DNA from: Halorussus litoreus
GTDB lineage: Archaea > Halobacteriota > Halobacteria > Halobacteriales > Haladaptataceae
Direction of reading: 5' to 3'
Length of the DNA: 64,000 nucleotides
Assembly: GCF_003382685.1 (NCBI RefSeq)
Contig: NZ_KZ859514.1
Span: forward strand, 12,864 to 76,863
Part shown: positions 1 through 64,000 of the stretch, one piece after another
How the letters are laid out: every line of letters starts with the position of its first letter
Position numbering within the stretch: the first letter of the stretch is position 1
Made by a program: the position numbers and the translations under genes
Notes under the pieces: model-generated
Database searches by the model: none
Seen by the model: only the letters and a program-made list of their open reading frames with translations
Told to the model about the DNA's origin: nothing

Positions 1-160
1 CCCTCCATGCCCCCGGCCGGTCCCCCCGCCGCCCCCGCCCCGCCCGCCCCCCCCCCCCCCCGACCGGATAGGCGACCGAACACGTGCTCGCTTTCGTCCG
101 CTCGTTGCCTCATCTCCTCGTGAGTGGGGATTCCACAACCGATTTACCATCAGCGGTTGA
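1..160. other. C-rich low-complexity edge, no gene
   Basis: The first 61 bases are almost pure C with a run of about 14 C, unlike anything else in the window; this looks like a contig end or a hard-to-sequence tract. The bases from about 62 to 160 are of normal composition and I see no gene in them. Confidence 0.6.
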
Positions 161-583
161 CGTTTCGCACCTCACATCGCGAAGGCACTAGGTCCTCTCG
201 CTCGCGAGCTGTCCCTGCCGTACTACGACGACGCCCTCCCCGCACACGACGGGTTCCACGCCCGCCGGGTCCGCGACCTGTCGATTCGATTGGCGGACGT
301 GCACGATAGCGCCGTCGACGGGGACGTTCTTCGTCCAGCCGCGTGGCTCCACGACGTGGGTCGGCCGCTGGAACGAACGGGAGAGATCGAGTGCCACGAC
401 AAGTGGGCCGCGGAGGAAGCGAGACGCTTCTCGACGGTGAGCAGGTGGCTGCCGATCAGATCGACGCCGTCGAACACTGCATTCGGGCCCACAGCATCCG
501 GCGGAGTTCTCCGGAGCCGGAGACTCCGGCGGCGAAACTGCTGTTCGACGCGGACAAGCTCGACGCGGCGGAGGAGCTGGTTC
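161..583 (+). pseudogene. broken HD-domain phosphohydrolase gene
   Basis: Two frames together spell an HD-superfamily metal-dependent phosphohydrolase. From 161 one frame reads into HDGFHARRVRDL and then AAWLHDVGR, the typical His and His-Asp motifs. Near 421-433 the match moves to the next frame (DGEQVAADQIDAVEHCIRAH, then AAKLLFDADKLDAA), which fits loss of one base. No start codon lies in frame after the stop at 158-160, and the match fades after about 583, where the family normally continues. The gene therefore lacks a proper N-terminus, carries a frameshift and is truncated. It converges on the mechanosensitive channel gene. Sequencing error at a contig edge could explain the frameshift but not the missing start. 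Confidence 0.7.
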
Positions 584-625
584 GGCGCACGTCACCCTTC
601 AGCGAGCGTCATTCCCCGGCACGCG

Positions 626-1648
626 TCACTCTTCGCTGTCGAACTCCTCCGGCGGAGTCCGACCGGAGTCGGGGGGAGCCCGCTGGGAGCGATCGACTCC
701 CGCGCGACCGTTCCGAGTGTGCTCGTTCCGGGCGTGCTCCTCCCGTACGCGCCTGCTCTCCATCGACACCCGGGCGGTGCCGCTGGTCTCGTCGAACACG
801 TGGTGCTGGTGGGGGTAGGCGATCTCCACGTCGGCGTCAGCGAGCTGGCTCCAGATGCGGTCCTGGATCTTCGACCGGACGCGGGCCATGTAGTAGGGAT
901 CTTTCACCCAGTAGCGCAGGTCGAGCAGGACCCCGTGGTCGGCGAACGACTTGATGTAGGTGACCGGCGCGGAGGGGTAGCGCGCGCTCCCGACCCGGAT
1001 GTCGGGACCGCCTTCCACGACTTCGGGTGTCTCGCGGGCTGCTCGCTCCATGATCGCGCGGCCCTTCTCGACGTCGCTCTCGTAGGTTATCAGCACCTCC
1101 AGCGAGATGCGCGAGCGGGTGTCCTCCGCCGAGTAGTTGATGACGTCCCGGTCGCGCATGTTCGAGTTCGGGATGACGAGGAAGGTGTTCTCCAGCGTGA
1201 ATATCTTGGTGTATCGGAGCGTGATGTCCTCGACGTAGCCGCGCTTGTCCCGGTCGACGAGTTCAATCATGTCGCCGATCTCGTATGGCTGGTCGGCCAG
1301 CAGGAACAGGCCGTTGATGACGCTCCCGATGATGGGCGCGAGCACGAGGCCCAGCACCGCCGAGAACACGGTCACCGACAGGAGGATGTCGCCCGGCCTG
1401 AACCCGAGTCGGTTCGCGGCCAGCGAGGCGGCGAACAGCATCAGAACTGCCTGGATGCCGCCGAGCACCGTCTTCGTCAGGCTGGGCCGCTGGAAGCGTC
1501 GGGCGACCGGGCGGCCGACGAACCGGAGCAGTAGCTTCGAGACGTACCAGCCCGCGACGAGTATCAGCGTCGCCTCGACGTACTTCCGCCCCGGCAGGTT
1601 CAGATAGGTCCGAACGACCTCGTCGAGGACCGCCGCCACGTCGACCAT
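626..1648 (-). CDS. small-conductance mechanosensitive channel (MscS family)
   Basis: The 340-residue membrane protein is expected to open under membrane tension and release osmolytes during hypo-osmotic shock. There are hydrophobic helices at about 18-35, 55-75 and 85-110; the last runs into the conserved MscS beta domain (ADQPYEIGDMIEL, then GYVEDITLRYTKI and ENTFLVIPNSNM), followed by the alpha/beta C-terminal domain. The C-terminal 40 residues are charged and probably disordered. The ATG at 1648 is chosen because translation from it begins directly with the amphipathic N-terminus (MVDVAAVLDE); an upstream ATG at 1687 would add 13 unconserved residues. It converges on the broken HD gene. 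Confidence 0.9.
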   Translation of the reverse strand: MVDVAAVLDEVVRTYLNLPGRKYVEATLILVAGWYVSKLLLRFVGRPVARRFQRPSLTKTVLGGIQAVLMLFAASLAANRLGFRPGDILLSVTVFSAVLGLVLAPIIGSVINGLFLLADQPYEIGDMIELVDRDKRGYVEDITLRYTKIFTLENTFLVIPNSNMRDRDVINYSAEDTRSRISLEVLITYESDVEKGRAIMERAARETPEVVEGGPDIRVGSARYPSAPVTYIKSFADHGVLLDLRYWVKDPYYMARVRSKIQDRIWSQLADADVEIAYPHQHHVFDETSGTARVSMESRRVREEHARNEHTRNGRAGVDRSQRAPPDSGRTPPEEFDSEE

Positions 1649-1781
1649 GAGCCAATCTCCCGCGGAGCCGCAAAAACACTTTCCCACTGGCAGAGAGGGA
1701 GTAACCCCTCAGTCGAGAAGGGGCGGTGAACCCAATCGTCTACCCGCGAACTACTAAGGACGGTGCGACCGAAATCCGAGT

Positions 1782-2525
1782 ATGAGCCGCGACGCCCGCC
1801 CAGCGCAAGCATCGTTCGACATCCGGGCCGAGAACCCGCAGGAGACCGTCGTGGCGGGGTTTTCGCAGTTCGGCCTCGCGGGGCTGACCGCGGTGGACTA
1901 CCTCGTCGACCACCTCGAGTTCGAGCAGGTCGGCCACGTCACGGCCGACCAGCTCCCGGCCGTCACGCCGTTCGAGAACGGGCGGCCGCGCCACCACACC
2001 CGGCTGTTCTCCCACGCCGAAGCCGAACTAACCGTGCTCGTCGGCGAGCTATTCGTCCCGGTGTCGGCGGCCAAGCCGTTCAGCGACGCCCTGCTGGCGT
2101 GGGCCGAGAGCGAGGGCGTCGGTGAGTTCGCGGTCCTCAACGGCGTCACGCTCCCCCACGGTCCGGAGGAACACCGCGTGTTCCACGTCGCCACCGACGA
2201 CTACCGCCAGCAACGCCTCGACGGCGTGGACGTGCCGCCGATGGGCCACGGCTTCCTCGACGGCACGAACGCCGAACTGATGGCCCGCGGGATGGAGTCG
2301 GACCTCCGGACCGCGGTGTTCGTCACGCCGGTCCACCAGCAGGTGCCCGACGTGGAGGCCGCGATCAGGCTTCTCGACGCGATAGAGCGCGTCTACGACC
2401 TCGACGTCGACACGGAGCCGCTGGAGCAGTTCGCCGCGGAAGTCCGGAGCCACTACGAGGACCTGACCGAGCGGCTGGCCGAGCGTGCCGAGGCGGAACT
2501 GCCCGAGGACCGGATGTACATGTGA
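1782..2525 (+). CDS. PAC2 family protein
   Basis: This 247-residue protein belongs to the PAC2 (proteasome assembly chaperone 2-like) ATP-grasp-associated family that is widespread in archaea. The family signature is visible near the N-terminus (VVAGFSQFGLAGLTAVDYL) and in the middle (TPVHQQVPDVEAAIRLLDAI). The C-terminus is a charged helix. In eukaryotes the fold chaperones proteasome alpha subunits; the archaeal role is not established, so function here is inferred only at family level. It stands alone between the divergent mscS gene and a repeat-bearing intergenic region that starts within 16 bases of its stop codon. Confidence 0.85.
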   Translation: MSRDARPAQASFDIRAENPQETVVAGFSQFGLAGLTAVDYLVDHLEFEQVGHVTADQLPAVTPFENGRPRHHTRLFSHAEAELTVLVGELFVPVSAAKPFSDALLAWAESEGVGEFAVLNGVTLPHGPEEHRVFHVATDDYRQQRLDGVDVPPMGHGFLDGTNAELMARGMESDLRTAVFVTPVHQQVPDVEAAIRLLDAIERVYDLDVDTEPLEQFAAEVRSHYEDLTERLAERAEAELPEDRMYM

Positions 2526-2540
2526 GACAACCTTTTAGCC

Positions 2541-2645
2541 ACGACCTTTTGCTGCGGTCGCAGGGCGCGCGACGAGACGCGCGCCCGGCTCCCTGGCAAA
2601 AGCTCGACCAAAAACACCGTCAGAGCGAAGCTCTGACGAGCCTTT
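2541..2645 (+). repeat. dispersed intergenic repeat A, copy 1
   Basis: Bases 2593-2644 are identical, inverted, to 59308-59359 (52 of 52 bases), and the flanking 15 bases starting ACGACCTTTTGC also match after a variable stretch of about 35 bases. The core contains the perfect hairpin CGTCAGAGC-GAA-GCTCTGACG. The repeat starts 16 bases after the PAC2 stop codon. It could act as a transcription terminator or encode a small structured RNA; nothing in the sequence decides between these. Confidence 0.75.
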
Positions 2646-3060
2646 GCTCGCTCCGCTCCCGAAGACACGGCGTCACTCCCTCAGGCTCGCGCCATCGGCG
2701 CGAGCCTTCGAGGATTCCTTGGTCCGCTCGCTCGCCGCTGGCGCTCGCGGTTTCACCCCTCGCGTGGCCGCGGCGCTTCGCGCCACGCTAGCGCTCCTCG
2801 CTCGCGGTGCAGCCGCTGGATGTGAGCGGTGGATGGTCAGCGATGCGCTGAGGTAATCCATAGCGCTTCGTGAACCGGACAAAGTTCGTATTCACCTGCC
2901 GGTGCGCCAAGAGTTTATAAGTGAGGGCGGGACAAACCCGCCGCGTGCCGATTCCGCGCGTGGTCGCCCGAATCACGAACTTGCTTGTCGCGGTCCTCCA
3001 GCGGTCGCTTTGGGTCGTTTGCGACGAGAGTACTGACATGATGAAACTCGTTTTCGGAAC
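2646..3060. other. intergenic region with hairpins, no gene seen
   Basis: There is no convincing coding sequence. A perfect inverted repeat, GGCTCGCGCC-ATC-GGCGCGAGCC, lies near 2689-2711. At 2909-2920 a TATA-like GTTTATAAG precedes a small hairpin (GGCGGG-ACAAA-CCCGCC, near 2927-2943), so a short untranslated transcript could start around 2936. The open frame running from there into trmB has no family resemblance and overlaps trmB out of frame. Confidence 0.4.
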
Positions 3061-3080
3061 CTCGTGCTACTCGAAACCGG

Positions 3081-3092
3081 ATAAATCATTTA
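3081..3092 (+). promoter_or_regulatory. TATA box of the TrmB-family gene
   Basis: ATAAATCATTTA is centred about 30 bases before the ATG at 3117, the spacing expected for a leaderless haloarchaeal transcript. Confidence 0.6.
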
Positions 3093-3116
3093 ACCTCCCG
3101 GGCGAATGTCCCGTAC

Positions 3117-4175
3117 ATGACCTCGGACGACCTGCGGATGACCATGGAACAGGTGGGCGAGCGATTCGACCTCGGAGAGTACGAGATCGAGGCGTACCTC
3201 ACAGTGCTCGAACACGGCAACCTCACCGCCAGCGAGATCGCCGACCGGACCGACATTCCCCAGCCGCGGGTGTACGACACGGTGCGGAGCCTGAGCGACC
3301 GCGGGCTCGTCGAACTCCGGGAGTCCCGGCCGATGAAGGTCATCGCGGTCGACCCCGACGAGGCGTTCTCGGGCATCCAGTCGTCGCTGATGGACATGGT
3401 TTCGGAACTGGAGGCGCGCTACACCGCGCCCGCCCGGGACACCGAGGCCGTCTCGCTCGTCAAGTCCCGCTCGACCATCCTGCGGTACCTCGAAGACGTG
3501 ATCGACGAGGCCGAGTACGAGATCGTGCTGTCGCTGACGCCCGACCTGCTGGCGCGGTTCCGCGAGGAGCTCTCGGCCGCCATCGACGACGGCGTCAGCG
3601 TCGAACTGCTGGTCACGCCCGCCGCGGACGCGCCCGATCCGGCGGAGTTCGACTACCTCGACGTGGCGACGACCGCCCGCGCGCGCCGGGGCATCACCAC
3701 GCCGGTCATCGCGGTCGCCGACGGCGAGTACTCCATTTACGCCACGCAGGACGCGCTGCGGGACGACGAGGACCGCTACGGCGTCATCTTCAACCGCTCG
3801 GCGCTCGGGTTCCTCGTCTCGGGATTCTTCGGCACGGTGCTGTGGACTACCGCCGAGCGCACCCTCGCGGCCGACGGCGAGGACCGCCCGTTCCCCCGCC
3901 GGTACGCTTCCATCCGGCGCTGCGTGAAGGAGCTCCAGGAGCTCGAAGGCGACTTCTACGCCACCATCGAGGGCCGGGACATCGAGACCGGCGACTCGTG
4001 GGTCGTCGAGGGGTCGGTCGTCGGCTTCTCGTTCGAGGGCGGCGAGCGCGTCGCCGGGATGACCATCGAGACCGAGGAGGTCGGCGAGGTCACGGTCGGC
4101 GGGCAGGTGGCCGCGCTGGAGGACATCGAGGCCCACGAGATCCGCGTCGGTCGCGGGAGCCCGCCGAAACGCTAA
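3117..4175 (+). CDS. TrmB-family transcriptional regulator
   Basis: The 352-residue protein has the two-part TrmB layout. A winged helix-turn-helix occupies about residues 15-75 ([20 protein letters not shown], then [13 protein letters not shown]), followed by a short coiled coil and a PLD-like sugar-sensing domain from about 105 to 345. TrmB proteins bind DNA when effector sugar is absent and control sugar ABC transporters and central carbon genes. Its position at the head of a locus with a sulfatase, a sugar ABC transporter and a Gfo/Idh/MocA dehydrogenase suggests it is the local regulator; that is inference. The start is supported by the TATA box and leaderless spacing. Confidence 0.9.
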
Positions 4176-4438
4176 TCGGCGGGAGCGACCGCACCGACTA
4201 CCGGCAGGTTCGACAGGACGGGGCTTCAGGTTTTCCGACGTGGAGGTTCAGCAGTGTTCGGGGTGCAGTCAGAACTACGGAGATGACCTCAAAGGCCCTC
4301 GGACGCTCGACTTCCGCGAGCAGCTGACCCCCGAGGAGTTTATCCTCCCCGACGACGTAGCCCGTCTATGCCTGGTCGAGGCACGGGAGAGACTGACACG
4401 GCCGGCTCGACTGCTGCGGCGCTTCGAGGGGGCGCGGC

Positions 4439-5881
4439 ATGACCGACCGACCCGACGTCCTGCTGTTGTTGACCGATCAGGAACGCTACGACGTCAGCGC
4501 GCCGGACGGACCCGCCGTCGAGACGCCGACGATGGACCGACTCCAGCGGGAGGGCGTCCGATTCGCCGACGCGTACACGCCGATAGGCATCTGTTCGAGC
4601 GCCCGCGCCTCGCTTCTGACGGGACTGTACCCCCACAACCACGGGATGCTGAACAACTGTCACGAACCCGACGCGATCCGGTGGAACCTCCCGCGCGAAC
4701 ACGACACGTTCGGCGAACTGCTCGCCGACGCCGGCTACGACAACAGCTACGCCGGCAAGTGGCACGTCGGCCGCGACCAGCGCCCGGAGGACTTCGGGTT
4801 CACCACGCTGGCCCGCGAGGGGCCGCCCTCCGGCACCGACGAGTTCAGGGAACACCAGCGCGAGCACGGCGTCGACCCCGACGCGATAGCACTCGAAGAC
4901 GCTATCTACGCCGACTACGGCGACGACGACCTCCTCGTGTCCGCGAAGACTCCCGTGCCGAAGGAGGCGACACTGACCTACTACCTCGCCGAGGTCACCG
5001 TCGAGCGACTGGAGGCGGCCGCGTCGAGCGACAGTCCGTTCTTCCACCGGACGGACTTCCCCGGTCCCCACCACCCCTACGTCGTACCTGAACCGTACGC
5101 CTCGATGTACGACCCGGCCGAGATAGAGCGGTGGGGCAACTACGCCGAGACCTTCGACGGCAAGCCCTACGTCCACGAGCAACACGTCGCCTATCGTGGC
5201 GTCGAAGACTTCGACTGGGAGACGTGGTCGCGTGCGGTGAGCAACTACTTCGGATTCGTCACCTTCGTCGACGAGCAGATGGGCCGCGTCCTCGACGCGA
5301 TGGACCGACTCGGCCTCGCCGACGATACCGTCGTCGTTCACACCGCCGACCACGGTGACTTCACTGGGAGCCATCGCCAGTTCAACAAGGGGCCGATGAT
5401 GTACGAGGAAGTGTATCACGTCCCCATGATGGTCCGCTGGCCCGACGCGGTCGAGGGCGGACGCACCGTCGAGGAGTTCGTTCGTCTACATGACCTGATG
5501 CCGACCTTCTGCGAACTCGCCGGGGTCGAACCGCCCGCCGACCTCGACGCGCGGACCCTCGTCCCGATACTGGAGGGTGATTCACCGGACGACTGGCCCG
5601 AGAGTCTCTTCGCGGAGTACCACGGCGACGAGTTCGGCCTCTACAGCCAGCGGATGGTCCGGAAAGGCGAGTATAAACTGGTGTACAATGCGTTTGACAC
5701 CGACGAACTGTACGACCTCGGGGACGATCCGGGGGAACTTCAGAATCTCGTCGAGCACCCGGAGTACCGCGATACGTATCGGGAACTGCGGGCTGAGCTG
5801 GGCGATTGGATGGAACGAACCGACGACCCCATCAACCCGTGGACCCGGACGGTGCTCGACAAGTCACCCCCGTCGCGGTGA
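4439..5881 (+). CDS. sulfatase (alkaline phosphatase superfamily)
   Basis: The 480-residue enzyme has the type I sulfatase architecture and would hydrolyse sulfate esters. Metal ligands are visible at the start (LLTDQERYD), in the helix after the active-site loop (TGLYPHNHGML), and in the second half (TADHGDFTGSHRQFNKGPMM). The formylglycine site is C52-S-S-A-R56: the residue two after Cys is Ser, where the usual motif has Pro or Ala, so conversion or activity is uncertain. No signal peptide is present, so the enzyme is probably cytoplasmic and acts on imported substrate. A purine-rich stretch near 4425-4431 may serve as ribosome binding site. It lies between the TrmB regulator and the sugar ABC operon on the same strand. 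Confidence 0.88.
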   Translation: MTDRPDVLLLLTDQERYDVSAPDGPAVETPTMDRLQREGVRFADAYTPIGICSSARASLLTGLYPHNHGMLNNCHEPDAIRWNLPREHDTFGELLADAGYDNSYAGKWHVGRDQRPEDFGFTTLAREGPPSGTDEFREHQREHGVDPDAIALEDAIYADYGDDDLLVSAKTPVPKEATLTYYLAEVTVERLEAAASSDSPFFHRTDFPGPHHPYVVPEPYASMYDPAEIERWGNYAETFDGKPYVHEQHVAYRGVEDFDWETWSRAVSNYFGFVTFVDEQMGRVLDAMDRLGLADDTVVVHTADHGDFTGSHRQFNKGPMMYEEVYHVPMMVRWPDAVEGGRTVEEFVRLHDLMPTFCELAGVEPPADLDARTLVPILEGDSPDDWPESLFAEYHGDEFGLYSQRMVRKGEYKLVYNAFDTDELYDLGDDPGELQNLVEHPEYRDTYRELRAELGDWMERTDDPINPWTRTVLDKSPPSR

Positions 5882-6256
5882 CCGAACAGCGAGACCGCCG
5901 ACGCGGGTGCTCCGCGCCGACATTCGGTCAGGAGGTGAGGACCGTCACTCAACCACTCGTCTCTCGGGGTTCTCGTGGTCCCAATCGTCGAGTCTTCACG
6001 GATCGTGTCTTGGGTATGGACATGGGTCATGAGCGAGGTGTGGATCGGTCGTGGTAGCGAACCGGTGACGAGCGGGTCGACGTTGTCATCCGTCGAAAGG
6101 GGCGCTCGTTTCGACCACTGTCCCTTCGGGGAGGTCACGCATCTGCCCCTCGTTAGGGAGTCGACGCCAGAACGAGTATAAGCACCAATTCGACCGGTAT
6201 ACGAGTCCTTACGCGCGTTAGTTATAAGTTGTATGCCATCCTTGAATGGTGTGGGG
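5882..6256. other. upstream region of the ABC operon
   Basis: I see no gene here. Its last 40 bases hold the promoter of the transport operon. A second TATA-like GAGTATAAG at 6174-6182 lies about 45 bases further upstream. I could not identify a clear TrmB operator. Confidence 0.4.
6221..6228 (+). promoter_or_regulatory. TATA box of the sugar ABC operon
   Basis: GTTATAAG is centred about 33 bases before the ATG at 6257. An ATG at 6233 is too close to this box to be on the transcript, which favours the downstream start. Confidence 0.6.
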
Positions 6257-7693
6257 ATGACTAACAATGACACGACTTCGGATGGGGAATCGGTTAGAGG
6301 CGTCTCCCGTCGCCGGTATCTGACGGGAGTCGGATCCGCGAGCACGCTCGCTCTCGCGGGGTACGTCGGCCGTCCGGCGACCGCCCAGCAAATATCGGTC
6401 CAGATGGCGATGCCGCCGCCGGTCACGAACAACGCCGACGCCACGCGGGAGGCGCTGCGGAACGCCGGATTGCCGGACAACATCCAGGTGGAGTTCCTGA
6501 CCACCTCGGAGATAACGGGCGACGTCCGCTCGCAGTTCCGCCAGTGGCTCTCGGCGGGGCGAAACAAGCCCGACATCTTCCGGATGGACAGCGGGTGGAC
6601 CATCCCGTTCATCGCACGGAATCAGCTCGTGAACCTGAGCGAGCGGCTCTCGGACGAGTCGCTGAGCCTCATCGAAGAGCAGTACTTCGATGCGTCGGTT
6701 AACACCGCAAGCGGGCGGGATGGGAACCTCTACGGGGTCCCCTGGCAGGTTGGATTCCCGACCGTGCAGTACCGCAAGGACGTCATCGAGAGTTCGGGGT
6801 TCGATCCGGAGAGCGAAAACTGGGCGACCGAACCGATGTCGTGGGAGAACTTCGGGGAAATCATCGCCCAGTCTCACGACCAGTCCGACATCGAGTTCGG
6901 CTACGCCTGGCAGGGCAACGACTACGGGGGACTGTCCTGCTGTACCTTCAACGAGTTCATGAGTTCTTGGGGCGGCGCGTACTTCGGCGGGCGCGAGAAT
7001 CTGTTCGGCCCGGTTGGTGACCGACCGGTCACCGTCGACGAGGAACCGGTCCTCGATGCGCTCCGGATGGCCCGGACGTTCGTGCAGGGGACCGACGACG
7101 AGTTCGCCCTGGAGGGGTTCCAGAACATCTCGCCGGAGGCGGTGCTTCAGTGGACCGAGGGTCCGTCCAGTACGGCGTTCATGGACGGCAACGCGATGGC
7201 GCTTCGGTACTGGCCCTCCACGATTCCTCAGGGCGTCGAGACGTTTGGCGACGATTTCGGCGTGATGCCGCTTCCCTACGGCATCCCAGAGGGAGAGTCC
7301 GAGCACGAAGGGCTCGGGGGGAGTACGCCGGCACTGGGCGGGTGGCACCTCACGGTCAACCCCAACTCGAACAACGTCGATGCGGCCGTCCAAGTCATCG
7401 AGGCGACGATACAGCAGAGTTTCCGCGAATTCGAGTTCGGCGAGTTGGGATTCCTGACGGGCGACCGCCGGCTGTTCGACCCGGATGTCGCCCCCGACAC
7501 CTGGGCCCCCTACATGGAGACGCTACGCATCGCGGGTGAGAACGCCGTGCCGCGACCGGTCACGGTCGTCTGGCCGGACCAGTCGCCGCTCATCTCCTCG
7601 GAGATCAACCGAGCGCTGTCCGGGCAGAAGGCCCCCGACCAAGCGTTATCCGACCTGCAGGGATCACTCGAGGAAGTCGAGGCGAGTGTCTGA
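6257..7693 (+). CDS. extracellular sugar-binding protein of an ABC transporter
   Basis: This 478-residue solute-binding protein of the MalE-like family captures a sugar outside the cell and hands it to the permeases encoded next. A Tat signal is clear (SRRRYLTGVG followed by a hydrophobic stretch), ending near ATAQQ. There is no lipobox cysteine after the signal, unlike many haloarchaeal binding proteins, so it may be released or held in another way. The body shows typical family features (NLYGVPWQVGFPTVQYRKDV, then a WTEGPSSTAFMDGNAMALRY-like segment before the C-terminal lobe). The start at 6257 is set by the TATA box spacing. The first permease starts 42 bases downstream. Confidence 0.9.
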   Translation: MTNNDTTSDGESVRGVSRRRYLTGVGSASTLALAGYVGRPATAQQISVQMAMPPPVTNNADATREALRNAGLPDNIQVEFLTTSEITGDVRSQFRQWLSAGRNKPDIFRMDSGWTIPFIARNQLVNLSERLSDESLSLIEEQYFDASVNTASGRDGNLYGVPWQVGFPTVQYRKDVIESSGFDPESENWATEPMSWENFGEIIAQSHDQSDIEFGYAWQGNDYGGLSCCTFNEFMSSWGGAYFGGRENLFGPVGDRPVTVDEEPVLDALRMARTFVQGTDDEFALEGFQNISPEAVLQWTEGPSSTAFMDGNAMALRYWPSTIPQGVETFGDDFGVMPLPYGIPEGESEHEGLGGSTPALGGWHLTVNPNSNNVDAAVQVIEATIQQSFREFEFGELGFLTGDRRLFDPDVAPDTWAPYMETLRIAGENAVPRPVTVVWPDQSPLISSEINRALSGQKAPDQALSDLQGSLEEVEASV

Positions 7694-7734
7694 CCCCCCG
7701 ACCACTACATTCAACTGCCTCACTCGACTGCTTC

Positions 7735-8706
7735 ATGGTGCTATCACACGTATTCGGCCGTGCCCGGTCGCTCGCGACGGCTCCCGCGAACTGGACCGAA
7801 CAGCTCAACGAGGAGCAGTTCGCGTACGTCCTGCTTGTTCCGACGTTCATTTTGATCGGCGCGATGGCGTTCTGGCCGCTGTGGGACACCTTTCAGATGT
7901 CGTTGCACGCGGACAACCTGTACGGGGGCGGGTTCGTCGGCGAGTTCATCGGCCTTGAGAACTACGTCAAACTTCTGACCGGCCAGCGCGATGCGGTTTT
8001 GGGTAACTCATTCTTCAGCGTAGAGGAGCCGTTCAGGAGCGCCATCACGGTGACGCTGATTTACACCGTCGTCTCCGTCTTCCTCGAGACGCTCATCGGG
8101 TTCGGCCAAGCGCTCGTGCTCGACCAGGACTTTCGCGGCCGCCGGTGGGTCCGGGTCGCCATCCTCATCCCGTGGGCGGTCCCTATCGCCATCCAGGGGT
8201 TGATCTTCTTCCTCATCTTCCAGCCCGGCATCGGCTTCGGTACCGAAGTGATGCAAAACCTGGGGATATTCTCCTCGACGCCCCTGATAAACAGCTTCGA
8301 CTCGACGGTCATCATCATCTTCGCAGACGTCTGGAAGACCTCGGCGTTCATGGCACTGCTCATCCTCGCCGGGCTACAGAGCATCGACCGGAACCTCTAC
8401 CGCGTTGCGGACGTGTCCGGAGCCACGCTCTGGCAACGGTTCAAACTCATCACCCTCCCGCTGGTGCTGCCTGCGCTTCTGGTCGCGATGCTGTTCCGGA
8501 CCATCCAGGCGATGCGAGTGTTCGGCGTCATCGAGACCGTCTCCAGTTGCTCGGTCGTGCCGTCGCTTACGTGCATGGTCGTCGGAACGTTCCAGAGCGG
8601 TCGCTTCGCGACCGCCGCCGCCGTCGCGTTCATCACGGCCGCTATCGTCGGTGCCGTCGCCACGATCTACATCGTCAAGTTCGCAGACCTTGAGGGGGGA
8701 CGATGA
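7735..8706 (+). CDS. sugar ABC transporter permease (MalF-like)
   Basis: This 323-residue inner permease has six membrane helices. The first is near 28-50; the EAA loop that contacts the ATPase lies at about 222-250 (YRVADVSGATLWQRFKLIT). It forms the membrane channel with the MalG-like partner, whose start codon overlaps its stop region by 4 bases, a sign of translational coupling. Confidence 0.92.
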   Translation: MVLSHVFGRARSLATAPANWTEQLNEEQFAYVLLVPTFILIGAMAFWPLWDTFQMSLHADNLYGGGFVGEFIGLENYVKLLTGQRDAVLGNSFFSVEEPFRSAITVTLIYTVVSVFLETLIGFGQALVLDQDFRGRRWVRVAILIPWAVPIAIQGLIFFLIFQPGIGFGTEVMQNLGIFSSTPLINSFDSTVIIIFADVWKTSAFMALLILAGLQSIDRNLYRVADVSGATLWQRFKLITLPLVLPALLVAMLFRTIQAMRVFGVIETVSSCSVVPSLTCMVVGTFQSGRFATAAAVAFITAAIVGAVATIYIVKFADLEGGR

Positions 8707-9650
8707 GCGCCGCCAGCCCCGTCGAGGACGAAGAGGACGGTGGCCTCCTCCAGCGGTGGACTCGCAAAGCCATCGCCGACCCCCGCAGCGTCTACCAGGC
8801 GCTGTTCTACGTCGTTACCCTCTTTTTCCTGATCACGACGCTGTTCCCGTTCTACTGGCTGCTGGTGCTGGCGCTCACGCCGCTGGATGCCATCGTGAAC
8901 ATGGGACTGCTGCCGAAGGGATTCAACGTGTACGCCTTCGTAGAGGTGTTCGAGCGACTCCCGTTCCATATCTACATGTTCAACAGCATCGTCATTGCGC
9001 TGACAACGACGGTCATCGTCCTGATATTCGGGAGTCTAGCTGGCTACGCGTTCGGCCGACTGCAATTCCGCGGGAAATCCGTGCTGCTCATCGCCCTGCT
9101 GGCTGTCTCGTACTTCCCGCCGGCGGCGTTTATCCTCCCACTGTTCCAACTGTTCACGGGAAACATCACGATACTTGCCGTTCCCGGAGCCGGAGCCATC
9201 CAGAGCCCCAACTGGTTCAACACGCCAGGGGCGATGGTGACTCCATTCAGCGCGCTGTTCCTCCCGTTGACGATTTTCATTCTCACCACGTTCTACAGCC
9301 AGATTCCGGACGGGTTGGAGGAGGCCGCCAGGGTCGAGGGCACCACCCGGATCGGCGCACTGTTCCGCGTCATCGTCCCCCTGTCGGCCCCGGGGGTCGC
9401 AACCGCCGGTGTGCTGACGTTCATCGGCGTGTACAACGAGTTCTTCATCTCCTTTTTGATGACCGACGGACAGGCACAGAACTGGGCACCTATCGTCTGG
9501 GGCATCCTCAACTATCAGGGCCAGTACCAGGCGTTCTACAACCTGATGGCCGCGGCGAGCATCCTCGGGGTACTCCCGGTAGTCATCCTCGTCGTCGTCG
9601 CGCAAGAGCGCATCGTCAGTGGACTGACTGCGGGCGCACTCAAGGAATAA
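8703..9650 (+). CDS. sugar ABC transporter permease (MalG-like)
   Basis: The 315-residue second permease has an N-terminal cytoplasmic stretch of about 35 residues, then six membrane helices. Its EAA loop is visible at about residues 205-230 (LEEAARVEGTTRIGALFRVI), and the last third ends with the hydrophobic helix before QERIVSGLTAGALKE, the usual MalG C-terminus. It overlaps the MalF-like gene by 4 bases and is followed after 2 bases by the ATPase gene. Confidence 0.92.
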   Translation: MSAASPVEDEEDGGLLQRWTRKAIADPRSVYQALFYVVTLFFLITTLFPFYWLLVLALTPLDAIVNMGLLPKGFNVYAFVEVFERLPFHIYMFNSIVIALTTTVIVLIFGSLAGYAFGRLQFRGKSVLLIALLAVSYFPPAAFILPLFQLFTGNITILAVPGAGAIQSPNWFNTPGAMVTPFSALFLPLTIFILTTFYSQIPDGLEEAARVEGTTRIGALFRVIVPLSAPGVATAGVLTFIGVYNEFFISFLMTDGQAQNWAPIVWGILNYQGQYQAFYNLMAAASILGVLPVVILVVVAQERIVSGLTAGALKE

Positions 9651-9652
9651 CC

Positions 9653-10843
9653 ATGGGAGACGTAACACTCGATCACGTCACGAAACGCTACGCGGACGTA
9701 ACGGCAGTCGACGACATGAACCTCGACATCGAAGACGGCGAGTTCGTCACGCTCGTCGGCCCCTCAGGGTGCGGAAAGTCGAGCACTCTGGAGACCATCG
9801 CGGGACTGACCAAGCCCACCGAAGGAACGATAACCATCGCGGACAGGGACGTGACGAACCTTCCCCCGAAAGACCGCGGAATAGCGATGGTGTTCCAGAA
9901 CATCGCGCTGTTCCCGCACATGAACGTCTACGACAACATGAGTTTCGGGCTCAGGCTGCGGGACTTCTCGAAGGAGGTGATCGACCAGCGGGTCCACGAC
10001 GCCGCCGAAATCCTCCAGATCGAGGGGCTGTTGGAGCGCGAGCCGTCCGAGCTGTCTGGCGGGCAGCGCCAGCGGGTGGCCATCGGGCGAGCCATCGTGC
10101 GCGAGCCCGAGGTGTTCCTGATGGACGAGCCGCTGGCGAACCTCGACGCCAAGCTCCGGGTCCACATGCGGACCGAGCTCCAGCGGCTCCACAAGGAACT
10201 GGACACCACCATCATCTACGTCACCCACGATCAGGCCGAGGCGATGACGATGTCCGACCGTATCGCGGTCATCGACGGCGGACAGCTTCAGCAGATCGCG
10301 CCGCCGCTGGTCTGCTACAACGAGCCCGCCAACCTGTTCGTCGCGGGCTTCATCGGCTCGCCCTCGATGAACTTCGTCGAGGGCGAGGTGACCGCCGCCG
10401 GGCTCACGACCGAGAACTTCGACGTGGCGTTCGACCCCGGACAGCTGCCGGGCGTCGCGCCGGGCGACCACCTGACGATGGGCGTCCGCCCGGAGGACGT
10501 CTACCTCTCCGAGCAGGGGAGGGAGCTGGCGAACCCGAGCCAGCCCATCCCCGCTCGGACGGACGTGTTGGAGCCGATGGGCGACGAGATCTTCGTCTAC
10601 CTGCTCACTGGCGACGCCATGGACGCCGGGATGGGGACTGACCCCGACGAGGGCCAGAACCAGCTACTGATGAGCGTCGACCCGTACTCGGACATCGAGA
10701 GCGACCGAGATGTCGAGATCGTGCTCGACCGCGAGCGCGTCCACCTGTTCGACACGCAAACCGGCAAGGCCGTCAGCCACACGCTGGAGTTCGCGGCGGC
10801 CGACGCCGACCCGACCGAGACGGAAGCGGGGGGCGACGACTGA
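9653..10843 (+). CDS. sugar ABC transporter ATPase (MalK/UgpC type)
   Basis: This 396-residue protein powers the transporter. Visible motifs are Walker A GPSGCGKSS (about 37-45), Q-loop VFQNIALFPH, the signature LSGGQRQRVAIGRAI, Walker B VFLMDEPLANLD and the switch His in YVTHDQAEA. The C-terminal third is the TOBE domain typical of MalK/UgpC, with a haloarchaeal acidic tail. The ATG at 9653 is used because it directly precedes the conserved MGDVTLDHVTKRY opening; the open frame extends far upstream but that part overlaps the permease and is not coding. Its stop overlaps the next start (TGATG). Confidence 0.93.
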   Translation: MGDVTLDHVTKRYADVTAVDDMNLDIEDGEFVTLVGPSGCGKSSTLETIAGLTKPTEGTITIADRDVTNLPPKDRGIAMVFQNIALFPHMNVYDNMSFGLRLRDFSKEVIDQRVHDAAEILQIEGLLEREPSELSGGQRQRVAIGRAIVREPEVFLMDEPLANLDAKLRVHMRTELQRLHKELDTTIIYVTHDQAEAMTMSDRIAVIDGGQLQQIAPPLVCYNEPANLFVAGFIGSPSMNFVEGEVTAAGLTTENFDVAFDPGQLPGVAPGDHLTMGVRPEDVYLSEQGRELANPSQPIPARTDVLEPMGDEIFVYLLTGDAMDAGMGTDPDEGQNQLLMSVDPYSDIESDRDVEIVLDRERVHLFDTQTGKAVSHTLEFAAADADPTETEAGGDD

Positions 10844-11067
10844 TGGTCACCACGCTCGGGTGGTTCTACCTGCTAGGCGGGACCCTGCTCTTCTTCTTCT
10901 GGGCGTACGGTATCGTCTCGTTCGCGTTCGACTGCAAGAACAAGTTCCTCCCGGCCGCCCGACAGCTCTGGACCAACTGGCGGGGACGACGCGGACAGTC
11001 CAGTCGGTCGGACCGCGCCGACGGAGAGCCCCAACGCGATGAGGAGGAGGAGCGCCAACTGTACTGA
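10843..11067 (+). CDS. small membrane protein of the sugar ABC operon
   Basis: This 74-residue protein has one membrane helix at about residues 5-28 (LGWFYLLGGTLLFFFWAYG) and a charged cytoplasmic tail. The start overlaps the ATPase stop codon by one base, so it is probably translated by reinitiation. I do not recognise a named family; a small subunit or assembly factor of the transporter is a guess from position only. Confidence 0.7.
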   Translation: MVTTLGWFYLLGGTLLFFFWAYGIVSFAFDCKNKFLPAARQLWTNWRGRRGQSSRSDRADGEPQRDEEEERQLY

Positions 11068-11247
11068 GGGGGCGACGACCGATGACCAGCCTCGATTCGG
11101 GAACGACAGTCGGCCGACGCGGGCGTTCCCCGAAGCGACGGCGGGGACGTTCCGGCAGGAAGGGACGCCACCGACGTTCTCGCGGGCTGATACACGTGCG
11201 AAGGGAAAAACCTAACACCGACTCCGAGTTGCCTACCACTAGTGACT

Positions 11248-12318
11248 ATGCCGGGTACGAATGAGGTGCGGGTCGGGTTCGTGGGGCTGGGGAACATCGG
11301 CCACTACCACGCCGACCGACTCGTCGACCTTCACGACGTGGAGATGGTCGGCGGAGTGGATATCAATCCGGAGGCGCGAGCGAGGTTCGCCGAGAAGTAC
11401 GGCGTCGAGTCGTTCGAGAACTACGAGGACCTGTACGACGCCGACGTGGACGCCGTGATCGTCACGACGCCCAACAAGTTCCACGAGGAGTACGCGGTGT
11501 CGGCCCTCCGGAGCGGTCTCGACGTGCTCCTCGAGAAGCCGCTGGCCCACTCGCTGGAGAGCGCCGAGCGCATCGCGGAGGCCGCGCGGAACGCCAGCGG
11601 CTTCTGCATGGTCGGGTTCCACAACCGCTTTCGCAACCCCGTCGAGGTGCTGAAGGCGTATCAGGACGAGGACCGGTTCGGTCGGACCCGCCACGTCGAG
11701 GCCAACTTCATCCGGCGGCGGGGCATCCCCGGACGCGGGTCGTGGTTCACGAACGACGAGATCGCGGGCGGCGGCGCGCTCATCGACATCGGCGTCCACG
11801 CCATCGACCTCGCGCTGCACTTCCACGACTTCCCGAAGGTGACGGAGGTCTCGGGCGCGATCAGGTCGCAGTTCGGGACCCGCGACGACTACGCCTACCT
11901 CGAAATGTGGGGCGAGGACGCCGAGTCGGGTGAGTTCTCTGTCGACGACTCCGTGAGTGCGTTCGTCCGCTGCGAGGGCGGCAAGACCATCGCGCTGGAG
12001 GTCGCGTGGGCCGCCAACCGCGAGCCGAGCGAGAAGTACGTGGTCCGCGGCACCGAGGCGGGCGCGACCTTCGACCGCGCGGAGGATTCGCTGACCATCT
12101 ACGAGACGGGCCAGTCGGGGACCGACCACTTCTCGAACTCCGAGATCGAGACTCGCACGGAGGACCCCCACAAGGCCGAACAGCGCGCGTTCGTCGAGGC
12201 GGTCAGGAACGACGTTCCGCCCCGCCGGAACACGGTCGAGCAGGCGCTGGAGGTCCAGCGGGTCATCGACGCGGTGTACCGATCCCACGAGCAGGACGCC
12301 GCGGTCCGACTCGAGTGA
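11248..12318 (+). CDS. Gfo/Idh/MocA family dehydrogenase
   Basis: This 356-residue NAD(P)-dependent sugar or polyol dehydrogenase starts with a Rossmann fold (RVGFVGLGNIGHYHADR), followed by the TTPNKFHEEYAV strand-helix and the EKPLAHSLESAERI motif whose Lys is catalytic in the family. The C-terminal alpha/beta domain has GGGALIDIGVHAIDLALH with the conserved Asp and His. It follows the transport operon by 180 bases on the same strand and probably acts on the imported sugar. The ATG at 11248 is preferred; a GTG two codons upstream is also possible. Confidence 0.9.
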   Translation: MPGTNEVRVGFVGLGNIGHYHADRLVDLHDVEMVGGVDINPEARARFAEKYGVESFENYEDLYDADVDAVIVTTPNKFHEEYAVSALRSGLDVLLEKPLAHSLESAERIAEAARNASGFCMVGFHNRFRNPVEVLKAYQDEDRFGRTRHVEANFIRRRGIPGRGSWFTNDEIAGGGALIDIGVHAIDLALHFHDFPKVTEVSGAIRSQFGTRDDYAYLEMWGEDAESGEFSVDDSVSAFVRCEGGKTIALEVAWAANREPSEKYVVRGTEAGATFDRAEDSLTIYETGQSGTDHFSNSEIETRTEDPHKAEQRAFVEAVRNDVPPRRNTVEQALEVQRVIDAVYRSHEQDAAVRLE

Positions 12319-12842
12319 TCCGGTTTTTCGGCTCGATTCCTGCGATTGCCCTTGTCTACTGCTCGACCACGGCGTAGAACGAGTCGGCGACGCGAGGGAA
12401 CAGTCCGACCGGGAACGCGCCGACGACGAAGGCGACCGTCGTGGTGCGCTCGCCGTGGCCGTGCCACGACGTGCGGCGGCGGATCCGGGCCGTCTCGGTC
12501 TGTCTCGCCGGTCGAGACGGGTCCTCCGACCCGATTCGCTCGTTGGACACCGTAGCGTCGAACACGACGCCCGGTCGCAAAGCGTGGGTGAACGCTCGTT
12601 CCTGCACCGCGACACCAGACCCTACTGCGACAGCAGACCGCACCGAATCACGTGTCGACAACAGACCGCACCGAACTCGTACCGCGACAGCAGACCGCAC
12701 CGTGACCGCTACTATTGCTTGAGCATAGGAGTACCGCTACCGCACAGCCGGCCGCTACCGCACAGCCGGCCGCTACCGCACAGCGAACAGCACCGCTGAC
12801 CGCGACTGCTGGAACTGCACTCGGGTAGCTGCCGGATGGACT
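12319..12842. repeat. intergenic region with ACCGCA-rich repeats, no gene
   Basis: No gene is visible. From about 12600 the sequence is dominated by GACAGCAGACCGCACCG-like units. At 12712-12744 lies a copy of the CTTGAGCAT repeat family also seen near 55.4-55.6 and 61.4 kb. It runs into an 18-base unit (CCGCTACCGCACAGCCGG) repeated three times in tandem at 12734-12787, the third copy slightly changed. Confidence 0.7.
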
Positions 12843-14306
12843 CTAACACGAGCCGCCCGTCCGAACGCCCTCGGTTTCGACTGTCGCGTCCTCGGTGGTG
12901 ATTGCCTCGCCGCTCACCGCGATGGTCGAGTTCCGGACGGAACAGCCCTCGGCGGTGTTGACGCCGATGCCGTTACGCGAGCCCTCGGAGTGGGTGATGC
13001 AGAGCCCCTCGAACTGGCAGTCGTCCCGGCGGGTCGTCATCACGGCGGTTCCCGAGGCGGCCGACCCCTCCACGCGGACGTTCCGGCAGTCGACCCGCCA
13101 GTCGTCGGGCAGACTGTCCATGCTCGGGATGGTCTGGCCCTCCATGCTGTTGACGGGGTTGCGGACGTTGATGCCCGGTGCGTTCACGTCGGTCCTGACG
13201 CGGGTGTTCTCGATGGTGGCCCGCCCGAACTGCTTGCCGATCACGATGCCGCCCGAACTGTAGGTCCCCGTGAGGTCGGTGATGGCGATGTCGCAGTCCT
13301 CGATGCGGACCTGCGCGCCCTCCTCGGCCCAGATGCCGCGCATATTCGGCTTGTTCTCGCCCTGCTGGGGATTGTCCACGCGCACGGTCACGCCGCGGAC
13401 GACCGCGCCGGTCTTCCCGCCGCCGACTCGGACCTGTTCGATGCCGTTGTTGGCGTAGTAGCCCCCGAGCACCCGGAGCGGGCCGGAGTGGTACGAGGCG
13501 TACAGTCCCTCCCACCAGTGCTCGACGTGGCAGTCTCGGAACGTCAGGTCGCCGACGCTCTGGGGGAACACGTAGATGGCGTGGCCGTCGGTGGAGCCGT
13601 CCGGGAGCCTGACGTTCTCGAACAACAGCTCCGTGTCGCGGGTCACCGCGTCGATCTCGAACGCGATGCGGGGCGCGCGCCGGTGGCCCTCGATCTCCAC
13701 GTCGCGGACGACGTTGCGCCCCCCGGACGTGGAGAGCCGGATGGTCGGCGCGACGCCCTCGGCAGTGTTGTCGATGGTGACCCCCGCGAAGGTGAAGTCC
13801 CGGAGCTGGCCCCACTGGAACCAGTAGCTCCGGTGGCCGTCGGGCGGCACGAACGTCGCGTCGGTGCCGACCACGCCGAGGTTCCGGTAGTCGACGACCC
13901 GCCAGTCGGTCAGCCGGTAGCGACCCGGCGGGAAGTACAGCAGCGTGTCGTCGCCGACGTGCTCGTCGAGGATGGGGTTCACCGGCTCCTCGCCGCTGGT
14001 GTCCGCGCCCTCCTCGGCGACGTTCACCACCGTCTCGTAGTCGGCCCTGTCGACCGACTCGATAGTCTGGGTCTCCGTCGTCCCCGTAGCCGGGTCACCT
14101 GCGGTCGTCTCCGCGGTCGGACTCCCGGGGGTTCCCGTGGTACCGGGCGGCGGGGAGTCGGTCGGCGAACTCGTCCCGGGGTCCCGCTCGGCACAACCCG
14201 CGAGCGCCGCGGCGGCTGCGGTCGCTCCCGCCGCTCGGAGGTACGCGCGTCTCGTCGGCGGACTGTCGTCGCTCGTCACGTCCCAGTTTCGGGGCCGCTC
14301 GTACAT
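12843..14306 (-). CDS. Tat lipoprotein with right-handed beta-helix repeats
   Basis: This 487-residue surface protein has a Tat signal with a lipobox (RRAYLRAAGAT, hydrophobic stretch, LAGC at about 37-40), so it should be exported folded and lipid-anchored. A Thr/Pro/Ser-rich linker (about 44-85) leads to a long parallel beta-helix domain resembling pectate-lyase-type carbohydrate-binding or lyase folds (GRYRLTDWRVVDYRNLGVVG; later repeats such as FENVRLPDGSTDGHAIYV). The ATG at 14306 lies only a few bases after a TATA-like CCTATAAC; a GTG at 14279 would suit leaderless transcription from that box equally well. A carbohydrate substrate or scaffold role is inferred from the fold. Confidence 0.82.
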   Translation of the reverse strand: MYERPRNWDVTSDDSPPTRRAYLRAAGATAAAAALAGCAERDPGTSSPTDSPPPGTTGTPGSPTAETTAGDPATGTTETQTIESVDRADYETVVNVAEEGADTSGEEPVNPILDEHVGDDTLLYFPPGRYRLTDWRVVDYRNLGVVGTDATFVPPDGHRSYWFQWGQLRDFTFAGVTIDNTAEGVAPTIRLSTSGGRNVVRDVEIEGHRRAPRIAFEIDAVTRDTELLFENVRLPDGSTDGHAIYVFPQSVGDLTFRDCHVEHWWEGLYASYHSGPLRVLGGYYANNGIEQVRVGGGKTGAVVRGVTVRVDNPQQGENKPNMRGIWAEEGAQVRIEDCDIAITDLTGTYSSGGIVIGKQFGRATIENTRVRTDVNAPGINVRNPVNSMEGQTIPSMDSLPDDWRVDCRNVRVEGSAASGTAVMTTRRDDCQFEGLCITHSEGSRNGIGVNTAEGCSVRNSTIAVSGEAITTEDATVETEGVRTGGSC

Positions 14307-14329
14307 TGTTATAGGCGGCCTGCGAGCGC

Positions 14330-14923
14330 CTAGGGAGTCTCTTCGACCGGTTTCGACCGGACGAGCCACGACCACGCCGCTCGCAGGGGCGGCATCCCGT
14401 CGAGGACCCACAGCGCGACCACCGACGCGAACAGCCCGAGTTCGACCGCGAGATACGTTCCGACCTCGCCGCTGGCCAGTTCCGCCACGTAGCGGCCGAA
14501 CAGCTCCCGGACCTTCGCGACCAGATTCACGGTCGCCCCCGAGTCGCCGGCCGGAACGACCGGCCACAACACGACGGAGTAGGCGGCGTCACTGCCGACG
14601 AGAAGCGAGTAGAACACGTCGCCCGGAAGATGTGAGAGGTAGCCGAACGCGAACGCCGCGCCGATCTCGGTCCGGCGGAGCCCCCACGCAGCGGTGATCA
14701 CCAGCGCCGACAGCGGCGCGGCCACGAACAGCGAATGCCCCAGCGAGTAGCCCGAGGGCAGGATCCCCAGCACCCACGCTAGCGGCTTGTCCACGAGGTC
14801 CGGGAACTGCGTCCCGAGCGCGAGCGCGACCACGGCCGCGTCCCCGGGCGCGCGCCGGGCGAGCAGGCGCACCACGAGCGAGTACCCGATGTAGCCGACC
14901 GCGAGATGTTCCCACGGCCACAT
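14330..14923 (-). CDS. membrane-bound metal-dependent hydrolase-like protein (YdjM family)
   Basis: The 197-residue membrane protein starts MWPWEHLAVGYIGYSL and has GTQFPDLVDKPL and SGYSLGHSLFVAAPL, the Asp and His motifs of the YdjM/DUF457 family, plus GYLSHLPGDVFY. Four to five membrane helices are predicted by eye. Enzymatic function in this family is unproven. It is encoded between the beta-helix lipoprotein and the DUF1616 gene on the same strand. Confidence 0.8.
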   Translation of the reverse strand: MWPWEHLAVGYIGYSLVVRLLARRAPGDAAVVALALGTQFPDLVDKPLAWVLGILPSGYSLGHSLFVAAPLSALVITAAWGLRRTEIGAAFAFGYLSHLPGDVFYSLLVGSDAAYSVVLWPVVPAGDSGATVNLVAKVRELFGRYVAELASGEVGTYLAVELGLFASVVALWVLDGMPPLRAAWSWLVRSKPVEETP

Positions 14924-14961
14924 GGTCAGCGGCCCCCCACAGTTATTGGTCCCTCACGAGG

Positions 14962-15978
14962 CTACCCCGTCACGTCGACCCAGACGTGGACCCACCGATA
15001 GGCGTTACGGCTGTTCGGATCCTCGGGCGGGTCGCCCTCGTAGACGAGATACGTCAGCCGCAGGTCCTCGCCCGTCATGGTCGGGGTCACCTCGTGAGTG
15101 GTCCGCCACCTCTCGCCCGCGTCCACGCTCGGCGTGAACGTCGCCAGTCGGCGGTCCTCGACGACTCGCGCGCCGCCGTCGGGCCCGTCCCGGACGCGCT
15201 GGAGTTCGACCACGACCGAGTAGTCGGTGGACTCGCCCTCGTGGTTGGTCAGCTCCACGACCAGCGGTTCGCTCGCGCCCTGCTCGATGGCGTCCGGGTA
15301 GTCCTCGGCGACGAGTTCCCCCGTTCCGTTCCGGGTGAGCAGCGAGACGTCGGTGTACGACTCGCTCGGGCTGGGCGCGGCGACCGCGAACCCGATGGCG
15401 GCGACGGACATCACGACCGCGATAGCGAGCCCCACGTTGATGGCCGAATCTAGTATCGACCCACGCGAGATGGCTCGTCGCGCGCGCCGGACCCACGCCC
15501 GCAGCGGCACGGCGAATCGACGGTCGGGCGGTCGGCGCGACCGACGGACCGCGCCGACGGCCGAGCAGCCGACAGCGAACCCACTCACGGCGAGTAGCGC
15601 GGGCCACGGGGCGATGGGCCAGGGAGAGAGCGAGATCGCGAGGCCCAGAATCGGGAGCAGTGCGAGACTCGCTCCGAAGCCGAGCGCGATCCGCTCGACT
15701 CCCGAGAGGCCGTGTCGCCGGACCGCCGCGAGCGTCCGGTCGTCGACCGCATCGTCCGGAGTCGCGCCCGGGAACAGCGCCGAGACCAGCGCGTAGCCCG
15801 GAACGAACAGCAACAGCGGGACCCCGAGCGCGACGGCCAGCGGAGTGCCGTACACTCCGGCTCGAAACAGGAGCGCGACCGCGACGACGACGTAGCCCAC
15901 GACCGCGAGCAGGTCGACCGAGAGCGCCGGCCGGCCGAGGCGGTCGAGCAGCGGTTCGTCGGCCGCTTCCAGACTCAT
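14962..15978 (-). CDS. DUF1616 membrane protein
   Basis: The 338-residue protein has four membrane helices in the first half (about 22-40, 47-67, 100-122, 125-145), one more near 180-200, and an extracellular beta-rich C-terminal domain (LTNHEGESTDYSVVVELQRV, ending YRWVHVWVDVTG). This is the DUF1616 layout common in archaea, often found near envelope polysaccharide and glycosylation genes. No enzymatic motif is seen. It leads a three-gene minus-strand group with the YdjM-like and beta-helix genes. Confidence 0.82.
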   Translation of the reverse strand: MSLEAADEPLLDRLGRPALSVDLLAVVGYVVVAVALLFRAGVYGTPLAVALGVPLLLFVPGYALVSALFPGATPDDAVDDRTLAAVRRHGLSGVERIALGFGASLALLPILGLAISLSPWPIAPWPALLAVSGFAVGCSAVGAVRRSRRPPDRRFAVPLRAWVRRARRAISRGSILDSAINVGLAIAVVMSVAAIGFAVAAPSPSESYTDVSLLTRNGTGELVAEDYPDAIEQGASEPLVVELTNHEGESTDYSVVVELQRVRDGPDGGARVVEDRRLATFTPSVDAGERWRTTHEVTPTMTGEDLRLTYLVYEGDPPEDPNSRNAYRWVHVWVDVTG

Positions 15979-16362
15979 CGGCTCGACCCCTCGGCGACGT
16001 CGACGGGAGACGCGTCGGGAGCGAGCCGACGGTGCTCGACGGTGTCGGTTCGATGGCTCATTACCCGTCGCTATCGGGGGATTGGTACTTTGTTATCTCC
16101 CGTCTGTCGGAACGCAATCGGTGATTACCGGCGTCTGCGCCGCGGAGTCGGCACGTTCGAGGATCGGTCTTCAGGGACGAGCATCGTGCTCTTGAACTCC
16201 AATTAGCGACTCCACGAACGAAGGCACGTCCTATGGAACCGTCAGCGCGCACATAACAAAGGGTCGAACGGGAACACTTGTGGAGTAACGTTCGCTCCGG
16301 CCGTCACCGTCCGGGGAGAACGAAGCTAACCGCAGAATAATTCGGGACAACGATACGATACT
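15979..16362. other. divergent intergenic region, no gene seen
   Basis: This stretch separates the DUF1616 gene from the surface-protein gene. An AT-rich box AGAATAATTCG at 16333-16343 lies about 25 bases before the ATG at 16363 and is a good promoter candidate. I see no other structure. Confidence 0.45.
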
Positions 16363-18711
16363 ATGCGCTCGAACAACAGCACATCGAACGGAACGGATCG
16401 ACCCGTGACGCGGACGGCGGCGGTGGGCGTTCTGCTCGCGCTGCTCGTCGTGGCGGCCCCCGTCGTCAGCCCGGTCGCGCTCGCGGCCGAGACCGCAAGC
16501 GCGACCGACGACCGGGTTTCACCCGACGGGAGAGACGACGGCCTGCCAGACAGGTGGTCCGCGACGGTCGGGGGCGGCGACGACGACAAGCTCGCGACCG
16601 GGGTGCCGGTCGACGGCGGCTACCTCGTCGTCGGCTGGTCGAACAGCTCGACCGACGAGGCGGCCCACGACGGCTACGTCGCCAAGCTCGACCGCACGGG
16701 CGAGACGGAGTGGGAACGAACGTACGGCGATTCGGGCACCGACCGGCTGTACGACGTCGAGAAGGTCGACGACGGCTATCTGGTGGCCGGGATGGCGACC
16801 GACGACGCGGGCACGTGGGACGGCTGGCTGCTGAAGCTCGGCGAGGACGGCGAGACCGAGTGGGAGCGAACCTACGGCGAGGACGTTCCGGGCGCGTTCT
16901 GGTCGCTCGCTCGCGCCGACGACCGAATCTACGTCGGCGGCTGGCAGGAAGACGGCAGCACCGCCGACGGGTGGGCGATGGAACTCGACTCCGACGGCGA
17001 CCCCGCGTGGAGCGAGACGTACGACACGCCGTACTCCGGCGCGGACGAGTACGTCAACTCCGCGTTCGCGACCGACGACGGCGACCTCCTCATGACCGGG
17101 TCGGTCGTGGGCAGTTCGAGCGACCCCTCGGACGCGTGGGTGTTGAAAGTCGGTGACGGCGGCGAGCGCGAGTGGGACGAGATCTACGGTGGCGGCCGCT
17201 ACGACCGAATCCACGACGCCGTGGCCGCCGGCAACGGGGACTACGTGCTCGCGGGTCAGACCGCCAGCGACGGCGCGGGCGAGGAGGACGGCTGGATGCT
17301 GAAGATCGGCGAGGACGGCACCCAGCAGTGGGACCGGACCTTCGGCACGCCGCGGGGAGACGCCTTCTTCGGCATCCACGACGATCCCGACGGCGGCTAC
17401 GTCGTCTCCGGGGCGAAGCACGTCCTCGGCGAGAACGGGGCCGACGGCTGGGTCGTGAAGACCGACGACGCGGGCCACCAGCAGTGGGCCGACACCTACG
17501 GCGAGGAGTACTGGGACAAGTTCTGGCCGGTCGTCGAGGGCCACGGCGGCGGCTACCTCGCCATCGGCGAGTCGACCAGCTTCGGCGACAGCCGCGACGG
17601 CTACCTGGTCCGGATCGGCGGTCCCGAGGTGGCGGCCATCCAGGACGCCGACGAGAACGAGTCCGTCAGGCGGCTCGCGTTCGACGACTCGCGGCTCCGC
17701 GCGGTCGCGCTGACCGAGTCGAACGTCTCGGGTGTCGTCTCGGTGGCCGAGCGAGTCGACCTCGCGGCGCTCTCGCCGCCCGGCGAGCCGGTGTACGCGG
17801 TGACCGTGAACGCGTCAGACGCGAGGATGAATGGTTCCGCCGCGACGACGAACGGCTCCCTCTCGGCCGCGAACGCCACGGCGGCGGTCGAGTTCGAGGT
17901 CCAAACGAACGAAGTCGACGCAAACCTCTCGGACCTGCGGGTCGCCCGCCATGTGAAAGACGGCTGGTCCGTGCTGGAGACGGCGGTCGTCTCACAGAAC
18001 AACTCGACCGCGATCCTCTCGGCGGACACCGTGCTCGGCTCCACGTTTGTCGTGACCGACGTGCCGGCCCCGGAGGCCAGCATCGACGCGAGCGAGGTCG
18101 TCACCGTCGGGGAGTCGGTCGAACTCTCCGCGGCGGGCTCGACCGCCGAGAACGGAACGCTGACCGCCTACGAGTGGTCGGTCGGCGAGGAGTCGCGCTC
18201 CGGGCGCACCGCCAGCGTCTCGTTCGCCGAGCCGGGCGAGCGCACGGTCGAACTGACAGTCGTGGACGAGAACGGCCTGCGTGACGGGGCCGCGACGACC
18301 CTGCTGGTGAACGACCGGCCCGAGGTCGAGGTCGACGCGCCCGACGAGGTGACGGTCGGGAGCGCGGGGAGCTTCTCGGCCGACGTGTCCGACGATGTCG
18401 GGAACGTCACCGTGACGTGGGCGTTCGGCGACAGCGAGGTGACCGGCGAGTCGGTCGAGCACAGCTTTGGCTCGCCCGGGACGCAGACCGTGACCGTGCT
18501 CGTCGAGGACGAGTACGGCGCGTCCGCGACGGCCGAGGTCGAGGTCGACGTGCGAGCGCAGGGCGAGGGGACCGAGGGAACGACCGAGCAGACCACCGCC
18601 GACACCGTGACCGAGACGCCCGACTCCACGGGTGGCATTCCGGGCTTCGGCGTCGGCGCGGCGGTAGTCGCGCTGCTGGCGACCGTGCTCCTCGCTCGCG
18701 GCCGTCCGTAA
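16363..18711 (+). CDS. surface protein with propeller-like repeats, PKD domains and PGF-CTERM anchor
   Basis: The 782-residue secreted protein has an N-terminal Sec signal (hydrophobic stretch about 18-42). Residues 60-425 hold about seven repeats of roughly 55 residues with a pattern like GYLVVGWSNSS, DGYVAKLDRTGETEWERTYG, most likely beta-propeller blades. Two PKD-like Ig domains follow (about 565-735), then a Thr-rich linker. The tail has GIPGFG at about 758-763, a membrane helix and a basic end: the PGF-CTERM signal that archaeosortase A processes, replacing the tail with a lipid anchor. Many NGS/NGT/NNS sites suggest N-glycosylation. A role in the cell surface layer or adhesion is inferred. 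Confidence 0.88.
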   Translation: MRSNNSTSNGTDRPVTRTAAVGVLLALLVVAAPVVSPVALAAETASATDDRVSPDGRDDGLPDRWSATVGGGDDDKLATGVPVDGGYLVVGWSNSSTDEAAHDGYVAKLDRTGETEWERTYGDSGTDRLYDVEKVDDGYLVAGMATDDAGTWDGWLLKLGEDGETEWERTYGEDVPGAFWSLARADDRIYVGGWQEDGSTADGWAMELDSDGDPAWSETYDTPYSGADEYVNSAFATDDGDLLMTGSVVGSSSDPSDAWVLKVGDGGEREWDEIYGGGRYDRIHDAVAAGNGDYVLAGQTASDGAGEEDGWMLKIGEDGTQQWDRTFGTPRGDAFFGIHDDPDGGYVVSGAKHVLGENGADGWVVKTDDAGHQQWADTYGEEYWDKFWPVVEGHGGGYLAIGESTSFGDSRDGYLVRIGGPEVAAIQDADENESVRRLAFDDSRLRAVALTESNVSGVVSVAERVDLAALSPPGEPVYAVTVNASDARMNGSAATTNGSLSAANATAAVEFEVQTNEVDANLSDLRVARHVKDGWSVLETAVVSQNNSTAILSADTVLGSTFVVTDVPAPEASIDASEVVTVGESVELSAAGSTAENGTLTAYEWSVGEESRSGRTASVSFAEPGERTVELTVVDENGLRDGAATTLLVNDRPEVEVDAPDEVTVGSAGSFSADVSDDVGNVTVTWAFGDSEVTGESVEHSFGSPGTQTVTVLVEDEYGASATAEVEVDVRAQGEGTEGTTEQTTADTVTETPDSTGGIPGFGVGAAVVALLATVLLARGRP

Positions 18712-18830
18712 CGTTCCGTTATAAACCGTTTCACCCCGGTACGCCGGGCGTAACGGGAGGTTACGCACGGGACGGTGGCGTGTACTAAAGTCGGCCTCTG
18801 CGCTACAGACTGGTACGCGAATCACGGTGA

Positions 18831-19013
18831 TCTCCCCTGAGTTGGACCATTCCCACCGACGACATCGACGAATCGTTCGAGAACGGCGAAGTCATGTTCG
18901 CCGTCGACGACGACGGCGACGACCGCACGACCATCATCGCGGACGTGTCGAACGACGAGGCGTACCTCGCGATGCCGTACGACGAGTCGAACACCCTCTC
19001 GCAGTGGCGGTAG
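18831..19013 (+). CDS. small haloarchaeal protein (DUF7556-like), start unclear
   Basis: The frame ending at 19013 reads ENGEVMFAVDDDGDDRTTII, ADVSNDEAYLAMPYDESNTL and SQWR, which resembles a short acidic haloarchaeal family I know as DUF7556. The frame is open from 18831 but contains no ATG before 18894; translation from there would give 39 residues and cut into the first strand. A GTG at 18827 lies in another frame. Either a one-base indel has damaged the N-terminus or an unusual start is used. Confidence 0.5.
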   Translation, partial: SPLSWTIPTDDIDESFENGEVMFAVDDDGDDRTTIIADVSNDEAYLAMPYDESNTLSQWR

Positions 19014-19152
19014 CGACCCGAGACCGCCTTCTTCCTCGCAGTGTTTTCCTTCGCGCGAAGCCCACCGAGTGTGTTCCTCGATCTCGGTGGCCTTTCTGCG
19101 TGTGCTGTTCGCTCTCAGTCCAGCCTACGTCGAACTGGCCTTTGCTCCGTCT

Positions 19153-19253
19153 CGCGCTGGTTCCACTTCTTCTCCCGGCGCGCGATTGGGCGCGGCGCAC
19201 CTGTGCGCCGCGCCCCAGCGTGCGAGGGAGGGGGTCGCGTCTGCGCGAGGGAC
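19153..19253 (-). repeat. dispersed hairpin repeat B, copy 1
   Basis: Read on the minus strand, this stretch aligns with 61562-61659: CCCTCGCG, then CTCCCTCGCACG, GGGCGCGGC, a variable loop, and GCCGCGCCCAA, CGCGCGCCGGGA, CCAGCGC. The centre is a near-perfect hairpin (GCGCGGCGCAC-CT-GTGCGCCGCGC). Pairing is kept although the arms differ between the copies. Confidence 0.65.
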
Positions 19254-19307
19254 CAAACGAAGCCAAGCAGAAACTCCTTTCATCGTCCGGCGGTAACCGG
19301 CTGGGAA

Positions 19308-19508
19308 ATGAACGTCACGCTCACGCTGCTGGCACTCCTGACCGGGTTCGTCACGGGCGCGCTGTTTACCTTCCTCGGCATCCCGATGCCCGCACCGCCG
19401 GAACTCCCTGGAGTGGTCGGAATCGTGGGTATCTACACCGGCTACAAGACTGTCAAGTACTTCGGCGCGGGCGTCGACCTGCTGTCTCTGCTCGGGCTTG
19501 CCGGCTGA
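19308..19508 (+). CDS. XapX domain membrane protein
   Basis: This 66-residue protein with two hydrophobic helices matches the XapX family (MNVTLTLLALLTGFVTGALF, IPMPAPPELPGVVGIVG, IYTGYKTVKYFG). The PxPAPPELPG turn between the helices is the family signature. The function of XapX proteins is unknown. The gene stands alone, downstream of the hairpin repeat. Confidence 0.85.
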   Translation: MNVTLTLLALLTGFVTGALFTFLGIPMPAPPELPGVVGIVGIYTGYKTVKYFGAGVDLLSLLGLAG

Positions 19509-19620
19509 GGTCGTTCGAGCTCTCGAACTAACAGTCTCGCTCCAACCGCCAGTTTTCTCTGAGCCACACAGGCCGATACGCCCTGTCAATTAACGTAGCA
19601 GAAGATAGAACTAAAGAAAA

Positions 19621-19634
19621 AGTATATAAAATAA
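19621..19634 (+). promoter_or_regulatory. TATA box of lonB
   Basis: AGTATATAAAATAA sits in a 50-base AT-rich island, centred about 32-34 bases before the lonB ATG at 19660. Confidence 0.65.
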
Positions 19635-19659
19635 ACGGGAGAGTAGTATCCCAAGGTTA

Positions 19660-21669
19660 ATGACCGAACTGTCAGACTCCGACGCCTCCTCGGAAGCGGA
19701 GGCGCGCGACGAGGGAGACCCGGATCACGGGCGACTCGGAAGCGAAGTCGAGGCCGAGGTCGTCGACGACGTCGATCCGGACGACCCCCTGGGTGGACTC
19801 GACATCGAAAGCACCGCCGACATCGAGATTCCCGACCGGCTGGTCGATCAGGTCATCGGGCAGGACCACGCGCGGAAGATCGTGCTCAAGGCGGCCGAAC
19901 AGCGCCGGCACGTGATGATGATCGGCGCGCCCGGCACCGGGAAGTCGATGCTGGCGAAGGCGATGAGTCGCCTGCTTCCCGAAGAGGATCTCGAGGACGT
20001 GATCGTCTACCACAATCCGGAGGACAGCAACGAACCCGAGATCCGAACGGTGCCGGCCGGCGAGGGCAGCGAGGTCGTCGAGGAGCACCGCAAGCGGGCG
20101 AGCAAGCGCCAGCAGGTCCGCAAGAACGTGATGTGGGTCGTCATCGCCGCGATCGCGGTGTACTCGCTCTTCTTCGCCGGCGAACCGCTGCTGGGGATCA
20201 TCGCGGCGGGCGTCATCTATCTGGCGTTCCGCTACGGCACCTCGGACGTCGAGGCCGAGATTCCGAAACTGCTGGTCGACCACGCCGACCAGACCACTGC
20301 GCCGTTCGAGGACGCGACGGGTGCCCACGCCGGCGCGCTGCTCGGCGACGTGCGCCACGACCCGTTCCAGTCGGGCGACATGAGCACGCCGAGTCACAAC
20401 CGCGTGGAGGCGGGTGCCATCCACAAGGCGAACAAGGGCGTCCTCTTCCTCGACGAGATCAACACGCTCGACATCCGGTCCCAGCAGAAGCTGATGACTG
20501 CGATCCAGGAGGGCGAGTTCTCCATCACCGGCCAGTCCGAGCGCAGTTCCGGCGCGATGGTCCAGACTCAGCCGGTGCCCTGCGACTTCGTCATGATCGC
20601 GGCGGGCAACGTCGACGCGATGGAGAACATCCATCCAGCGCTCCGAAGCCGGATCAAGGGGTACGGCTACGAGGTGTTCATGGACGACACCATCGAGGAC
20701 ACTCCGGAGATGCGCCGGAAGTACGCCCGCTTCGTCGCCCAGGAGGTCGAGAACGACGGCCGCCTCCCGCACTTCGACGAGGAGGGGGTCGAGGAGGTCC
20801 TGCTCGAAGCCCAGCGTCGCGCGGGCCGGCAGGACCACCTCTCGCTCAAGCTCCGCGATCTCGGCGGGCTCGTCCGCGTGGCTGGCGACATCGCTCGCGG
20901 GGAGGACGCCGAGTTCACCAGCCGCGACCACGTCCTGCTGGCGAAACAGCGCTCGCGCTCCATCGAACAGCAGATCGCCGACGACTTCATCGAGCGCCGA
21001 AAGGACTACGAACTCACCGTCAGCGACGGCGACGTGGTCGGCCGGGTCAACGGCCTCGCCGTGATGGGCGACGACAGCGGCGTGATGCTCCCCGTGATGG
21101 CCGAGGTGACCCCGGCGCAGGGCGGCAGCGAGATCGTCGCAACCGGCCAGTTGAAGGAGATGGCCGAGGAGTCCATCCAGAACGTCTCGGCCATCATCAA
21201 GAAGTACAGCGACGAGGACCTCACCGAGAAGGACCTGCACGTCCAGTTCGTGCAGGTGGGCAACCAGGGCGTCGACGGGGCCTCGGCGTCCATCACGGTC
21301 GCGACCGCCATCATCTCCGCGCTGGAGGAGGTCCCCATCGCGCAGGACCTCGCGATGACGGGCTCGCTGTCGGTCCGGGGCGACGTGCTCCCGGTCAGCG
21401 GTGTCACGCACAAGATCGAGGCCGCCGCGAAAGCCGGCATCGAACGGGTCGTCATCCCCGACGCCAACGAGGAGGACGTGATGATCGAAGAGGAGTACGA
21501 GGAGCAGGTCGAGATCGTCCCCGTCTCGCACATCAGCGACGTGATCGAGGTCGCGCTCGCAGGAGAACCGGACGACAGCGGTCTCGCCGACCGGCTGAAG
21601 CGCGTCGCGCAGGGCACGTTCGACGAGGACTCGGAGGCCGGCGGGAAACCCAGTCCGACGCCGCAGTAG
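19660..21669 (+). CDS. lonB: archaeal membrane-anchored ATP-dependent protease LonB
   Basis: The 669-residue LonB degrades regulatory and misfolded proteins at the membrane and is essential in haloarchaea that have been tested. An acidic N-terminus leads to the AAA+ domain: Walker A GAPGTGKS (89-96) and Walker B VLFLDEIN (261-268). Two membrane helices (about 156-191) are inserted in the ATPase domain, the archaeal LonB hallmark. The C-terminal protease domain has the catalytic Ser in VDGASAS (S542) and the Lys in SGVTHKIEAA (K585). An acidic tail follows. It is preceded by a strong AT-rich promoter. Confidence 0.96.
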   Translation: MTELSDSDASSEAEARDEGDPDHGRLGSEVEAEVVDDVDPDDPLGGLDIESTADIEIPDRLVDQVIGQDHARKIVLKAAEQRRHVMMIGAPGTGKSMLAKAMSRLLPEEDLEDVIVYHNPEDSNEPEIRTVPAGEGSEVVEEHRKRASKRQQVRKNVMWVVIAAIAVYSLFFAGEPLLGIIAAGVIYLAFRYGTSDVEAEIPKLLVDHADQTTAPFEDATGAHAGALLGDVRHDPFQSGDMSTPSHNRVEAGAIHKANKGVLFLDEINTLDIRSQQKLMTAIQEGEFSITGQSERSSGAMVQTQPVPCDFVMIAAGNVDAMENIHPALRSRIKGYGYEVFMDDTIEDTPEMRRKYARFVAQEVENDGRLPHFDEEGVEEVLLEAQRRAGRQDHLSLKLRDLGGLVRVAGDIARGEDAEFTSRDHVLLAKQRSRSIEQQIADDFIERRKDYELTVSDGDVVGRVNGLAVMGDDSGVMLPVMAEVTPAQGGSEIVATGQLKEMAEESIQNVSAIIKKYSDEDLTEKDLHVQFVQVGNQGVDGASASITVATAIISALEEVPIAQDLAMTGSLSVRGDVLPVSGVTHKIEAAAKAGIERVVIPDANEEDVMIEEEYEEQVEIVPVSHISDVIEVALAGEPDDSGLADRLKRVAQGTFDEDSEAGGKPSPTPQ

Positions 21670-21778
21670 CCAAAACCGCCACCTGAGTAACGCGACTTCG
21701 CCGTTCCGATTCTGGTTTTCTATCACACACTTCGAGAGTATCGGAAACCATTTGAACCGGTGGAGATATCTCTCCGTC

Positions 21779-22432
21779 ATGCAACGACGAACGTTCGTCG
21801 CAGGGGTGGCAGGTGCGACGGCCGCCCTCTCGGGCTGCATCTCGACCCTGAACGACTTTCGAACGGCGTCCCGGAGCGGGAGTCGCACGTACGACGTCGA
21901 CGCTGGAACGAGCCTCCACGTCCTGAATCGAACCGGCTCTGTGACCGCCGAGCGTCACGACGGCGAGACGGTGACCCTCGACTTCGAGATCGAGGGACCG
22001 TCGAGCGACGCGGTCGAGGCGGTGTCGGTGACCGACTCACACGAGGACGGCGAGCTACAACTCGAAGTCGAGCCCGGCGACTCGTCGGCCGACCGCGACA
22101 CCAGCGTCTCGATGACTGTTCAGTACCCAGACAGCGTGTTCGTGAGTCGGCTGCGGACGCGAAGCGGGTCGATAGACGCAGACGTGTCCGGTATCGAAGA
22201 CGGTGCCGAGATCGAGAGCACGAACGGGAGCGTCGACGCCGCGCTCGCCTCGGGCCTCGACGCGGCGGTGACCGCCACGACGACCAACGGGTCGGTGACC
22301 GTCCACGATCTCGAACTGGATTCGTCCTCGACCTCCGCCACGGAAGTGTCGGGGACGCTGGGTGACGGCTCGAAGTCACTCACCCTTCGGACCGAGAACG
22401 GCTCGATAGACCTGCGAGCGCTGTCGGACTGA
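21779..22432 (+). CDS. Tat-exported DUF4097 lipoprotein
   Basis: The 217-residue protein starts MQRRTFVAGVAGATAALSGC: a twin-arginine signal ending in an LSGC lipobox, so it is probably a lipid-anchored surface protein. The rest is a DUF4097-type beta-solenoid with repeats such as RTRSGSIDADV, ESTNGSVDAAL, TTTNGSVTVHDL and RTENGSIDLRAL. The repeating NGS also offers N-glycosylation sites. The ATG at 21779 gives the compact signal; a TTG nine codons upstream is less likely. It lies just before the lanthipeptide precursor genes but points toward them, so it is not in their operon. Confidence 0.82.
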   Translation: MQRRTFVAGVAGATAALSGCISTLNDFRTASRSGSRTYDVDAGTSLHVLNRTGSVTAERHDGETVTLDFEIEGPSSDAVEAVSVTDSHEDGELQLEVEPGDSSADRDTSVSMTVQYPDSVFVSRLRTRSGSIDADVSGIEDGAEIESTNGSVDAALASGLDAAVTATTTNGSVTVHDLELDSSSTSATEVSGTLGDGSKSLTLRTENGSIDLRALSD

Positions 22433-22512
22433 ATCGGTGCCGGCGGTCAGTCGAGAAGGTACGAGGAGTGCAAGTCAGTTTCGACCCCAGGTTCGGGCAC
22501 TACTCGGGTAAC

Positions 22513-22686
22513 TCAGTTGCAGGGGTCGTCGCCGCACCACTGCGAGCACATACAGGTACACGAGCAGTCTAAGCTCCAGATACCCGTGATTTTCTCGGTG
22601 TGCTCCTCGAAGCGCTCGTCGAAGACGCCCTTGATCTCGGTTTCCGCGTTGTACGCCATGCCGAAGGATGTCTGATTCGTGGACAT
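22513..22686 (-). CDS. lanthipeptide precursor 1
   Basis: The 57-residue peptide has leader MSTNQTSFGMAYNAETEIKG followed by VFDERFEEHTEKITGI, then the Cys-rich end WSLDCSCTCMCSQWCGDDPCN (split here: WSLDCSCTCM, CSQWCGDDPCN). There are 6 Cys in the last 17 residues. The leader is nearly the same as in precursors 2-5, while the C-terminus has diverged. The AT-rich ATTTATTTTTATTTATT at 22711-22727 lies 25-41 bases upstream and can serve as its promoter. It is the most distal precursor from the LanM gene. Confidence 0.8.
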   Translation of the reverse strand: MSTNQTSFGMAYNAETEIKGVFDERFEEHTEKITGIWSLDCSCTCMCSQWCGDDPCN

Positions 22687-22851
22687 CACCGAGAAGTGTA
22701 TCCTGCAACCATTTATTTTTATTTATTAGTTTATATAGAAAAATAAACACTGCTAATCACGCCGGTAGTTCGGGTGTGGGATCTGCGAACCGACGCAACT
22801 GTCTCTGGTCGTGGACAGCCTCGGGTCGAAAAAATCGGGAACGGGTCGGTT

Positions 22852-23028
22852 CTAACAGCCGCAGGAGCAACCGTTACAGTCGCCCGAGCAGAGACAGGAG
22901 TCCGTACAGCTCAGGCTCCAGATGCCGGCGGCCTTCTCGGTGTACTCCTCGAAGCGCTCGTCGAAGACGCCCTTGATCTCGGTTTCTGCGTTGTACGCCA
23001 TGCCGAAGGATGTCTGATTCGTGGACAT
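22852..23028 (-). CDS. lanthipeptide precursor 2
   Basis: The 58-residue peptide has the same leader as precursor 1 (MSTNQTSFGMAYNAETEIKG) and core WSLSCTDSCLCSGDC plus NGCSCGC. It differs from precursor 3 by one residue (AAGI against AAGV) and one silent base, so the two arose by very recent duplication. The core offers Ser/Thr for dehydration and seven Cys. A promoter element with AGTATAGAAAAGTATAAG (minus strand) lies 26-45 bases upstream. Confidence 0.85.
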   Translation of the reverse strand: MSTNQTSFGMAYNAETEIKGVFDERFEEYTEKAAGIWSLSCTDSCLCSGDCNGCSCGC

Positions 23029-23053
23029 CAACGAAAAAATACTGCCATGCAGA

Positions 23054-23073
23054 CTTATACTTTTCTATACTTA
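23054..23073 (-). promoter_or_regulatory. promoter of precursor 2
   Basis: The minus-strand reading AGTATAGAAAAGTATAAG ends about 26 bases before the ATG at 23028. The same arrangement (AGTATAGAAAACTACAAGTA) precedes precursor 3, and a variant (GTGTAGAAAAATACAAAT) precedes precursor 4. Confidence 0.6.
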
Positions 23074-23194
23074 GCTAATAATTATATACTAAATAGTATA
23101 AATAAAGTGCTCCTTCAGACGTTGTGTCTGTCGGTGACGCATCTATCACCGGTGGTCGATATTCTCACGCCAAAAAATCGGGAACGGGTCGGTT

Positions 23195-23371
23195 CTAACA
23201 GCCGCAGGAGCAACCGTTACAGTCGCCCGAGCAGAGACAGGAGTCCGTACAGCTCAGGCTCCAGACGCCGGCGGCCTTCTCGGTGTACTCCTCGAAGCGC
23301 TCGTCGAAGACGCCCTTGATCTCGGTTTCCGCGTTGTACGCCATGCCGAAGGATGTCTGATTCGTGGACAT
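23195..23371 (-). CDS. lanthipeptide precursor 3
   Basis: The 58-residue peptide is a near-copy of precursor 2. The duplication includes about 25 bases downstream of the stop (AATCGGGAACGGGTCGG), whereas the 5' flank differs apart from the promoter motif. The ATG at 23371 is used because it aligns with the other six genes; an upstream in-frame ATG at 23395 would overlap the promoter. Confidence 0.85.
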   Translation of the reverse strand: MSTNQTSFGMAYNAETEIKGVFDERFEEYTEKAAGVWSLSCTDSCLCSGDCNGCSCGC

Positions 23372-23392
23372 CGAGAAAAACATAGTCCTATT

Positions 23393-23415
23393 CATACTTG
23401 TAGTTTTCTATACTT
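23393..23415 (-). promoter_or_regulatory. promoter of precursor 3
   Basis: The minus strand reads AGTATAGAAAACTACAAGTA, with CAAGTATG 22-29 bases before the ATG at 23371. It is shared with precursors 2 and 4. Confidence 0.6.
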
Positions 23416-23625
23416 GGATTATATTTATATTTCTATCTCTTAAATAATTACACTGTCAGAGACGGAAATACGCGTGTGGTCTGCTCTTTTCACCAGTCGG
23501 CAGTCGAACGAAGTCCTCGAAAGCCTTTGGCGTGGTCATGCGAGTCGCGGGGGCCGGAGTGGTCCGCGGTCGTTCGGAGAACTGACTTCAGTTCCAGCCC
23601 CGTCCTCGGACGCTACCGAGACCGT

Positions 23626-23802
23626 TCAGTAGCAGTTAGAGGTGTCGCAGTCACCGGTCGAGCAAAGGCAGGAGCCCGTACAGCTAAAGCTCCAGATGTC
23701 GGCCATTTTGCCGGTGTACTTCTCGAAACGCTCGTCGAAGACGCCCTTTATATCATTTTCCGCCTCGTGCGTCATGCCGAAGGATGTCTGATCGGTGGAC
23801 AT
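23626..23802 (-). CDS. lanthipeptide precursor 4
   Basis: The 58-residue peptide has leader MSTDQTSFGMTHEAENDIKG then VFDERFEKYTGKMADI, and core WSFSCTGSCLCSTGD plus CDTSNCY. It keeps the C-T/S-x-S/T-C-L-C-S pattern of the others, but ends CDTSNCY instead of the CSCGC tail. A TATA-like element lies at 23826-23834, 24-32 bases upstream, within a long AT-rich tract. Confidence 0.82.
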   Translation of the reverse strand: MSTDQTSFGMTHEAENDIKGVFDERFEKYTGKMADIWSFSCTGSCLCSTGDCDTSNCY

Positions 23803-23921
23803 CGAGAAGAAATAACTGCGTTAGGATTTGTATTTTTCTACACGAAATTTATATTATATTTTATATATATTAAACTATTATGTGTTATAAACGAGAAAGA
23901 CACGTAGGTACGCCGTTCTTT

Positions 23922-24101
23922 TCAGTAGTTGGCATACGGGTCGCAGTCGACAGTCGTCGAGCAGAGACAGGTGTCCGTACAGCCAAGGGTCCAGGTGCCA
24001 GCGATTTTCTCGGTGTACTCCTCGAAGCGCTCGTCGAAGACGCCCTTGATCTCGGTTTCCGCGTTGTACGCCATGCCGAAGGATGTCTGATCGTGTGTCA
24101 T
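23922..24101 (-). CDS. lanthipeptide precursor 5
   Basis: The 59-residue peptide begins MTHDQTSFGMAYNAETEIKG, followed by VFDERFEEYTEKIAGT, and has core WTLGCTDTCLCSTTVD plus CDPYANY. It has only four Cys but several Thr, the best Thr-to-Cys balance of the set. Only 62 bases separate its start from the end of precursor 6, and its own promoter is weak (GATAAACTA near 24136), so it may be read from the precursor 6 promoter. Confidence 0.82.
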   Translation of the reverse strand: MTHDQTSFGMAYNAETEIKGVFDERFEEYTEKIAGTWTLGCTDTCLCSTTVDCDPYANY

Positions 24102-24163
24102 CGTGAGAAGTGCCTTACCGCTACCTACTGGCTTTCGATAAACTAGCGTCGGGGTTGTTCAGT

Positions 24164-24340
24164 TCAGCAACAGCAGGAACAACCGTTGCAGCCGAACGAG
24201 CAGATACACGAGCAGGAGAAGCCGAAGTCGAACGTGTCCGGCACTGCGTCGCTCTCGAAGAGACGGTCGAGTTGCGTCTTGAGTTCACTGTCGGTGGTGC
24301 TGTGCGTCATGCCGAAGGTGGAAGTCTGAGTTGCTGACAT
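24164..24340 (-). CDS. lanthipeptide precursor 6 (second leader type)
   Basis: The 58-residue peptide has a different leader, MSATQTSTFGMTHSTTDSEL then KTQLDRLFESDAVPD, but keeps the QTS(T)FGM start motif. The core is FGFSCSCICSFGCNGCSCCC, with eight Cys and four Ser. The ATG at 24340 aligns with precursor 7; an ATG ten codons upstream overlaps the promoter. A TATA box CTTATAATTT (plus strand) lies at 24367-24376, 27-36 bases upstream. Confidence 0.82.
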   Translation of the reverse strand: MSATQTSTFGMTHSTTDSELKTQLDRLFESDAVPDTFDFGFSCSCICSFGCNGCSCCC

Positions 24341-24601
24341 CCGAGAATGCTTTTCTCCGATAGTCACTTATAATTTACCTTTATATTTAATTATACAACA
24401 TGAATTGTACTCGTATCCGAATCGGGACGACGAGCGGTCTATCGGTCCACGGTTCGACGCGGCTGCGTGGCGGTGTCGCGCTTCCCCAGTGACGCCGAAA
24501 AAACGGTACTGGTCGGCTGCGAATCGCTCGGAACTGCCGAACTGTGGGTCGCTTGGAACTGTGAATCACTCGAAACCGGCGTTGGTCCCGAGTTCAGTTC
24601 C
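24341..24601. other. gap between precursors 6 and 7
   Basis: The first 60 bases are the AT-rich promoter of precursor 6. The remaining roughly 200 bases are of normal GC content and I see no gene or repeat in them; a decayed precursor is possible but no leader motif remains. Confidence 0.4.
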
Positions 24602-24790
24602 TCAGCAACCGCAGGAACAGCCGTCGCAGGCGATGTTCGTGCAGAGGCACGAACCGGTACACCAACCGCTCCACTCGACGGTGTGGACGTCGCCGAGGTC
24701 CACGTCGAACTTCTCGTCGAACAACTGCTTGAGGCTACTGTCACTGGTACTGTGCTGCATGCCGAACGTCGATGTCTGAGTAACGGACAT
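24602..24790 (-). CDS. lanthipeptide precursor 7 (second leader type)
   Basis: The 62-residue peptide has leader MSVTQTSTFGMQHSTSDSSL then KQLFDEKFDVDLGDVHTV, and core EWSGWCTGSCLCTNIAC plus DGCSCGC. The core keeps W-S-x-x-C-T-x-S-C-L-C-T. It is nearest to the exporter genes; the ABC permease ends 85 bases upstream on the same strand. A TATA-like CCTTATATTTC at 24814-24824 lies 24-34 bases before the ATG. Confidence 0.82.
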   Translation of the reverse strand: MSVTQTSTFGMQHSTSDSSLKQLFDEKFDVDLGDVHTVEWSGWCTGSCLCTNIACDGCSCGC

Positions 24791-24874
24791 CAGAACGGAC
24801 GTACAGGCGCTTCCCTTATATTTCTACTGCTAGGATAGAAAAATTTTGTCTCGTGGGTGCTGTCGTTCGGGGGT

Positions 24875-25735
24875 TCAGTAGTGGCCCATCACCCCACGCC
24901 TGCGTGCGACGCGCGAGCAGACGAGAAACACCGCATATCCGGCGAGCGAGTAGACTGCGGCCACTCCGACGAGTATCCCCAGATCGAACGCCGGGAACTC
25001 CCACAGCCGGACGCCGTTGCGCATCGCGTCCTGGAGCATCGACGAGCCCTGAACCAGCGGGAGGAATCGCAACGGGGACAAGCCCGCCACCGGTGCCGCG
25101 ATGAGGCCGACGATGACGAACTGCATGAGCTGCGAGACGCTCTCGACGCGCTTGTACACGAGCGCGAGCCCGGCGAACACGAAGCCGATGCCGACCACCG
25201 ACACGAGCGCCAGCAAGGTGACGGGGACGATGGTCAGAACGTCGATGGCGAGCGTCCGCTGGGTCGTCAGCAGTATCAGCCCGAGCATCAACGCGCCGAC
25301 GAGGAAGCTCTGGAAGATGTTGACGACGACCTTCGTGACCATCACCGGCCCGAAGCCGTACGGCGACATGTACAGCTGTTCGAGCGTCCCCCATTCGGAC
25401 TCCTGCGTGACGTTGCCCGGCAGGCTGGAGTACGCCGACTGGGCCATGGTGTAGAGGAACCAGCCCACGATGACGCCGTCGAGCGTCTCGGTGATGGCCT
25501 GATTCCCGCCGACGCTGCCGACCGCGGCCTGTCCGCCGAAGAACAGCACCGCGAAAAACAGGTACGAGGCCAGCATCTGCGCGAGGAAGTTCACCCGGTA
25601 GCGGAGCATGATGCGGAACCGTTTGATGAACAGCTCGCGCAACAGCGTGAGTCCGCCAGCGAGCGACAGGTCCGCACTATCCGATCGGCCCGTGCTATCG
25701 TCGGCTGCCGACGCGGTCTTTCTGGTGTTGCTCAT
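24875..25735 (-). CDS. ABC-2 type permease, lanthipeptide cluster exporter 1
   Basis: This 286-residue membrane protein has six helices in the ABC-2 layout, starting near residues 50-70 and ending with GYAVFLVCSRVARRRG. It contains the amphipathic VTQESEWGTLEQLYMSPYG segment typical of these permeases. Its start overlaps the ATPase stop by 4 bases (ATGA), so the two form one transporter. Located between the precursor genes and the divergent promoter, it probably exports the peptides or provides self-protection; neither is shown by sequence. Confidence 0.88.
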   Translation of the reverse strand: MSNTRKTASAADDSTGRSDSADLSLAGGLTLLRELFIKRFRIMLRYRVNFLAQMLASYLFFAVLFFGGQAAVGSVGGNQAITETLDGVIVGWFLYTMAQSAYSSLPGNVTQESEWGTLEQLYMSPYGFGPVMVTKVVVNIFQSFLVGALMLGLILLTTQRTLAIDVLTIVPVTLLALVSVVGIGFVFAGLALVYKRVESVSQLMQFVIVGLIAAPVAGLSPLRFLPLVQGSSMLQDAMRNGVRLWEFPAFDLGILVGVAAVYSLAGYAVFLVCSRVARRRGVMGHY

Positions 25736-26814
25736 GGGTTCGTCGCTCGTGAAACCGTCTCCGTTTTCCGCTCGGTCGCTTTCCGGTCGCGTTCGTTGGC
25801 GTCCTCGTCGTCGGTGATCTTGAGGAACACCTCCTCGAGATCGGGTTCGACGGCGTCGAACGACTCGACCGACAGGTCCGCCGAGCGCAACTCGTCGACC
25901 AGTTCGTAGAACTCGTCGGTCGTGACGCTCACCTCGAAGCGGGTCGCGTTGGGGAGGCGCTCGAAGTTGTCGGCGTCGAACGTCGACTCGAGTCGGTCGC
26001 GGATCGACGCGTCGAGGCGCTCGGTGACACTCACCTCGTACACCTGCGTGTTGAACAGGCTCAGGAGGTTCTCGACCGTGTCGTCGGCCACGATGTGCCC
26101 CTCGTTCATGATGATGACGCGGTCGCAGACGTCCTCGATGACGTCCATGTCGTGGCTCGACAGCAATACTGTCGTGCCCTCGTCCTCGACGAGGTTTCGG
26201 AGTTCCGAGCGCAGGTCGAGCGAGCTCTCGACGTCGAGGCCGAGCGTCGGCTCGTCGAAGAACACCACGTCGGCGTCCCGAGCCATGGTGCAGGCCAGCG
26301 ACACCTTCTGTTTCTGGCCGCGCGAGAGCTCTCGAACGACCGTGTCGGCCTTCCCCTCGAGGCCGAACTGCGTGACGAGTTCGTCGTGACGGTCGCCCAT
26401 CTCGCGGGGGTCGTTGCCGGCCAGCGCCGAGAAGAACTGCATGTTCTCCTTGACGGTGAGCCGCCAGTAGATGTTGCGAGCGCCCTCCAGGGTCGCACCC
26501 ATCCGCCGATAGGCGACACCCGGCTCGTCGTGAACGTCGATGTCGTCGACCCGAACCTGCCCGGAAGTCGGGACGATGAGTGACAGCAACGACTTGATGG
26601 TCGTGGTCTTGCCCGCGCCGTTCGGACCGAGCAGGCCGACCGCGGTCCCCGGCTCGACCTCGAAGTCGACGCCGTCGACCGCTCGAACCGCCTCGTCGCC
26701 GCTTCCGTACTCCTTCGAGAGGTTCTCCACGGCGATCGCCGGCTCGCCGTCTCCTGACCGGTCCCGATTCGGAGAGGACTCGACCCCGTCCGGCGGCTTG
26801 GATGTGGTTCCCAT
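25732..26814 (-). CDS. ABC transporter ATPase, lanthipeptide cluster exporter 1
   Basis: The 360-residue ATPase belongs to the CcmA/BcrA group that pairs with ABC-2 permeases. Motifs: Walker A GPNGAGKTTT, Q-loop region YRRMGATLEGARNIY, signature LSRGQKQKVSLACTM (Ser-Arg-Gly instead of Ser-Gly-Gly), Walker B VVFFDEPTLGLD and switch His in LLSSHDMDV. A C-terminal domain of about 110 residues follows and may touch the substrate. The ATG at 26814 is chosen because a TATA box lies 25-35 bases upstream; ATGs at 26838 and 26829 would overlap or crowd it. Confidence 0.9.
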   Translation of the reverse strand: MGTTSKPPDGVESSPNRDRSGDGEPAIAVENLSKEYGSGDEAVRAVDGVDFEVEPGTAVGLLGPNGAGKTTTIKSLLSLIVPTSGQVRVDDIDVHDEPGVAYRRMGATLEGARNIYWRLTVKENMQFFSALAGNDPREMGDRHDELVTQFGLEGKADTVVRELSRGQKQKVSLACTMARDADVVFFDEPTLGLDVESSLDLRSELRNLVEDEGTTVLLSSHDMDVIEDVCDRVIIMNEGHIVADDTVENLLSLFNTQVYEVSVTERLDASIRDRLESTFDADNFERLPNATRFEVSVTTDEFYELVDELRSADLSVESFDAVEPDLEEVFLKITDDEDANERDRKATERKTETVSRATNP

Positions 26815-26838
26815 TGTATGTGCGCCCATACGACGCAT

Positions 26839-26849
26839 CGTATAATAAC
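26839..26849 (-). promoter_or_regulatory. promoter of exporter 1 arm
   Basis: GTTATTATACG on the minus strand, 25-35 bases before the ATG at 26814. It is part of a 150-base AT-rich divergent promoter region between the two arms of the cluster. Confidence 0.6.
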
Positions 26850-26949
26850 TATTCGGTTTAAAATATAAAACTGAAAATTAGAATATAACTACCGCAGGTG
26901 AACGGGAGTTTCGTGACGGCCGAACGGGGTCCATTAGTCGTCCGAAACG

Positions 26950-26990
26950 AATTATTTTACAATAAGTACTGAATGGGTAAAGTTAAATGA
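26950..26990 (+). promoter_or_regulatory. promoter region of exporter 2 arm
   Basis: The AT-rich boxes are ATTATTTTACAATAAG at 26951-26966 and AAGTTAAATGAATAG at 26980-26994. The second is about 25-30 bases before the ATG at 27012 and is the better TATA candidate for a leaderless transcript. Confidence 0.5.
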
Positions 26991-27011
26991 ATAGGGCTGG
27001 GAGAGTGGGAC

Positions 27012-28034
27012 ATGGCCGCCATCGAAACGAACGGGTTGACCAAGGTGTTCGGCGACTCCGTCGTCGCCGTCGAGGACCTCGACCTCGAAGTCGAGCAGGG
27101 CGAGGTGTACGGGTTCCTCGGACACAACGGAGCCGGGAAGTCGACGACAATCGACATCCTCCTCGACTTCCTGCACCCGACCGACGGTAGCGCAAGCGTG
27201 CTGGGACACGATACGCGAGAGGAGTCGCTCGCCATCCGCGAGCGGGTCGGCGTCCTGCCGGAAGGGGCGAAGCTGTACGACCGACTCACCGGGCGCGAGC
27301 ACATCGAGTTCGCGATGGAGATCAAAGGCGTCGACGGCGATCCCGACGACATCTTCGAGCGAGTCGGGCTCGACCGCGACGACGCCGACCGGACGGTCGG
27401 CGAGTACTCGAAGGGGATGTGCCAGCGCCTCGGCCTCGGCATGGCGCTGGTCGGTGACCCCGACCTGCTCATCCTCGACGAACCCTCCTCGGGGCTCGAC
27501 CCGACCGGGATGAGCGAGATGCGCGACCTCATCCGCGAGGAGGCCGACGACGGCACCGCGGTGTTCTTCTCGAGTCACCTCCTCACGGAGGTCGAAGCGG
27601 TCTGCGACCGGATCGGTATCCTCAGCGACGGGAAACTCGTCGCGCAGGACAGCATCGAGGTGCTCCGCGAGCGGTTCGGCGGCGAGGCAACGATAGAGGT
27701 GACTGTCGACGCGGTGCCCGACGACGGATTCGATCTGGAGACCGTCGACGGCGTGCTCGGGTCGACGGTCGACCCCGAGGAAGACACCGTCGTCGTCGAG
27801 TGCGAGGACTCGACGGTGCGGGGCGACGTGGTCCAGCGGGTCGGCGAGGCCGCGACCATCATCGACATCGTCTCGGAGGAAGCTTCGCTGGAGTCGATGT
27901 TCGAGGAGTACGTCCGGAACGGAACCGGCGAGGAACTCGCGGGGGGCGATCTCGACTCCGAGAGCGCCGACGGGTCGACCAAGAGCGAAGAATCAGCGAG
28001 TAGCAACGGGTCGGAGACGGAGGTGGCCCGATGA
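27012..28034 (+). CDS. ABC transporter ATPase, lanthipeptide cluster exporter 2
   Basis: The 340-residue ATPase has Walker A GHNGAGKSTT, Q-loop-region GVLPEGAKLYDRL, a signature YSKGMCQRLGLGMAL, Walker B LLILDEPSSGLD and switch His in FFSSHLLTEV. The last 40 residues are acidic and Ser-rich. It belongs to the same family as the exporter 1 ATPase but is clearly a separate lineage. Its stop overlaps the permease start by 4 bases. It heads the plus-strand arm that ends with the LanM gene. Confidence 0.9.
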   Translation: MAAIETNGLTKVFGDSVVAVEDLDLEVEQGEVYGFLGHNGAGKSTTIDILLDFLHPTDGSASVLGHDTREESLAIRERVGVLPEGAKLYDRLTGREHIEFAMEIKGVDGDPDDIFERVGLDRDDADRTVGEYSKGMCQRLGLGMALVGDPDLLILDEPSSGLDPTGMSEMRDLIREEADDGTAVFFSSHLLTEVEAVCDRIGILSDGKLVAQDSIEVLRERFGGEATIEVTVDAVPDDGFDLETVDGVLGSTVDPEEDTVVVECEDSTVRGDVVQRVGEAATIIDIVSEEASLESMFEEYVRNGTGEELAGGDLDSESADGSTKSEESASSNGSETEVAR

Positions 28035-28876
28035 ACTGGCTCACCATCGCGAAGAAGGACTTCCGCGACGCCCGCCGGTCGAAGATCCTGTGGGGCGCGC
28101 TGCTCATCTTCAACGTGTTCATCGTTGCGGTGCTGGGAACCAACTCGACCGACCCCGGCGGCCCGTACTCGGCCGCGCAGGTCGGCATGTCCACGATGGT
28201 CGGGGTCGGGATGTTCTTCCTCCCGCTCATCATGCTGGTCATCGCGTACCTCTCGATCACCGGCGAGCAGGAGTCGGGTAGCATCAAGTACCTTCTCGGC
28301 CTGCCGAACACGCGGCTCGACGTACTCGTCGGCAAGCTCGTCGGCCGAACTGCGGTCGCGATGCTCGGCATCGGCGTCGCGCTCGTCGTCGGCGCGCTCA
28401 TCATGTCCGTTCGGTTCGACGAGGTGCCGGTCGGCCAGTACGCCGGGTTCAGCCTGATGATACTCTACTTCACGGCGGTGTACGTCGCCATCGCGGTCGG
28501 CGTCTCCGCGCTGTGTCGCACCCGCGCTCGGGCGCTGGCCGGAACGCTCGGCGTCTACTTCGTGTTCAGCGTGCTCTGGATCTTCCCTTCGTTCAACCCA
28601 CAGACCGCCGTCTCGTACGTGGTCGAGGATCTGCTCGGCCTCGCGGCGATGCCGCGGCTGTACGACCTCATCCTCCACCTCAGCCCGTCGTACGCCTTCT
28701 CCATCGCGAACTACGAACTCGTGCTCGACATGACCCGCGGCGGTTACATGGGCACGTACGTCGACGGCTTCCCGTTCTACCTGCAGGGATGGTTCATGCT
28801 CGTCATCCTGCTCGCGTGGTTCGTCGCCCCGCTGGCCATCGGGTACGCGCGCTTCCGCAAGGCCGAGTTGAGCTAA
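28031..28876 (+). CDS. ABC-2 type permease, lanthipeptide cluster exporter 2
   Basis: This 281-residue permease has six membrane helices, an N-terminal MNWLTIAKKDFRDARRSKIL elbow and the ITGEQESGSIKYLLGLPNTR motif typical of the NosY/ABC-2 group. It is coupled to the preceding ATPase gene. With exporter 1 the cluster thus has two ABC-2 systems; in bacterial lantibiotic clusters such pairs usually give immunity, and export uses a peptidase-containing LanT, which is absent here. Confidence 0.88.
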   Translation: MNWLTIAKKDFRDARRSKILWGALLIFNVFIVAVLGTNSTDPGGPYSAAQVGMSTMVGVGMFFLPLIMLVIAYLSITGEQESGSIKYLLGLPNTRLDVLVGKLVGRTAVAMLGIGVALVVGALIMSVRFDEVPVGQYAGFSLMILYFTAVYVAIAVGVSALCRTRARALAGTLGVYFVFSVLWIFPSFNPQTAVSYVVEDLLGLAAMPRLYDLILHLSPSYAFSIANYELVLDMTRGGYMGTYVDGFPFYLQGWFMLVILLAWFVAPLAIGYARFRKAELS

Positions 28877-28987
28877 CTTGAGTTGAGTCGACCTCCGGAC
28901 CGCTGTCTTGGTCGCCGCGTGCGGCCCTCGCGAACGCGTCGTACGGCGGTAAGAACGCCGCCACGTGACGGGAAGCTATTCAAAACG

Positions 28988-28998
28988 CTTATTTAATT
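28988..28998 (+). promoter_or_regulatory. TATA box upstream of lanM
   Basis: CTTATTTAATT lies about 115 bases before the LanM ATG, implying a leader of roughly 90 bases, unusual among the mostly leaderless genes here. The leader contains a small inverted repeat (GAGAGCCGCGGTTCTC, near 29082-29097) just before the start. Confidence 0.45.
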
Positions 28999-29109
28999 AG
29001 TTGGTATAGAGTCACTCACCGATATGATTAGAGATTATTGTTCGAAAGAAACGGGAGAAATGGGCGTGACCGAACGGCTTCGAGAGCCGCGGTTCTCTGC
29101 TAACGACAG

Positions 29110-32100
29110 ATGACCACCGTATTCAGCGAGGACCACAAGCGCCTCATCGCCGGGCGGGCTCGCACGCTGTTCGAACGATTCGAGGATCCCGAGGCCGTCG
29201 AACACGGCTTCCGCGACGAGGAGGAGGTCACGGAGATCTTCGAGGAGTGGGAGGAGACGTTCTCGACCGAGGAGTCGTTCGAGCGACGGCTGGATCAGCT
29301 CGACGCGACCGAGGCGGAGTGTCGGCAGGCCATCAGCGCCGACAGGCTCGCCGAGTCCGAACCCATCCCTGAGTGGGTCGACCGGCTCGACGATCTCGTC
29401 GCGTCGGTCCACCGGACCACTCCGGAGAAGGCCGCCGAGCGACTCGGCCCTGAGGGCTATCGGGTCGAGGAAGAGCGAACGTTCAAGCAGCTGTCGGCGG
29501 CCATCGCGGCCCACGCGTGCGACCAGCTCGACGAGTCCGTGCTCGACGTGCTCTCGGCGGAGGCCGTCTGGACGATGGCCGACTGGTTCCGCCGCCGGCT
29601 CGAAGACCGGTTCGTGCGCATCCTGTTCGTGGAGTTCAAAGCGTTCATCGCGGCCCACGACGAGGACATGGCGTTCGCCGAGCCCGAGGACTTCGACGAC
29701 GGCGACCTGCCGACCGACTACTACGAGCTGTTCCTCGGCTACCTGTTCGACGGCGGCTTCGGCGACCTCTGCCAGGAGTACCCGATGTTCGCTCGACTCG
29801 TCGTGACCCAGATCCGCCAGTGGCACGAGCATCTTGAAGAGTTCGGTCGCCGCCTCGAAGCCGACCGGGACGCGCTCGCCGACCGGTTCGGCTACGAGAC
29901 GGGCGTCGGCAACGTGACCCACCTCGAACCGCTGGCCGACGACACCCACGGCGACGGCCGCGCGGTGATGCACGTCGAGTTCGAGTCGGGGCTCGACGTG
30001 GCGTACAAGCCCCGGAGCGTCGAAGCCGGCCAGACGTTCTACCGGATGCTCGAACGGTTCAACGACCACCTCGCGGTCCCCGACTTCAAGACGCCGACCT
30101 ACCTGCCGCGGGGCGACTACGGCTGGATGGAGTGGATCGAGTACGAGGAGTGCGAGGATAGCGACGCGGTCGAACGCTACTACCAGCGAGCCGGGGCGCT
30201 CGCGTCGCTGGCGTACTTCCTCGAGTTCACCGACTGCCAGTACGAGAACGTCATCATCAACGGCGAGTACCCGATGCTGGTCGACGCCGAGACCATCTTC
30301 ACGCCCCACGTCAGCGTCGAGCGCAAGCCGACCCGGACCGGCATCGGCTCGCTCCGGGACAAGAGCCTCCTGCTGACGCTGCTGATCCCCTACGACGTCG
30401 AGGACATGCACACCGACCAGAGCGGCGGCCAGTCGAGCACGATCTCCGGGTTCAGTGACTCGGCCGACGAGGACGTGCTCGAGGACATCACCAATCCCGC
30501 GATCCAGGCGGTCAACACCGACGTGATGAAGGTCGACCACCAGCCGGTGCCGGTCGACCCCAGCGAGAACATCCCGATGGTCGACGGCGAGGCCCAACCC
30601 CCGGCCGACTACCTCGAGGAGTTCCTCGACGGCTTCGAGACAGCCTACGAGACCGTGATGGAGCTGCGCGACACGGGACAGCTCACCGACGACGTCGAAC
30701 TGTTCGACAGCTTCCGGTCGGTCGAGAACCGCATCGTCTACCGACCGACGATGCAGTACGGCAGCGTCATCAAGTCGCTGTCCTCGCGGCATTGTCTCGG
30801 CGACGGGGCGAGATTCGGCGTCGAGATCGACGAGTTGAGCGTCCCGTTCTGCAACGGCATCATCACCGAGCCGAAGCCGTGGGCGCTGTACGACGCCGAG
30901 CGGGTGGCGCTCAAACGACTCGACCCACCGCGGTTCACCTGCCGGCCCGACGACACCGAACTCGAACTTAACGGGGAGACGCTCGGCGTCGAAGCCGACG
31001 AGTCGGGGATGGAGCGCGCTCGCCAGCGCATCGAGTCGGCGTCGGAAGACGACCTCCAGATGCAGATCGAGTTCGTCCGGGGCTGTTTCGGCGTCACGCC
31101 CGACGCGAAGCAGGACGGCAACCGGCCGCCGGACGTCGAGCCCGAGCCAGCTACCGACGAGGCGTTCCACGAGGAAGCGGTCGCGCTGTTCGAGGACCTG
31201 CGCGAGTCGGCGCTCGAAGGCGTGAACGGCGGCTACTACTGGGCGTCGGTCGCGCCGTGGACCGAGACAGAGCGGCTCACGCTCCGGCCGGCCGGCGGGT
31301 CGATGTACTCCGGACGGAGTGGCATCGCGCTCCTCGGCGCGGGGCTGTATCACCTCACCGGCGAAGACCGCTACCGATCGTTCGCGCTGGACGCGGTCCA
31401 GGGCATCCGGCAGGCGGTGCGGCTCGAACTGCCGATGCCGTCGCTCACCAACCACGGCGGCGCGACCGGCATCGGCTCGGTCGCGTACGGGCTCAGCCTC
31501 GTCGGCGACCTCGCGGACGAGCCCGAGATCTACGACGACGTGCGCCAGCTACCGAACTTCTTCACGGACGAGGCGCTCGAAGCCGACGACACGTACGACG
31601 CGACCGCGGGCTCGGCCGGAACCGTCCTCGGACTGCTCGGCGCGCACGACCGGGTTGGCGGTGACGAACTGCTGTCGGCCGCGCGGGACTGCGGCGACTA
31701 CCTGCTCGACAACCGCGTCGAGACCGACGACGGCGTCCGCGTCTGGCAGACCCTCGAAGACTGCCCGCCGATGGCCGGCTTCGCCCACGGCGTCAGCGGC
31801 ATCGCGTACGTGCTGCTCCGACTCTGGAACGTGACTGGCGAGACGAAGTACCGCGACGCAGCGCTGGAGGCGCTGGAGTTCGAGGACGCCCAGTACTCAG
31901 AGTCGGCGCAGAACTGGCCGGATCCCCGCGGCTGGTCGGAGACGGAGTTCCTCGACCAGTGGTGTTACGGCCGGAGCGGCATCGGCCTCGCCCGGCTCGG
32001 GATGACCGAGTACACGACCGACGACCGCGTCACGCGCGGACTCGAACGAGCGGTCGACGGGTTCCCGAACGACGGCATCGACCGCTTCGACCACGTCTGC

Positions 32101-32349
32101 TGTGGCGAGGCTGGTCGGTCGGCGTTCCTGCTCGAAGCCGAGCAGCGCCGGGGCGACCGCTCGGGGGAAGCTCGCGAGCGACTCGGCGCGGTCCTCGACC
32201 GCAAGCGCGAGGCCGGCATCTACCAGACGCTCGCGCACACCGACAAGATCGACGACCCGACGTTCTTCCACGGCACCGCCGGCATCGGCTACTCGATGCT
32301 GCGCGTGACTGCGCCCGACGAACTGCCGAGCGTGCTCCTCTGGGAGTGA
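29110..32349 (+). CDS. lanM: class II lanthipeptide synthetase LanM
   Basis: The 1079-residue bifunctional enzyme would dehydrate Ser/Thr of the precursor cores and close thioether rings with Cys. The N-terminal dehydratase (DUF4135, to about residue 680) shows the kinase-like active-site motifs: YKPRSVEAGQTFYRML, DYGWMEWIE, DCQYENVI (D375, N380) and MLVDAETIF. The LanC-type cyclase from about 700 has the zinc ligands C952 (WCYG), C997 and C998 (VCCGEAG), and HGTAGIGY with H1054. The CCG motif, instead of CHG, gives three Cys ligands as in ProcM-type enzymes. Length is normal for LanM. No other biosynthetic enzyme is nearby, so it probably serves all seven precursors. Confidence 0.95.
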   Translation: MTTVFSEDHKRLIAGRARTLFERFEDPEAVEHGFRDEEEVTEIFEEWEETFSTEESFERRLDQLDATEAECRQAISADRLAESEPIPEWVDRLDDLVASVHRTTPEKAAERLGPEGYRVEEERTFKQLSAAIAAHACDQLDESVLDVLSAEAVWTMADWFRRRLEDRFVRILFVEFKAFIAAHDEDMAFAEPEDFDDGDLPTDYYELFLGYLFDGGFGDLCQEYPMFARLVVTQIRQWHEHLEEFGRRLEADRDALADRFGYETGVGNVTHLEPLADDTHGDGRAVMHVEFESGLDVAYKPRSVEAGQTFYRMLERFNDHLAVPDFKTPTYLPRGDYGWMEWIEYEECEDSDAVERYYQRAGALASLAYFLEFTDCQYENVIINGEYPMLVDAETIFTPHVSVERKPTRTGIGSLRDKSLLLTLLIPYDVEDMHTDQSGGQSSTISGFSDSADEDVLEDITNPAIQAVNTDVMKVDHQPVPVDPSENIPMVDGEAQPPADYLEEFLDGFETAYETVMELRDTGQLTDDVELFDSFRSVENRIVYRPTMQYGSVIKSLSSRHCLGDGARFGVEIDELSVPFCNGIITEPKPWALYDAERVALKRLDPPRFTCRPDDTELELNGETLGVEADESGMERARQRIESASEDDLQMQIEFVRGCFGVTPDAKQDGNRPPDVEPEPATDEAFHEEAVALFEDLRESALEGVNGGYYWASVAPWTETERLTLRPAGGSMYSGRSGIALLGAGLYHLTGEDRYRSFALDAVQGIRQAVRLELPMPSLTNHGGATGIGSVAYGLSLVGDLADEPEIYDDVRQLPNFFTDEALEADDTYDATAGSAGTVLGLLGAHDRVGGDELLSAARDCGDYLLDNRVETDDGVRVWQTLEDCPPMAGFAHGVSGIAYVLLRLWNVTGETKYRDAALEALEFEDAQYSESAQNWPDPRGWSETEFLDQWCYGRSGIGLARLGMTEYTTDDRVTRGLERAVDGFPNDGIDRFDHVCCGEAGRSAFLLEAEQRRGDRSGEARERLGAVLDRKREAGIYQTLAHTDKIDDPTFFHGTAGIGYSMLRVTAPDELPSVLLWE

Positions 32350-32383
32350 CGCCGGCGAACGCGTTCTTTTCGGAGTGACGACC

Positions 32384-32436
32384 GGCTGATCGGCTCTCGC
32401 TCGCCTCCGGTGGAGGCGAACGAGAGCCGATCAGCC
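32384..32436. terminator. long hairpin between lanM and sdhA
   Basis: Two 25-base arms with one mismatch are separated by GGT (arms begin GGCTGATCGGCTCTCG and end CGAGAGCCGATCAGCC). It lies between the converging stop codons of lanM and sdhA and could terminate both transcripts. From about 32443 to 32515 a degenerate tandem repeat of GAATCGAGAACCGAAAA units follows. Confidence 0.6.
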
Positions 32437-32519
32437 AAAAGCGAAGAATCGAGAACAGAGAATCGAGAGCCGAAAACCGAGAACCGAAAACCCGATACCA
32501 GAATCGAGGACGAGGCCGC

Positions 32520-34403
32520 TCAGTAGCTGCGCTCTTTCGGCTCGTAGGTCTTGTCTTCGCCTTCGAGGATGGTCGGCTTGTACCAGAGTTCCGGCGTCCC
32601 CTCGTTCCACGACAGCATCGTGTGCTTGAGCCACTCGTCGTCCTTACGCTCCTGGTGTTCCTGTCGCCAGTGGGCGCCGCGGAACTCGTCGCGGGCCAGC
32701 GCGCCGAGCGTGATTGCCTCCGCGAGGTCGATGAGGTTGCGCGTCTCGATGGTGTGGATGAGGTCGGTGTTGAACGTCCGGGAGGGGTCGGAGACGTACA
32801 CGTCCTGATACGCCTCGCGGACCTCCTGGATGTCCTCGAGCGCCTGCTTGAGCCCCTCCTCGTTCCGGAAGACGTTGACGTTCTCGGTCATCGACTCCTG
32901 GAGGTCGGCCCGGAGCGAGGCGTGCTGGACGCCGGTGTCCTTCTCCAGCAGATGCTCGATGCGGGTGCGTTCGCGCTCGACCGCGCGCCGGACCGTCTCG
33001 TCGGGTTCGACGACTGCGGCACCGCCATCCGCGACGGCGTCGTCGTCACCGCCGGCGTTTCCGCCGTCCGCGACGGCATCGTCTTCCTCGGTACTCGCGG
33101 ACACCGCGCCCGGTTCGACCGGCGTGTCGAGCCCGTCCTCTTCCTCGATCTCGCCGGTGCGGCCGGTCGTGATCTCGGCCTCGCCGAGGTCCGAGCCCGC
33201 GGCGTGACGGCCCGCCCGCGCGCCGAAGACGATGAGCTCCGGCAGAGCGTTGCCGCCGAGCCGGTTCGAGCCGTGGACCGAGACGCAGGCGCACTCGCCC
33301 GCGGCGTACAGGCCGTCGATGCAGGTCAGGCCGTTCTCGTCGGTCTCGATGCCGCCCATCTCGTAGTGCTGGCCGGGCTTGACCGGCATCGGCTCCTCCA
33401 GCCCGTCCACGCCCTCGAAGTCGCGGGCGAGGTGGAGGATGTTTTCGAGCCGGTCGGTGATGCGCTCCTCGCCGAGGTGACGCATGTCGAGGTAGACGTA
33501 CTCGTCCTCGACCCCGCGACCGTTGTTGACCTCCGTGAGCTCCGCGCGGGAGACCACGTCGCGAGAGGCGAGTTCACCGTCGTTGTTCGCGTAGCCGTAC
33601 TCGAACATGAACCGCTCGCCCTCGCTGTTGTAGAGGATGCCGCCCTCACCGCGGACGCCCTCGGAGATGAGCACGCCGGTCGAGGGAAGCGTCGTCGGGT
33701 GGAACTGGACGAACTCCATGTCCTCCAGCGGGACGCCGGCCCGGTAGGCCATCGCCGGGCCGTCACCGGTGTTGGCCACCGCGTTGGTGGTGTGATCGTA
33801 CACCTGTCCGAGTCCACCGGTCGCGAGGATGACACCGTTGCGCGCCTTGAACCCCTCGATCTGGCCGGTCTTGATGTCGTAGGCGATCACGCCGTGACAC
33901 TCCCGGTCGCTCGGGTCGTCGTGGTCGGTCACCGCGAGGTCCGAGACGTACCACTCGTCGTACACCTGGATGCCCCGCTTGACCACCTGCTCGTACATCG
34001 TGTGGAGCATGTGGTGGCCGGTCTCCGCGCCGGCGTACGTCGTCCGGGCGAACGAGAGGCCGCCGAACGGCCGTTGGGAGACGGTGCCGTCGTCCTCGCG
34101 GGAAAACGGCATCCCCCAGTTCTCGAGCTGGACGGTCTCCTCGGGGCTGTCTTGGGCCAGCGTCTCGATTGCCGGGGCGTCGCCGAGGTAGTCCGACCCC
34201 TTCATCGTGTCGTAGGCGTGGAGCTCCCAGTCGTCGCCCTCGCGCAGTGCCGCGTTGATGCCGCCCTCGGCCGCGCCCGTGTGGCTCCGCACCGGGTGGA
34301 GCTTCGTCACGATGGCAACGTCGGCACCCTCCTCGTGGGCCGCGATCGCGGCCCTGAGTCCGGCACCGCCGCCGCCGATCACCAGTACGTCGTGTTCGTG
34401 CAT
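32520..34403 (-). CDS. sdhA: succinate dehydrogenase flavoprotein subunit
   Basis: The 627-residue catalytic subunit oxidises succinate to fumarate with covalently bound FAD. It begins MHEHDVLVIGGGGAGLRAAI (dinucleotide-binding), has the FAD-attachment His in VRSHTGAAEGGINAA, the active-site Arg/His region GAETGHHMLHTM and QFHPTTLPSTGVL, and SVHGSNRLGGNALPE. Between the capping domain and the C-terminal helical domain (about 410-460) there is an acidic linker with repeated DDAVADGG units, a common halophilic insertion that does not touch the active site. It is the last gene of the sdhCDBA operon. Confidence 0.96.
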   Translation of the reverse strand: MHEHDVLVIGGGGAGLRAAIAAHEEGADVAIVTKLHPVRSHTGAAEGGINAALREGDDWELHAYDTMKGSDYLGDAPAIETLAQDSPEETVQLENWGMPFSREDDGTVSQRPFGGLSFARTTYAGAETGHHMLHTMYEQVVKRGIQVYDEWYVSDLAVTDHDDPSDRECHGVIAYDIKTGQIEGFKARNGVILATGGLGQVYDHTTNAVANTGDGPAMAYRAGVPLEDMEFVQFHPTTLPSTGVLISEGVRGEGGILYNSEGERFMFEYGYANNDGELASRDVVSRAELTEVNNGRGVEDEYVYLDMRHLGEERITDRLENILHLARDFEGVDGLEEPMPVKPGQHYEMGGIETDENGLTCIDGLYAAGECACVSVHGSNRLGGNALPELIVFGARAGRHAAGSDLGEAEITTGRTGEIEEEDGLDTPVEPGAVSASTEEDDAVADGGNAGGDDDAVADGGAAVVEPDETVRRAVERERTRIEHLLEKDTGVQHASLRADLQESMTENVNVFRNEEGLKQALEDIQEVREAYQDVYVSDPSRTFNTDLIHTIETRNLIDLAEAITLGALARDEFRGAHWRQEHQERKDDEWLKHTMLSWNEGTPELWYKPTILEGEDKTYEPKERSY

Positions 34404-34445
34404 AGTTGGTAGTTCCGTGGTTGTCTTCGTAATCGTTGCGTTCGG

Positions 34446-35333
34446 TTACCAGAACTTCAGATTCTGCTTGACCGCTTCCCGCTTGAGCTCCTGGATGTGC
34501 TCGGTCAGCGGGATGTCCTTCGGGCAGACGTTCGTACAGGAGAACTGGGTCTGGCACCGCCAGACGCCGTGCTCCTGGTCCATCACGTTCAGCCGGTGTT
34601 CCTTCATGTTCTCGCCCTCGCGTTCGTCCATCGCGAACCGGTAGGCCTTGTTGATGGCTGCCGGGCCGAGATACTGGTTGTCCCCGGCCGCGATGTTACA
34701 GGAGGACATGCACGCGCCACACCAGATGCAGCGCGTGGACATCTTGATCTCCTCGCGATTCTCGGGCGACTGGCGGTACTCCTCGAGGTCGCCCGGCGAC
34801 TCCTCGTCGGGCTGGAAGAACGGCTCGACCGCGTGCATCTGGTCGTAGAAGTGCTCCATGTCCACGACGAGGTCTTTCACCACGTCCTGATGGGGCAGCG
34901 GCTCGACTCGGACGGGTTTGTCGAGGTCCGAGATCTGGGTCTGGCAGCCGAGTCGCTGGCGACCGTTGATGAACAACGCGTCGGACCCGCAGACCGCCTG
35001 CCGGCAGGAGTGGCGGAACGTCAGCGTCGTGTCGTAGGTGTCCCGGGCATAGATGAGCGCGTCCAGGACCGTCATCCCCTTCTCGCGGGGGACGCTGAAG
35101 TCGTCGAACCGCGGCTCCATCTTGCCCTCGACCTCGGGGTCGTACCGGAACACCTTCAGCCGGAAGGCGTCCTGCTCCGGTTCGGCGGGCGCGCCCGACA
35201 CCGACTGGCGCTTGGCGTCCCGATCCGCGCGTCGCCGGTCGCCGTGTGACGCCTCGGGCTGTTCGGCGCTGTCTTCGGCCTCGTGTTCGACGCTCTCGGT
35301 TCGTTCGTCTTCTTTCGGAACTTGCGTGCTCAT
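34446..35333 (-). CDS. sdhB: succinate dehydrogenase iron-sulfur subunit
   Basis: The 295-residue subunit passes electrons from FAD to the membrane quinone. After an acidic extension of about 60 residues comes the ferredoxin domain with SCRQAVCGSDALFI and RLGCQTQ: the third position is Asp rather than Cys, as in E. coli SdhB. The C-terminal domain carries CIWCGACMSSCNIA and CQTQFSCTNVCP for the 4Fe-4S and 3Fe-4S clusters. The ATG at 35333 is chosen because the longer open frame upstream overlaps sdhD in another frame. Confidence 0.95.
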   Translation of the reverse strand: MSTQVPKEDERTESVEHEAEDSAEQPEASHGDRRRADRDAKRQSVSGAPAEPEQDAFRLKVFRYDPEVEGKMEPRFDDFSVPREKGMTVLDALIYARDTYDTTLTFRHSCRQAVCGSDALFINGRQRLGCQTQISDLDKPVRVEPLPHQDVVKDLVVDMEHFYDQMHAVEPFFQPDEESPGDLEEYRQSPENREEIKMSTRCIWCGACMSSCNIAAGDNQYLGPAAINKAYRFAMDEREGENMKEHRLNVMDQEHGVWRCQTQFSCTNVCPKDIPLTEHIQELKREAVKQNLKFW

Positions 35334-35335
35334 TG

Positions 35336-35701
35336 TTACATCACTCCGGACATGACCAGCGCGAGGTAGGTACCCTGCCCCGCCAGCGCGAGGCCGGCGA
35401 TGGCGAGGACGACCTGGACCGCTCGCTTGGCGGTGCCGGTCAGCCCCTGGTTCAGTAGCGCGGCGTACACGCCGTTGACGCCGTGGAACGTCGCGGTCAG
35501 CAGGAACAGCACCATCGTGAGCAGGTAGCCCCACTCCTCCATCCGCGCGGTCGTTCCGGCGAACGTCACCTCGGAGGCGTGCTGAACGAAGTGCAGCAGG
35601 AAGAAGTGAAACGCCAGCACGACGACGAGGAACGCCGCCGTGACGCGCTGGAGCAGCCACGACGTGCTCCCGCTCCGGAACGAAGAGTAGCGTTCGGCCA
35701 T
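35336..35701 (-). CDS. sdhD: succinate dehydrogenase membrane subunit D
   Basis: The 121-residue protein has three membrane helices (about 18-38, 58-78, 95-117). It includes HFFLLHFVQH in the first helix and FLLTATFHGVNGVYAALL in the second, the latter carrying a likely haem or quinone-site His. It is 1 base from sdhC and 2 bases from sdhB. Confidence 0.9.
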   Translation of the reverse strand: MAERYSSFRSGSTSWLLQRVTAAFLVVVLAFHFFLLHFVQHASEVTFAGTTARMEEWGYLLTMVLFLLTATFHGVNGVYAALLNQGLTGTAKRAVQVVLAIAGLALAGQGTYLALVMSGVM

Positions 35702-35702
35702 C

Positions 35703-36131
35703 TCAGAACGCCCCCTCGAGGAACGTCGGGATCGAGGCGATCACGATGACGCCCGTCACGATCAGCGACGCGTAGAAGCTCTTGTCCTGCGATTCCAGGC
35801 CGAGTCCGAGGTCCACGAACAGCAGGCGGACCCCGTTGAGGATGTGGAAGACCGCGACCGCGAGCAGACCGACCTCCATGACCCGGACGATCAGCAGGCT
35901 CTCCAGCCCCTGAATCGTCGCGGTGTACACGTTGAGCTGCTCACCGCCGACCAGCACCGTCTGGCCGTTCGCGCCCGCGATGGCGGTACTCAGTACGGCG
36001 ATGTGGGTGAACAGATAGCCCACGAGTACCCACCCGGTGAACTTGTGGAAGATCCAGGCCCACATCCCGGCCGTAAACTCTCGCCACCGGCCGAAGTCTT
36101 CGACGAGGCCTCGATTGTACGATTGACTCAT
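35703..36131 (-). CDS. sdhC: succinate dehydrogenase cytochrome b subunit C
   Basis: This 142-residue first gene of the operon has three helices. [22 protein letters not shown] carries the SdhC-type FHKFTG and a His that can bind haem b, and [18 protein letters not shown] follows in the second helix. The ATG at 36131 gives the conserved [16 protein letters not shown] start; an ATG 11 codons upstream is less likely. Confidence 0.92.
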
Positions 36132-36174
36132 ACTTGTCCGTTCGGGGAGTTGGACTGTGGGCAAATAGAAGTTT

Positions 36175-37242
36175 CTACCTGCTTTCGGGCGGCGGCGCTA
36201 CGTCGCCGTCACTTTCTCGGTCCTTTCTCGCCCGGTCGCGCTTGAGCGCCCGACGGGTGTCGGCGGCGAGCTCGACCATGTGACACAACGGGTTCCCGGG
36301 GTAGACCACCGGGTTCTCCAGCACGCCGACCAGCAGACCGGTGAACGGTGCCGTGACGCGCTCGCTGTCGGTCTTGAACGGGTTCGTGATGGTGCAGATG
36401 ACGTCGCCCTCGTACACCAGCGAGCCGCGGTCGTGGTGCATCTCGACGATGCCGCCCACGTCGGCCCGGAGCCACGTCTTCTCCATCTCGTCGTCGATGA
36501 CGGTGCGCCAGCCCGGCCACTTGACCGCGTCGGTCCGGTGGAGGCCGTACTCGGCGAGCACGCTCTCGACGCCCTCCAGCCCGCGGTCGATGAACTCTCG
36601 TTGGAAGCGGTGGGCCTCGCCCATCTCGATGGTGATGGTCGGGACGCCGTACTCGCTGGCCTCCCGGCGGAGCGTCCCCGAGGGCCCCTCCGAGGCGATG
36701 ACGACGTTCGAGCCGAACGACTTGGCGAGGCGGGCGACGTCGGGGTCGTTCGTGTCCGCGCGGACGTGCAACATGTTCGTCCGCCCGCGCGTGGACGTGT
36801 GGAAGTCCAGCCCCACGTCGCAGGGCGCGATGAAGTTCCGGAATATCTGGTGGGCCATCCGCTTGGCACTCGTCGAGCCGGCCCGACCGGGGAACGACCG
36901 GTTGAGGTCGCGGTCGTAGATGGGGAGGTAGCGCTCCTGCGCGATGAATCCTGGGACGTTCAGCACGGGGAGACAGACCAGCGTCCCGCAGAGGTCGTCG
37001 TGGTTCCACTCGTGGGCGACCTCCCGGACGACCTCGATGCCGTTGAGTTCGTCGCCGTGGGCCGCCGCCGACAGGAACACCGTCGGGCCGGGTTCGGAGC
37101 CGTTGACGATGGTGACGGGGATGCGAACCGGGTCGCCAAGATACGTCTCGCTGATGCCGTATCGGATGTTCTGGGTCTCGCCCGGTTCCACGATGCCGCC
37201 GTTGTAGGTGAAGGCGTCGGGGTCCGGGTCCGAACCGGTCAT
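36175..37242 (-). CDS. succinylglutamate desuccinylase/aspartoacylase family zinc hydrolase
   Basis: This 355-residue zinc-dependent deacylase or carboxypeptidase of the M14-like AstE/AspA family has zinc ligands in [16 protein letters not shown] (His and Glu) and LDFHTSTRG (His), and the catalytic Glu in [10 protein letters not shown]. The C-terminal beta domain ends in [13 protein letters not shown]. It is divergent from the RimK-retropepsin gene across 137 bases, and the two families co-occur in other organisms, so a shared role in making or trimming a glutamylated product is likely but unproven. The ATG at 37242 has a TATA box (GTTTATATATGG) 20-31 bases upstream. Confidence 0.85.
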
Positions 37243-37261
37243 ACCACCCACTCGGACCCCG

Positions 37262-37273
37262 CCATATATAAAC
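37262..37273 (-). promoter_or_regulatory. TATA box of the zinc deacylase gene
   Basis: GTTTATATATGG on the minus strand, 20-31 bases before the ATG at 37242. Confidence 0.65.
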
Positions 37274-37343
37274 TCGCGGCAGTCGGGACGAACGTCCTGA
37301 CCATTCCTTTCGACTCGCCGACGTTCGCGTTCCAGACGATTCC

Positions 37344-37353
37344 ATTTTATAAC
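37344..37353 (+). promoter_or_regulatory. TATA box of the rimK-like gene
   Basis: CCATTTTATAAC, whose TATA part lies about 27-36 bases before the ATG at 37380, fitting a leaderless transcript. Confidence 0.6.
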
Positions 37354-37379
37354 TTCGGGCCTCCAACGATAGCCCACGA

Positions 37380-38720
37380 ATGACTACTGACGGGTCCGGC
37401 GTCCGGGTGGGCGTACTGAGCCTTCACAACAGCAAGGAGACGAAAGCGATCCTGAACGCGGTCGAAGATCTCGGCCACGACCCCTACTGGCTCCGTGAGG
37501 AGAACACGGCGGTCAACATCGCGGACGACGAGGTCGAACTCGAACCCGACATCGACGTGGTCGCTAATCGACTCCTGTTGTCGAACACCGAACAGCCCTC
37601 CGAGGCGCTCGGGCTCGCCAAGATCTACGACTCACTGTTGCCGATCCTCAACGACCCGAATTCCGTGATGACCGCCATCCACAAGTTCTCGACCGCCACC
37701 TCGCTGGCCGCGGCGGGACTTCCGGTGCCCGACGCGCTGCTCGCGCTGTCGAACGACCGGCTCAACGACGGCCGCGCGACCTTCGGCGAGGAGGCCGTCT
37801 ACAAGACCGCCATCGGCACCCACGGCGGCGGGACGTGGAAGGTCGGCGCGGACGAACTCGTCAACCCAAGAGTCGGCGACCGGCAGGCCTTCCTCCAGGA
37901 GCTCATCGAGCGCGACGAGGGCGAACACCGCGACCTCCGGGTGTACGTCGTCGGCGACCGCATCGTCGGCGCGATGAACCGCTACGCGCCCGACAACGAC
38001 TGGCGGACCAACGTCGCACTGGGCGGTGCCGTCGAGGACGCGACCGAGACGATGCCCGACGAGGTCGCCGAGATCGCCCGCGAGGCCGCGGACGTCATCG
38101 GCCTCGACTACGCGGGCGTCGACCTCATCGAGGGCCACGAGGGCTGGCACGTCCTCGAGGTCAACCCCACCGCGGGGTTCAAGGGGCTGTTCAAGGCGAC
38201 CGAGCGCAGCGCCGCGCCGTACATCGCCCAGCTCGCCATCGAGCGCGGCGGTGGCACGGTCGACGAGCGCCGCGTCGAGGAGCTGGCCGCGACGCTCGAC
38301 GACTCGGTGCCCGCCTGCAAGCCCCGGCCGAAGGACACCGGCCCGACCGAACCGGTCACCATCGGTTACACGGAGGAGGTGGTCCTGAGCGGTACGTCCG
38401 GCTCGGAGACCGTCACCGCAAAGTCCGACACGGGCGCGACCCGGACCAGCATCGACACCAAGCTGGCGGCCCAGATCGGCGCGGGCCCGATCAAGAGCAT
38501 CGCCCGCGTGAAGTCCGGCTCCAGCAAGACCAGCAGGTCCCGCCCGGTCGTCGACGTGGTGGTCGGCGTCGGCGGGAACCGACACACCGTGACCGCGAGC
38601 ATCGAGGACCGCGGGCACATGGACTACCCGGTGTTGCTCGGTCGGGACATCCTGAAAAACTATCAGGTGGACGTCCGTCGGCGCGCGGATCAAGAAGAGG
38701 AGACCGAGGAAGAAGAATAA
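37380..38720 (+). CDS. RimK-type glutamate ligase fused to a retropepsin-like domain
   Basis: The 446-residue protein is a fusion. Residues 1-295 are a RimK-family ATP-grasp ligase (VVANRLLLSNTE, KTAIGTHGGGTWKVG for ATP binding, YAGVDLIEG and LEVNPTAGFKG for Mg ligands), which adds amino acids such as glutamate to a carboxyl group. Residues about 320-430 are an RimB/DUF785-type retropepsin-like domain: TAKSDTGATRTSID holds the DTGA motif of aspartyl protease folds, and YPVLLGRDIL closes it. An acidic tail follows. In other organisms RimK and the DUF785 protein are separate but neighbouring, and both occur with an AstE-like deacylase, as here on the other strand. The substrate is unknown. Confidence 0.88.
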   Translation: MTTDGSGVRVGVLSLHNSKETKAILNAVEDLGHDPYWLREENTAVNIADDEVELEPDIDVVANRLLLSNTEQPSEALGLAKIYDSLLPILNDPNSVMTAIHKFSTATSLAAAGLPVPDALLALSNDRLNDGRATFGEEAVYKTAIGTHGGGTWKVGADELVNPRVGDRQAFLQELIERDEGEHRDLRVYVVGDRIVGAMNRYAPDNDWRTNVALGGAVEDATETMPDEVAEIAREAADVIGLDYAGVDLIEGHEGWHVLEVNPTAGFKGLFKATERSAAPYIAQLAIERGGGTVDERRVEELAATLDDSVPACKPRPKDTGPTEPVTIGYTEEVVLSGTSGSETVTAKSDTGATRTSIDTKLAAQIGAGPIKSIARVKSGSSKTSRSRPVVDVVVGVGGNRHTVTASIEDRGHMDYPVLLGRDILKNYQVDVRRRADQEEETEEEE

Positions 38721-38797
38721 CGACTGGAGCGCCAATCCCGACGGTCGAGCACGACAATCTATTTCCCGATAAGCATCCGTAGTATCGGACGACACAC

Positions 38798-39370
38798 ATG
38801 CGACGGAGTACGCGGACCGCTGTCGGCCGAGTCGTCGAGCGCGCCATCAGATACGGACTCGTCGCCGTGTTCGGCGAGGGCGTCCGACGGCGGAACCCCG
38901 GCGCGATAGCGAACGCCGTCGGCTCGCTCGCGGCCACCTATCTTCCGAATCTCGTCGAGTCTCAGTGGAACGTCGAGTTCCGGCCGTGGCAGCGCGTCTA
39001 CGCCGGCGTCGCGATGCTGGCCCATGCGATCGGGATGCTCGGTCCGTACGACGACACGTGGTGGTGGGACCACGTGACTCACACCCTCTCGGCCACGCTG
39101 TTCGGTGGGGTCGTCCACGCCGCCGCGCGCCGCCGCGGGCGCGACCCCCGACCGCGGGTCCTCGGTGCCGTCGTCTGTGCGGGCGTCGTCTGGGAGATTC
39201 TGGAGTACACCATCCACGCGGTCAGCCGGCGACTCGGCGTCGAACCGCTGCTGGTCCACTACAGCACGCGCGACACCGTCCTCGACCTCGTGTTCAACGT
39301 GATGGGGGCGCTCTTGGTCGTGGTCTTCGGGGACCGTCTGCTGGGGAACTTCGTCGAAGACGGGACGTAA
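38798..39370 (+). CDS. multi-pass membrane protein, DUF2238/YjdF-like
   Basis: The 190-residue protein has about four membrane helices. The pattern WWDHVTHTLSATLFGG, then VWEILEYTIHAV and DTVLDLVFNVMGALL resembles the DUF2238/YjdF family, whose conserved Asp, His and Glu are all present. Function is unknown. The ATG at 38798 follows the rimK-like gene by 77 bases on the same strand. Confidence 0.7.
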   Translation: MRRSTRTAVGRVVERAIRYGLVAVFGEGVRRRNPGAIANAVGSLAATYLPNLVESQWNVEFRPWQRVYAGVAMLAHAIGMLGPYDDTWWWDHVTHTLSATLFGGVVHAAARRRGRDPRPRVLGAVVCAGVVWEILEYTIHAVSRRLGVEPLLVHYSTRDTVLDLVFNVMGALLVVVFGDRLLGNFVEDGT

Positions 39371-39750
39371 TCTCTCTTTTCGTGGGTGTTCTCGTTCGGC
39401 CAAGCTACTCGAACAGGCGAGTGTTCTCGAAAGCCCTCGGCGCGGTCACGCGAGCGAAGCGAGTGTGACGTTGTCTGCGTGAGCGCCGCGAACGCAGGTT
39501 CGACGGACGGGTCCGTCGGCGTCGGAGCTTGTCTCGGACAGAACTCGCGGTCGTTCAGCAGAATATCTCGCGGGCGCAGAACTGCGCCCGCGAGATAGTA
39601 GCCGTGTTGAGACGACCATGCGAACGCGAGCGCGCCTCGCCCGTTCAGTCCACCAGGGTAGCGGTTGTTTCACTGGCCGACACCAGTAGTGGTCTCCTCT
39701 CCAGCTACCGCCCCGAACCGTCCCGACAACGCTCCAAAGAATCGGACCGA
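39371..39750. other. convergent intergenic region, no gene
   Basis: This stretch lies between the 3' ends of the YjdF-like and spoVR genes. It contains GC-rich inverted repeats and the strong hairpin listed separately. I see no gene. Confidence 0.5.
39564..39597. terminator. perfect 15-bp hairpin
   Basis: TATCTCGCGGGCGCA-GAAC-TGCGCCCGCGAGATA has a perfect stem of 15 base pairs with a 4-base loop, lying between convergent genes; a bidirectional terminator is the simplest reading. Confidence 0.55.
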
Positions 39751-41733
39751 CTACGCCAGCCAGTCGTCGGGCTTGGTGTCGTAGTCGACCTCGTCGGCCG
39801 CCACGTCCTCGACCTCGGTCCAGTCTAAGTCCTCCATCGTGAACTCCTCGCCGTCGTAGCGCAGTAGTTTGCCGACCTCCTCCGGGTCGGGCTCGCGGTC
39901 GCGCCGCCGGGCGATCTCGGCGTCGCGGTCGTCGACCTCCTTCACGATGGTCTTGAGGTTCACCGGGCGACCCCAGAGGTCGAACACGCGTTCGAGGGTA
40001 CGCTTGGCCTGCTGGAGGTCGAGCATCACGCCGTTGTAGTGGTGGCCCAGCAGCAGCTCGTTGCGGTTGTTGTAGTTGCCGTCGTACACCGCGATGGTGG
40101 GCTTGCCGAAGTTGGTGAACTGGAGCATCAGTTTCTTCTTCACGTCCTCGTAGTCGGTGCTGGCGACCCGGTAGTCGCCCGTGGTCCGGCTGAACTCGTA
40201 GGTGAAGTACTCGTTGTCGGTGACGAACTCCTGAGTCAGGAAGCTGTCGAGGAACGTCACGTCGTTGTGGCTCTCCCGGACTTCCCGGAGTTTGTCCCAG
40301 CCGGTGGTGTACTCCACGTCCGCGATTGCCTCCTCGACGGTGGCGTACCGCGCGTCGTCGACGACGTACCGGGCGTACCGTTCGAGGTCCTGCTGGGAGA
40401 TCGACCGGAGGAACCCCCGGTTCTGGCGCTTGCAAAGCGAGAAGTGTCGCTCCGCGAGGCCCGCGTAGGTCAGTAGCTTCCACGGGTACCGCTCCACGTC
40501 GATCTCCCCGGCTTTCGCCCGGTCGAGATTCTCGCCGTCGACCTTCTCGGGTACCAGCGCTTCGAGGTCGTCGAGATTCTCGGGGTCGACGGCGTCGATG
40601 CGGTGGTCGACCGCGAGCAGGTCCTGCACGCGCTCGAAGTCCACCGTGTCGTGGAAGTTGCGCCACGTGACGCCCTCCACGCGGAGCAGCTTCCGGGCGA
40701 CCTCCCGGCGGTTCTCGGTGTTCTCGACGTACTCCCACAGCTCCTTGCCGAGCTGGTAGGGGTTGAGGCCGGGCGAGTTCAGGACTCGCGCCTGGTGGTC
40801 GGCGTACTGGAGGAACTCGTCGTCGCCCGCGAACGCCTCCTCGCCCATCATCATCGACTCCCAGTAGGCGGCCCAGCCCTCGTTCATGACCTTCGTGAGC
40901 TTCTGCGCTGCGAAGTAGTACGACTCCGCCCGAAGCATCTCCAGGATCTCCTTCTGCCACTCGGTCATCTCCTCGGCCTTCTCGGTCTCGGCGTCGTACG
41001 CCTTGCCGTGGTCCCGGAGGAAGGCCAACACGTCCATCTCCGGCTCGTCGAGGTCGGCGGCCTCCTCCTGTTCGTCGAGGAACTCCTCGTCGAACACCTG
41101 CTGGACGACCTCGTCGCTGAGGTCCATCTCGTCGAGCTTCTCGGCGAGTTCGGCCTCCTCGATGTCCTCGTCGCCCTCTTCGCGCTCGTACTGGCGCTTG
41201 AACGGCTCGTGCTGGTCGATGTTGTCTTCGAGACAGAGCACGCTGTCGATCCACTGCTCGACCGCCTCGCGGTCGATCTCCGGGTCGGCCATGTACTCTT
41301 CGATGCGGCGGGCGTGGCGCTCCAGCATCGCCGCGGCGTCGAGTTCGTCGGCGAACATCCGGTACCAGCGGTTCCGCGCGAAGAAGTCGGCGTGGGCCTC
41401 GACGTGGGTGATGACCGCCTTCTGGTCGGCGATTGCGTTGGACTCCTGGAGGAACGCGTGGGACGGGTCGTCGTTGATGACGATCTCGAACGCCTTCCCG
41501 CCGGTGTACTGGCCCTGCTTCTGCTGGCGGTCGTACTGCATGCCCCACCGCCAGTGGGGGTACCGCTGTTGGAACCCGTTGTACGCGATGAGTTCGTTCA
41601 TCTCGTCGTAGTCGACCACCCAGTAGTTCACGTCGTACGGGGCCAGCCCGAGCTTCTGGGCCAGTTCGCGGGCCTCGTCGGCGGGTTCCTGGAGCGGTTC
41701 GGCTGCCTTCTCGGTGCGGGGTCGCTCTCTCAT
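39751..41733 (-). CDS. spoVR: SpoVR family protein
   Basis: The 660-residue SpoVR/YcgB-like protein has the typical N-terminus (ARELAQKLGLAPYDVNYWVV, FQQRYPHWRWGMQYDRQQKQ) and the conserved middle part (ESMMMGEEAFAGDDEFLQYA, HQARVLNSPGLNPYQLGKEL). The biochemical role is unknown; the family is named for spore cortex formation in Bacillus but is also present in non-sporulating bacteria and archaea together with PrkA and DUF444 proteins. It is the last gene of that operon. The ATG at 41733 lies within a 26-base direct repeat that joins it to the preceding stop codon. Confidence 0.93.
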   Translation of the reverse strand: MRERPRTEKAAEPLQEPADEARELAQKLGLAPYDVNYWVVDYDEMNELIAYNGFQQRYPHWRWGMQYDRQQKQGQYTGGKAFEIVINDDPSHAFLQESNAIADQKAVITHVEAHADFFARNRWYRMFADELDAAAMLERHARRIEEYMADPEIDREAVEQWIDSVLCLEDNIDQHEPFKRQYEREEGDEDIEEAELAEKLDEMDLSDEVVQQVFDEEFLDEQEEAADLDEPEMDVLAFLRDHGKAYDAETEKAEEMTEWQKEILEMLRAESYYFAAQKLTKVMNEGWAAYWESMMMGEEAFAGDDEFLQYADHQARVLNSPGLNPYQLGKELWEYVENTENRREVARKLLRVEGVTWRNFHDTVDFERVQDLLAVDHRIDAVDPENLDDLEALVPEKVDGENLDRAKAGEIDVERYPWKLLTYAGLAERHFSLCKRQNRGFLRSISQQDLERYARYVVDDARYATVEEAIADVEYTTGWDKLREVRESHNDVTFLDSFLTQEFVTDNEYFTYEFSRTTGDYRVASTDYEDVKKKLMLQFTNFGKPTIAVYDGNYNNRNELLLGHHYNGVMLDLQQAKRTLERVFDLWGRPVNLKTIVKEVDDRDAEIARRRDREPDPEEVGKLLRYDGEEFTMEDLDWTEVEDVAADEVDYDTKPDDWLA

Positions 41734-41755
41734 GATTCGGCCTCCATGTTGGGTG

Positions 41756-43069
41756 TCACGATTCGGCCTCCGTGCTGAGTATCTCGTAGATGGCCTCGGT
41801 CACGTCCTCGGGGCTGTTGACGTAGCTCACCGCGACCTCCGAGGAGTCGCCGAAGTAGTCGTCGACCTCCTCGGCGTGGGTCGCGTTGATCGCCTTCCCG
41901 TCGGGCTGGGTCTCGACGTAGGCGTGGAGGTTCGCGGGGATCTCCTCCATCAGCGGGATGACGTTCTCGCCCGTGTCGTTCCGGGAGTTCTCGCTGTCGC
42001 CGGCCGCGAACACGTAGCGGTTCCAGTCGCTCCACGGGTAGCGCTCGTCGAGGACGTGGGCCGTGAGTTCGTACGCCGACGAGATCTTCGTCCCGCCGCC
42101 CGATCGGATGCCGAAGAAGTCCTCGCGCTCGACCTCCCACGCCTCGGCGTCGTGGGCGATGTAGACGAACTCCGCGTTGTCGTACTTGCCGGTCAGGTAC
42201 CAGTCCAGCGGGGTGAAGGTTCGCTCGACCAGTTCGCGTTTCTTCTCGCGCATCGACCCCGACACGTCGCGGATGTTGACGACCACCACGTTCTTCTCGC
42301 GCTCCTCGACGATCTCGGGGTAGCGGTAGCGCTCGTCCTCCGTGCGGAAGGGGACGTTCCGGACGCCGTCCTCGCGTATCTTCTGGGCCGCCGAGCGCCG
42401 GGTGACGTTCTCCTCGACCTCCTCGATGGAACGCCACTCGGTGCGCTCGTCGTCGGGGATCTCGTCGTACGTCTCCTCCAGCCAGGGCTTCGAGACGTTG
42501 ATCGCGTTATCCCGTGCCCACTGGAAGGCCCTGTCGGGGCCCCAGCCGTCGATTTTGAGGACCTCCTTCAGGAAGTCGGGGTCGAAGTCCATCGCGAGCT
42601 TACGCTTGAGCCCCTCCTTGAACATCCGCTCGAAGTCGAGCGTGGAGTCGGGCCCCGTCCGGGTCATGTCGGTGAAGTCGCCCTCCTTCTCCTCGACGAC
42701 TTCCTTGCCCTTCGGTTCGAGATCGAGCCCAAGCTCGTCGTCGAGTTCCTCGGCGAACTCCTCGGGGTCCATCTCGTAGTAGTCGTGCTCGCCGCCCTCC
42801 TCACCGGGCTCGTCGCCGTCCTCGTCACCGTCGCCCGGCTGGGGTTGGGGCTCGCCGACCGGGTCGCCCACGTCGGGGTCGCCCTGTCCGACCCCGCCCT
42901 GATCGCGCTGGTCGTAGGCGAACTCCGGCAGGTCGACGATCTTGATTGGAACTTTGATCTCGTCGGGCAGGCTCTGGCCGAGGTCGCCGTACTGGATAAA
43001 GTCCGCGAGGTCCTCGCGCTTCGCTTCGCCGACCTCGCGGTACCGCTCCAGATCCTCTCTCAGTCCCAT
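41756..43069 (-). CDS. YeaH/YhbH family (DUF444) protein
   Basis: The 437-residue protein has the YeaH layout: an N-terminal segment and an acidic, Gly/Pro-rich linker (about 55-110), and a C-terminal von Willebrand A-like domain with a MIDAS motif, [13 protein letters not shown], plus [13 protein letters not shown]. It probably acts together with the PrkA kinases, as in the yeaG-yeaH pair of enterobacteria. It starts with [10 protein letters not shown] at 43069, where the sequence is part of a short repeat that covers the end of the second prkA gene. Confidence 0.92.
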
Positions 43070-43138
43070 TCCTGAATCACCTCGTTCAGTCCCATTTCGG
43101 GCTCACCTCGGTTCGTCCCATCTGTTGGGTCGCCTCGT

Positions 43139-45499
43139 TCAGTCCCATTTGTAGCTCACCTGACTCATGACGTGCTGGCTGGTCAGCTCCGCGGAAGCCT
43201 CGCTGTAGCCGAACAGCTCCACCAAGTTCGCGATGGTCTCCTCTTTCACCGCGGCCGTCTCGGTGCTGCTCGGCGGGTCGGCCCACTGGGTGGGGTCGAA
43301 GTCCTCGTACACCCGGCGCACGTCGTCCCAGTCGTAGTTGGCCAGCACCGTCCGGATGATGGGGATCTCCTTGGGGTCGACGTCGCCCACCTCGAACCCC
43401 TCGTCGCGGTTCTCCCACGCGTGGCGGTTCAGCGCGGTGATGACCTTGTTGCGCCGGAACTCCTCGACTGCGGGCGAGGGTTCGTGGTCGCCGCCGTAGC
43501 TCTCGGCGGAGAACCGACCGAGGTGCTCGGTCTCGAACACCTTCATCTTGAGCGCGTCGGGCTCGACCCGCTCGCCCCGGTCGTTCTCGACCGTCTCGTC
43601 GGTCGCCCACGCGTACACGTGCTCGACGTACTCCTCGACGGTCCCCTCCTCGACCCGCTTGTCCGCCATGATGGCGTCGAGCACGTCTTCCTCTTGGCGC
43701 TGGAAAATGTGATTCTTCACCGGGACGAGCCGGTTCTCGTACTCGGTGCGCTCGGCCGTCGAGAACACCGGCGCGCCGGTCAGCCCCTCGGCCATGGCGT
43801 CGAGCACGTCGCGGGGCATGATGACCTCCTCGACCGGGTAGTCCGCGTGCGCGCGGTCGCTCTCGTCGTTGAGCAGGTCGGCGATCACGTCCCGCGTGTA
43901 GGTCACCGGGACGCCCTGCTCGCCGTCCCCGGCGTCGTCGTCGAACTCGAAGTCGTCCTTGTCGAGGCGGTCATCGCCGTCGAGCAGGTAGCCACGGTCG
44001 AACAGCTTCGCCTTGTCCACGAGGTCGAGCCCCGCCGGCACGTCCTCGCCGTCGAGCCGGGTCACGACGCTGTAGAGGGCGGCGGCCTCGACCGCGTGGG
44101 GCGCGAGTTCCCGCCGGCTCGGCCCCTCGGCGTCGTCGTCGCTTCGGACCCGTATCGAGAGGGGTTCCCGGATGAGTCCCTCGAGTTCGTCGTAGTTGTC
44201 GGCCTTCCAGACGCCGGTCTCGTTGCCGAGTTCACGGCGGATGAGCTCGGCTTCGAGGCTGAGGTTCGTGAGGTACTTGAACCGTCGTCGGTCGAGCCGG
44301 CGCTTGAGCGCCTTCAGCGGGTCGGCCCCGCCCGCGTCGGCGTGCTGGTTGAGCTGGGCTTCGAGGTCCGGGTTCGAGATGATGACCAGCTGGGTGTCGA
44401 TGTCCATCCCGATGCCCTTGTCGAGTTTGACCGTCTGCTCGTCGGGCACGTTCAACAGCTTCTGGAGCAGGTCGGCGTGCTGGGCGGCGTCCTCGACGAT
44501 GGTCAGCAGGCCGTTGCCCTGCGAGAGCACGCCGTCGAAGCTGAACGCTTGGGGGTTCTTTCGCCCCCGCGAGTCGAGTTCCTGTAGCATTCCGCGCATC
44601 CACGAGCCGACGAGCCGCTCTTTGGGTGGGCCGGAATCTTCAGAATGTAGGACGCCGATGCCCGTCCCCACGTCGACCACGTAGTTCTTCACCCGGAGGT
44701 GGCTCGGGTCGGTGATGGCCGAGAACAGGTCGTCCTCGCCGCCCCGCCGGTACTGCTCTTCGAGGTAGTCGTACGCCTCGCGGCTGAACGGGTCGAGGGA
44801 GCTGTCGACGGTCACGTCGATGTGGTCGTCGACCGACGCGTTGACGGCGTCGAGGATGTCTTCGCGGACCGCCTCGGGGAACACCGTCAGCGGGTTCGCT
44901 TGCACCGGGCTCGGGAACCAGTTCTCTTCGTCGGCGGCCGCGCGCTCGTCGCCGTAGCTCAGGCTCCGGGAGTCGGTCGCGCTGGCAATGTTCCACTCGA
45001 CGGTGTAGCGCCGCCCTTCCTCGGTCTTCGAATATTCGCGGAGGCCGTTGACCAGACACCGCTTGAGCTCGGATTTGCCGGTCGCGGTGGGGCCGTCGAA
45101 CCAGATGATCTTCTCGGCCTTGCCCCGTTCCGCGGCGATGGAGCGCAGGTCGTCGACGAACGCGTTGAGCACGTCGGTGTTGCCGAGGATCGCGTGCTCG
45201 CCGTCGTTGTGCGGGTCGTCGAAGAAGCGGTAGCGCTGCTTCTCTTCCCCTTCTTCGACGACCGTCCGGGTGCCCATCGACTCGATGGCTTCGAGCAAGT
45301 ACTTGCTGGCGTGGGCCGCGACGTTCGGGTTCTCGAACGCCTCTTCGACGAACGCCGAGAGGCTCTTGGGCTCCTCGTAGGTCTCCCGGAGTTCGCGGTC
45401 CGCGGCCTCGATGAACGCCTCGCCGTCCCGGTTCGACGACTCTTCGTCGCCTCGTCGCGAGCGGTCGCGGCCGGTTCGCTCGTCTGGGCCGGACGCCAC
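43139..45499 (-). CDS. prkA: PrkA-family serine protein kinase, second copy
   Basis: The 786-residue paralogue of the PrkA AAA+/kinase protein has Walker A FDGPTATGKSELK, where the first gene has GPVGSGKS, and conserved PrkA segments: LSAFVEEAFENPNVAAHAS, NGLLTIVEDAAQHADLLQKL and IIRTVLANYDWDDVRRVYED. PrkA (YeaG) homologues are stress- or sporulation-linked serine kinases. The GTG at 45499, 2 bases after the stop of the first prkA, gives a compact start; an ATG-type start further upstream would overlap the first gene by 100 bases. The C-terminal end (SYKWD) lies in a duplicated stretch. Confidence 0.9.
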   Translation of the reverse strand: MASGPDERTGRDRSRRGDEESSNRDGEAFIEAADRELRETYEEPKSLSAFVEEAFENPNVAAHASKYLLEAIESMGTRTVVEEGEEKQRYRFFDDPHNDGEHAILGNTDVLNAFVDDLRSIAAERGKAEKIIWFDGPTATGKSELKRCLVNGLREYSKTEEGRRYTVEWNIASATDSRSLSYGDERAAADEENWFPSPVQANPLTVFPEAVREDILDAVNASVDDHIDVTVDSSLDPFSREAYDYLEEQYRRGGEDDLFSAITDPSHLRVKNYVVDVGTGIGVLHSEDSGPPKERLVGSWMRGMLQELDSRGRKNPQAFSFDGVLSQGNGLLTIVEDAAQHADLLQKLLNVPDEQTVKLDKGIGMDIDTQLVIISNPDLEAQLNQHADAGGADPLKALKRRLDRRRFKYLTNLSLEAELIRRELGNETGVWKADNYDELEGLIREPLSIRVRSDDDAEGPSRRELAPHAVEAAALYSVVTRLDGEDVPAGLDLVDKAKLFDRGYLLDGDDRLDKDDFEFDDDAGDGEQGVPVTYTRDVIADLLNDESDRAHADYPVEEVIMPRDVLDAMAEGLTGAPVFSTAERTEYENRLVPVKNHIFQRQEEDVLDAIMADKRVEEGTVEEYVEHVYAWATDETVENDRGERVEPDALKMKVFETEHLGRFSAESYGGDHEPSPAVEEFRRNKVITALNRHAWENRDEGFEVGDVDPKEIPIIRTVLANYDWDDVRRVYEDFDPTQWADPPSSTETAAVKEETIANLVELFGYSEASAELTSQHVMSQVSYKWD

Positions 45500-45501
45500 G
45501 G

Positions 45502-47565
45502 TCAGTCCTCCATCTCCGCGCGGGCGACCTCGGCCCCGGCGAACTCGAGCACCTCCGTGGCACCCTCGCGGGAGTAGCCCTGGTCGATGAGGGCGTCGAC
45601 CCACGCGTTCTGCTCGTCGTCGTCCATCTCGTTGCTCGACACCAGCGCCGAGAAGTTGATGTTGTGCTTCTTGTCCTCCCAGAGCTTGCGCTCGAGGGCG
45701 CGGCGCAGGCGGTCGTTGTCCTGCGGGTCGAAGGGCGACCCCTCGCGGGCGCGACGGCTGACCCAGTTGCTCACTTCCTGCCGGAAGTCGTTCTTCCGGT
45801 CGCGCGGGATGTCGAGCTTCTCCTCGACCGCCCGGAGGAAGCTCTCGTCTGGCTCCTGTTCGCGGCCGGTCAGCTCGTCCTCGACGGTGTCGTCGTCGAT
45901 GTACGCCATCACGTGGTCCATGTACTTCTCGCCCTGTCGCTGGATCTCCTCGATGTCGTAGGCCAGCGCGTGGCGCACGTCCTCGATGGCCCGGTCCTTG
46001 TACTCCTCGCGGACCATCTCGAGGTAGCGGTAGTACGTCTCGAAGTTCTCCTCCGGGATGGAGCCGTGGTTCTCCAGATTCTCCTCGAAGTGGTTGAACA
46101 CCGAGAGCGGCGAGAGAAAGCCCTTGTCGCGGTGGGTGGAGTTCATGATGGCCTCGGCGATCTCGTCGCCGATGAACCGCGCCGAGACGCCCTCCATCCC
46201 CTCGCCGATGTCGGCCTTCTCCTCGCCCTCCTCGCGGAGCTTCTTCACGTCCACGTCCTCGCCGTCCTCGATCTCGCCGTTGTACGCCTTGACCTTCTGC
46301 ATCAGGTCGACCATCTCGGTGTCGGGTTCCTCGACGCGGGTCAGCACGCCGAACAGGCCCGCCATCTCCAGCGTGTGGGGTTCGATGTGGACGTCCGGAA
46401 CGTCGGCGTTGCCCAGCATCTTCCGGTAGATCTGGGCCTCCTCCTCGTACTCGAGGACGTACGGGAAGTCGATGCGCTTGGTCCGGTCGTTGAACGCCTC
46501 CATCTTCTCGTCGCCCTTCTTGTCCCTATATTCGGGCATGTTCGTCCGGCCGACAATGACCTGATCGATGTCGATTCTGGGGTTGTTCTTCGGCTTGATG
46601 GTCTGTTCCTGCGTAGCGTGGAGGAAGTCGTACAGGAACTCCCGCTGGAGTTTCAGTAGCTCCTCGCCCGAGAAGATGCCGCGGTTGGCGTTACAGAACG
46701 CACCGGAGTAGTCGAACGCGCGCGGGTCCGATTCGCCGTAGATGGCGATCTTCGAGTAGTTGACGTCGCCCGTCAGTTCGGTCTCGTCCTGGTTCTTCTT
46801 GTCCTTGGGCTCGAACGTCTCGACGGCCTGGCGCTTGTTCTCGTCCGCGGTGAGTCGGACGATCTCGACGTGGTTTTCGAGCACCTGCTGGATGTCGTCG
46901 TCGTAGTACGCCAGCAGTTCGTCCATGTAAAACGCCGACGCGGGGTCGAGGCTCTGCTCGTTCTGGATGGTGTACGGCGCGTCCAAGTTCTCGTTGAGGT
47001 CGTCGATGACCCGCTGGCGCTGCTCGACCGGGAGTAGGACGAGTGGGTCCTGGTTCATCGGCGACCGCACCGTGTCGTCGGCGGGGTCCTGGTCGTGGAT
47101 GACGTCACAGAGGTTCGTCCACCGGTAGGTGTACATCCGGCCCTCCTCCCGGAGGGTGTAGTCCTCGAAGTACGTCCGGGCCTGTCGGTCGAAGTCCGAC
47201 TTGCCCGACCCCACGGGGCCGAGCAGGAGCTTGATGCGCTTTTGCGGACCGAGCCCCCGTGCCCCCGATTTGACCTTGTTCACGAACTCGTGGATGGCCC
47301 GGTGGATCTCGTGGCCGTAGAACGTGTTCTCGCCGTCGTGAAGCGGGTCCTCGGAGGCGAGCAAGTACTCCACCACCCCGGCGTCCTCGTCGTACTCGGT
47401 GCCGTAGTAGTCGAACATGTCCGCGACCCGCTGGTGGGCGTTGCGGGCGATCTTCGGGTCGTGGTACACCTCCTCGAGGTACCAGCCGAACGACTTGGTC
47501 TCACGGAGGTCCTCGGGCATCGATTCCTGGTAGCGCTGGCTGAGTTCTTCCAGTGTTTCTGTCAT
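45502..47565 (-). CDS. prkA: PrkA-family serine protein kinase, first copy
   Basis: The 687-residue PrkA/YeaG-like protein has Walker A LLLGPVGSGKSDFDRQ (about 115-122), the PrkA AAA domain (MNQDPLVLLPVEQRQ, GIFSGEELLKLQREFLYDFL, VIVGRTNMPEYRDKKGD) and a C-terminal PrkA kinase-like helical domain ending EFAGAEVARAEMED. It heads the operon prkA1-prkA2-DUF444-spoVR. The ATG at 47565 is chosen as the first Met before conserved MTETLEELSQRYQESMPEDL; the frame upstream has no conservation. Confidence 0.94.
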   Translation of the reverse strand: MTETLEELSQRYQESMPEDLRETKSFGWYLEEVYHDPKIARNAHQRVADMFDYYGTEYDEDAGVVEYLLASEDPLHDGENTFYGHEIHRAIHEFVNKVKSGARGLGPQKRIKLLLGPVGSGKSDFDRQARTYFEDYTLREEGRMYTYRWTNLCDVIHDQDPADDTVRSPMNQDPLVLLPVEQRQRVIDDLNENLDAPYTIQNEQSLDPASAFYMDELLAYYDDDIQQVLENHVEIVRLTADENKRQAVETFEPKDKKNQDETELTGDVNYSKIAIYGESDPRAFDYSGAFCNANRGIFSGEELLKLQREFLYDFLHATQEQTIKPKNNPRIDIDQVIVGRTNMPEYRDKKGDEKMEAFNDRTKRIDFPYVLEYEEEAQIYRKMLGNADVPDVHIEPHTLEMAGLFGVLTRVEEPDTEMVDLMQKVKAYNGEIEDGEDVDVKKLREEGEEKADIGEGMEGVSARFIGDEIAEAIMNSTHRDKGFLSPLSVFNHFEENLENHGSIPEENFETYYRYLEMVREEYKDRAIEDVRHALAYDIEEIQRQGEKYMDHVMAYIDDDTVEDELTGREQEPDESFLRAVEEKLDIPRDRKNDFRQEVSNWVSRRAREGSPFDPQDNDRLRRALERKLWEDKKHNINFSALVSSNEMDDDEQNAWVDALIDQGYSREGATEVLEFAGAEVARAEMED

Positions 47566-48193
47566 CGTATCACGCGTTTGGTTGGGAGAGTCGAGCGCGG
47601 ACCGTCGGGCGGCCCCGACTCGCGGTCGGCGTCGCGACGGCGGCCGAATTCGCAATCACGGTCGGAGTATGTGGTAGTCACACACGCACATATGCCTGAC
47701 GGCCTGCGTGCAGAGGGTTCACACGCGTCACGGCGTCGCTGGAGGGACGAAGAGCTATCACTGTCGAATCCCGCTGTCGATGCGTCCCCCTGTTGGACCG
47801 TTCTGCCCCTGCGCGAGCGCAGGAGTCGGTATCGAGCGTTCATGTGCGTGCCATCCCCTTTCCGTCCACGGCGACGTCACGTCGGAGGGCGACCAGTTCG
47901 GGCGGTCGCGGACGGAAGTTGGCGATTGGTACCGAGTACCGCGTGGATTGCTACCACCGATACTATTTAATGGTTGGGATGGAACAGTATATAGTTTTCC
48001 CTCATACGGAGTCCCTGATAAGCTGAATTAACACCCTTGAACCACGGTGACTGTCGTGAGTCGACGCCGTCGGCCGATGAGTGTGGTTTGGTAGCACGTT
48101 CTCCTTTTAAGTATCTCGGACGTTCGGGGTGTCCTCATCATCCAGGTCGTCCTAACCGCCAAGACCTTGACGAGGCGGACCCAACCGGCTGGT
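47566..48193. other. divergent intergenic region, no gene seen
   Basis: This 628-base gap separates the prkA operon from the DUF5820 gene. It contains AT-rich boxes near 47968-47978 (ACTATTTAATG) and 47991-48000 (AGTATATAG), and CTTTTAAGTATC near 48112-48123. One or more may drive the plus-strand gene; the distance leaves room for a small RNA, but I see no structure that argues for one. Confidence 0.4.
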
Positions 48194-48607
48194 ATGACCG
48201 ACGGCGACGCGTCCGAAGCGACGGACGACGGTGCAGATCTCCCGGACGGCTGGACCGTCTGGAACGACGAACCCGGCGGGCGAGTCATCTACGCGTACCG
48301 CCCGGACGTGTTCGACACCGAGCAGTTCCCGGCGGCGTGCCTTCCGACGCTGTACGTCGCTGCGGGGCCGCCGAACCGTCCGGCTGCCGAGGTCGAGTAC
48401 GGGACGACCGACGTGTGGCGCGTGCAGTTCTTCCTCGAACCAGACGTGGAGTTGATTCCCGCGCGCACGTACGACTCGCGGGCGGAGGCGCTAGCGGGCG
48501 CACGGGAACTGGCCGCAAAGTTCGCTCGCGGCGAGCACGACCACCGCGGCGCGTATCAGGTCCCGCGCGAGGCGTATCTCGACCGACTCGACGAGTTGAC
48601 TGGTTAA
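48194..48607 (+). CDS. DUF5820 family protein
   Basis: This 137-residue acidic haloarchaeal protein resembles the DUF5820 family (LPDGWTVWNDEPGGRVIYAY, RPDVFDTEQFPAACLPTLYV, then VWRVQFFLEPD). It is soluble with no signal or membrane segment. The ATG at 48194 begins directly before the acidic N-terminus. Function is unknown. Confidence 0.75.
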   Translation: MTDGDASEATDDGADLPDGWTVWNDEPGGRVIYAYRPDVFDTEQFPAACLPTLYVAAGPPNRPAAEVEYGTTDVWRVQFFLEPDVELIPARTYDSRAEALAGARELAAKFARGEHDHRGAYQVPREAYLDRLDELTG

Positions 48608-48768
48608 GGGTAGTCGTTCGACTCGACGAACCGACTGGCTGAACGAGTTGTCGTGTGAACCGTCAGTCAGCGCTATCGCAGTCGCTCGTCGGGAGTAGGT
48701 TCGCTAAAATTGTGATAGTGAGGTTTCGAGTGATCGACTATCGCGTGACAGTCGACCGTCCGAAGTAG

Positions 48769-48963
48769 TTACTGGCGAGTGAGATTCGTCGCGCGAGGGC
48801 CCTTGTCGGCCTGCTCGATGTCGAACTCGACTTCCGTCCCCTCTTCGAGGTCGGGTCCGCCGATGTCCTCCATGTGGAAGAAGACGTCTTCCTCCGAATC
48901 GTCGCTGTCGATGAAACCGTAGCCGCCCGTGTCGTTGAAGAAGTCAACCGTACCGTTTGCCAT
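48769..48963 (-). CDS. cspA: cold-shock domain protein
   Basis: The 64-residue cold-shock domain binds single-stranded nucleic acid. RNP1 is seen as GGYGFID and RNP2 as DVFFHMED, followed by EGTEVEFDIEQADKGPRATN. Haloarchaea often carry several copies. A TATA-like box on the minus strand at about 48989-48999 fits a leaderless start at 48963. Confidence 0.95.
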   Translation of the reverse strand: MANGTVDFFNDTGGYGFIDSDDSEEDVFFHMEDIGGPDLEEGTEVEFDIEQADKGPRATNLTRQ

Positions 48964-49163
48964 TACGATTATATCCAGGGACGGGCCCCAAATAAGACTT
49001 GCGAGGGGGTCAGTACCACCCGCCAACGGTTCACTCGGTAGCGGTTCACTCGATTCGGTCACGGACCTCCCGGCGGGACTCTTCGACAGGGTCGAATCAT
49101 CCGATTCGCACCGGGCGTCCCCGCGGCGAGAGGCTTAACCGGGTGGCCTCCGAACGACCTGCC

Positions 49164-49613
49164 ATGTCCACCATCACGCTCGTCGGAACCCGCCTCGCCG
49201 AAGCCGAGCAGGAGTTCGTCTACCAGGGCGAGGCGTCGGCCTGCGAGGGGTGTCCGTACCGCGACCAGTGTCTGAACCTCTCGGAGGGCGTGCGCTACCG
49301 CGTCAGCGACGTGCGCGACGGCGCACAGACCCTCGACTGCGGCGTCCACGACACCGGCGTGACGGCGGTGGAGGTCGAACCCGTCGGCGTGACGGCCAAC
49401 GTGCCCGCGAAGAACGCCTACGCCGGGAGCAAGGCCAGCCTCGCGGGACCGTGCCCGCACACCGAGTGCCCGAGCCACGAGTTCTGCGAGCCGATGGGCG
49501 CGGACTTCGGCGAGGACTACCAGATTACGGAGGTAAAGGGCGACCCGCCTCACGACTACTGCATGCTCGACCGGGACCTGACGATGGTGGAGTTCGCCGC
49601 CGAAGACGATTGA
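49164..49613 (+). CDS. UPF0179 family protein
   Basis: The 149-residue conserved archaeal protein is rich in paired cysteines: ACEGCPYRDQCLNL, LDCGVHD, and GPCPHTECPSHEFCEPMG, likely metal sites (zinc or iron-sulfur). The family is restricted to archaea and uncharacterised. AGGCTTAACC at 49128-49138 is a plausible TATA box about 30 bases before the ATG. Confidence 0.9.
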   Translation: MSTITLVGTRLAEAEQEFVYQGEASACEGCPYRDQCLNLSEGVRYRVSDVRDGAQTLDCGVHDTGVTAVEVEPVGVTANVPAKNAYAGSKASLAGPCPHTECPSHEFCEPMGADFGEDYQITEVKGDPPHDYCMLDRDLTMVEFAAEDD

Positions 49614-49620
49614 GGACGGC

Positions 49621-49671
49621 CCTCGTTTTCACCAGCCCCTCGTTTTCACCAGCCCCTCGTTTTCACCAGAG
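49621..49671 (+). repeat. 17-base tandem repeat, three copies
   Basis: CCTCGTTTTCACCAGCC is repeated three times without a gap, the last copy ending AG instead of CC. It starts 8 bases after the UPF0179 stop codon. Confidence 0.85.
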
Positions 49672-49789
49672 AGTTTCGCCTCTCGAACGAGGACCACTGG
49701 CCAGAAAGCCGCAGGTTGTCTTCCAGCGAACACGAACTCGCTTGGGCGGGAAATCGTTAAGGGTCCGAGCGCCGTACACCCAGTTGAGG

Positions 49790-50014
49790 ATGACTAATTA
49801 CACCGACGAGGAACGGCGCATCCTCGCGTACCTCCGGGAGAGCGTCTCGAAGGGCGAGCGGTACTTCCGCTCGAAGAAGATCGCCGAGCAGTTGGGCCTC
49901 TCTTCGAAGCAGGTGGGTGTTAGGCTTCCGGAACTCGCCGAGAAGTCCGAGGAAGTGGACATCGAGAAGTGGGGGCGCTCGCGGTCCACGACGTGGAAAG
50001 TCACGCCGGGGTGA
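49790..50014 (+). CDS. small winged-helix DNA-binding protein (DUF7123-like)
   Basis: The 74-residue protein is little more than a helix-turn-helix: DEERRILAYLRESVSKGERY, then SKKIAEQLGLSSKQVGVRLP and WGRSRSTTWKVT as the wing. It is probably a transcription factor or a nucleoid protein. A TATA-like AATCGTTAAGG at 49752-49762 lies about 30 bases before the ATG. Confidence 0.8.
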   Translation: MTNYTDEERRILAYLRESVSKGERYFRSKKIAEQLGLSSKQVGVRLPELAEKSEEVDIEKWGRSRSTTWKVTPG

Positions 50015-50160
50015 ACCGGGCGAATCGACTCGGCCCGACTCGCGATCTCCGACCGCCGCGATCCGATCCGCCCTCCGATTTTCGATTTTCGATTTTGATC
50101 TCCGGCTGCTCGTCCGCGTGGGTCCGGCGGGTTTTTCACACCGTGGCCCGAAGGCCCGAT

Positions 50161-50583
50161 ATGACCGTCCGGGTGGAGCGTACGTTCGAACTCGGGGTTC
50201 CGCCGGAGCAGGTGTGGGAGTTTATCGTCGACCCGGAGCGACGCGCCAGCGCGATCAGCGTCGTCGCCGACTACGAGCAGACCGGCGAGAACACCGCCAT
50301 CTGGCACATCAAGCTCCCGATTCCCTTTCTGGACAAGACAGTTCGCGTCGAGACCGAGGACGTCGAGCGCGACCCGCCGAACTACGTGAAGTTCGTCGGG
50401 CGCTCGTCGGCCCTCCGCGTGACGGGCGAACATCAGCTCTCGGCGACAGAGGAGGGCAGCCGCCTCGTCAACCGGTTCACCGTCGACGGGCGAGTGCCGG
50501 GCGTCGAGCGCTACTTCCAGAAGCAACTCGACGACGAACTCGACAACCTCGAAGCCGCGATTCGAGAGGAGGCTCCGGCGTGA
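50161..50583 (+). CDS. SRPBCC (START-like) family protein
   Basis: This 140-residue single-domain protein starts VRVERTFELGVPPEQVWEFI and ends with the long helix VPGVERYFQKQLDDELDNLE, the usual SRPBCC (CoxG/polyketide cyclase-like) pattern, which forms a hydrophobic ligand pocket. The ligand is unknown. It is 49 bases upstream of the nitrilase gene and likely in one transcript with it. A small triplicated GATTTTC run lies near 50077-50097. Confidence 0.8.
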   Translation: MTVRVERTFELGVPPEQVWEFIVDPERRASAISVVADYEQTGENTAIWHIKLPIPFLDKTVRVETEDVERDPPNYVKFVGRSSALRVTGEHQLSATEEGSRLVNRFTVDGRVPGVERYFQKQLDDELDNLEAAIREEAPA

Positions 50584-50620
50584 TGATTCGCGCGGCGGTA
50601 CCTGGTGCGGTGATTCGAGC

Positions 50621-50627
50621 GGAGGTC
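50621..50627 (+). promoter_or_regulatory. Shine-Dalgarno site of the nitrilase gene
   Basis: GGAGGTC, a strong match to the archaeal 16S rRNA tail, lies 5 bases before the ATG at 50633 and fixes that start; it fits an internal operon gene. Confidence 0.65.
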
Positions 50628-50632
50628 CCGAA

Positions 50633-51436
50633 ATGAGGATCGCGCTGGCCCAACTCGACGTCGAGGCCGCCGCGGTCGAGGCGAACTGCGAGCGCGCCGA
50701 GGTGGCCATCGCCGAGGCCGCCGACCGGGGCGCGGACCTCGTGGCGCTCCCGGAGATATTCAACGTCGGCTACTTCGCGTTCGACGCCTACCGGCGGGAA
50801 GCCGAGCCCGTGGAGGGGCCGACGCTGACCCGCATGGCCGACGCGGCGCGCGAACACGGCGTCGGGCTGCTGGCGGGCACCATCGTTGAGGACCTCGCCG
50901 AGACCGAGTCGGTCCCGACCCCGACCGAGGAGGGGTTGGCAAACACCGCAGTGCTGTTCGACCGCGCGGGAGAGCGCCTCGCCGTCTACCGCAAGCACCA
51001 CCTGTTCGGCTACGACTCGGCGGAGGCCGAGATGCTCGTGCCGGGCGAGCGCCTCGGCGTCGCCGAGTTCGAGGGCGCGACGGTGGGGATGACGACCTGC
51101 TACGACCTCCGATTTCCCGAACTCTACCGCGAGATTGCGGAGGCGGGAGCCGACCTGATTCTGGTCCCGAGCGCGTGGCCGTACCCCCGCGTCGAGCACT
51201 GGAAGCTGCTGGCTCGCGCCCGCGCGGTGGAAAATCAGCTGTTCGTCGCCGCCATCAACGGCTCCGGCGAGTTCGACGGATCGACGCTGCTCGGCCGCTC
51301 GACCGTCTACGACCCGTGGGGAACCACGCTGGCGAGCACGGGCGACGACCCTGACCTCGTGATGGCCGACGCCGACCTCGACCGGGTCGACGCGGCCCGC
51401 GAGGAGTTCCCGGCGTGGCGCGACCGGCGAATCTGA
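50633..51436 (+). CDS. carbon-nitrogen hydrolase (nitrilase superfamily)
   Basis: The 267-residue amidase/nitrilase-fold enzyme has the full catalytic set: E41 in LPEIFNVGYF, K121 in VYRKHHLFGYD and C156 in MTTCYDLRFPELYR. It is closest in pattern to omega-amidase/Nit-type enzymes that hydrolyse small amides. The Shine-Dalgarno site supports the start. Confidence 0.92.
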   Translation: MRIALAQLDVEAAAVEANCERAEVAIAEAADRGADLVALPEIFNVGYFAFDAYRREAEPVEGPTLTRMADAAREHGVGLLAGTIVEDLAETESVPTPTEEGLANTAVLFDRAGERLAVYRKHHLFGYDSAEAEMLVPGERLGVAEFEGATVGMTTCYDLRFPELYREIAEAGADLILVPSAWPYPRVEHWKLLARARAVENQLFVAAINGSGEFDGSTLLGRSTVYDPWGTTLASTGDDPDLVMADADLDRVDAAREEFPAWRDRRI

Positions 51437-51601
51437 TCGAGTTCTGGTCGAGTCCGAACCGAGTTCTGGGTGGATTCTAACCCGATCCTGGTCGAACGCC
51501 GAGCGTTGCGTCCTGATGGCGATGCCAGTGTGACGAACGGCCGAAAGGTTGAAAACCCGAATATTAATTACGGTGGGGTCCAAACTTCGAATTTGAAACA
51601 G

Positions 51602-52183
51602 ATGTCCCGAACGGCCTCGGCTCCCTCCGCGTCGGCGGGCGGGCCACCGGACGGTCCGCAGCCGTCTCGGGAGGTGATGTTCGACCTCCTCGGGAACTCC
51701 CGGCGGCGACGCGCCCTCCGTTACCTCCTCGACGAGGGGACGATGACCCTCACGAAACTCAGCGGTCGCGTCGCGTCGTGGGAGAAGGACACGCCGATGG
51801 CCGACCTCACCTCGCGCCAGCGCAAGCAGGTGTACTCCTCGCTCTACCAGACCCACGTCCCCAGACTCAGCGACCACGGACTGGTCGACTACGACGCCGA
51901 CGACCGGACCGTCCACCTGACCGGCGACCCCGACCGAATCCGGCGATTTCTGGAACTCGACGAGTCGCCCGACCGCGGATTTTCAGATTCGTGGAGTCGC
52001 TACTTCTTCTGGACCGCGGTGGTCGGGAGCGCGGCCATCGCGGGCAACTGGCTCGGAACCGCACCGGCGACTCATGTCGGGACCGAGGAACTCTACGGCC
52101 TGCTCACAGTGACGTTCATGATGCTCAGCGTCTCGTTCGCGATGGCCGTCGAGGGGCCGAAACTGCTTCAACTGTTGGACTGA
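51602..52183 (+). CDS. DUF7344-type winged-helix protein with two membrane helices
   Basis: In this 193-residue protein the N-terminal half is a winged helix (REVMFDLLGNSRRRRALRYL, SRQRKQVYSSLYQTHVPRLS, DHGLVDYDADDRTVHL), the DUF7344 pattern abundant in haloarchaea. The C-terminal half has two membrane helices (about 140-158 and 165-185), so it is a membrane-tethered putative regulator. The ATG at 51602 fits the AT-rich box GAATATTAATTA near 51557-51568; the longer frame upstream overlaps the promoter. Confidence 0.78.
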   Translation: MSRTASAPSASAGGPPDGPQPSREVMFDLLGNSRRRRALRYLLDEGTMTLTKLSGRVASWEKDTPMADLTSRQRKQVYSSLYQTHVPRLSDHGLVDYDADDRTVHLTGDPDRIRRFLELDESPDRGFSDSWSRYFFWTAVVGSAAIAGNWLGTAPATHVGTEELYGLLTVTFMMLSVSFAMAVEGPKLLQLLD

Positions 52184-52300
52184 GTCTCGATTCCACACCA
52201 AATCCCAGCCACTCGACCCGTTCACCCGAGAGTCCCAACCGAGAATCCCGAAGTCGGGCAGTCCAGATGATTTATCGGGGTCCGGTCCCCAGTCCCGGCT

Positions 52301-53836
52301 ATGTCGAAAGGGGCGCGACTGCCGGGGACGCCCGACGACGAGGGCGAGGACCCGATCGTGCTCCACGTGGACATGGACTGCTTCTACGCAGCCTGCGAGC
52401 GGCGTCGCGAGCCCAAGCTCCGCGGAGAACCCGTCGTCGTCGGGATGGGCTACGAGGACGGCCAGAATCACGGCGCGGTCGCGACCGCGAGCTACGAGGC
52501 CCGCGAGTACGGCGTCGAGAGCGCACAGGCGATCTCGACCGCGCTGGAGCAACTCCCGCGGATGGCCGTGGCCGAGGACCCGGATTCCGAGGTCGACCCC
52601 GACGAGGCGGGCTACTATCGGCCGGTCGACATGGACCACTACCAGTCGGTGGGCCAGGAGGTCAAGGACATCCTCCACGACTCGGCCGACGTGGTCCGGG
52701 AGGTCAGCATCGACGAGGCGTACCTCGACGTGACCGACCGCACCTCGTGGGAGGTCGCGGAGGGGTTTGCCCGCCACGTCAAGCACCGCATCGACCGCGA
52801 GGTGGGCGTCACCGCCAGCGTCGGGGTCGCGCCCAACATGTCCGCCGCGAAGATTGCCAGCGACCACGACAAGCCCGACGGACTCGTCGTGGTCGAGCCC
52901 GGCGAAGTCCGGGCGTTCCTCGCGCCGCTGGCCGTCTCGGAGATTCACGGCGTCGGCCCGGTCACGGCACGCAAGCTCCGCGAGATGGGTATCGGTACCG
53001 CCGCGGACCTCGCGGACGCCGACCGGAGCGACCTCGAAGACGCCTTCGGCGAGCGCGGCGCGGAGATGCACCGCCGCGCGCGCGGCGAGGACCAGCGCGC
53101 GGTCACGCCCACGGGCCGCCCGAAGAGCCTCTCCAGAGAATCGGCGTTCACCGAGGCGACCGACGACGACGAGCGAAAGCGCGAGCAGGTCCAAGCCCTC
53201 GCGGAGGCGGTCGCCGACCGCGCCACCCGGAAGGGGGTGATGTACCGCACCATCGGCATCAAGGTCGTCACGCCGCCGTACGACGTGAACACCCGCGCGA
53301 AGTCGCTGCCCGGCCCGGTGGACGACCCGGAACTGGTCGCGGAAGTCGCGCTCGACCTCCTGACGGAGTTCGACGACGAGGCGGTCCGGAAGGTCGGCGT
53401 GCGCGTCTCGAACCTCTCGTTTGCAGACGCCGAGCAGGCCAGCCTCGGGCGCGGTTGGGGGCCAGACGGCCCGGCGGAGGCTTCCCGGGAGGTCGAGAAC
53501 ACGCCCTCGGAGCAGGTCGAGAACGCAGAGTCGGACTCACACGATCCCGGGTCGCAGAACGCGCCGCCGACCGACCTCACTGATTTCGAGGGGAGCGCGA
53601 GCGACGATTCCGACGACGGCGAGCGGTCGATGGAATCAGGAGACGGCCCGGCTCCGAGCGGTCAGCTCTCGCTGGAAGACGGCTGGGGGACCACCAGCTG
53701 GGATCCTGAGGATGGAGCAATCGACGCCAGCGCGAGCGACGAACCCGACGCCAATGCGACCGACAGCTCCACACCCACCGAGGAAACCGACGCCGACCCG
53801 GATTCCGAGGGCCAGTCGTCGATCACGGACTTCTGA
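52301..53836 (+). CDS. dinB: DNA polymerase IV (Y family)
   Basis: The 511-residue translesion polymerase has catalytic motifs VDMDCFYAACE (D24) and SIDEAYLD (D138, E139), followed by VGVAPNMSAAKIASDHDKP, the thumb helix-hairpin-helix (IHGVGPVTARKLREMG) and little-finger domain (PKSLSRESAFTE). Beyond about residue 395 there is a roughly 110-residue acidic disordered tail that ends in QSSITDF, a PCNA-binding (PIP) motif at the very C-terminus; GQLSLEDGW further up may be a second contact. Bacterial and crenarchaeal homologues are about 350 residues, so the tail is the main difference. Confidence 0.94.
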   Translation: MSKGARLPGTPDDEGEDPIVLHVDMDCFYAACERRREPKLRGEPVVVGMGYEDGQNHGAVATASYEAREYGVESAQAISTALEQLPRMAVAEDPDSEVDPDEAGYYRPVDMDHYQSVGQEVKDILHDSADVVREVSIDEAYLDVTDRTSWEVAEGFARHVKHRIDREVGVTASVGVAPNMSAAKIASDHDKPDGLVVVEPGEVRAFLAPLAVSEIHGVGPVTARKLREMGIGTAADLADADRSDLEDAFGERGAEMHRRARGEDQRAVTPTGRPKSLSRESAFTEATDDDERKREQVQALAEAVADRATRKGVMYRTIGIKVVTPPYDVNTRAKSLPGPVDDPELVAEVALDLLTEFDDEAVRKVGVRVSNLSFADAEQASLGRGWGPDGPAEASREVENTPSEQVENAESDSHDPGSQNAPPTDLTDFEGSASDDSDDGERSMESGDGPAPSGQLSLEDGWGTTSWDPEDGAIDASASDEPDANATDSSTPTEETDADPDSEGQSSITDF

Positions 53837-53909
53837 CGCGACATTCGACTACCAGCCTGCCTCAACAGCCAGACTCAAGAGCGACGGCGATAAGACACGT
53901 CTGTGTCCA

Positions 53910-53990
53910 ATGACCCGGTCGAGTCGTGAGACGGAACTCGGTCGTCGTGGCGGCGAAGCGAGGCCCTGGCGATTCGAGGTGAGCCGATGA
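53910..53990 (+). CDS. possible 26-residue leader ORF coupled to the MFS gene
   Basis: The short frame runs MTRSSRETELGRRGGEARPW then RFEVSR and ends in the TGA that overlaps the MFS start codon (ATGA). GCGATAAGACAC near 53886-53897 could be a TATA box about 20 bases before this ATG, which would make it the first start on the transcript. Peptide sequence is not conserved with anything I know; its role, if any, would be in translation coupling. Confidence 0.35.
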   Translation: MTRSSRETELGRRGGEARPWRFEVSR

Positions 53991-55291
53991 ACCGGAACGA
54001 CCGCTCCATCGTCGGGCTGGTGATGGTCGCCCACGCGATGGTCCACACCTACGAGCTGTCGATCCCCATCCTGCTAACCATCTGGCTCGACCAGTTCGGC
54101 GTCTCCTCGACCACGCTGGGGCTGGCCGTTTCGGCGGGCTACGCGCTGTTCGGCCTCGGGGCGCTGCCCGGCGGCCTGCTGGCCGACGCGTACGGCTCGC
54201 GCACGCTCATCATCGCCTGTCTCGCCGGGATGGGCGGGTCGTTCGTCCTGCTGAGCGCCGCACCGAGCGTGCCGGTGATCGCGCTGGCGCTCGTCCTCTG
54301 GGGCGTCGCCGCGAGCGTCTACCACCCCTCGGGGCTGGCGCTGGTCAGCAAGGGCGTCTCCCAGCAGGGGACCGCGTTCGCCTACCACGGGATGGCGGGC
54401 AACCTCGGCATCGCGCTCGGCCCGCTCTCGACCGCGCTGCTCCTGCTGTTTTTCGACTGGCGGACCGCCGTCGTTCTGCTGGCGGTCCCGGCCGGACTTG
54501 CCGTCCTGTTCGCGCTCACGGTGGATTTCGACGAGACCGCCGCAGTGGAAGCCTCCCCTGACGGCGGCGAGGCTGAAGGAGAGAGTGCAGCGTCCGACGG
54601 CGGTGAGTCGGGGAGTGAGAACGCGAGCGCCACATCTGACGGCGGGGACGCACGGGCGGGCGGCAGCGTCTCCTCGCTGTCGGAGTTCCTCGCCGACTCG
54701 AAGACGCTCTTTTCCGGCGCGTTCGTCTTCGTGTTCGTCGTCGTGATGTGCTCGGGGCTGTACTACCGCGGCGTGCTCACCTTCCTGCCGGAGATGCTGG
54801 CGAACCAGCCGCTGTTCGACCCCGTGACCGTCGGCGCGCGCGAGATAGAGCCCTCCCAGTACGTGTACGCCGGACTCCTGATGATCGGCATCGGCGGCCA
54901 GTACGTCGGCGGGAAGCTCACCGACCGCATCCGGGTCGAACGCGGCATCACCGCGGCGTTCGCGGCGCTGGCGGTCATCGCGCTGCTGTACGTCCCGGCA
55001 CTGAACGCCGGCCTGACCGCCCTGCTCGCGGCGAGCGCGGTGCTGGGCTTCGCGCTGTTCGTGGTCCAGCCGCTCTACCAGTCGGCGGTCGCGCAGTACA
55101 CGCCCGCCGGGACGCGGGGCCTCTCGTACGGCTTCACCTACCTCGGCGTGTTCGGCATCGGCGCGCTGGGTGCGAGTATCGCAGGGATCGTGCTCGACCT
55201 GTTCGACCCGACCGCGCTGTTCGTCGTGCTGGCCGGGTTCGCGCTCGTGGCGACCGTCTTCGGGGCGCTGCTCTCGGCGCGGCAGGGATAG
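53987..55291 (+). CDS. MFS transporter
   Basis: The 434-residue transporter has twelve membrane helices in two halves. Family features include the loop 2-3 region GGLLADAYGSRTLIIA and the matching second-half segment GGKLTDRIRVERGITAA. An acidic, Ser/Gly-rich cytoplasmic loop (about 180-225) with repeated DGG units separates the halves. The substrate cannot be read from sequence. Its ATG overlaps the stop of the small upstream frame. Confidence 0.88.
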   Translation: MNRNDRSIVGLVMVAHAMVHTYELSIPILLTIWLDQFGVSSTTLGLAVSAGYALFGLGALPGGLLADAYGSRTLIIACLAGMGGSFVLLSAAPSVPVIALALVLWGVAASVYHPSGLALVSKGVSQQGTAFAYHGMAGNLGIALGPLSTALLLLFFDWRTAVVLLAVPAGLAVLFALTVDFDETAAVEASPDGGEAEGESAASDGGESGSENASATSDGGDARAGGSVSSLSEFLADSKTLFSGAFVFVFVVVMCSGLYYRGVLTFLPEMLANQPLFDPVTVGAREIEPSQYVYAGLLMIGIGGQYVGGKLTDRIRVERGITAAFAALAVIALLYVPALNAGLTALLAASAVLGFALFVVQPLYQSAVAQYTPAGTRGLSYGFTYLGVFGIGALGASIAGIVLDLFDPTALFVVLAGFALVATVFGALLSARQG

Positions 55292-55309
55292 TTACGGTTG
55301 TGGTGGCGG

Positions 55310-55385
55310 GTGCGGTTGTTGCTGTCACTGTGGCGGTTGCTGTTGCGGTGCGGTTGTTGCTGTCACTGTGGCGGTTGCTGTTGCG
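55310..55385 (+). repeat. 38-base tandem repeat, two copies
   Basis: The 38-base unit beginning GTGCGGTTGTTGCTGTCACT is present twice in direct succession, followed by a partial third. The G/T-rich sequence is the complement in character of the ACCGCA-rich tract further downstream. Confidence 0.85.
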
Positions 55386-55777
55386 GTGCGGTTACTCCTA
55401 GGCTCAACGATAGCAGCGGTCGCGGGTGCTGTCATCGATGAGATCTCGGATGGCAGCTACTCGATGCCATCGGACACCGCCACTGCGACTGCATCTCTGC
55501 TTGAGCATATGAGAACCGCATCCGCGACAGCAACCACAGCCACGACCGCCACACCATCCGCAACCGCGTCCGCAGTTATGCTTGAGCATATGAGAATCGC
55601 AACCGCCACCGAGTCCGCGACCGCACCCGCATCCGCGACCACAACCGCAGCCGCCTCCGCTACCGCATCCACAACCACAATCGCCGCGGGAACCGCCGCC
55701 TCGACACCGAAGTCACCTCGCCGTCGAAGCCCCGACAGTTTATGAGGGCCGGGTGAGAGGTAGCGCGCAACGAACGC
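55386..55777. repeat. cluster of CTTGAGCAT-type repeats, no gene
   Basis: There are three members of one repeat family. On the minus strand, 55391-55414 (CTATCGTTGAGCCTAGGAGT). On the plus strand, 55499-55520 and 55578-55600, which share GCTTGAGCATATGAGAA. Each is followed on its own strand by ACCGCA/ATCCGC-rich sequence. The last 45 bases hold the promoter of the next gene (CAGTTTATGAGG near 55735-55746). Confidence 0.7.
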
Positions 55778-57379
55778 ATGTCGCAGGAAACCATCGACGT
55801 CGCCGAGGTGAGCGACGGGGTCGGGGGAACCGACGGCGAACCCGGCGATCCCGTGGAACTCCCAGTCGTAGAGGTGCTGACCGGTCGCGCGTTCATCACC
55901 GGCAAGAGCGGGTCCGGGAAGTCCAACACCATGAGCGTCGTCGCGGAGAAGTTGCTGGACGGCGGCTACCCGGTGATGCTCGTGGATACGGACGGCGAGT
56001 ATTATGGCTTGAAAGAGGAGTACGAACTGCTCCACGCCGGGGCCGACGACGAGTGCGACATCCAGGTCGAGCCACAGCACGCCGAGAAGCTGGCGTCGCT
56101 CGCGCTGGAGGACAACGTCCCCATCATCCTCGACGTGTCTGGCTATTTGGACGAGGACGACGGGAAGGAGCTGCTGAAGGCGGTGGCCCAGCAGCTGTTC
56201 GCCAAGGAGAAGAAGCTCAAGAAGCCGTTCCTGATGGTGGTCGAGGAGGTCCACGAGTACATCCCCGAGGGCGGCGGGATGGACGAGTGTGGCCGGATGC
56301 TCATCAAGATCGGCAAGCGCGGGCGCAAACACGGCCTCGGCATCGCGGGCATCAGCCAGCGCCCCGCCGACGTGAAGAAGGATTTTATTACTCAATGCGA
56401 CTGGCTCGTCTGGCACCGACTCACGTGGAACAACGACACCAACGTCGTCGGCCGGATTCTGGGCAACGACTACGCCGACGCCATCGAGGACATGGGCGAC
56501 GGCGAGGCGTTCCTGACGACCGACTGGTCCGAGACGACTCGGCGGGTCCAGTTCCACCGCAAGCAGACGTTCGACGCGGGGGCGACGCCCGGACTGGAGG
56601 ACTTCGAGCGCCCGGACCTCAAGTCGGTCAGCGACGACCTCGTGAGCGACCTCCGAGAGATCAGCGAGGCCGAGCGCCAGCAGGAGGACCGCATCGAGGA
56701 GCTAGAGCAGGAAGTCCGCGAGAAGGACAACCACATCGAGGATCTCGAACGCCGGCTGGAGGAGGCCCGCGAGATGGAGGAGGTCGCCGACAAGTTCGCC
56801 AAGGCGATGCTCGACACCTCCAAGAACCAGCGCGCGAACCCCTACATCGACACCGGCGGCGGGCAGGTTGTCGGGCAAGCCCAACAGGCCGGGCAACCTC
56901 GGCAGGGAGGACGAGCGGGACAGTCCCCGCAGGGCGGGCACGCAGGTCAGCCCCGGCAGGCCGATCTCGGCGGATTCGAGCAGGCCGACGCGAAGGAGGC
57001 CGAGGAGTCGGTCGACGACACGGACTCCTCTGAGAGTGGCGACTCCGACGAGCGCGACCCGCTCGACGCCATCCGCGAGGAACTCGACGGGCTCGAACCG
57101 GTCGAGCGCGGGATGTTGGCATACTATCTCCGGGAGGGACCGGCCGCACCGGTCGAAGCACACGTAGTCGCGGGCGGCCCCGAGGACCGCGAACTCGCGT
57201 ACAACCACAACCGGACGCTCCGCCAGCGCGGGTTCGTCCAGCACGCGGGCGGCGGGGAGTACGTCGCGGCGCTGCCGAGCCTGCTCGCGGCGCTCACCGA
57301 CGGCGAGATGGACGACGACAGCCGGACCGAGGCGCTGGCGGAGGTCGCCGAGGAACTGCCCGACGTGGAGTCGGCGTAG
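55778..57379 (+). CDS. HerA-like (DUF87) ATPase with C-terminal winged helix
   Basis: The 533-residue protein has a FtsK-HerA-type ATPase core: Walker A TGKSGSGKSN (41-50), VMLVDTDGEYYGL, Walker B LMVVEEVHEY, then KIGKRGRKHGLGIAGISQRP and a sensor-like LVWHRLTWNNDTN. A coiled coil (about 285-345) and a Gln/Gly-rich disordered part (about 360-430) follow, and the last 100 residues look like a winged helix with repeat GMLAYYLREGPA. HerA proteins translocate DNA with the nuclease NurA, but no nurA is adjacent, so this is a paralogue whose partner is unknown. Confidence 0.85.
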   Translation: MSQETIDVAEVSDGVGGTDGEPGDPVELPVVEVLTGRAFITGKSGSGKSNTMSVVAEKLLDGGYPVMLVDTDGEYYGLKEEYELLHAGADDECDIQVEPQHAEKLASLALEDNVPIILDVSGYLDEDDGKELLKAVAQQLFAKEKKLKKPFLMVVEEVHEYIPEGGGMDECGRMLIKIGKRGRKHGLGIAGISQRPADVKKDFITQCDWLVWHRLTWNNDTNVVGRILGNDYADAIEDMGDGEAFLTTDWSETTRRVQFHRKQTFDAGATPGLEDFERPDLKSVSDDLVSDLREISEAERQQEDRIEELEQEVREKDNHIEDLERRLEEAREMEEVADKFAKAMLDTSKNQRANPYIDTGGGQVVGQAQQAGQPRQGGRAGQSPQGGHAGQPRQADLGGFEQADAKEAEESVDDTDSSESGDSDERDPLDAIREELDGLEPVERGMLAYYLREGPAAPVEAHVVAGGPEDRELAYNHNRTLRQRGFVQHAGGGEYVAALPSLLAALTDGEMDDDSRTEALAEVAEELPDVESA

Positions 57380-57635
57380 CGCTATTCGAGGTCCACGTGG
57401 TTACCTCGAAACGCGCCCTAGGCGGCGAGTCGCCGGTCGTCGGGGTACGTCCCCGAAACCACGGTGACTCCTAACCATCTCGGCCGTACGGCGGAAATGC
57501 CGTCTATTTTGCCGAGTTCCCGTCACTTGCGTCGATGACCCCTGACGTCACCGGCTCGGTTACGCGAGATGGTGGATTCTCAGTCAGTGGGATACCCTCC
57601 AGGCCTTTTTATTCTCGTAACATCATCAGGCATAT

Positions 57636-58106
57636 ATGCACGTTCGAGAACTGATGAGCGAGTCGGTCGTGACCGTAGAGACCGGCACGACGGTTCAGGA
57701 TGCGGCGACCAAGATGCTCCGTCACGGCGTCGGTAGCATCATCGTGACGTACGAGGGGACGCCAGCGGGAATCGTCACGAAGTCCGATCTCCTTCACGCG
57801 GGCGTCGCGGCCGACAAGTCGTTCGAGCAGATTCCGCTGGAGACCGTCGTGAGCCATCCAGTCGTGACCGTCGACCCAGACGACAGCGTCAGCCAGGCCG
57901 TCGAAGTGATGCGGGAGAACTCCACCAGACATCTCCCGGTGACCGCCGACGGTGACCTTCTGGGCGTCGTCACGACCACGGACGTCGCGGTCCACCACCA
58001 GAACCGATCCGAGGAGGTCGAGGCGATTCGACAGGAACGGACGAGGGTGAACGAGAGCATCGGCCAGTCTTCGGGTGTTGAGCGGAGCAATCGAATCCCC
58101 AAGTGA
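57636..58106 (+). CDS. CBS-domain protein
   Basis: This 156-residue protein is a tandem CBS pair (about 3-60 and 68-125: MHVRELMSESVVTVETGTTV, GTPAGIVTKSDLL, LPVTADGDLLGVVTTTDVAV) with a charged C-terminal tail. Such modules bind adenine nucleotides and act as energy sensors. It stands alone. CTTTTTATTCTC near 57604-57615 is a TATA candidate for a leaderless ATG at 57636. Confidence 0.88.
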   Translation: MHVRELMSESVVTVETGTTVQDAATKMLRHGVGSIIVTYEGTPAGIVTKSDLLHAGVAADKSFEQIPLETVVSHPVVTVDPDDSVSQAVEVMRENSTRHLPVTADGDLLGVVTTTDVAVHHQNRSEEVEAIRQERTRVNESIGQSSGVERSNRIPK

Positions 58107-58160
58107 GCTGAGCCCCCGCGTGACGGGACACTTTTAGCACCGCTCCGAGTAGTTGGGAGA

Positions 58161-58433
58161 GTGAACACGCTGGCACCGGCCGACGAGAACAGGTGGAAGC
58201 TCCCACAGCACGCCCACGTGGTCGTGTACGACGAGCGCGAGCGCGAACTGCTGACCATCTACGACTGTGGCGCGGCCCAGAAACCCCCGTCGGCGCAGGT
58301 GCTGGGCAACCTCGTCCGCGTGAAGGCCGACCACGAACTGGAACACACGCCGACCGGCTACGTCGTCCGGATGCGCGAGGCGGCCGTGCTGGAGAAACAG
58401 GACGACGACCACTGGCTCATCACGGCCGAGTGA
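58161..58433 (+). CDS. uncharacterised 90-residue protein
   Basis: The acidic soluble protein starts at a GTG (NTLAPADENRWKLPQHAHVV) and has a short beta-rich body (VVVYDERERELLTIYDCG, VRMREAAVLEKQDDDHWLIT). I do not recognise the family. The GTG is favoured because CACTTTTAGCACC at 58129-58141 is spaced as a TATA box for a leaderless start there. Confidence 0.65.
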   Translation: MNTLAPADENRWKLPQHAHVVVYDERERELLTIYDCGAAQKPPSAQVLGNLVRVKADHELEHTPTGYVVRMREAAVLEKQDDDHWLITAE

Positions 58434-58489
58434 ACGGGACGAGTCCGGGTGAGTAGGACGGATCGCGAGGAAAACAGTCGCCGTGGGAC

Positions 58490-59134
58490 TTACAGCGGGG
58501 CCACGAGATCCTCCAGCGCGGCCTTCGGGTCGTCTGCCTTCGCGACGCCGCTGGCCAGCAGGACGCCCGACGCGCCGAGGTCTCCCGCGGCGGTCACGTC
58601 CTCGCCGGTCGAGATGCCCGCGCCGCAGTAGACCGCCACCGAGTCGTCGACGGCCTCCGCCGCGGCCACCGCGTCCGTCACCACGTCGGGGTCGGCCTTG
58701 CTCACGGGCGTCCCGGTGCCGATGAGTTCCGGGGGTTCGACCGCCACGGCGTCGGGGCCGAGTGCCGCGACCGCGCCGATCTGGTCGGGGTTGTTCGCGC
58801 AGACGCAGGTCTCCAGTCCGACGCGCTCTGCCGCGTCGAGCGCGCCGTCGATGTCCGCGAGCTTCAGCCGGCGCTCGGAGTGGTTGAGCAGCGTGCCAGT
58901 CGCGCCCGCCTCGGCGGCCGCTTCCGCGAGCGTGGAGCCGGTGTGGCTGCCGTGTTCGACCGGGCTGACGTGCTGGGCCCACGTCTCGACGCCCGTCTCG
59001 GCCACGCGCTGGAGGTCGGCGGCCTGCGGCGCGACGCCGACGGGGACGCCGGACGCCTCGCTCACCTCGCGTGCGGCTGTCGCTACCTCGACCGGGTCGC
59101 AGGGGTAGGCTTTCAGGTTGACGACGACTTTCAT
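58490..59134 (-). CDS. tpiA: triosephosphate isomerase
   Basis: The 214-residue archaeal-type enzyme interconverts dihydroxyacetone phosphate and glyceraldehyde 3-phosphate. Catalytic residues are N6 and K8 (VVNLKAY), H85 (LLNHSERR) and E133 ([10 protein letters not shown]), and the phosphate loop is [12 protein letters not shown]. The length is the short archaeal one. On the minus strand ACCTATTTGTT (59157-59168) is the TATA box of a leaderless ATG at 59134; the longer upstream frame runs through repeat A and is not coding. Confidence 0.95.
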
Positions 59135-59307
59135 ACCGAATCCGTCCGCCGCGCGGAACAAATAGGTTGCGAGAGCGCGATTTCTTGTCGGGAAATGAGT
59201 CCGAACGGGAAGCCAGCACCAGTTCCGCGACGGTTGCATTTGTCTCTGGACTAGTGTTCGCAAGCGAGCGGTTCGGAGAACCCGAGCGCAGCGATTCACC
59301 GCGACCG

Positions 59308-59413
59308 AAGGCTCGTCAGAGCTTCGCTCTGACGGTGTTTTTGGTCGAGCTTTTGCCAGCGAAGGACCGGCGAGGCGTTTGCTCGCTGCTCCTGAGTGCA
59401 GCAAAAGGTCGTA
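59308..59413 (-). repeat. dispersed intergenic repeat A, copy 2
   Basis: The inverted copy of 2541-2645. Bases 59308-59359 match 2593-2644 in all 52 positions after reverse complement, and ACGACCTTTTGCTGC at the other end also matches. The middle 35-50 bases differ. It lies between tpiA and the tRNA-Lys gene. Confidence 0.75.
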
Positions 59414-59417
59414 ACAC

Positions 59418-59437
59418 GGGCGGAAGGGATTTGAACC
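59418..59437 (-). other. tRNA 3'-end remnant next to tRNA-Lys
   Basis: GGGCGGAAGGGATTTGAACC repeats the 3' end of the tRNA-Lys gene (GGGCCGGAAGGGATTTGAAC at 59523) with one base missing. It lies about 85 bases from the intact gene on the same strand. A duplicated tRNA end is the usual scar of integration or of tRNA gene decay. Confidence 0.55.
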
Positions 59438-59521
59438 ACGCCGAGACGGTCCGGGCGTGCGACTCGTCTACTTCAAATCCCCACGCGGCCGCTTCGCTCC
59501 TCACTTCGTTCGTCGCAAAAG

Positions 59522-59595
59522 CGGGCCGGAAGGGATTTGAACCCCTGACCGTCTGATTAAGAGTCAGACGCTCTCCCTAACTGAGCTACCGGCCC
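59522..59595 (-). tRNA. tRNA-Lys (CTT)
   Basis: The 74-base minus-strand tRNA reads GGGCCGGTAGCTCAGTTAGG at its 5' end. The acceptor stem is GGGCCGG/CCGGCCC with discriminator G, the D stem GCTC/GAGC, the anticodon loop CTCTTAA (anticodon CTT, Lys) on stem TCTGA/TCAGA, and the T loop TTCAAAT. There is no intron and no encoded CCA. Confidence 0.96.
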
Positions 59596-59778
59596 AACGT
59601 ACTCTGAGATTACCGGGTCGTACGTAAATACGTTTTCGTTTGGTCGGAGTCGCCGCGTCGGCGGACTTCTGAAAAACCGTCGGCGGGCTCGGCGGTGAGC
59701 TCGCTATTTTTCGGCGTTTCAGGCCGGCAAATCGTTCCCGGGAAGGTTAAGTGTGGGCCGAAGCAACGCCACAGTATC

Positions 59779-61230
59779 ATGAGCGCCGGGATTACCATCT
59801 CCTCGATGTCCGACTACGCTATCTTGGGCTGCGGGAGCGTCGGACACGCCGTCGCCGAGGAACTGGTGGACCAGGGCAAGGACGTACTCATCATCGACCG
59901 GGACGCCGACCGCGTGGAGGCCCTGCGCGATCAGGACCTCAACGCACAGACCGCCGACATCCGGGAGGAGAGTCTCTACGACACCATCGCGGACAACGAG
60001 GTCGTGCTGATCCTCTCGTCGGACGTGGAGGCGAACAAGGAGGCGGTCGAGAACATCCGCGAGCACGACGGCGAGCAGTTCATCGTCGTGCGCGCCAGCG
60101 ACCCCGTCTCCGAGGACGAGCTGACCGAGCTCGGCGCGGACGTGGTCATCAACCCCTCGACCGTCATCGCCGACTCGGCGCTGCGTGCGCTCGAAACCGG
60201 CGAGCTGGAGTACAAGGCCCAACAGCTCGCCGAGGTCATCGAAGCCACCGAGGACGGGCTCGCCATCGTCACCCACGACAACCCCGATCCCGACTCCATC
60301 GCGAGCGCGGTCGCGCTACAGGCTATCGCGGGGAACCTCGGCGTCGAGGCCGACATCCTCTACATCGGCGACATCGGCCATCAGGAGAATCGGGCGTTCG
60401 TCAACCTACTGGGCATCGAACTCCTACCGTACGACGACGCCGAGGTGGACGGCTACGACACCGTCGCGCTGGTCGACCACGCCAAGGCGGCGGAGGCAAC
60501 TTTCGACCGGCCGGTCGACATCTTCATCGACCACTTCGAGCCCGACGAGGAGTACGAGGCCGACTTCGTGGACATCCGGCCGAGCGTGAGCTCCACCTCG
60601 ACCATCCTCACGAAGTACGTCCAGGAGTTCGACCTCAACGTCAGCGAGGAGGTCGCGACCGCACTCCTCTACGGCATCCGCGCGGAGACGCTGGACTTCA
60701 AGCGCGACACCACGCCCGCGGACCTGACCGCCGCGGCGTACCTCTACCCGTTCGCCAACCACGACACGCTCGAACAGGTTGAGTCGCCGTCGATGTCGCC
60801 CGAAACCCTCGACGTGCTCGCGGAGGCCATCACCAACCGCGAGGTCCAGGGAAGCCACTTGGTCTCGAACGCGGGGTTCATCCGCGACCGCGACGCGCTG
60901 ACGCAAGCCGCCTCCCATCTACTGAATCTGGAGGGCATCACGACGACCGCGGTGTTCGGCATCGCCGACGACACCATCTACCTCGCCGCGCGCTCGAAGG
61001 ACATCCGGATGAACATCGGGAAGATGCTTCAGGACGCCTTCAGCGACATCGGCGAGGCGGCGGGCCACTCGACGCAGGCCAGCGTCGAGATCCCGCTGGG
61101 CATCTTCACCGGCATCGAGACCACCGACGACAATCGGGACACGCTGCTGTCGCTGACCGAGGAGGCCGTCAAGCGCAAGCTGTTCGACGCGATGGGCGTC
61201 GAGAGTGGCGAGGGATCGAACGGTAGCTGA
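59779..61230 (+). CDS. TrkA-N/DHH phosphoesterase fusion protein
   Basis: The 483-residue protein starts with a TrkA-N/RCK Rossmann domain (YAILGCGSVGHAVAEELVDQ, IIDRDADRVEAL), then a DHH phosphoesterase domain with THDNPDPDSIASA and LVDHAKAAE, IDHFEPDEEY metal ligands, and DHHA1 at the end. Such archaeal fusions probably hydrolyse small nucleotides or nanoRNA and sense nucleotide through the RCK part; which substrate is not evident. The ATG at 59779 is about 30 bases after GAAGGTTAAGTG, a likely TATA region; an ATG at 59806 is possible. Confidence 0.88.
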   Translation: MSAGITISSMSDYAILGCGSVGHAVAEELVDQGKDVLIIDRDADRVEALRDQDLNAQTADIREESLYDTIADNEVVLILSSDVEANKEAVENIREHDGEQFIVVRASDPVSEDELTELGADVVINPSTVIADSALRALETGELEYKAQQLAEVIEATEDGLAIVTHDNPDPDSIASAVALQAIAGNLGVEADILYIGDIGHQENRAFVNLLGIELLPYDDAEVDGYDTVALVDHAKAAEATFDRPVDIFIDHFEPDEEYEADFVDIRPSVSSTSTILTKYVQEFDLNVSEEVATALLYGIRAETLDFKRDTTPADLTAAAYLYPFANHDTLEQVESPSMSPETLDVLAEAITNREVQGSHLVSNAGFIRDRDALTQAASHLLNLEGITTTAVFGIADDTIYLAARSKDIRMNIGKMLQDAFSDIGEAAGHSTQASVEIPLGIFTGIETTDDNRDTLLSLTEEAVKRKLFDAMGVESGEGSNGS

Positions 61231-61740
61231 ATTTCGATATCTGGCGTCGTTCCGAAGTCTCCGTATTTTCCAACCGGTGCGCAGGAGGCTGGGAAGGTCT
61301 GCGGCCCGCGGTCGCGGTGCGTTTGCGGTGCGGTCACGCCGCGTTTGCGGGGCTGTCACGCCGAGGCGCAAGCAATAGCTAGCTTCTCACTATCATTCCC
61401 TTCGATGGAGGACACGTTCGAGCTAGCTACTGCCGGGGCATCGGGGAGACCGCGACCGCACAGCACCGCAGCCGCACAGCACCGCGACAGCCTCTCAGAC
61501 CTCCCCAGCCTCGATGGCCGCATAAACGCCGTGGGAGCGAAGCCCCCACGAGCCTGCGCTCGGTTCCCTCGCGAAGACTCGGCCAACTCCCTCGCACGAT
61601 AGGGCGCGGCCGCGAGGGCCGCGCCCAAACGCGCGCCGGGAAGTATGAGAAGCCAGCGCACGTTAGCCGGGGAGAGCAGCCAGCGCCACCCAAACTGACC
61701 GAAAAACAACGGCCGCCGTTTCGACCGCTAAATCAACCGT
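61231..61740. repeat. intergenic region with repeat families B and C, no gene
   Basis: No gene is visible. At 61351-61378 lies a degenerate minus-strand member of the CTTGAGCAT family (its complement begins CTATTGCTTGCGCC, like CTATTGCTTGAGC at 12712), preceded by TTTGCGGTGCGG-type units. At 61562-61659 lies copy 2 of hairpin repeat B. Another short hairpin, GTGGGAGCGAAGCCCCCAC, lies near 61530-61548. Confidence 0.65.
61562..61659 (+). repeat. dispersed hairpin repeat B, copy 2
   Basis: This matches the minus strand of 19153-19253 in blocks around a conserved hairpin (GGGCGCGGCC-GCGA-GGGCCGCGCCC here). The loop and part of the stem differ while pairing remains. Confidence 0.65.
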
Positions 61741-62037
61741 TCAGACCGCGACCTCTTCGTCGGCGTCGCCCTCGGGCTGCTGGAGTCGCTCGATGGTGTC
61801 GTTGATGAGCACGACGTCGCCGACCGCTCGGACCCAGCGGTACGGAATCATCACGCCGTCCTCGTCGTCGACGACCCCGGTGAACAGGTCGCCGTTCAGT
61901 TCGCCGAGCGCGATTCCCGTGACTGCGACGGCGTCCACGTTCAGGCGGACGTCCTCGATCTCGCCGACGAAGACGCCGTTGTTGGAGTACACCTCCCGGC
62001 CGACCAGCGTCGTGATCTCCTGCGGTGTCGCGTCCAT
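61741..62037 (-). CDS. PRC-barrel domain protein
   Basis: This 98-residue protein is a single PRC barrel: ITTLVGREVYSNNGVFVGEI, EDVRLNVDAVAVTGIALGEL, GVMIPYRWVRAVGDVVLIND. Haloarchaeal PRC-barrel proteins of this size include the CdpB cell-division adaptors that bind SepF; the match in length and layout makes a CdpB-like role possible but I cannot confirm it. The ATG at 62037 starts the conserved MDATPQEITTL. Confidence 0.85.
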   Translation of the reverse strand: MDATPQEITTLVGREVYSNNGVFVGEIEDVRLNVDAVAVTGIALGELNGDLFTGVVDDEDGVMIPYRWVRAVGDVVLINDTIERLQQPEGDADEEVAV

Positions 62038-62141
62038 GGAGGTACGATTGCGTGGGTGGGTCTTAACTTTTGGCAGAGTTCCACGAAACGAGGGAGCTGG
62101 ATCAGTGGCCAAGAACTCGCGTGACGTGTCAACTCGCGGGA

Positions 62142-62300
62142 TCAGCGGTCCGTCTCCGCGTCCGCCTGCTCGTCCGTTTCCGCGCTCTCGTCGTCCTCGT
62201 CGTCGCCGAAGACGCGGTCCAGGACCCACTCGCCGGCGAACGATAACCCTTCGAACAGCAGGTCCCCGAGCACCGGCGACCGTTCGCAGATGCGGCACAA
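62142..62300 (-). CDS. short protein with an N-terminal CxxC motif
   Basis: The 52-residue frame reads CRICERSPVLGDLLFEGLSF, AGEWVLDRVFGDDEDD and an acidic tail ending DAETDR. The Cys-x-x-Cys, the hydrophobic/aromatic middle and acidic tail with typical codon use suggest a real small zinc-binding-type protein. The only start in frame is a TTG at 62300; there is a stop 12 codons before it. It lies between the PRC-barrel gene and the aminotransferase on the same strand. Confidence 0.5.
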   Translation of the reverse strand: MCRICERSPVLGDLLFEGLSFAGEWVLDRVFGDDEDDESAETDEQADAETDR

Positions 62301-62333
62301 AAACGTAGCGGGTGCCCCGACCCCGTCAGTATC

Positions 62334-63584
62334 TCACTCGGAGAGACCGTCGAGCACCCCGCCGAGGCGGTCGAGTCCTGCACGGACCATCTCCGGGTCT
62401 CGACACGCCGCGAGCCGAAAGCGGTCCGGGTCGTCGAAGAACCGGCCGGGGACGACCAGTACGCCGTCGTTCCATGCCGCCCCGGCGACCGCCGTTCCGT
62501 CTGCCGACTCGTGTTCGAGGAAGGCGTACGGACTGCCCGGCTCGACCGTCCCAGAGAGGTCGTCCCGGCCGTCGACGAACGACGAGAGCGCGTCGTGGTT
62601 GGTTCGCACGCGCTCGCGAGCGATCCCGGCCAACCGGTCGGCGTCGGCCAGCGCCCGCCGGGCGAGACGCTCGCTGACCGCCGACACCGCCGGGACGTGG
62701 TGGGCGACCGACCGAGCGCGAGCCACGAACTCCGCGTCGGCGACGAGCCAGCCGACCCGCACGTCGCCGAGACCGAAGAGCTTCGTCAGCGAACTCGTGA
62801 CGACGACGCCGTCGAGCCCCGCGGCGGTCGGCCCGCCGAACGGTCCCTCGACCTCTTCGTCGCCGAACGGCGAATACACCTCGTCGACGAGCAGCCGCGC
62901 GTCGCCTTCGCTCTCTCCGCTCGCGTTTGCGTCCGCGACCGCACTCGCCACGTCGGCGAGCCCGTCCCGACCGACCCGGCGGCCGCTCGGGTTGTGGCGG
63001 TTCGTGATCACGACCAGCGCCGTGTCCTCGACGACCGCACCCGCCACTCGGTCAGGTTCGAGCGAGTAACCCTCAGCAGCAGGTCTCAAAAACCGGTCGA
63101 CGGTCGCGCCCAGCCCTCGCGGGGTAGCGAGCAGGGGTTCGTAACCTGGCTTCTCGACCAGCACGCGGTGGTCCGACATTTCGTCGGTGTTTTCGCTGGT
63201 CGAATCCCCGTTTTCGCTCGGCTGCGTCCGCCCCGGAAGGCTGGCAGCCATCGCGAGGAAATTGGCGTGGGTCGCGCCCGCAGTCACGAGGACGTTCTCG
63301 GGGGAGACGCCGTACAGCTCCGCGAGGAGTTCGGCGGCGGTCGCATCCGGGGTCGGCCGGTCGCCGAGCGCCGGGGGAACGACGCCACCCGCCGCTGACC
63401 CCGCGTTCGCATCCGGCCCCGAATTCACATTCGACCCCGCGTTCGCATCCGACTGCGAACTCACATCCGGTCCGCCACCGCCGGTGGTCGATTCCGCGCG
63501 GACGAGATCCGAGGAGCCGAGGTCGTAATCGGCGCGCTCGGGTCGGCCGACGATCCAGTCGAGGTACGCGATCTCCGGAAACAC
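62334..63584 (-). CDS. class I/II (PLP-dependent) aminotransferase
   Basis: This 416-residue fold-type I aminotransferase has cofactor and active-site motifs VTAGATHANFLAMA, VVITNRHNPSGRRVG, RLLVDEVYSPF and the PLP lysine in TSSLTKLFGLGDVRVGW. Residues about 35-66 are an insertion of near-repeated DANAGS/NSGPDANAGS units absent from relatives. The start is a GTG at 63584 giving VFPEIAYLDW. The amino acid substrate cannot be read from the sequence. Confidence 0.85.
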   Translation of the reverse strand: MFPEIAYLDWIVGRPERADYDLGSSDLVRAESTTGGGGPDVSSQSDANAGSNVNSGPDANAGSAAGGVVPPALGDRPTPDATAAELLAELYGVSPENVLVTAGATHANFLAMAASLPGRTQPSENGDSTSENTDEMSDHRVLVEKPGYEPLLATPRGLGATVDRFLRPAAEGYSLEPDRVAGAVVEDTALVVITNRHNPSGRRVGRDGLADVASAVADANASGESEGDARLLVDEVYSPFGDEEVEGPFGGPTAAGLDGVVVTSSLTKLFGLGDVRVGWLVADAEFVARARSVAHHVPAVSAVSERLARRALADADRLAGIARERVRTNHDALSSFVDGRDDLSGTVEPGSPYAFLEHESADGTAVAGAAWNDGVLVVPGRFFDDPDRFRLAACRDPEMVRAGLDRLGGVLDGLSE

Positions 63585-63710
63585 GGGTGGATTTGTAGCG
63601 ACCGGGCAATCAACGTTCCGACGGCCCCACCCCGCCGCTCGCTTGGACCCGTTCGAACGCTGTCACCGCTCGACAACTTTTTTCTATCAGCCCGGCCCAT
63701 GGACGCACGC

Positions 63711-63890
63711 ATGAACGAAACGTACGTGAGACTGGTCTGTCCGGATTGTGACAAAGACTGGGAAGCGTCGCCGGACGACCTCCCCGCCCACGACGAGGAG
63801 TTCAGCTGTCCGAACTGCGACGCCACGCGTCGGACGGCCGAGTTCACCCGGACCGAGCGCGATCTCGAGACGCTCAAGCAGTTCAAGTAA
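63711..63890 (+). CDS. small zinc-ribbon protein (DUF7836-like)
   Basis: The 59-residue protein has two CxxC knuckles, LVCPDCDKDW and FSCPNCDATR, spaced as in a rubredoxin-like zinc ribbon, with a charged C-terminal helix. TATA-like TTTTTTCTATC at 63678-63688 favours the ATG at 63711 over one at 63699. It is divergent from the aminotransferase gene. Confidence 0.8.
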   Translation: MNETYVRLVCPDCDKDWEASPDDLPAHDEEFSCPNCDATRRTAEFTRTERDLETLKQFK

Positions 63891-63901
63891 GAGTCGGCCT
63901 G

Positions 63902-64000
63902 TTACTCGTCGGGCGTCGCCGAGCGAGCGCCGCAGGCCTCGCATCGGACCAACAACGCGCCCTGTTCTCGTTCGAGTCGCGTGTCGGGGAGGCCACACTC
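63902..64000 (-). CDS. aIF2-beta-like zinc-ribbon protein, C-terminal end only
   Basis: The final 32 residues of a gene that continues past the window: ECGLPDTRLEREQGALLVRC followed by EACGARSATPDE. This is the C-terminal zinc ribbon of archaeal translation initiation factor 2 subunit beta or a haloarchaeal relative (second CxxC complete, first one cut by the edge). It converges on the small zinc-ribbon gene with 11 bases between the stop codons. Confidence 0.65.
   Translation of the reverse strand, partial: ECGLPDTRLEREQGALLVRCEACGARSATPDE

What the first reader, a model, noticed from the sequence alone, without database searches (positions are those of the whole stretch)
22513..32349. Class II lanthipeptide cluster in a haloarchaeon with seven precursor genes
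A LanM synthetase with intact dehydratase and cyclase motifs is encoded beside two ABC-2 transporters and seven small genes whose products end in Cys/Ser/Thr-rich segments. All seven share a QTS(T)FGM leader start. Layout is two divergent arms: exporter 1 plus precursors on minus, exporter 2 plus LanM on plus. Archaeal lanthipeptides have been reported, but a set of seven diverging precursors with a single LanM is remarkable and this exact set may be undescribed.
Basis: partly seen in the sequence, partly recalled or inferred. Interest (0 to 1): 0.95.

Follow-up and report, generated by a model that had tools for sequence, protein, structure and literature searches.

The report
Multi-peptide lanthipeptide cluster in Halorussus
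This salt-loving archaeon carries one predicted peptide-cyclising enzyme beside seven small peptide genes, with an eighth elsewhere in the genome, whose recognition ends match and whose product ends differ; such clusters are known in haloarchaea, but this is the largest set seen in this survey.

Summary
Seven LanA-like genes (57-62 aa, all with Q-T-S-[T]-F-G-M), two ABC-2 exporters and a full-length LanM lie where stated. The class II lanthipeptide reading is well supported by genomics, with no chemistry. Relatives of these precursors occur in 6 of 394 sampled genomes, all LanM-positive and all near the LanM. They share K..FD..F with archaeal precursors whose products are published.

Corrections: A2 and A3 encode the same core, so there are six distinct cores locally. 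An eighth precursor lies alone on another contig. The genome has a second, archalan-beta-type LanM. Cleavage sites and protease are unknown.

Additions: the cluster sits in a ~13 kb block missing from the same junction in five other Halorussus. Its closest relative is a five-precursor cluster on Halobiforma lacisalsi plasmid pHLAJ5I. Leaders are near identical while cores diverge (A1/A2: 93% versus 56% nucleotide identity). The LanM has the ProcM-type CCG zinc motif, as do most archaeal LanMs.

Novelty: a new member of a known kind. Published surveys count ~350 archaeal LanAs for ~110 LanMs, and the family may be the published 'halobiforcins', a paper I could not read. Seven plus one is the largest set found here.

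The parts
22513..22686 (-). LanA A1, 57 aa, core ~WSLDCSCTCMCSQWCGDDPCN
22852..23028 (-). LanA A2, 58 aa, core ~WSLSCTDSCLCSGDCNGCSCGC
23195..23371 (-). LanA A3, 58 aa, same core as A2 (recent tandem duplicate)
23626..23802 (-). LanA A4, 58 aa, core ~WSFSCTGSCLCSTGDCDTSNCY
23922..24101 (-). LanA A5, 59 aa, core ~WTLGCTDTCLCSTTVDCDPYANY
24164..24340 (-). LanA A6, 58 aa, more divergent leader (QTSTFGM), core ~FSCSCICSFGCNGCSCCC
24602..24790 (-). LanA A7, 62 aa, divergent leader (QTSTFGM), core ~WSGWCTGSCLCTNIACDGCSCGC
24875..25735 (-). ABC-2 permease (exporter A)
   Evidence: weak PF12698 match (30.8 bits, just under the cut-off); orthologue beside LanM in H. lacisalsi, Halocatena, G120, Halostagnicola
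25732..26838 (-). ABC ATPase (exporter A)
   Evidence: PF00005; conserved with its permease
27012..28034 (+). ABC ATPase (exporter B)
   Evidence: PF00005; orthologous pair in H. lacisalsi and G120
28031..28876 (+). ABC-2 permease (exporter B)
   Evidence: PF12679 154 bits; 50% identical in H. lacisalsi
29110..32349 (+). LanM class II lanthipeptide synthetase, 1079 aa, CCG-type cyclase
   Evidence: TIGR03897 735 bits; PF13575+PF05147; motifs; LicM2/CylM homology
21779..22432 (+). DUF4097 (toastrack) protein, possible accessory gene; a DUF4097 gene also flanks the precursors in H. lacisalsi
   Evidence: the longest in-frame start is 21752 (TTG)
19660..21669 (+). second, divergent LonB protease gene inside the inserted block; role in the pathway unproven
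   Evidence: 75% identical to the housekeeping copy on C6, which is 93-95% identical to other Halorussus
19532..32519 (.). inserted block absent from the same junction in five other Halorussus genomes (gene 18827 and sdhA adjacent there)

Best explanation
A class II lanthipeptide cluster that works on a one-enzyme, many-substrates plan. The LanM binds the shared leader (QTSFGM...K..FD..F), phosphorylates and eliminates Ser/Thr in the variable Cys-rich tails, and closes thioether rings with its CCG-type zinc cyclase. An unidentified protease removes the leader, since no C39/LanT peptidase domain was found among the exporter proteins scanned and no double-Gly site is apparent. One or both ABC-2 exporters export the products or protect the producer. 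Precursors multiply by tandem duplication while leaders stay matched to the LanM and cores diverge. Shown: genes, motifs, homology, co-occurrence, mosaic divergence, insertion. Inferred: modification, ring pattern, export, cleavage, activity (probably against related haloarchaea).
For: LanM family score and domains; LicM2/CylM homology; catalytic and zinc motifs; precursor family confined to LanM-positive genomes; at least one precursor near LanM in each; shared K..FD..F leader motif with precursors carrying the published archalan-alpha and larlan cores; both exporters conserved in H. lacisalsi and G120; leader/core mosaic; eighth in-trans precursor whose CTDSCLC core motif matches A2/A3. CCG LanMs process many substrates in published cases (PMC10027976, PMC11667668).
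Against: No chemistry. No enzyme from this LanM clade was recognised as characterised here; the ones I could place fall in other clades. No leader protease was identified. Cores hold more Cys than most need, so disulfides or unmodified Cys are possible. CCG is near universal in archaeal LanMs, including ones with a single local precursor, so it does not by itself show promiscuity.
Confidence: 0.88

Rival explanations
1. The LanM modifies only some of the seven precursors; the divergent A6/A7 or the in-trans copy are relics or are served by the second (C16) LanM.
For: A6, A7 and the trans copy have the most divergent leaders; a second LanM exists.
Against: A6/A7 keep QTSTFGM and intact Cys-rich tails with no stops; the C16 LanM has its own archalan-beta-like precursor with a different leader; the H. 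lacisalsi cluster also mixes leader subtypes.
Confidence: 0.3
2. The small genes are Cys-rich metal-binding or secreted peptides that lie beside LanM by chance and are not its substrates.
For: High Cys content; Cys often outnumber Ser/Thr in the tail.
Against: Confined to LanM-positive genomes and linked to LanM in several families; leader motif shared with precursors of published archaeal lanthipeptides; conserved leader with variable core.
Confidence: 0.04
3. The cluster is silent or degenerate (no product made).
For: Published heterologous work found several haloarchaeal clusters silent in their native hosts (PMC12144867).
Against: All reading frames intact; dN below dS in every leader pair; AT-rich promoter-like sequence before most precursors.
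Confidence: 0.2

Closest known systems
Halobiforma lacisalsi AJ5 plasmid pHLAJ5I LanM cluster (probably the 'halobiforcins' of Castro et al. 2021; that paper could not be read here)
   Same: LanM 56-57% identical and sister in the tree (99/98); five precursors, four of them found with the window's profile, all with an FGM leader motif; both exporters; a DUF4097 neighbour
   Different: Five precursors with different cores; plasmid-borne; different gene order and orientation
Archalans, larlans, medlans, sallans, pellan (proven archaeal class II lanthipeptides; PMC10105419, PMC12144867)
   Same: Haloarchaeal CCG-type LanM; short acidic leader, with [FY]D..[FY] in several; short core; no dedicated leader protease proven in the lar pathway
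   Different: One or two precursors found near these LanMs here; LanMs in other clades; leaders lack QTSFGM; cores less Cys-rich
Prochlorosins/synechococsins (ProcM, SyncM) in picocyanobacteria
   Same: One CCG LanM serving many precursors with conserved leader and variable core, some encoded away from the enzyme gene
   Different: Nif11-type leader with double-Gly site, 29-80 precursors; no close LanM relationship; promiscuity is tested there and only inferred here

Membership tests
Class II lanthipeptide synthetase (LanM) | DUF4135 dehydratase domain fused to LanC-like cyclase, score above curated cut-off | tested here: met
   TIGR03897 735 vs 304 bits; PF13575 329 bits; PF05147 170 bits
Class II lanthipeptide synthetase (LanM) | Dehydratase catalytic residues (DxH, YKPR Lys, DxHxxEN, DxE) | tested here: met
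   DTH, YKPR, DCQYEN (His to Gln), DAE; Gln or Ser also in LanMs beside published larlan and sallan cores
Class II lanthipeptide synthetase (LanM) | Zinc ligands and catalytic His of the cyclase | tested here: met
   AHG, WCYG, CCG
Class II lanthipeptide (product) | Dehydrated Ser/Thr and (methyl)lanthionine rings in the peptide | not testable with these tools
   needs mass spectrometry
Class II LanA precursors | Small ORFs near LanM with conserved leader and Ser/Thr/Cys core | tested here: met
Class II LanA precursors | Double-Gly leader cleavage site with C39-bearing LanT (bacterial class II) | tested here: not met
   no GG/GA site with a matching C39 domain: none reported in the exporter proteins and no double-Gly before the cores (sequence); leader proteolysis is unexplained in published archaeal clusters too
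ProcM-type promiscuous system | CCG zinc motif | tested here: met
   but near universal among archaeal LanMs
ProcM-type promiscuous system | One enzyme modifies many precursors, including ones encoded in trans | tested here: inconclusive
   seven local plus one distant precursor; no assay
Halobiforcins (Castro 2021) | Precursor sequence family as published | not testable with these tools
   paper not held; inferred from the genus of the nearest relative

The most novel reading that the evidence does not exclude
An archaeal counterpart of the prochlorosin system: one substrate-tolerant LanM, carried on an inserted block, makes at least seven different polycyclic peptides from eight precursors, including one encoded elsewhere in the genome, with cores diversifying while duplicated leaders stay homogenised.
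Probability: 0.45. Interest if true: 0.6.

Novelty: new member of a known kind. Interest (0 to 1): 0.45.

Why it matters
If one haloarchaeal LanM really processes eight precursors, it gives a salt-tolerant promiscuous cyclase with a ready-made natural substrate library, useful for testing how leader recognition permits core diversity in Archaea and for making cyclic peptide libraries. It also suggests that haloarchaeal antagonism may use blends of peptides acquired on mobile blocks.

Tried and rejected
First genome-contig scan with the single LanM found nothing; repeated with an alignment. AlphaFold2 of LanM from eight sequences gave pLDDT 51, pTM 0.39, so it was not used for fold searches. 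Sigma-70-type promoter and terminator scan is uninformative for an archaeon; a simple TATA-like scoring gave no consistent position across the seven. PHROGs gave no viral link. Paper searches for the peptide strings QTSFGM and CTDSCLC found nothing, and Castro 2021 and Makarova 2019 are not held. DUF4097 as a general cluster partner: found convincingly only in H. lacisalsi among the relatives scanned. LonB as a cluster partner: not near LanM in eight relatives. No exact direct repeat of 9 bases or more joins the two ends of the inserted block. Weak precursor hits in G086 and G234 (E about 0.007-0.009) treated as chance. Metallothionein-like or coincidental Cys-rich genes rejected on linkage to LanM.

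Full report
Observation. Translation of the minus strand gives seven ORFs of 57-62 aa at 22513-24790, each starting M(S/T)xxQTS(T)FGM and ending in a Cys/Ser/Thr-rich tail. Q5-T6-S7-F8-G9-M10, K19, D23, F26 and four Cys are invariant. The flanking genes are a permease/ATPase pair on minus (24875-26838), an ATPase/permease pair on plus (27012-28876) and a 1079-aa LanM (29110-32349). The finding's coordinates are right.

Seven genes, six cores. A2 and A3 differ by one leader residue and have identical cores over 22 codons. The repeat unit of about 259 bases includes promoter and downstream sequence, so the family grows by tandem duplication. A whole-genome profile search found exactly one more member, on contig C13 (103387, plus strand), MSETQTSDELTDGTRTDIKAMFDEAFETESLPEINCSLSATGGCTDSCLCW. 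No LanM match lies on that contig, and its CTDSCLC matches the A2/A3 core.

Leader versus core. For A1/A2 the leader is 93% identical in DNA and the core 56%; A1/A5 90% and 59%. Synonymous as well as non-synonymous differences are higher in the core (A1/A2 dS 0.21 leader, 1.44 core). Stronger selection on leader protein sequence alone would not raise synonymous divergence in the core, so leader homogenisation by gene conversion or swapping of core segments is likely (inference; the segments are short and dS values rough, and the leader/core boundary at the Trp is a working one). In every leader pair dN is below dS.

Are they LanM substrates? A profile of nine precursors found relatives in 6 of 394 sampled genomes of the order at E<1e-5, all among the 41 genomes with a LanM match. 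Hypergeometric p is 9.0e-7, or 8.5e-5 leaving out the two genomes that supplied profile sequences. A class-level draw gave the same six. In each of the six, at least one precursor lies near LanM. Proven archaeal precursors share the short leader motif: archalan alpha KEQYDSEF and larlan KASYDQQF beside window KGVFDERF.

The enzyme. LanM aligns with LicM2 (E 3.5e-86) and CylM (1.3e-51). DxH, YKPR, DxE and the cyclase AHG/WCYG/CCG are present. The His of DxHxxEN is Gln; Gln and Ser also occur in the LanMs next to precursors with published larlan (L131) and sallan (L044) cores, so this position varies in enzymes tied to known products. CCG rather than CHG at the zinc site is the ProcM-type motif linked to promiscuity (PMC10027976, which also reports CCG LanMs in Halorussus). 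Because it is near universal in archaeal LanMs, including those with a single local precursor, it permits but does not show promiscuity.

Relatives. The genus is Halorussus: genome G014 carries precursors with the published archalan alpha, beta, gamma and sallan cores of Halorussus salinus YJ-37-H. The window LanM is sister to that of Halobiforma lacisalsi AJ5 plasmid pHLAJ5I (56% identity, support 99/98). That plasmid cluster has three FGM-type precursors on one side and two on the other, both orthologous exporters and a DUF4097 gene. Halocatena salina (plasmid), G120 and G300 have smaller sets of one or two. Across the loci scanned with a leader-motif filter, the window set is the largest (that filter misses leaders of other types).

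Mobility. In five other Halorussus genomes sdhA lies next to the homologues of window genes 18827, 16363 (four of five) and 14962. In the window the block 19532-32519 separates gene 18827 from sdhA. The block includes a second LonB, 75% identical to the C6 copy, which is 93-95% identical to other Halorussus LonBs. Whether lonB2 and DUF4097 serve the pathway is unknown; lonB is not near LanM in the eight relatives checked.

Mechanism (inferred). Leader docking, phosphorylation/elimination of Ser/Thr, thioether closure, removal of the leader by an unknown protease, export or immunity by two ABC-2 exporters. No double-Gly site is evident and no C39 domain was reported in the exporter proteins, so bacterial-type LanT processing is unlikely. 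In the lar cluster, co-expression of precursor and LanM alone gave a trace of mature product, which its authors attribute to generic host peptidases (PMC12144867).

Novelty. Archaeal class II lanthipeptides are known and structurally proven, with 353 LanAs for 110 LanMs catalogued (PMC12144867). 'Halobiforcins' are a named family (PMC10105419 citing Castro 2021); I could not read their sequences. The exact peptides were not found in the full-text library, which does not cover supplements. I rate it a new member of a known kind, with an unusually large precursor set.

Noticed in passing
L125 6800-10042 with 3652-3840 and 3927-4088 (Halostagnicola sp. A-GB9-2, also L134); L126 7597-10899 with 4533-4703 and 4805-4966: LanMs in which all three cyclase zinc Cys are replaced (WSYG; SDG/ADG) lie by two conserved Thr-rich precursors each, one without Cys (TTWTTVTTTTTTGTVD/GTAD), one ending SCSC, plus exporter A. 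This suggests a dehydration-only, dehydrobutyrine-rich product.
   Followed up: partly
L120 (G179), L121 (G252), L138 (Halobacteriales archaeon QS_1_68_20): Other archaeal LanMs with partly or fully changed zinc-ligand motifs; L121 also reads YSPR for YKPR.
   Followed up: no
L037 7370-7543 (G000:C13): The lone eighth precursor lies about 95 bases from the end of a convergent gene whose N-terminus resembles oligoendopeptidase F (my reading, not searched).
   Followed up: no
L038 6871-10519 (G000:C16): Second LanM of the same genome, with a precursor ending PSASMFATELCCGLSG like archalan beta.
   Followed up: partly
window 19660-21669: Second, divergent LonB gene inside the inserted block.
   Followed up: partly

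Follow-up and report, generated by a model that had tools for sequence, protein, structure and literature searches.

The seven small genes (P1–P7) carried in tandem by Halorussus litoreus are, with roughly 75% probability, part of a class II lanthipeptide locus that comprises one LanM, seven precursors of two old classes, and type-1 leaders that have been homogenised. The cluster belongs to an already known kind, the haloarchaeal class II lanthipeptide cluster. The array lies on the minus strand (22513–24790) of a 64,000-nucleotide window, i.e., the whole stretch of DNA that was analysed, and each of the seven ORFs was confirmed where the original prediction had placed it. A profile built on the seven precursors recovered them at E values of 1e-34 to 1e-22 in the 3.84 Mb genome, along with one further match, an eighth (orphan) precursor on contig C13; and the pattern [KR]xx[FLYM][DE]xx[FY] selected exactly P1–P7 among the 215 window ORFs of 40–90 aa. 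Since the profile matches only P1–P7 and one other site in the genome, and the leader motif singles out just these ORFs, the array is not due to chance.

Precursors, enzyme and neighbouring genes

The features of the locus are mapped in Table 1. P1–P3 carry the leader MSTNQTSFGMAYNAETEIKG exactly; the expectation that it is almost unchanged throughout P1–P5 holds less well for P5 and P4, which differ at 3/20 and 6/20 residues, respectively, and the conserved leader extends to about residue 35, not 20. P6 and P7 do have a second leader type, with an inserted Thr (QTSTFGM). By the cut used here the cores are 20–23 residues long and six are distinct, those of P2 and P3 being identical. Most had been expected to keep a C-T/S-x-S/T-C-L/M-C-S/T block, and 6/7 do so, P6 having the shorter CSCICS. 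The variability predicted for the last 20–25 residues is confined to the last 8–12, and the core head is conserved; hypervariability of every core was rejected, given that P2 equals P3 and that the head of the core is kept between genera. Promoter-like boxes sit at a constant distance from the start codon in 16 precursor genes; P5, 62 nt behind P6, has no box of its own in its upstream sequence.

Table 1. Map of the locus (positions within the window).
Feature	Position	Strand	Evidence and remarks
DUF4097 (LiaG-like) Tat-type lipoprotein adjoining array	21752..22432	+	Pfam and NCBIfam matches
Precursor P1	22513..22686	-	Leader type 1, core ...WSLDCSCTCMCSQWCGDDPCN; ORF and profile match
Promoter-like AT box upstream of P1	22712..22726	-	-40 to -26 from ATG; weak match
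Precursor P2	22852..23028	-	Leader type 1, core ...WSLSCTDSCLCSGDCNGCSCGC; ORF and profile match
Candidate LanM recognition motif KGVFDERF in P2	22951..22974	-	Same position in other precursors
Promoter-like box upstream of P2	23054..23068	-	Position-locked
Precursor P3	23195..23371	-	Leader type 1, core same as P2; ORF and profile match
Promoter-like box upstream of P3	23397..23411	-	Position-locked
Precursor P4	23626..23802	-	Leader type 1, more diverged; ORF and profile match
Promoter-like box upstream of P4	23828..23842	-	Position-locked
Precursor P5	23922..24101	-	Leader type 1; ORF and profile match
Precursor P6	24164..24340	-	Leader type 2, core ...FGFSCSCICSFGCNGCSCCC; ORF and profile match
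Promoter-like box upstream of P6	24366..24380	-	Position-locked
Precursor P7	24602..24790	-	Leader type 2, core ...WSGWCTGSCLCTNIACDGCSCGC; ORF and profile match
Promoter-like box upstream of P7	24816..24830	-	Position-locked
ABC-2 transporter membrane protein	24875..25735	-	PF12698 just below cut-off; G127 counterpart 59% identical
ABC transporter ATPase	25732..26838	-	PF00005; G127 counterpart 62% identical
ABC transporter ATPase	27012..28034	+	Resembles lantibiotic protection family TIGR03740, below cut-off
ABC-2 transporter membrane protein	28031..28876	+	PF12679
LanM, class II lanthipeptide synthetase	29110..32349	+	TIGR03897 734.9 bits; DUF4135 and LANC_like; LicM2 alignment
Zinc-ligand Cys952 of LanM	31963..31965	+	Alignment to LicM2 6st5
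Zinc-ligand Cys997-Cys998 of LanM (CCG motif)	32098..32103	+	LicM2 6st5 and five haloarchaeal LanMs aligned

The view that these genes encode lanthipeptide precursors, with leader and core, adjoining one LanM was supported by the TIGR03897 score of that enzyme (734.9 bits; cut-off 304). It also scored above cut-off for DUF4135 and for LANC_like, and dehydratase and LanC-like cyclase domains are present. LanM residues C952, C997 and C998 align with the Cys and Cys-His of LicM2 (PDB 6st5), CCG replacing CHG, and judged by its sequence the enzyme is a ProcM-like CCG-motif class II LanM. No match to a C39 peptidase (PF03412) was found in the whole genome, and the residues before the core (AG, TG or AD, not GG) form at best a poor double-glycine site, which counts against the lanthipeptide reading. 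The absent C39 LanT is not taken as disqualifying, because other haloarchaeal class II clusters, as far as PMC12144867 describes them, likewise rely on unknown proteases.

The DUF4097 lipoprotein is, at a guess, a candidate immunity or sensing protein; its gene abuts the precursor array in a second genus (genome G127) too. Among the LiaG/LiaX-type DUF4097 surface proteins of Gram-positive bacteria, LiaG is matched weakly by both the array lipoprotein and its G127 counterpart, far below NCBIfam cut-offs, and LiaX, annotated as daptomycin-sensing, is matched weakly and below cut-off by the G127 protein only. An AlphaFold single-sequence model of the DUF4097 protein was unusable (mean pLDDT 52). 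The lonB gene was rejected as a conserved cluster member, the only lonB of G127 being on another contig.

Divergence of leader and core

Among P1–P5 the leaders were 0.79–0.81 identical and the cores 0.52–0.54, in line with the conserved leader and variable core originally proposed. The pattern did not extend beyond this group: between leader types the core was better conserved than the leader in 8/10 pairs, and between genera (vs G127, 18 pairs) identity was 0.44 for the leader and 0.44–0.47 for the core, i.e., the equal divergence that had been named beforehand as speaking against the proposal.

The silent sites of the leader bear on how its sameness arose. Codons 5–31 of P1, P3 and P5 did not differ at any synonymous site (P about 5e-6 on the assumption of saturated silent sites), with nucleotide identities of 81/81 for P3–P5 and 80/81 for P1–P3; the 25 nt before the ATG of P3 were only 9/25 identical to those of P1 or P5. 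Because synonymous sites are also unchanged, leader identity within P1–P5 is not readable as amino-acid constraint alone, and the silent-site identity, set beside the diverged upstream sequence, indicates recent homogenisation. For P2–P3, identity was 172/174 in the coding sequence and 16/25 upstream of it (Fisher p = 0.001). Some points weigh on the other side: about 26 codons underlie the homogenisation tests, a Sawyer-type run test reached significance for pairs but not in the global permutation (p = 0.28), and the leader/core difference in neutral rate weakens to p = 0.02–0.10 with partition-specific codon frequencies. On these comparisons the sameness of the leaders suggests recent gene-to-gene copying and is no proof that the cores are under pressure to change.

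The alternative, that purifying selection fixes the leader as an enzyme docking site and diversifying selection drives the cores apart, draws on the P1–P5 identities and on codon models with equal neutral rates and partition-specific codon frequencies, in which core omega was 2.06 (p = 0.15), tail omega (12 columns) was 11.9 (p = 7e-4) and the core against leader codons 5–32 alone gave 4.75 (p = 0.02); only the last two exceeded 1 significantly, and only under the equal-rate assumption. We regard it as unlikely. The synonymous sites of the leader are unchanged as well; core omega was 0.12–0.43 with genome codon frequencies, where omega = 1 was rejected (p = 3e-5 at 0.12), and 0.55 with partition-specific codon frequencies and a free rate; and in no free-rate codon model was omega significantly above 1. 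Pairwise NG86 dN/dS was set aside on account of strong GC3 codon bias, and a conserved-codon Fisher test was not significant for any leader/core pair of P1–P5. Equal divergence between genera and the identity of the P2 and P3 cores also count against it. With core omega running from 0.12 to about 2 by model, and with leader silent sites unchanged, the supposed footprint of diversifying selection is not established.

The QTS(T)FGM motif had been put forward as the enzyme recognition site. This is probably wrong, because precursors adjoining homologous LanMs (about 48–56% identical) in genomes G004, G014 and G391 lack it in complete form and keep K/RxxF[DE]xxF; QTS(T)FGM in full occurs only in the P1–P7 precursor subfamily. 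K/R-x-x-[FL]-[DE]-x-x-F was present in 17/17 related precursors (Halorussus litoreus and four other genomes) and is one residue longer than the haloarchaeal LanA leader motif Kx(Y/F)(D/E)xx(F/Y), in the form quoted from Castro 2021. On this pattern of conservation, K/R-x-x-F-D/E-x-x-F is a candidate recognition-like motif for LanM.

Relatives and comparable systems

Several strong precursor-profile matches were found only in G127 within a class sample of 391 genomes. Its gene order is DUF4097, three A-type precursors, ABC pair, LanM, ABC pair, two B-type precursors, and its LanM is 56% identical to that of Halorussus litoreus. No precursor family member was detected by profile at E <= 0.01 in 17 congeners (best, G004, E 0.04), and the 125 genomes of G127's family held no carrier other than G127. 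Against the named GTDB genomes, the LanM sequence alone returned no locus and the LanM alignment returned 12 loci; a motif scan found no member of the P1–P7 subfamily in those of the 12 that were scanned.

Type-2 precursors, P6 among them, group with the B-type precursors of G127 (support 0.91). This grouping across genera, and the presence of two precursor classes and one LanM in both genomes with the cluster, recall roseocin-type two-component lantibiotics (PMC10027976); type-1 and type-2 would then be alpha and beta peptides acting jointly, the extra type-1 copies providing dosage or variants, and the disulfide plus thioether chemistry of that type is plausible for the Cys-rich cores here too. 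The LanM of the roseocin type is CHG vs CCG here. We doubt this explanation: five type-1 genes exceed the need of a pair, and core type is independent of leader type, the ending C[ND]GCSC[GC]C being common to P2/P3 and P6/P7.

Cys outnumbers Ser/Thr in 4/6 distinct cores (8 vs 4 in P6), and therefore some Cys would lie outside thioether rings. An alternative in which the cores, instead of or besides being lanthionine peptides, are rich in Cys that forms disulfides or binds metal, with some cores left partly unmodified by LanM, would suit this excess and the disulfide that archalan gamma has beside its thioethers (as given in PMC12144867), but it is improbable where a clear LanM with all three zinc ligands adjoins the array, the leader motif is common to precursors of other LanM clusters, and Ser/Thr suffice for 4–8 dehydrations per core.

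The class II lanthipeptide reading places the locus beside archalans, medlans, larlans and ciblans, which, as PMC10105419 and PMC12144867 present them, share haloarchaea-confined LanM clusters, small acidic-leader precursors with a Cys/Ser/Thr core, adjoining transporters, and many precursors per LanM. Surveys in these sources count 353 LanAs and 110 LanMs, and report proven products with anti-haloarchaeal activity for archalans and other haloarchaeal relatives. The P1–P7 cores exceed the products described there in length (20–23 residues) and in Cys content, and the main texts of the two papers do not mention the P1–P7 family. The prochlorosins of marine cyanobacteria (ProcM/SyncM) are alike in having one CCG-motif LanM, many precursors with similar leaders and different cores, and precursors encoded away from the enzyme (here on contig C13). 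They differ in number (29–79 precursors vs seven plus one), in their Nif11-type leader with GG motif (P1–P7 have no Nif11 match, and no Pfam family above threshold), in cores without any conservation (here the core head is 0.73 identical between genera, and P2 equals P3), and in the C39 peptidase, which was not found in the Halorussus litoreus genome.

Proposed pathway and its meaning

We propose that LanM, with its promiscuity-associated CCG zinc motif, would bind the leader segment K-x-x-F-D-E-x-F, dehydrate core Ser/Thr and close (methyl)lanthionine rings onto Cys; the leader would be cut off by a protease encoded outside the locus, and the ABC-2 transporters may serve peptide export and/or producer protection. 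The seven precursors would yield six different cores, plus one more encoded elsewhere in the genome, and the products most likely form a mixture that targets related haloarchaea. Type-1 and type-2 leaders may represent two old precursor classes, coexisting also in the second genus. The five type-1 genes would have arisen by a later expansion, the leader parts of P1, P2, P3 and P5 presumably being homogenised (by gene conversion or recent shared copying) as the core tails diverged. Speculatively, the array could be a cassette system for archaeal lanthipeptide libraries, with fixed-position promoter, homogenised leader and replaceable tail, where a CCG-type LanM would accept all precursors including the remote one, and gene conversion would hold the recognition end identical and leave the tail free.

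The locus may be seen as a compact archaeal counterpart of the prochlorosin problem, with a single CCG-type LanM for many substrates and no evident leader peptidase, and it supplies a candidate leader recognition motif and, in DUF4097, a candidate immunity or sensing partner. An array with conserved leaders and variable cores readily suggests that its product is under diversifying selection; in the present one the leader/core contrast vanishes between genera, and concerted evolution of the leaders of young paralogues can account for it in large part.

The precursor array and its neighbourhood

The seven ORFs of the array (P1-P7) encode peptides of 57-62 residues. The original prediction of seven tandem precursors with two leader types and a shared core block was sound: the ORFs are present, and a profile built from P1-P7 and searched against the 3.84 Mb genome matched only P1-P7 and one further place, which argues that the array is not due to chance. 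The leader said to be almost unchanged in P1-P5 is identical over residues 1-20 in P1, P2 and P3, but P5 differs from these at 3 positions and P4 at 6; P6 and P7 carry the second leader type. Leader conservation extends to about residue 35. The block C-T/S-x-S/T-C-L/M-C-S/T is kept in six of seven precursors and missing from one.

Features of the window and of related loci
Feature	Location	Strand	Remarks
P1-P7 array	22513-24790	-	
ABC-2 exporter pair 1	24875-26838	-	between array and LanM
ABC-2 exporter pair 2	27012-28876	+	between array and LanM
LanM	29110-32349	+	DUF4135 + LANC_like; TIGR03897 734.9 bits (cut-off 304)
DUF4097-family Tat-type lipoprotein	21752-22432		adjoins P1; weak LiaG match
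lonB, second copy	19660-21669		
G127 DUF4097 gene	L039 5585-6436		
Eighth precursor	L043 8388-8543		contig C13
Precursor-like ORF	L042 6533-6709	-	
LanM	L042 9597-12896	+	
Precursor-like ORF	L053 6853-7041	-	Halostagnicola sp. A-GB9-2
LanM	L053 10001-13240	+	Halostagnicola sp. A-GB9-2

The cluster as a whole is of a known kind. Upon alignment to LicM2 (6st5), Cys952 of the window LanM corresponds to the first zinc ligand and Cys997-Cys998-Gly to Cys-His-Gly; a CCG motif has been reported for promiscuous LanMs, e.g., ProcM, and for Halorussus LanMs (PMC10027976), and thus was expected here and is not new. Halorussus accounts for 26 of 67 archaeal LanMs (PMC12144867). The ATPase of exporter pair 2 shows a sub-threshold similarity to the lantibiotic protection family TIGR03740, and a search of the whole genome found no peptidase C39 domain. 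The DUF4097 gene, whose Tat-type signal was assigned by eye, is a candidate for an immunity or sensing role; its counterpart in G127, a second-genus genome with the same cluster, matches LiaG and LiaX weakly. Such a LiaG/LiaX-like gene adjoins the array in both cluster-bearing genomes, in differing orientation, whereas in other LanM genomes DUF4097 genes lie distant from LanM. The second lonB is 77-78% identical to genus orthologues that are 94-97% identical among themselves, with the genome's own orthologue on contig C6; this copy was probably acquired or is an old paralogue.

Leader motif and promoters

The motif K/R-x-x-[FL]-[DE]-x-x-F was present in 17/17 precursors from five genomes, its final Phe invariant, and the regular expression, applied to 215 small ORFs of the window, selected the seven precursors and no others. 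Complete QTS(T)FGM, put forward as the enzyme recognition site, occurred among these 17 in the window array only; the recognition motif is therefore probably another, and K/R-x-x-[FL]-[DE]-x-x-F is a candidate site for LanM binding. Castro et al. 2021, as quoted in PMC10105419, gave a similar motif for leaders, Kx(Y/F)(D/E)xx(F/Y), in which Lys and the aromatic stand one residue closer together.

Every window precursor except P5 is preceded by an AT-rich box, close to TAGAAAAATATAAG in consensus, at a fixed distance of about -40 to -26 from the ATG; so are the five of G127, the orphan eighth precursor and those of genomes G103, G391 and G004. The box is weakest at P1, and AT content at -36 to -27 was 0.81-1.0 in 16 sequences. 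Given archaeal TATA spacing, its position suits single-gene, near-leaderless transcripts. P5 lies 62 nt behind P6, upon which it probably depends.

The eighth precursor, MSETQTSDELTDGTRTDIKAMFDEAFETESLPEINCSLSATGGCTDSCLCW, on contig C13 of the window's genome, shares its leader motif and promoter box with the array; its core, CTDSCLC (CTDSCLCW), is short. Its neighbours we take to be a proteasome-activating-nucleotidase-like gene on one side and an oligoendopeptidase-like gene on the other; there is no LanM near it, the genome's two LanMs being on contigs C15 and C16. The C16 LanM (L044) is distant (~33% identical), and the filters used revealed no obvious precursor for it. The LanMs of loci L042 and L053 have lost all three cyclase zinc ligands (DRWSYG, LADGNC), and the ORF beside each joins the leader motif to a poly-Thr core (DTITTTTTVTVTTTTSAPFSCSC); from these sequences the product looks like a dehydration-only, poly-Dhb peptide.

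Divergence of leader and core

G127 (same order, other family) has DUF4097, three A-type precursors, an ABC pair, a LanM 56% identical to that of the window, an ABC pair and two B-type precursors. P6 and P7 cluster with the B-type (support 0.91), so the two precursor classes arose before the cluster split or was transferred, and the P1-P5 expansion belongs to the window's lineage. Mean amino-acid identities, with the boundary placed two ways, were 0.79-0.81 (leader) and 0.52-0.54 (core) within P1-P5, 0.36 and 0.48-0.52 between P1-P5 and P6-P7, and 0.44 and 0.44-0.47 between window and G127. Conserved leader with variable core thus holds within P1-P5 but not between leader types or against G127, the contrast being limited to young type-1 paralogues. 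Between genera the A-type core head was 0.73 and the tail 0.30 identical, the head having been picked for its conservation, so that only the whole-core figures are unbiased.

Codon models were written for this analysis with genome or partition-specific codon frequencies and free or equal neutral rates. Omega for the core was 0.12, with omega = 1 rejected (genome frequencies, free rate), 0.55 (partition-specific frequencies) or 2.06 (p = 0.15, neutral rates forced equal); leader and core omegas never differed significantly with a free rate. For the 12-column tail, omega was 2.86 when the rate was free (p = 0.46) and 11.9 under equal rates (p = 7e-4). The diversifying selection originally proposed is not established, since the core estimate depends on the model and the tail is significant with equal rates only; on the core tail it is possible, though unproven.

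P1, P3 and P5 showed 0 differences in the conserved codons of 5-31, where 8.7-8.9 were expected if silent sites were saturated (P ~5e-6; codon usage taken from long genes in the window), and share rare codons in this block (Thr ACA 2%, Glu GAA 19%). Identity over the 25 nt upstream was 9/25 for both P1-P3 and P3-P5; P2-P3 matched at 172/174 CDS positions versus 16/25 directly upstream (Fisher p = 0.001). The unchanged silent sites and poor upstream identity argue that the leaders are alike through recent shared copying of this block as well as amino-acid constraint, with the strong caveats that few codons were involved, the global run test was not significant, and neither were the leader-versus-core codon tests per pair within P1-P5.

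Core composition

Core types are not matched to leader types: the ending C[ND]GCSC[GC]C is common to P2/P3 (type 1) and P6/P7 (type 2), and P1, P4 and P5 end otherwise. Each distinct core contains 4-8 Cys and 4-8 Ser/Thr, with Cys exceeding Ser/Thr in P1, P2/P3, P6 and P7. From this excess, the products would likely contain disulfides or free thiols alongside thioethers; for a disulfide in a haloarchaeal lanthipeptide there is a precedent in archalan gamma (PMC12144867).

Follow-up and report, generated by a model that had tools for sequence, protein, structure and literature searches.

A three-cysteine (CCG) LanM and seven related precursor genes in Halorussus litoreus, and the occurrence of the motif in haloarchaea

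Results

The lanM locus and its precursor genes

The DNA analysed is a stretch of 64,000 nucleotides from Halorussus litoreus, hereafter called the window. On its plus strand lies lanM (29110..32349), which encodes a class II lanthipeptide synthetase of 1,079 amino acids (TIGR03897, 735 bits). As in other class II LanMs, a DUF4135 dehydratase domain (residues 224 to 611; PF13575, 329 bits) is fused to a LanC cyclase domain (residues 728 to 1077; PF05147, 170 bits). Upstream of lanM, and codirectional with it, are the genes for an ABC transporter ATPase (27012..28034, plus strand; PF00005, 97 bits) and, overlapping the latter, for an ABC-2 type permease (28031..28876, plus strand; PF12679, 154 bits). 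A second pair runs divergently on the minus strand. It consists of an ATPase gene (25732..26838; PF00005, 103 bits), located upstream of the precursor array and on the same strand as the array, and a permease gene (24875..25735), whose PF12698 score of 30.8 bits is just below the family cut-off of 31.6. No Pfam match to a C39 peptidase domain was found in any of the four ABC transporter proteins beside lanM.

Seven precursor genes, recognised as ORFs and by alignment, form one array of 2.3 kb on the minus strand (22513-24790). They are precursor 7 (24602..24790; core ...WSGWCTGSCLCTNIACDGCSCGC), precursor 6 (24164..24367; core ...FGFSCSCICSFGCNGCSCCC), precursor 5 (23922..24101; core ...WTLGCTDTCLCSTTVDCDPYANY), precursor 4 (23626..23802; core ...WSFSCTGSCLCSTGDCDTSNCY), precursor 3 (23195..23395), precursor 2 (22852..23031; core ...WSLSCTDSCLCSGDCNGCSCGC, identical to that of precursor 3) and precursor 1 (22513..22689; core ...WSLDCSCTCMCSQWCGDDPCN). 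Their leaders share the motif QTSFGM ... K...D..F. No double-glycine site was seen by eye in the seven leaders, and two representative precursors, examined for a Nif11-type leader, matched nothing in Pfam or NCBIfam at E 1.

An orphan eighth precursor-like gene, with the core NCSLSATGGCTDSCLCW and a CTDSCLC motif, is found on another contig than lanM (locus L160, contig C13, 1483-1656), between ORFs resembling an AAA proteasome-activating ATPase and an oligopeptidase. A search of 17 further genomes of the genus revealed no homologues of the precursor family. The same genome has a second LanM (locus L059, contig C16), also with CCG, accompanied by two near-identical archalan-like precursors; PMC10105419 gives the archalan fragment GLPSASMYSFEHCC, to which their cores (SASMYASEFCCGYSG) are similar. 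Plausibly, all seven precursors of the array are served by the one LanM of the window, the second LanM having its own two.

Zinc ligands and catalytic residues of LanM

The translation of the cyclase domain contains Cys952 within WCYG (DQWCYGRS; 31963..31965, plus strand), which is invariant in the haloarchaeal alignment, and Cys997-Cys998 followed by Gly (FDHVCCGEAG; 32098..32103, plus strand, the two codons starting at 32098 and 32101). Cys952 is the predicted zinc ligand 1, Cys997 and Cys998 the predicted ligands 2 and 3. The earlier note had drawn attention to these three cysteines and had proposed that the third ligand is Cys in place of His, and at the sequence level this is what we find: in a phmmer alignment with LicM2 (6st5), 'SLCHGLIG' pairs with 'HVCCGEAG', so that the ligand His of the LicM2 CHG falls at the position of Cys998, and the enzyme is of the CCG type. 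The outcome that the note had named as counter-evidence, a His of this enzyme aligning with the third ligand, was therefore not observed. His1054 (FFHGTAG), at the end of the stretch singled out by that note (31963-32271), is not the third ligand. In an alignment of 85 LanM rows, Cys occurs in column 998 in 55 rows, compared to 15 rows with His, and in column 997 in 71 rows; the motif is therefore not due to chance.

His893 (GFAHG; 31786..31788, plus strand), conserved in 73 of the 85 rows, is the predicted active-site acid, a role described for the equivalent histidine in PMC9934072. Together with the cyclase Cys triad, the conserved dehydratase residues are present in the same alignment (D278, H280, K300, R302, D375, N380, D392, E394, R541, R545 and T547). 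Residue 377 (30238-30240) is Gln where the TDxHxEN motif usually has His; the same substitution occurs in 17 of the 85 aligned LanMs, 16 of them haloarchaeal.

Relatedness of the precursor cores

The seven precursor ORFs are real, but their description in the earlier note as seven diverse cores is overstated, as they encode six distinct and clearly related cores, one being shared by precursors 2 and 3. With core boundaries placed by eye, four core cysteines are invariant across the seven aligned precursors, and the leaders have a mean pairwise identity of 0.60 and the cores one of 0.54, compared to 0.37 for shuffled cores. The observed value is 12 standard deviations above what composition alone would give (z = 12.3), and the six distinct cores taken alone still give z = 9.2. 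At precursors 2 and 3, the DNA contains 259-nt repeats whose two copies are 93% identical, which shows that the array grew through tandem duplication of whole genes, core included.

As a yardstick, Nif11 precursors were taken from cyanobacteria of the ProcM-like clade (seven genomes). In one ProcA array, the leaders are 0.87 identical and the cores 0.23, compared to 0.24 after shuffling; for all yardstick precursors pooled, among which a few automatically cut rows are spurious, the values are 0.55 and 0.29. The ratio of leader to core identity is 1.1 for the window precursors versus 1.9 for ProcA types. Genomes of the ProcM-like clade contain 21 to 53 Nif11 leaders each, and these are dispersed, versus seven clustered precursors and one orphan here. 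The features of a prochlorosin system, namely hypervariable cores behind conserved leaders, many dispersed precursors and Nif11-type leaders, are thus not those of this locus. The seven precursors are a paralogous family built on one scaffold; the picture of a fixed leader followed by hypervariable cores does not fit them.

Distribution of the CCG motif among haloarchaeal LanMs

A LanM search covered 391 genomes of the class, of which 39 gave a match, in some cases a weak or partial one. The readable set comprised 28 fused full-length haloarchaeal LanMs besides that of the window, including the second LanM of the same genome. The three-Cys triad is intact in 24 of these 28; L048 and L050 have none of the three ligands, and L045 and L060 are altered at the second or third position. 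Four split haloarchaeal LanMs, in which dehydratase and cyclase are separate ORFs, have CHG (L058, L062, L063 and L064; the two ORFs are adjacent, overlapping or nearly touching).

Precursor clustering made use of an acidity filter against Arg-rich spurious ORFs. At least 17 intact-CCG haloarchaeal loci have one recognisable precursor near lanM, a count which missed genes would weaken, since the automatic filter yields lower bounds at loci other than that of the window. Plasmid pHG2 of Haloferax gibbonsii, for example, has a CCG LanM with a single adjacent precursor. Given CCG in 24 of 28 enzymes and one precursor at so many loci, the motif does not predict many precursors in the haloarchaeal clade. 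The seven precursors of the window are the most at any haloarchaeal locus examined and, with the orphan eighth gene, they make some substrate breadth likely.

Two other situations were observed. The LanMs of L048 (7597-10899) and L050 (7800-11042), from two haloarchaeal genomes and belonging to the same subclade as the window LanM, have lost the zinc ligands (WSYG, LADG/LSDG) and kept the dehydratase residues, and a conserved precursor-like ORF ending in TTTTTVTVTTTTSAPFSCSC is present at both loci. This suggests that they carry out dehydration without zinc-dependent cyclisation. At L056 (6672-7851), five very short precursors of 38 to 44 amino acids, with related GSC...C cores, lie beside a CCG LanM.

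Phylogeny of LanM

The full-length LanM trees were built with the zinc-ligand columns left out. In a tree of 83 LanMs, haloarchaea form one clade (SH-aLRT 100), and the bacterial CHG LanMs are split from all others (100). A more careful tree of 36 rows gave the same haloarchaeal clade (bootstrap/SH-aLRT 100/100), within an assemblage of CCG LanMs that includes the split haloarchaeal ones and is separated from the bacterial CHG LanMs at 100/99. The ProcM-like clade (100/100) stands apart from haloarchaea. The term 'ProcM-type', used in the earlier note, is thus apt insofar as the window LanM groups with the CCG LanMs, ProcM-like ones among them, and not insofar as it lies outside the marine ProcM clade. 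The note had also proposed placing the LanC domain in a tree of CCG and CHG LanMs: with this domain only, the haloarchaeal clade is recovered (97), and the deep split is weak (55).

The possibility that CCG is a sign of specific kinship with ProcM was rejected, because many other LanMs have the motif and the ProcM-like enzymes form a clade of their own. In PMC11251773, the LanC domains are reported to include three distinct subclades with three Cys. No LanM relatives were found in viral contigs. Cyanobacterial LanMs were reached by a scan with the LanM of Pseudanabaena, at one locus. Some of them have degenerate dehydratase motifs and an intact CCG, others an intact dehydratase and lost zinc ligands; L095 and L100 contrast with L070, L076, L090, L098, L102 and L103 as to which domain is degenerate. 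Intact versus lost zinc sites require 11 changes on the tree.

Comparison with known systems

Among known clusters, the one on plasmid pHLAJ5I of Halobiforma lacisalsi AJ5 is the nearest. Its LanM, also CCG, is 56% identical to the window LanM over the full length and is its nearest relative on full-length trees, and the annotated order ABC ATPase, permease, lanM is that of the window. Its precursors share the SFGM-type leader, and most of their cores are of the CTGSCLC type; the similarity in both parts places the window precursors in this halobiforcin-like family. The H. lacisalsi precursors number five compared to seven here, and they are placed on both sides of lanM. PMC10105419 names, following Castro et al. 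2021, a 'halobiforcin' HlbA family, of which the pHLAJ5I cluster is probably the source.

Archaeal clusters with a CCG LanM, from Halorussus, have already been published (PMC10027976), and such enzymes are therefore not new here. Haloarchaeal CCG LanMs in general, including those of archalans and related peptides (PMC10105419, PMC12144867), are likewise of class II and of the same clade. Most of their loci differ in that the precursors belong to other families and number one or two, and some of the products have been isolated, whereas the window cluster is known from its genes alone. In PMC12144867, Haloferax volcanii served successfully as laboratory host. Like the window, the ProcM/prochlorosin systems of marine picocyanobacteria combine a CCG zinc site with several precursors per LanM; they differ by their Nif11 leaders, by precursors that number in the tens and are dispersed, by the lack of detectable core similarity and by forming a separate clade. 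LicM2 and other bacterial CHG LanMs share domain order and catalytic residues with the window LanM, but have His as third zinc ligand and form a separate clade.

Discussion

We consider it very probable that the window contains a typical haloarchaeal class II lanthipeptide cluster, in which a few paralogous precursors, all rich in Cys, are modified by a single LanM of the CCG type; this explanation, taken as a whole, includes the view that fused LanMs of haloarchaea have CCG by inheritance, as their default, and that the motif by itself is no mark of a combinatorial system. In established LanM chemistry, water is removed by phosphorylation and elimination, and Cys is then added at the zinc-bearing LanC domain. 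On this model, the DUF4135 domain would phosphorylate Ser and Thr residues of the core and then eliminate the phosphate, the shared leader being held meanwhile. The LanC domain would hold Zn2+ via Cys952, Cys997 and Cys998 and activate core Cys, as thiolates, for Michael addition, with His893 protonating the enolate. With four core cysteines invariant, the products would be variants of one multi-ring scaffold, probably exported via the adjacent ABC transporters.

The earlier note had taken CCG and seven cores as signs of a combinatorial system resembling that of ProcM. On such a reading, the zinc site would give broad tolerance, and the array would be a library of products still in evolution. 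The LanM does have the motif and does fall on the side of the ProcM-like enzymes, opposite the bacterial CHG LanMs, and seven precursors with an orphan eighth would suit such a system. However, relatives with a single precursor share CCG, the haloarchaeal default; core conservation is about that of the leaders, unlike in ProcA arrays; duplication took whole genes with their cores; the Nif11 leader is absent from the two representative precursors; and both the number of precursors and the position of LanM outside the marine ProcM clade speak against this reading, which we regard as improbable. It also seems improbable that the haloarchaeal LanM is as tolerant of unrelated cores as ProcM, the array and the orphan representing an early diversity-generating stage at which core similarity is not yet lost. 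Alternatively, the cluster might specify a multi-component antimicrobial, several related peptides acting jointly and near-identical copies serving dosage. Such a role would agree with the conserved core scaffold, the two identical cores and the divergent operons with their two ABC transporters, but the features of the array fit redundant paralogues equally well, and we mention it as a tentative possibility.

A further question raised in the note, descent or convergence, receives a clear answer within haloarchaea, where the trees argue for descent of CCG. At greater depth, fused haloarchaeal LanMs could have gained Cys for the third-ligand His separately from bacterial CCG LanMs. The split haloarchaeal CHG LanMs, which may branch at the base of haloarchaea, lie inside the haloarchaeal clade, and their membership of the bacterial CHG clade is rejected (AU p = 0.0003); in the best quick tree, a branch sets the fused enzymes apart, with a support of only 22. 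Two changes between Cys and His are needed on the full tree, so that two gains cost the same as one gain followed by a reversion, and deep descent and convergence are not distinguished. The separation of haloarchaeal and bacterial CCG LanMs together from bacterial CHG LanMs, obtained without the ligand columns, speaks against separate gains, which we find doubtful. AU p values were 0.43 for a grouping of haloarchaea with filamentous cyanobacterial CCG LanMs, and 0.33 for all bacterial CCG LanMs together; the trees favour neither the filamentous nor the marine cyanobacterial CCG LanMs as the closer kin of haloarchaea.

The window cluster carries a useful warning: CCG is often taken as a mark of promiscuous LanMs, but haloarchaeal clusters with a single precursor have it too. 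Within one archaeal class there are CCG enzymes with a single substrate and others with several, as well as split enzymes with CHG and enzymes without zinc ligands. The haloarchaeal clade therefore offers a natural setting in which to test whether promiscuity results from the three Cys ligands.
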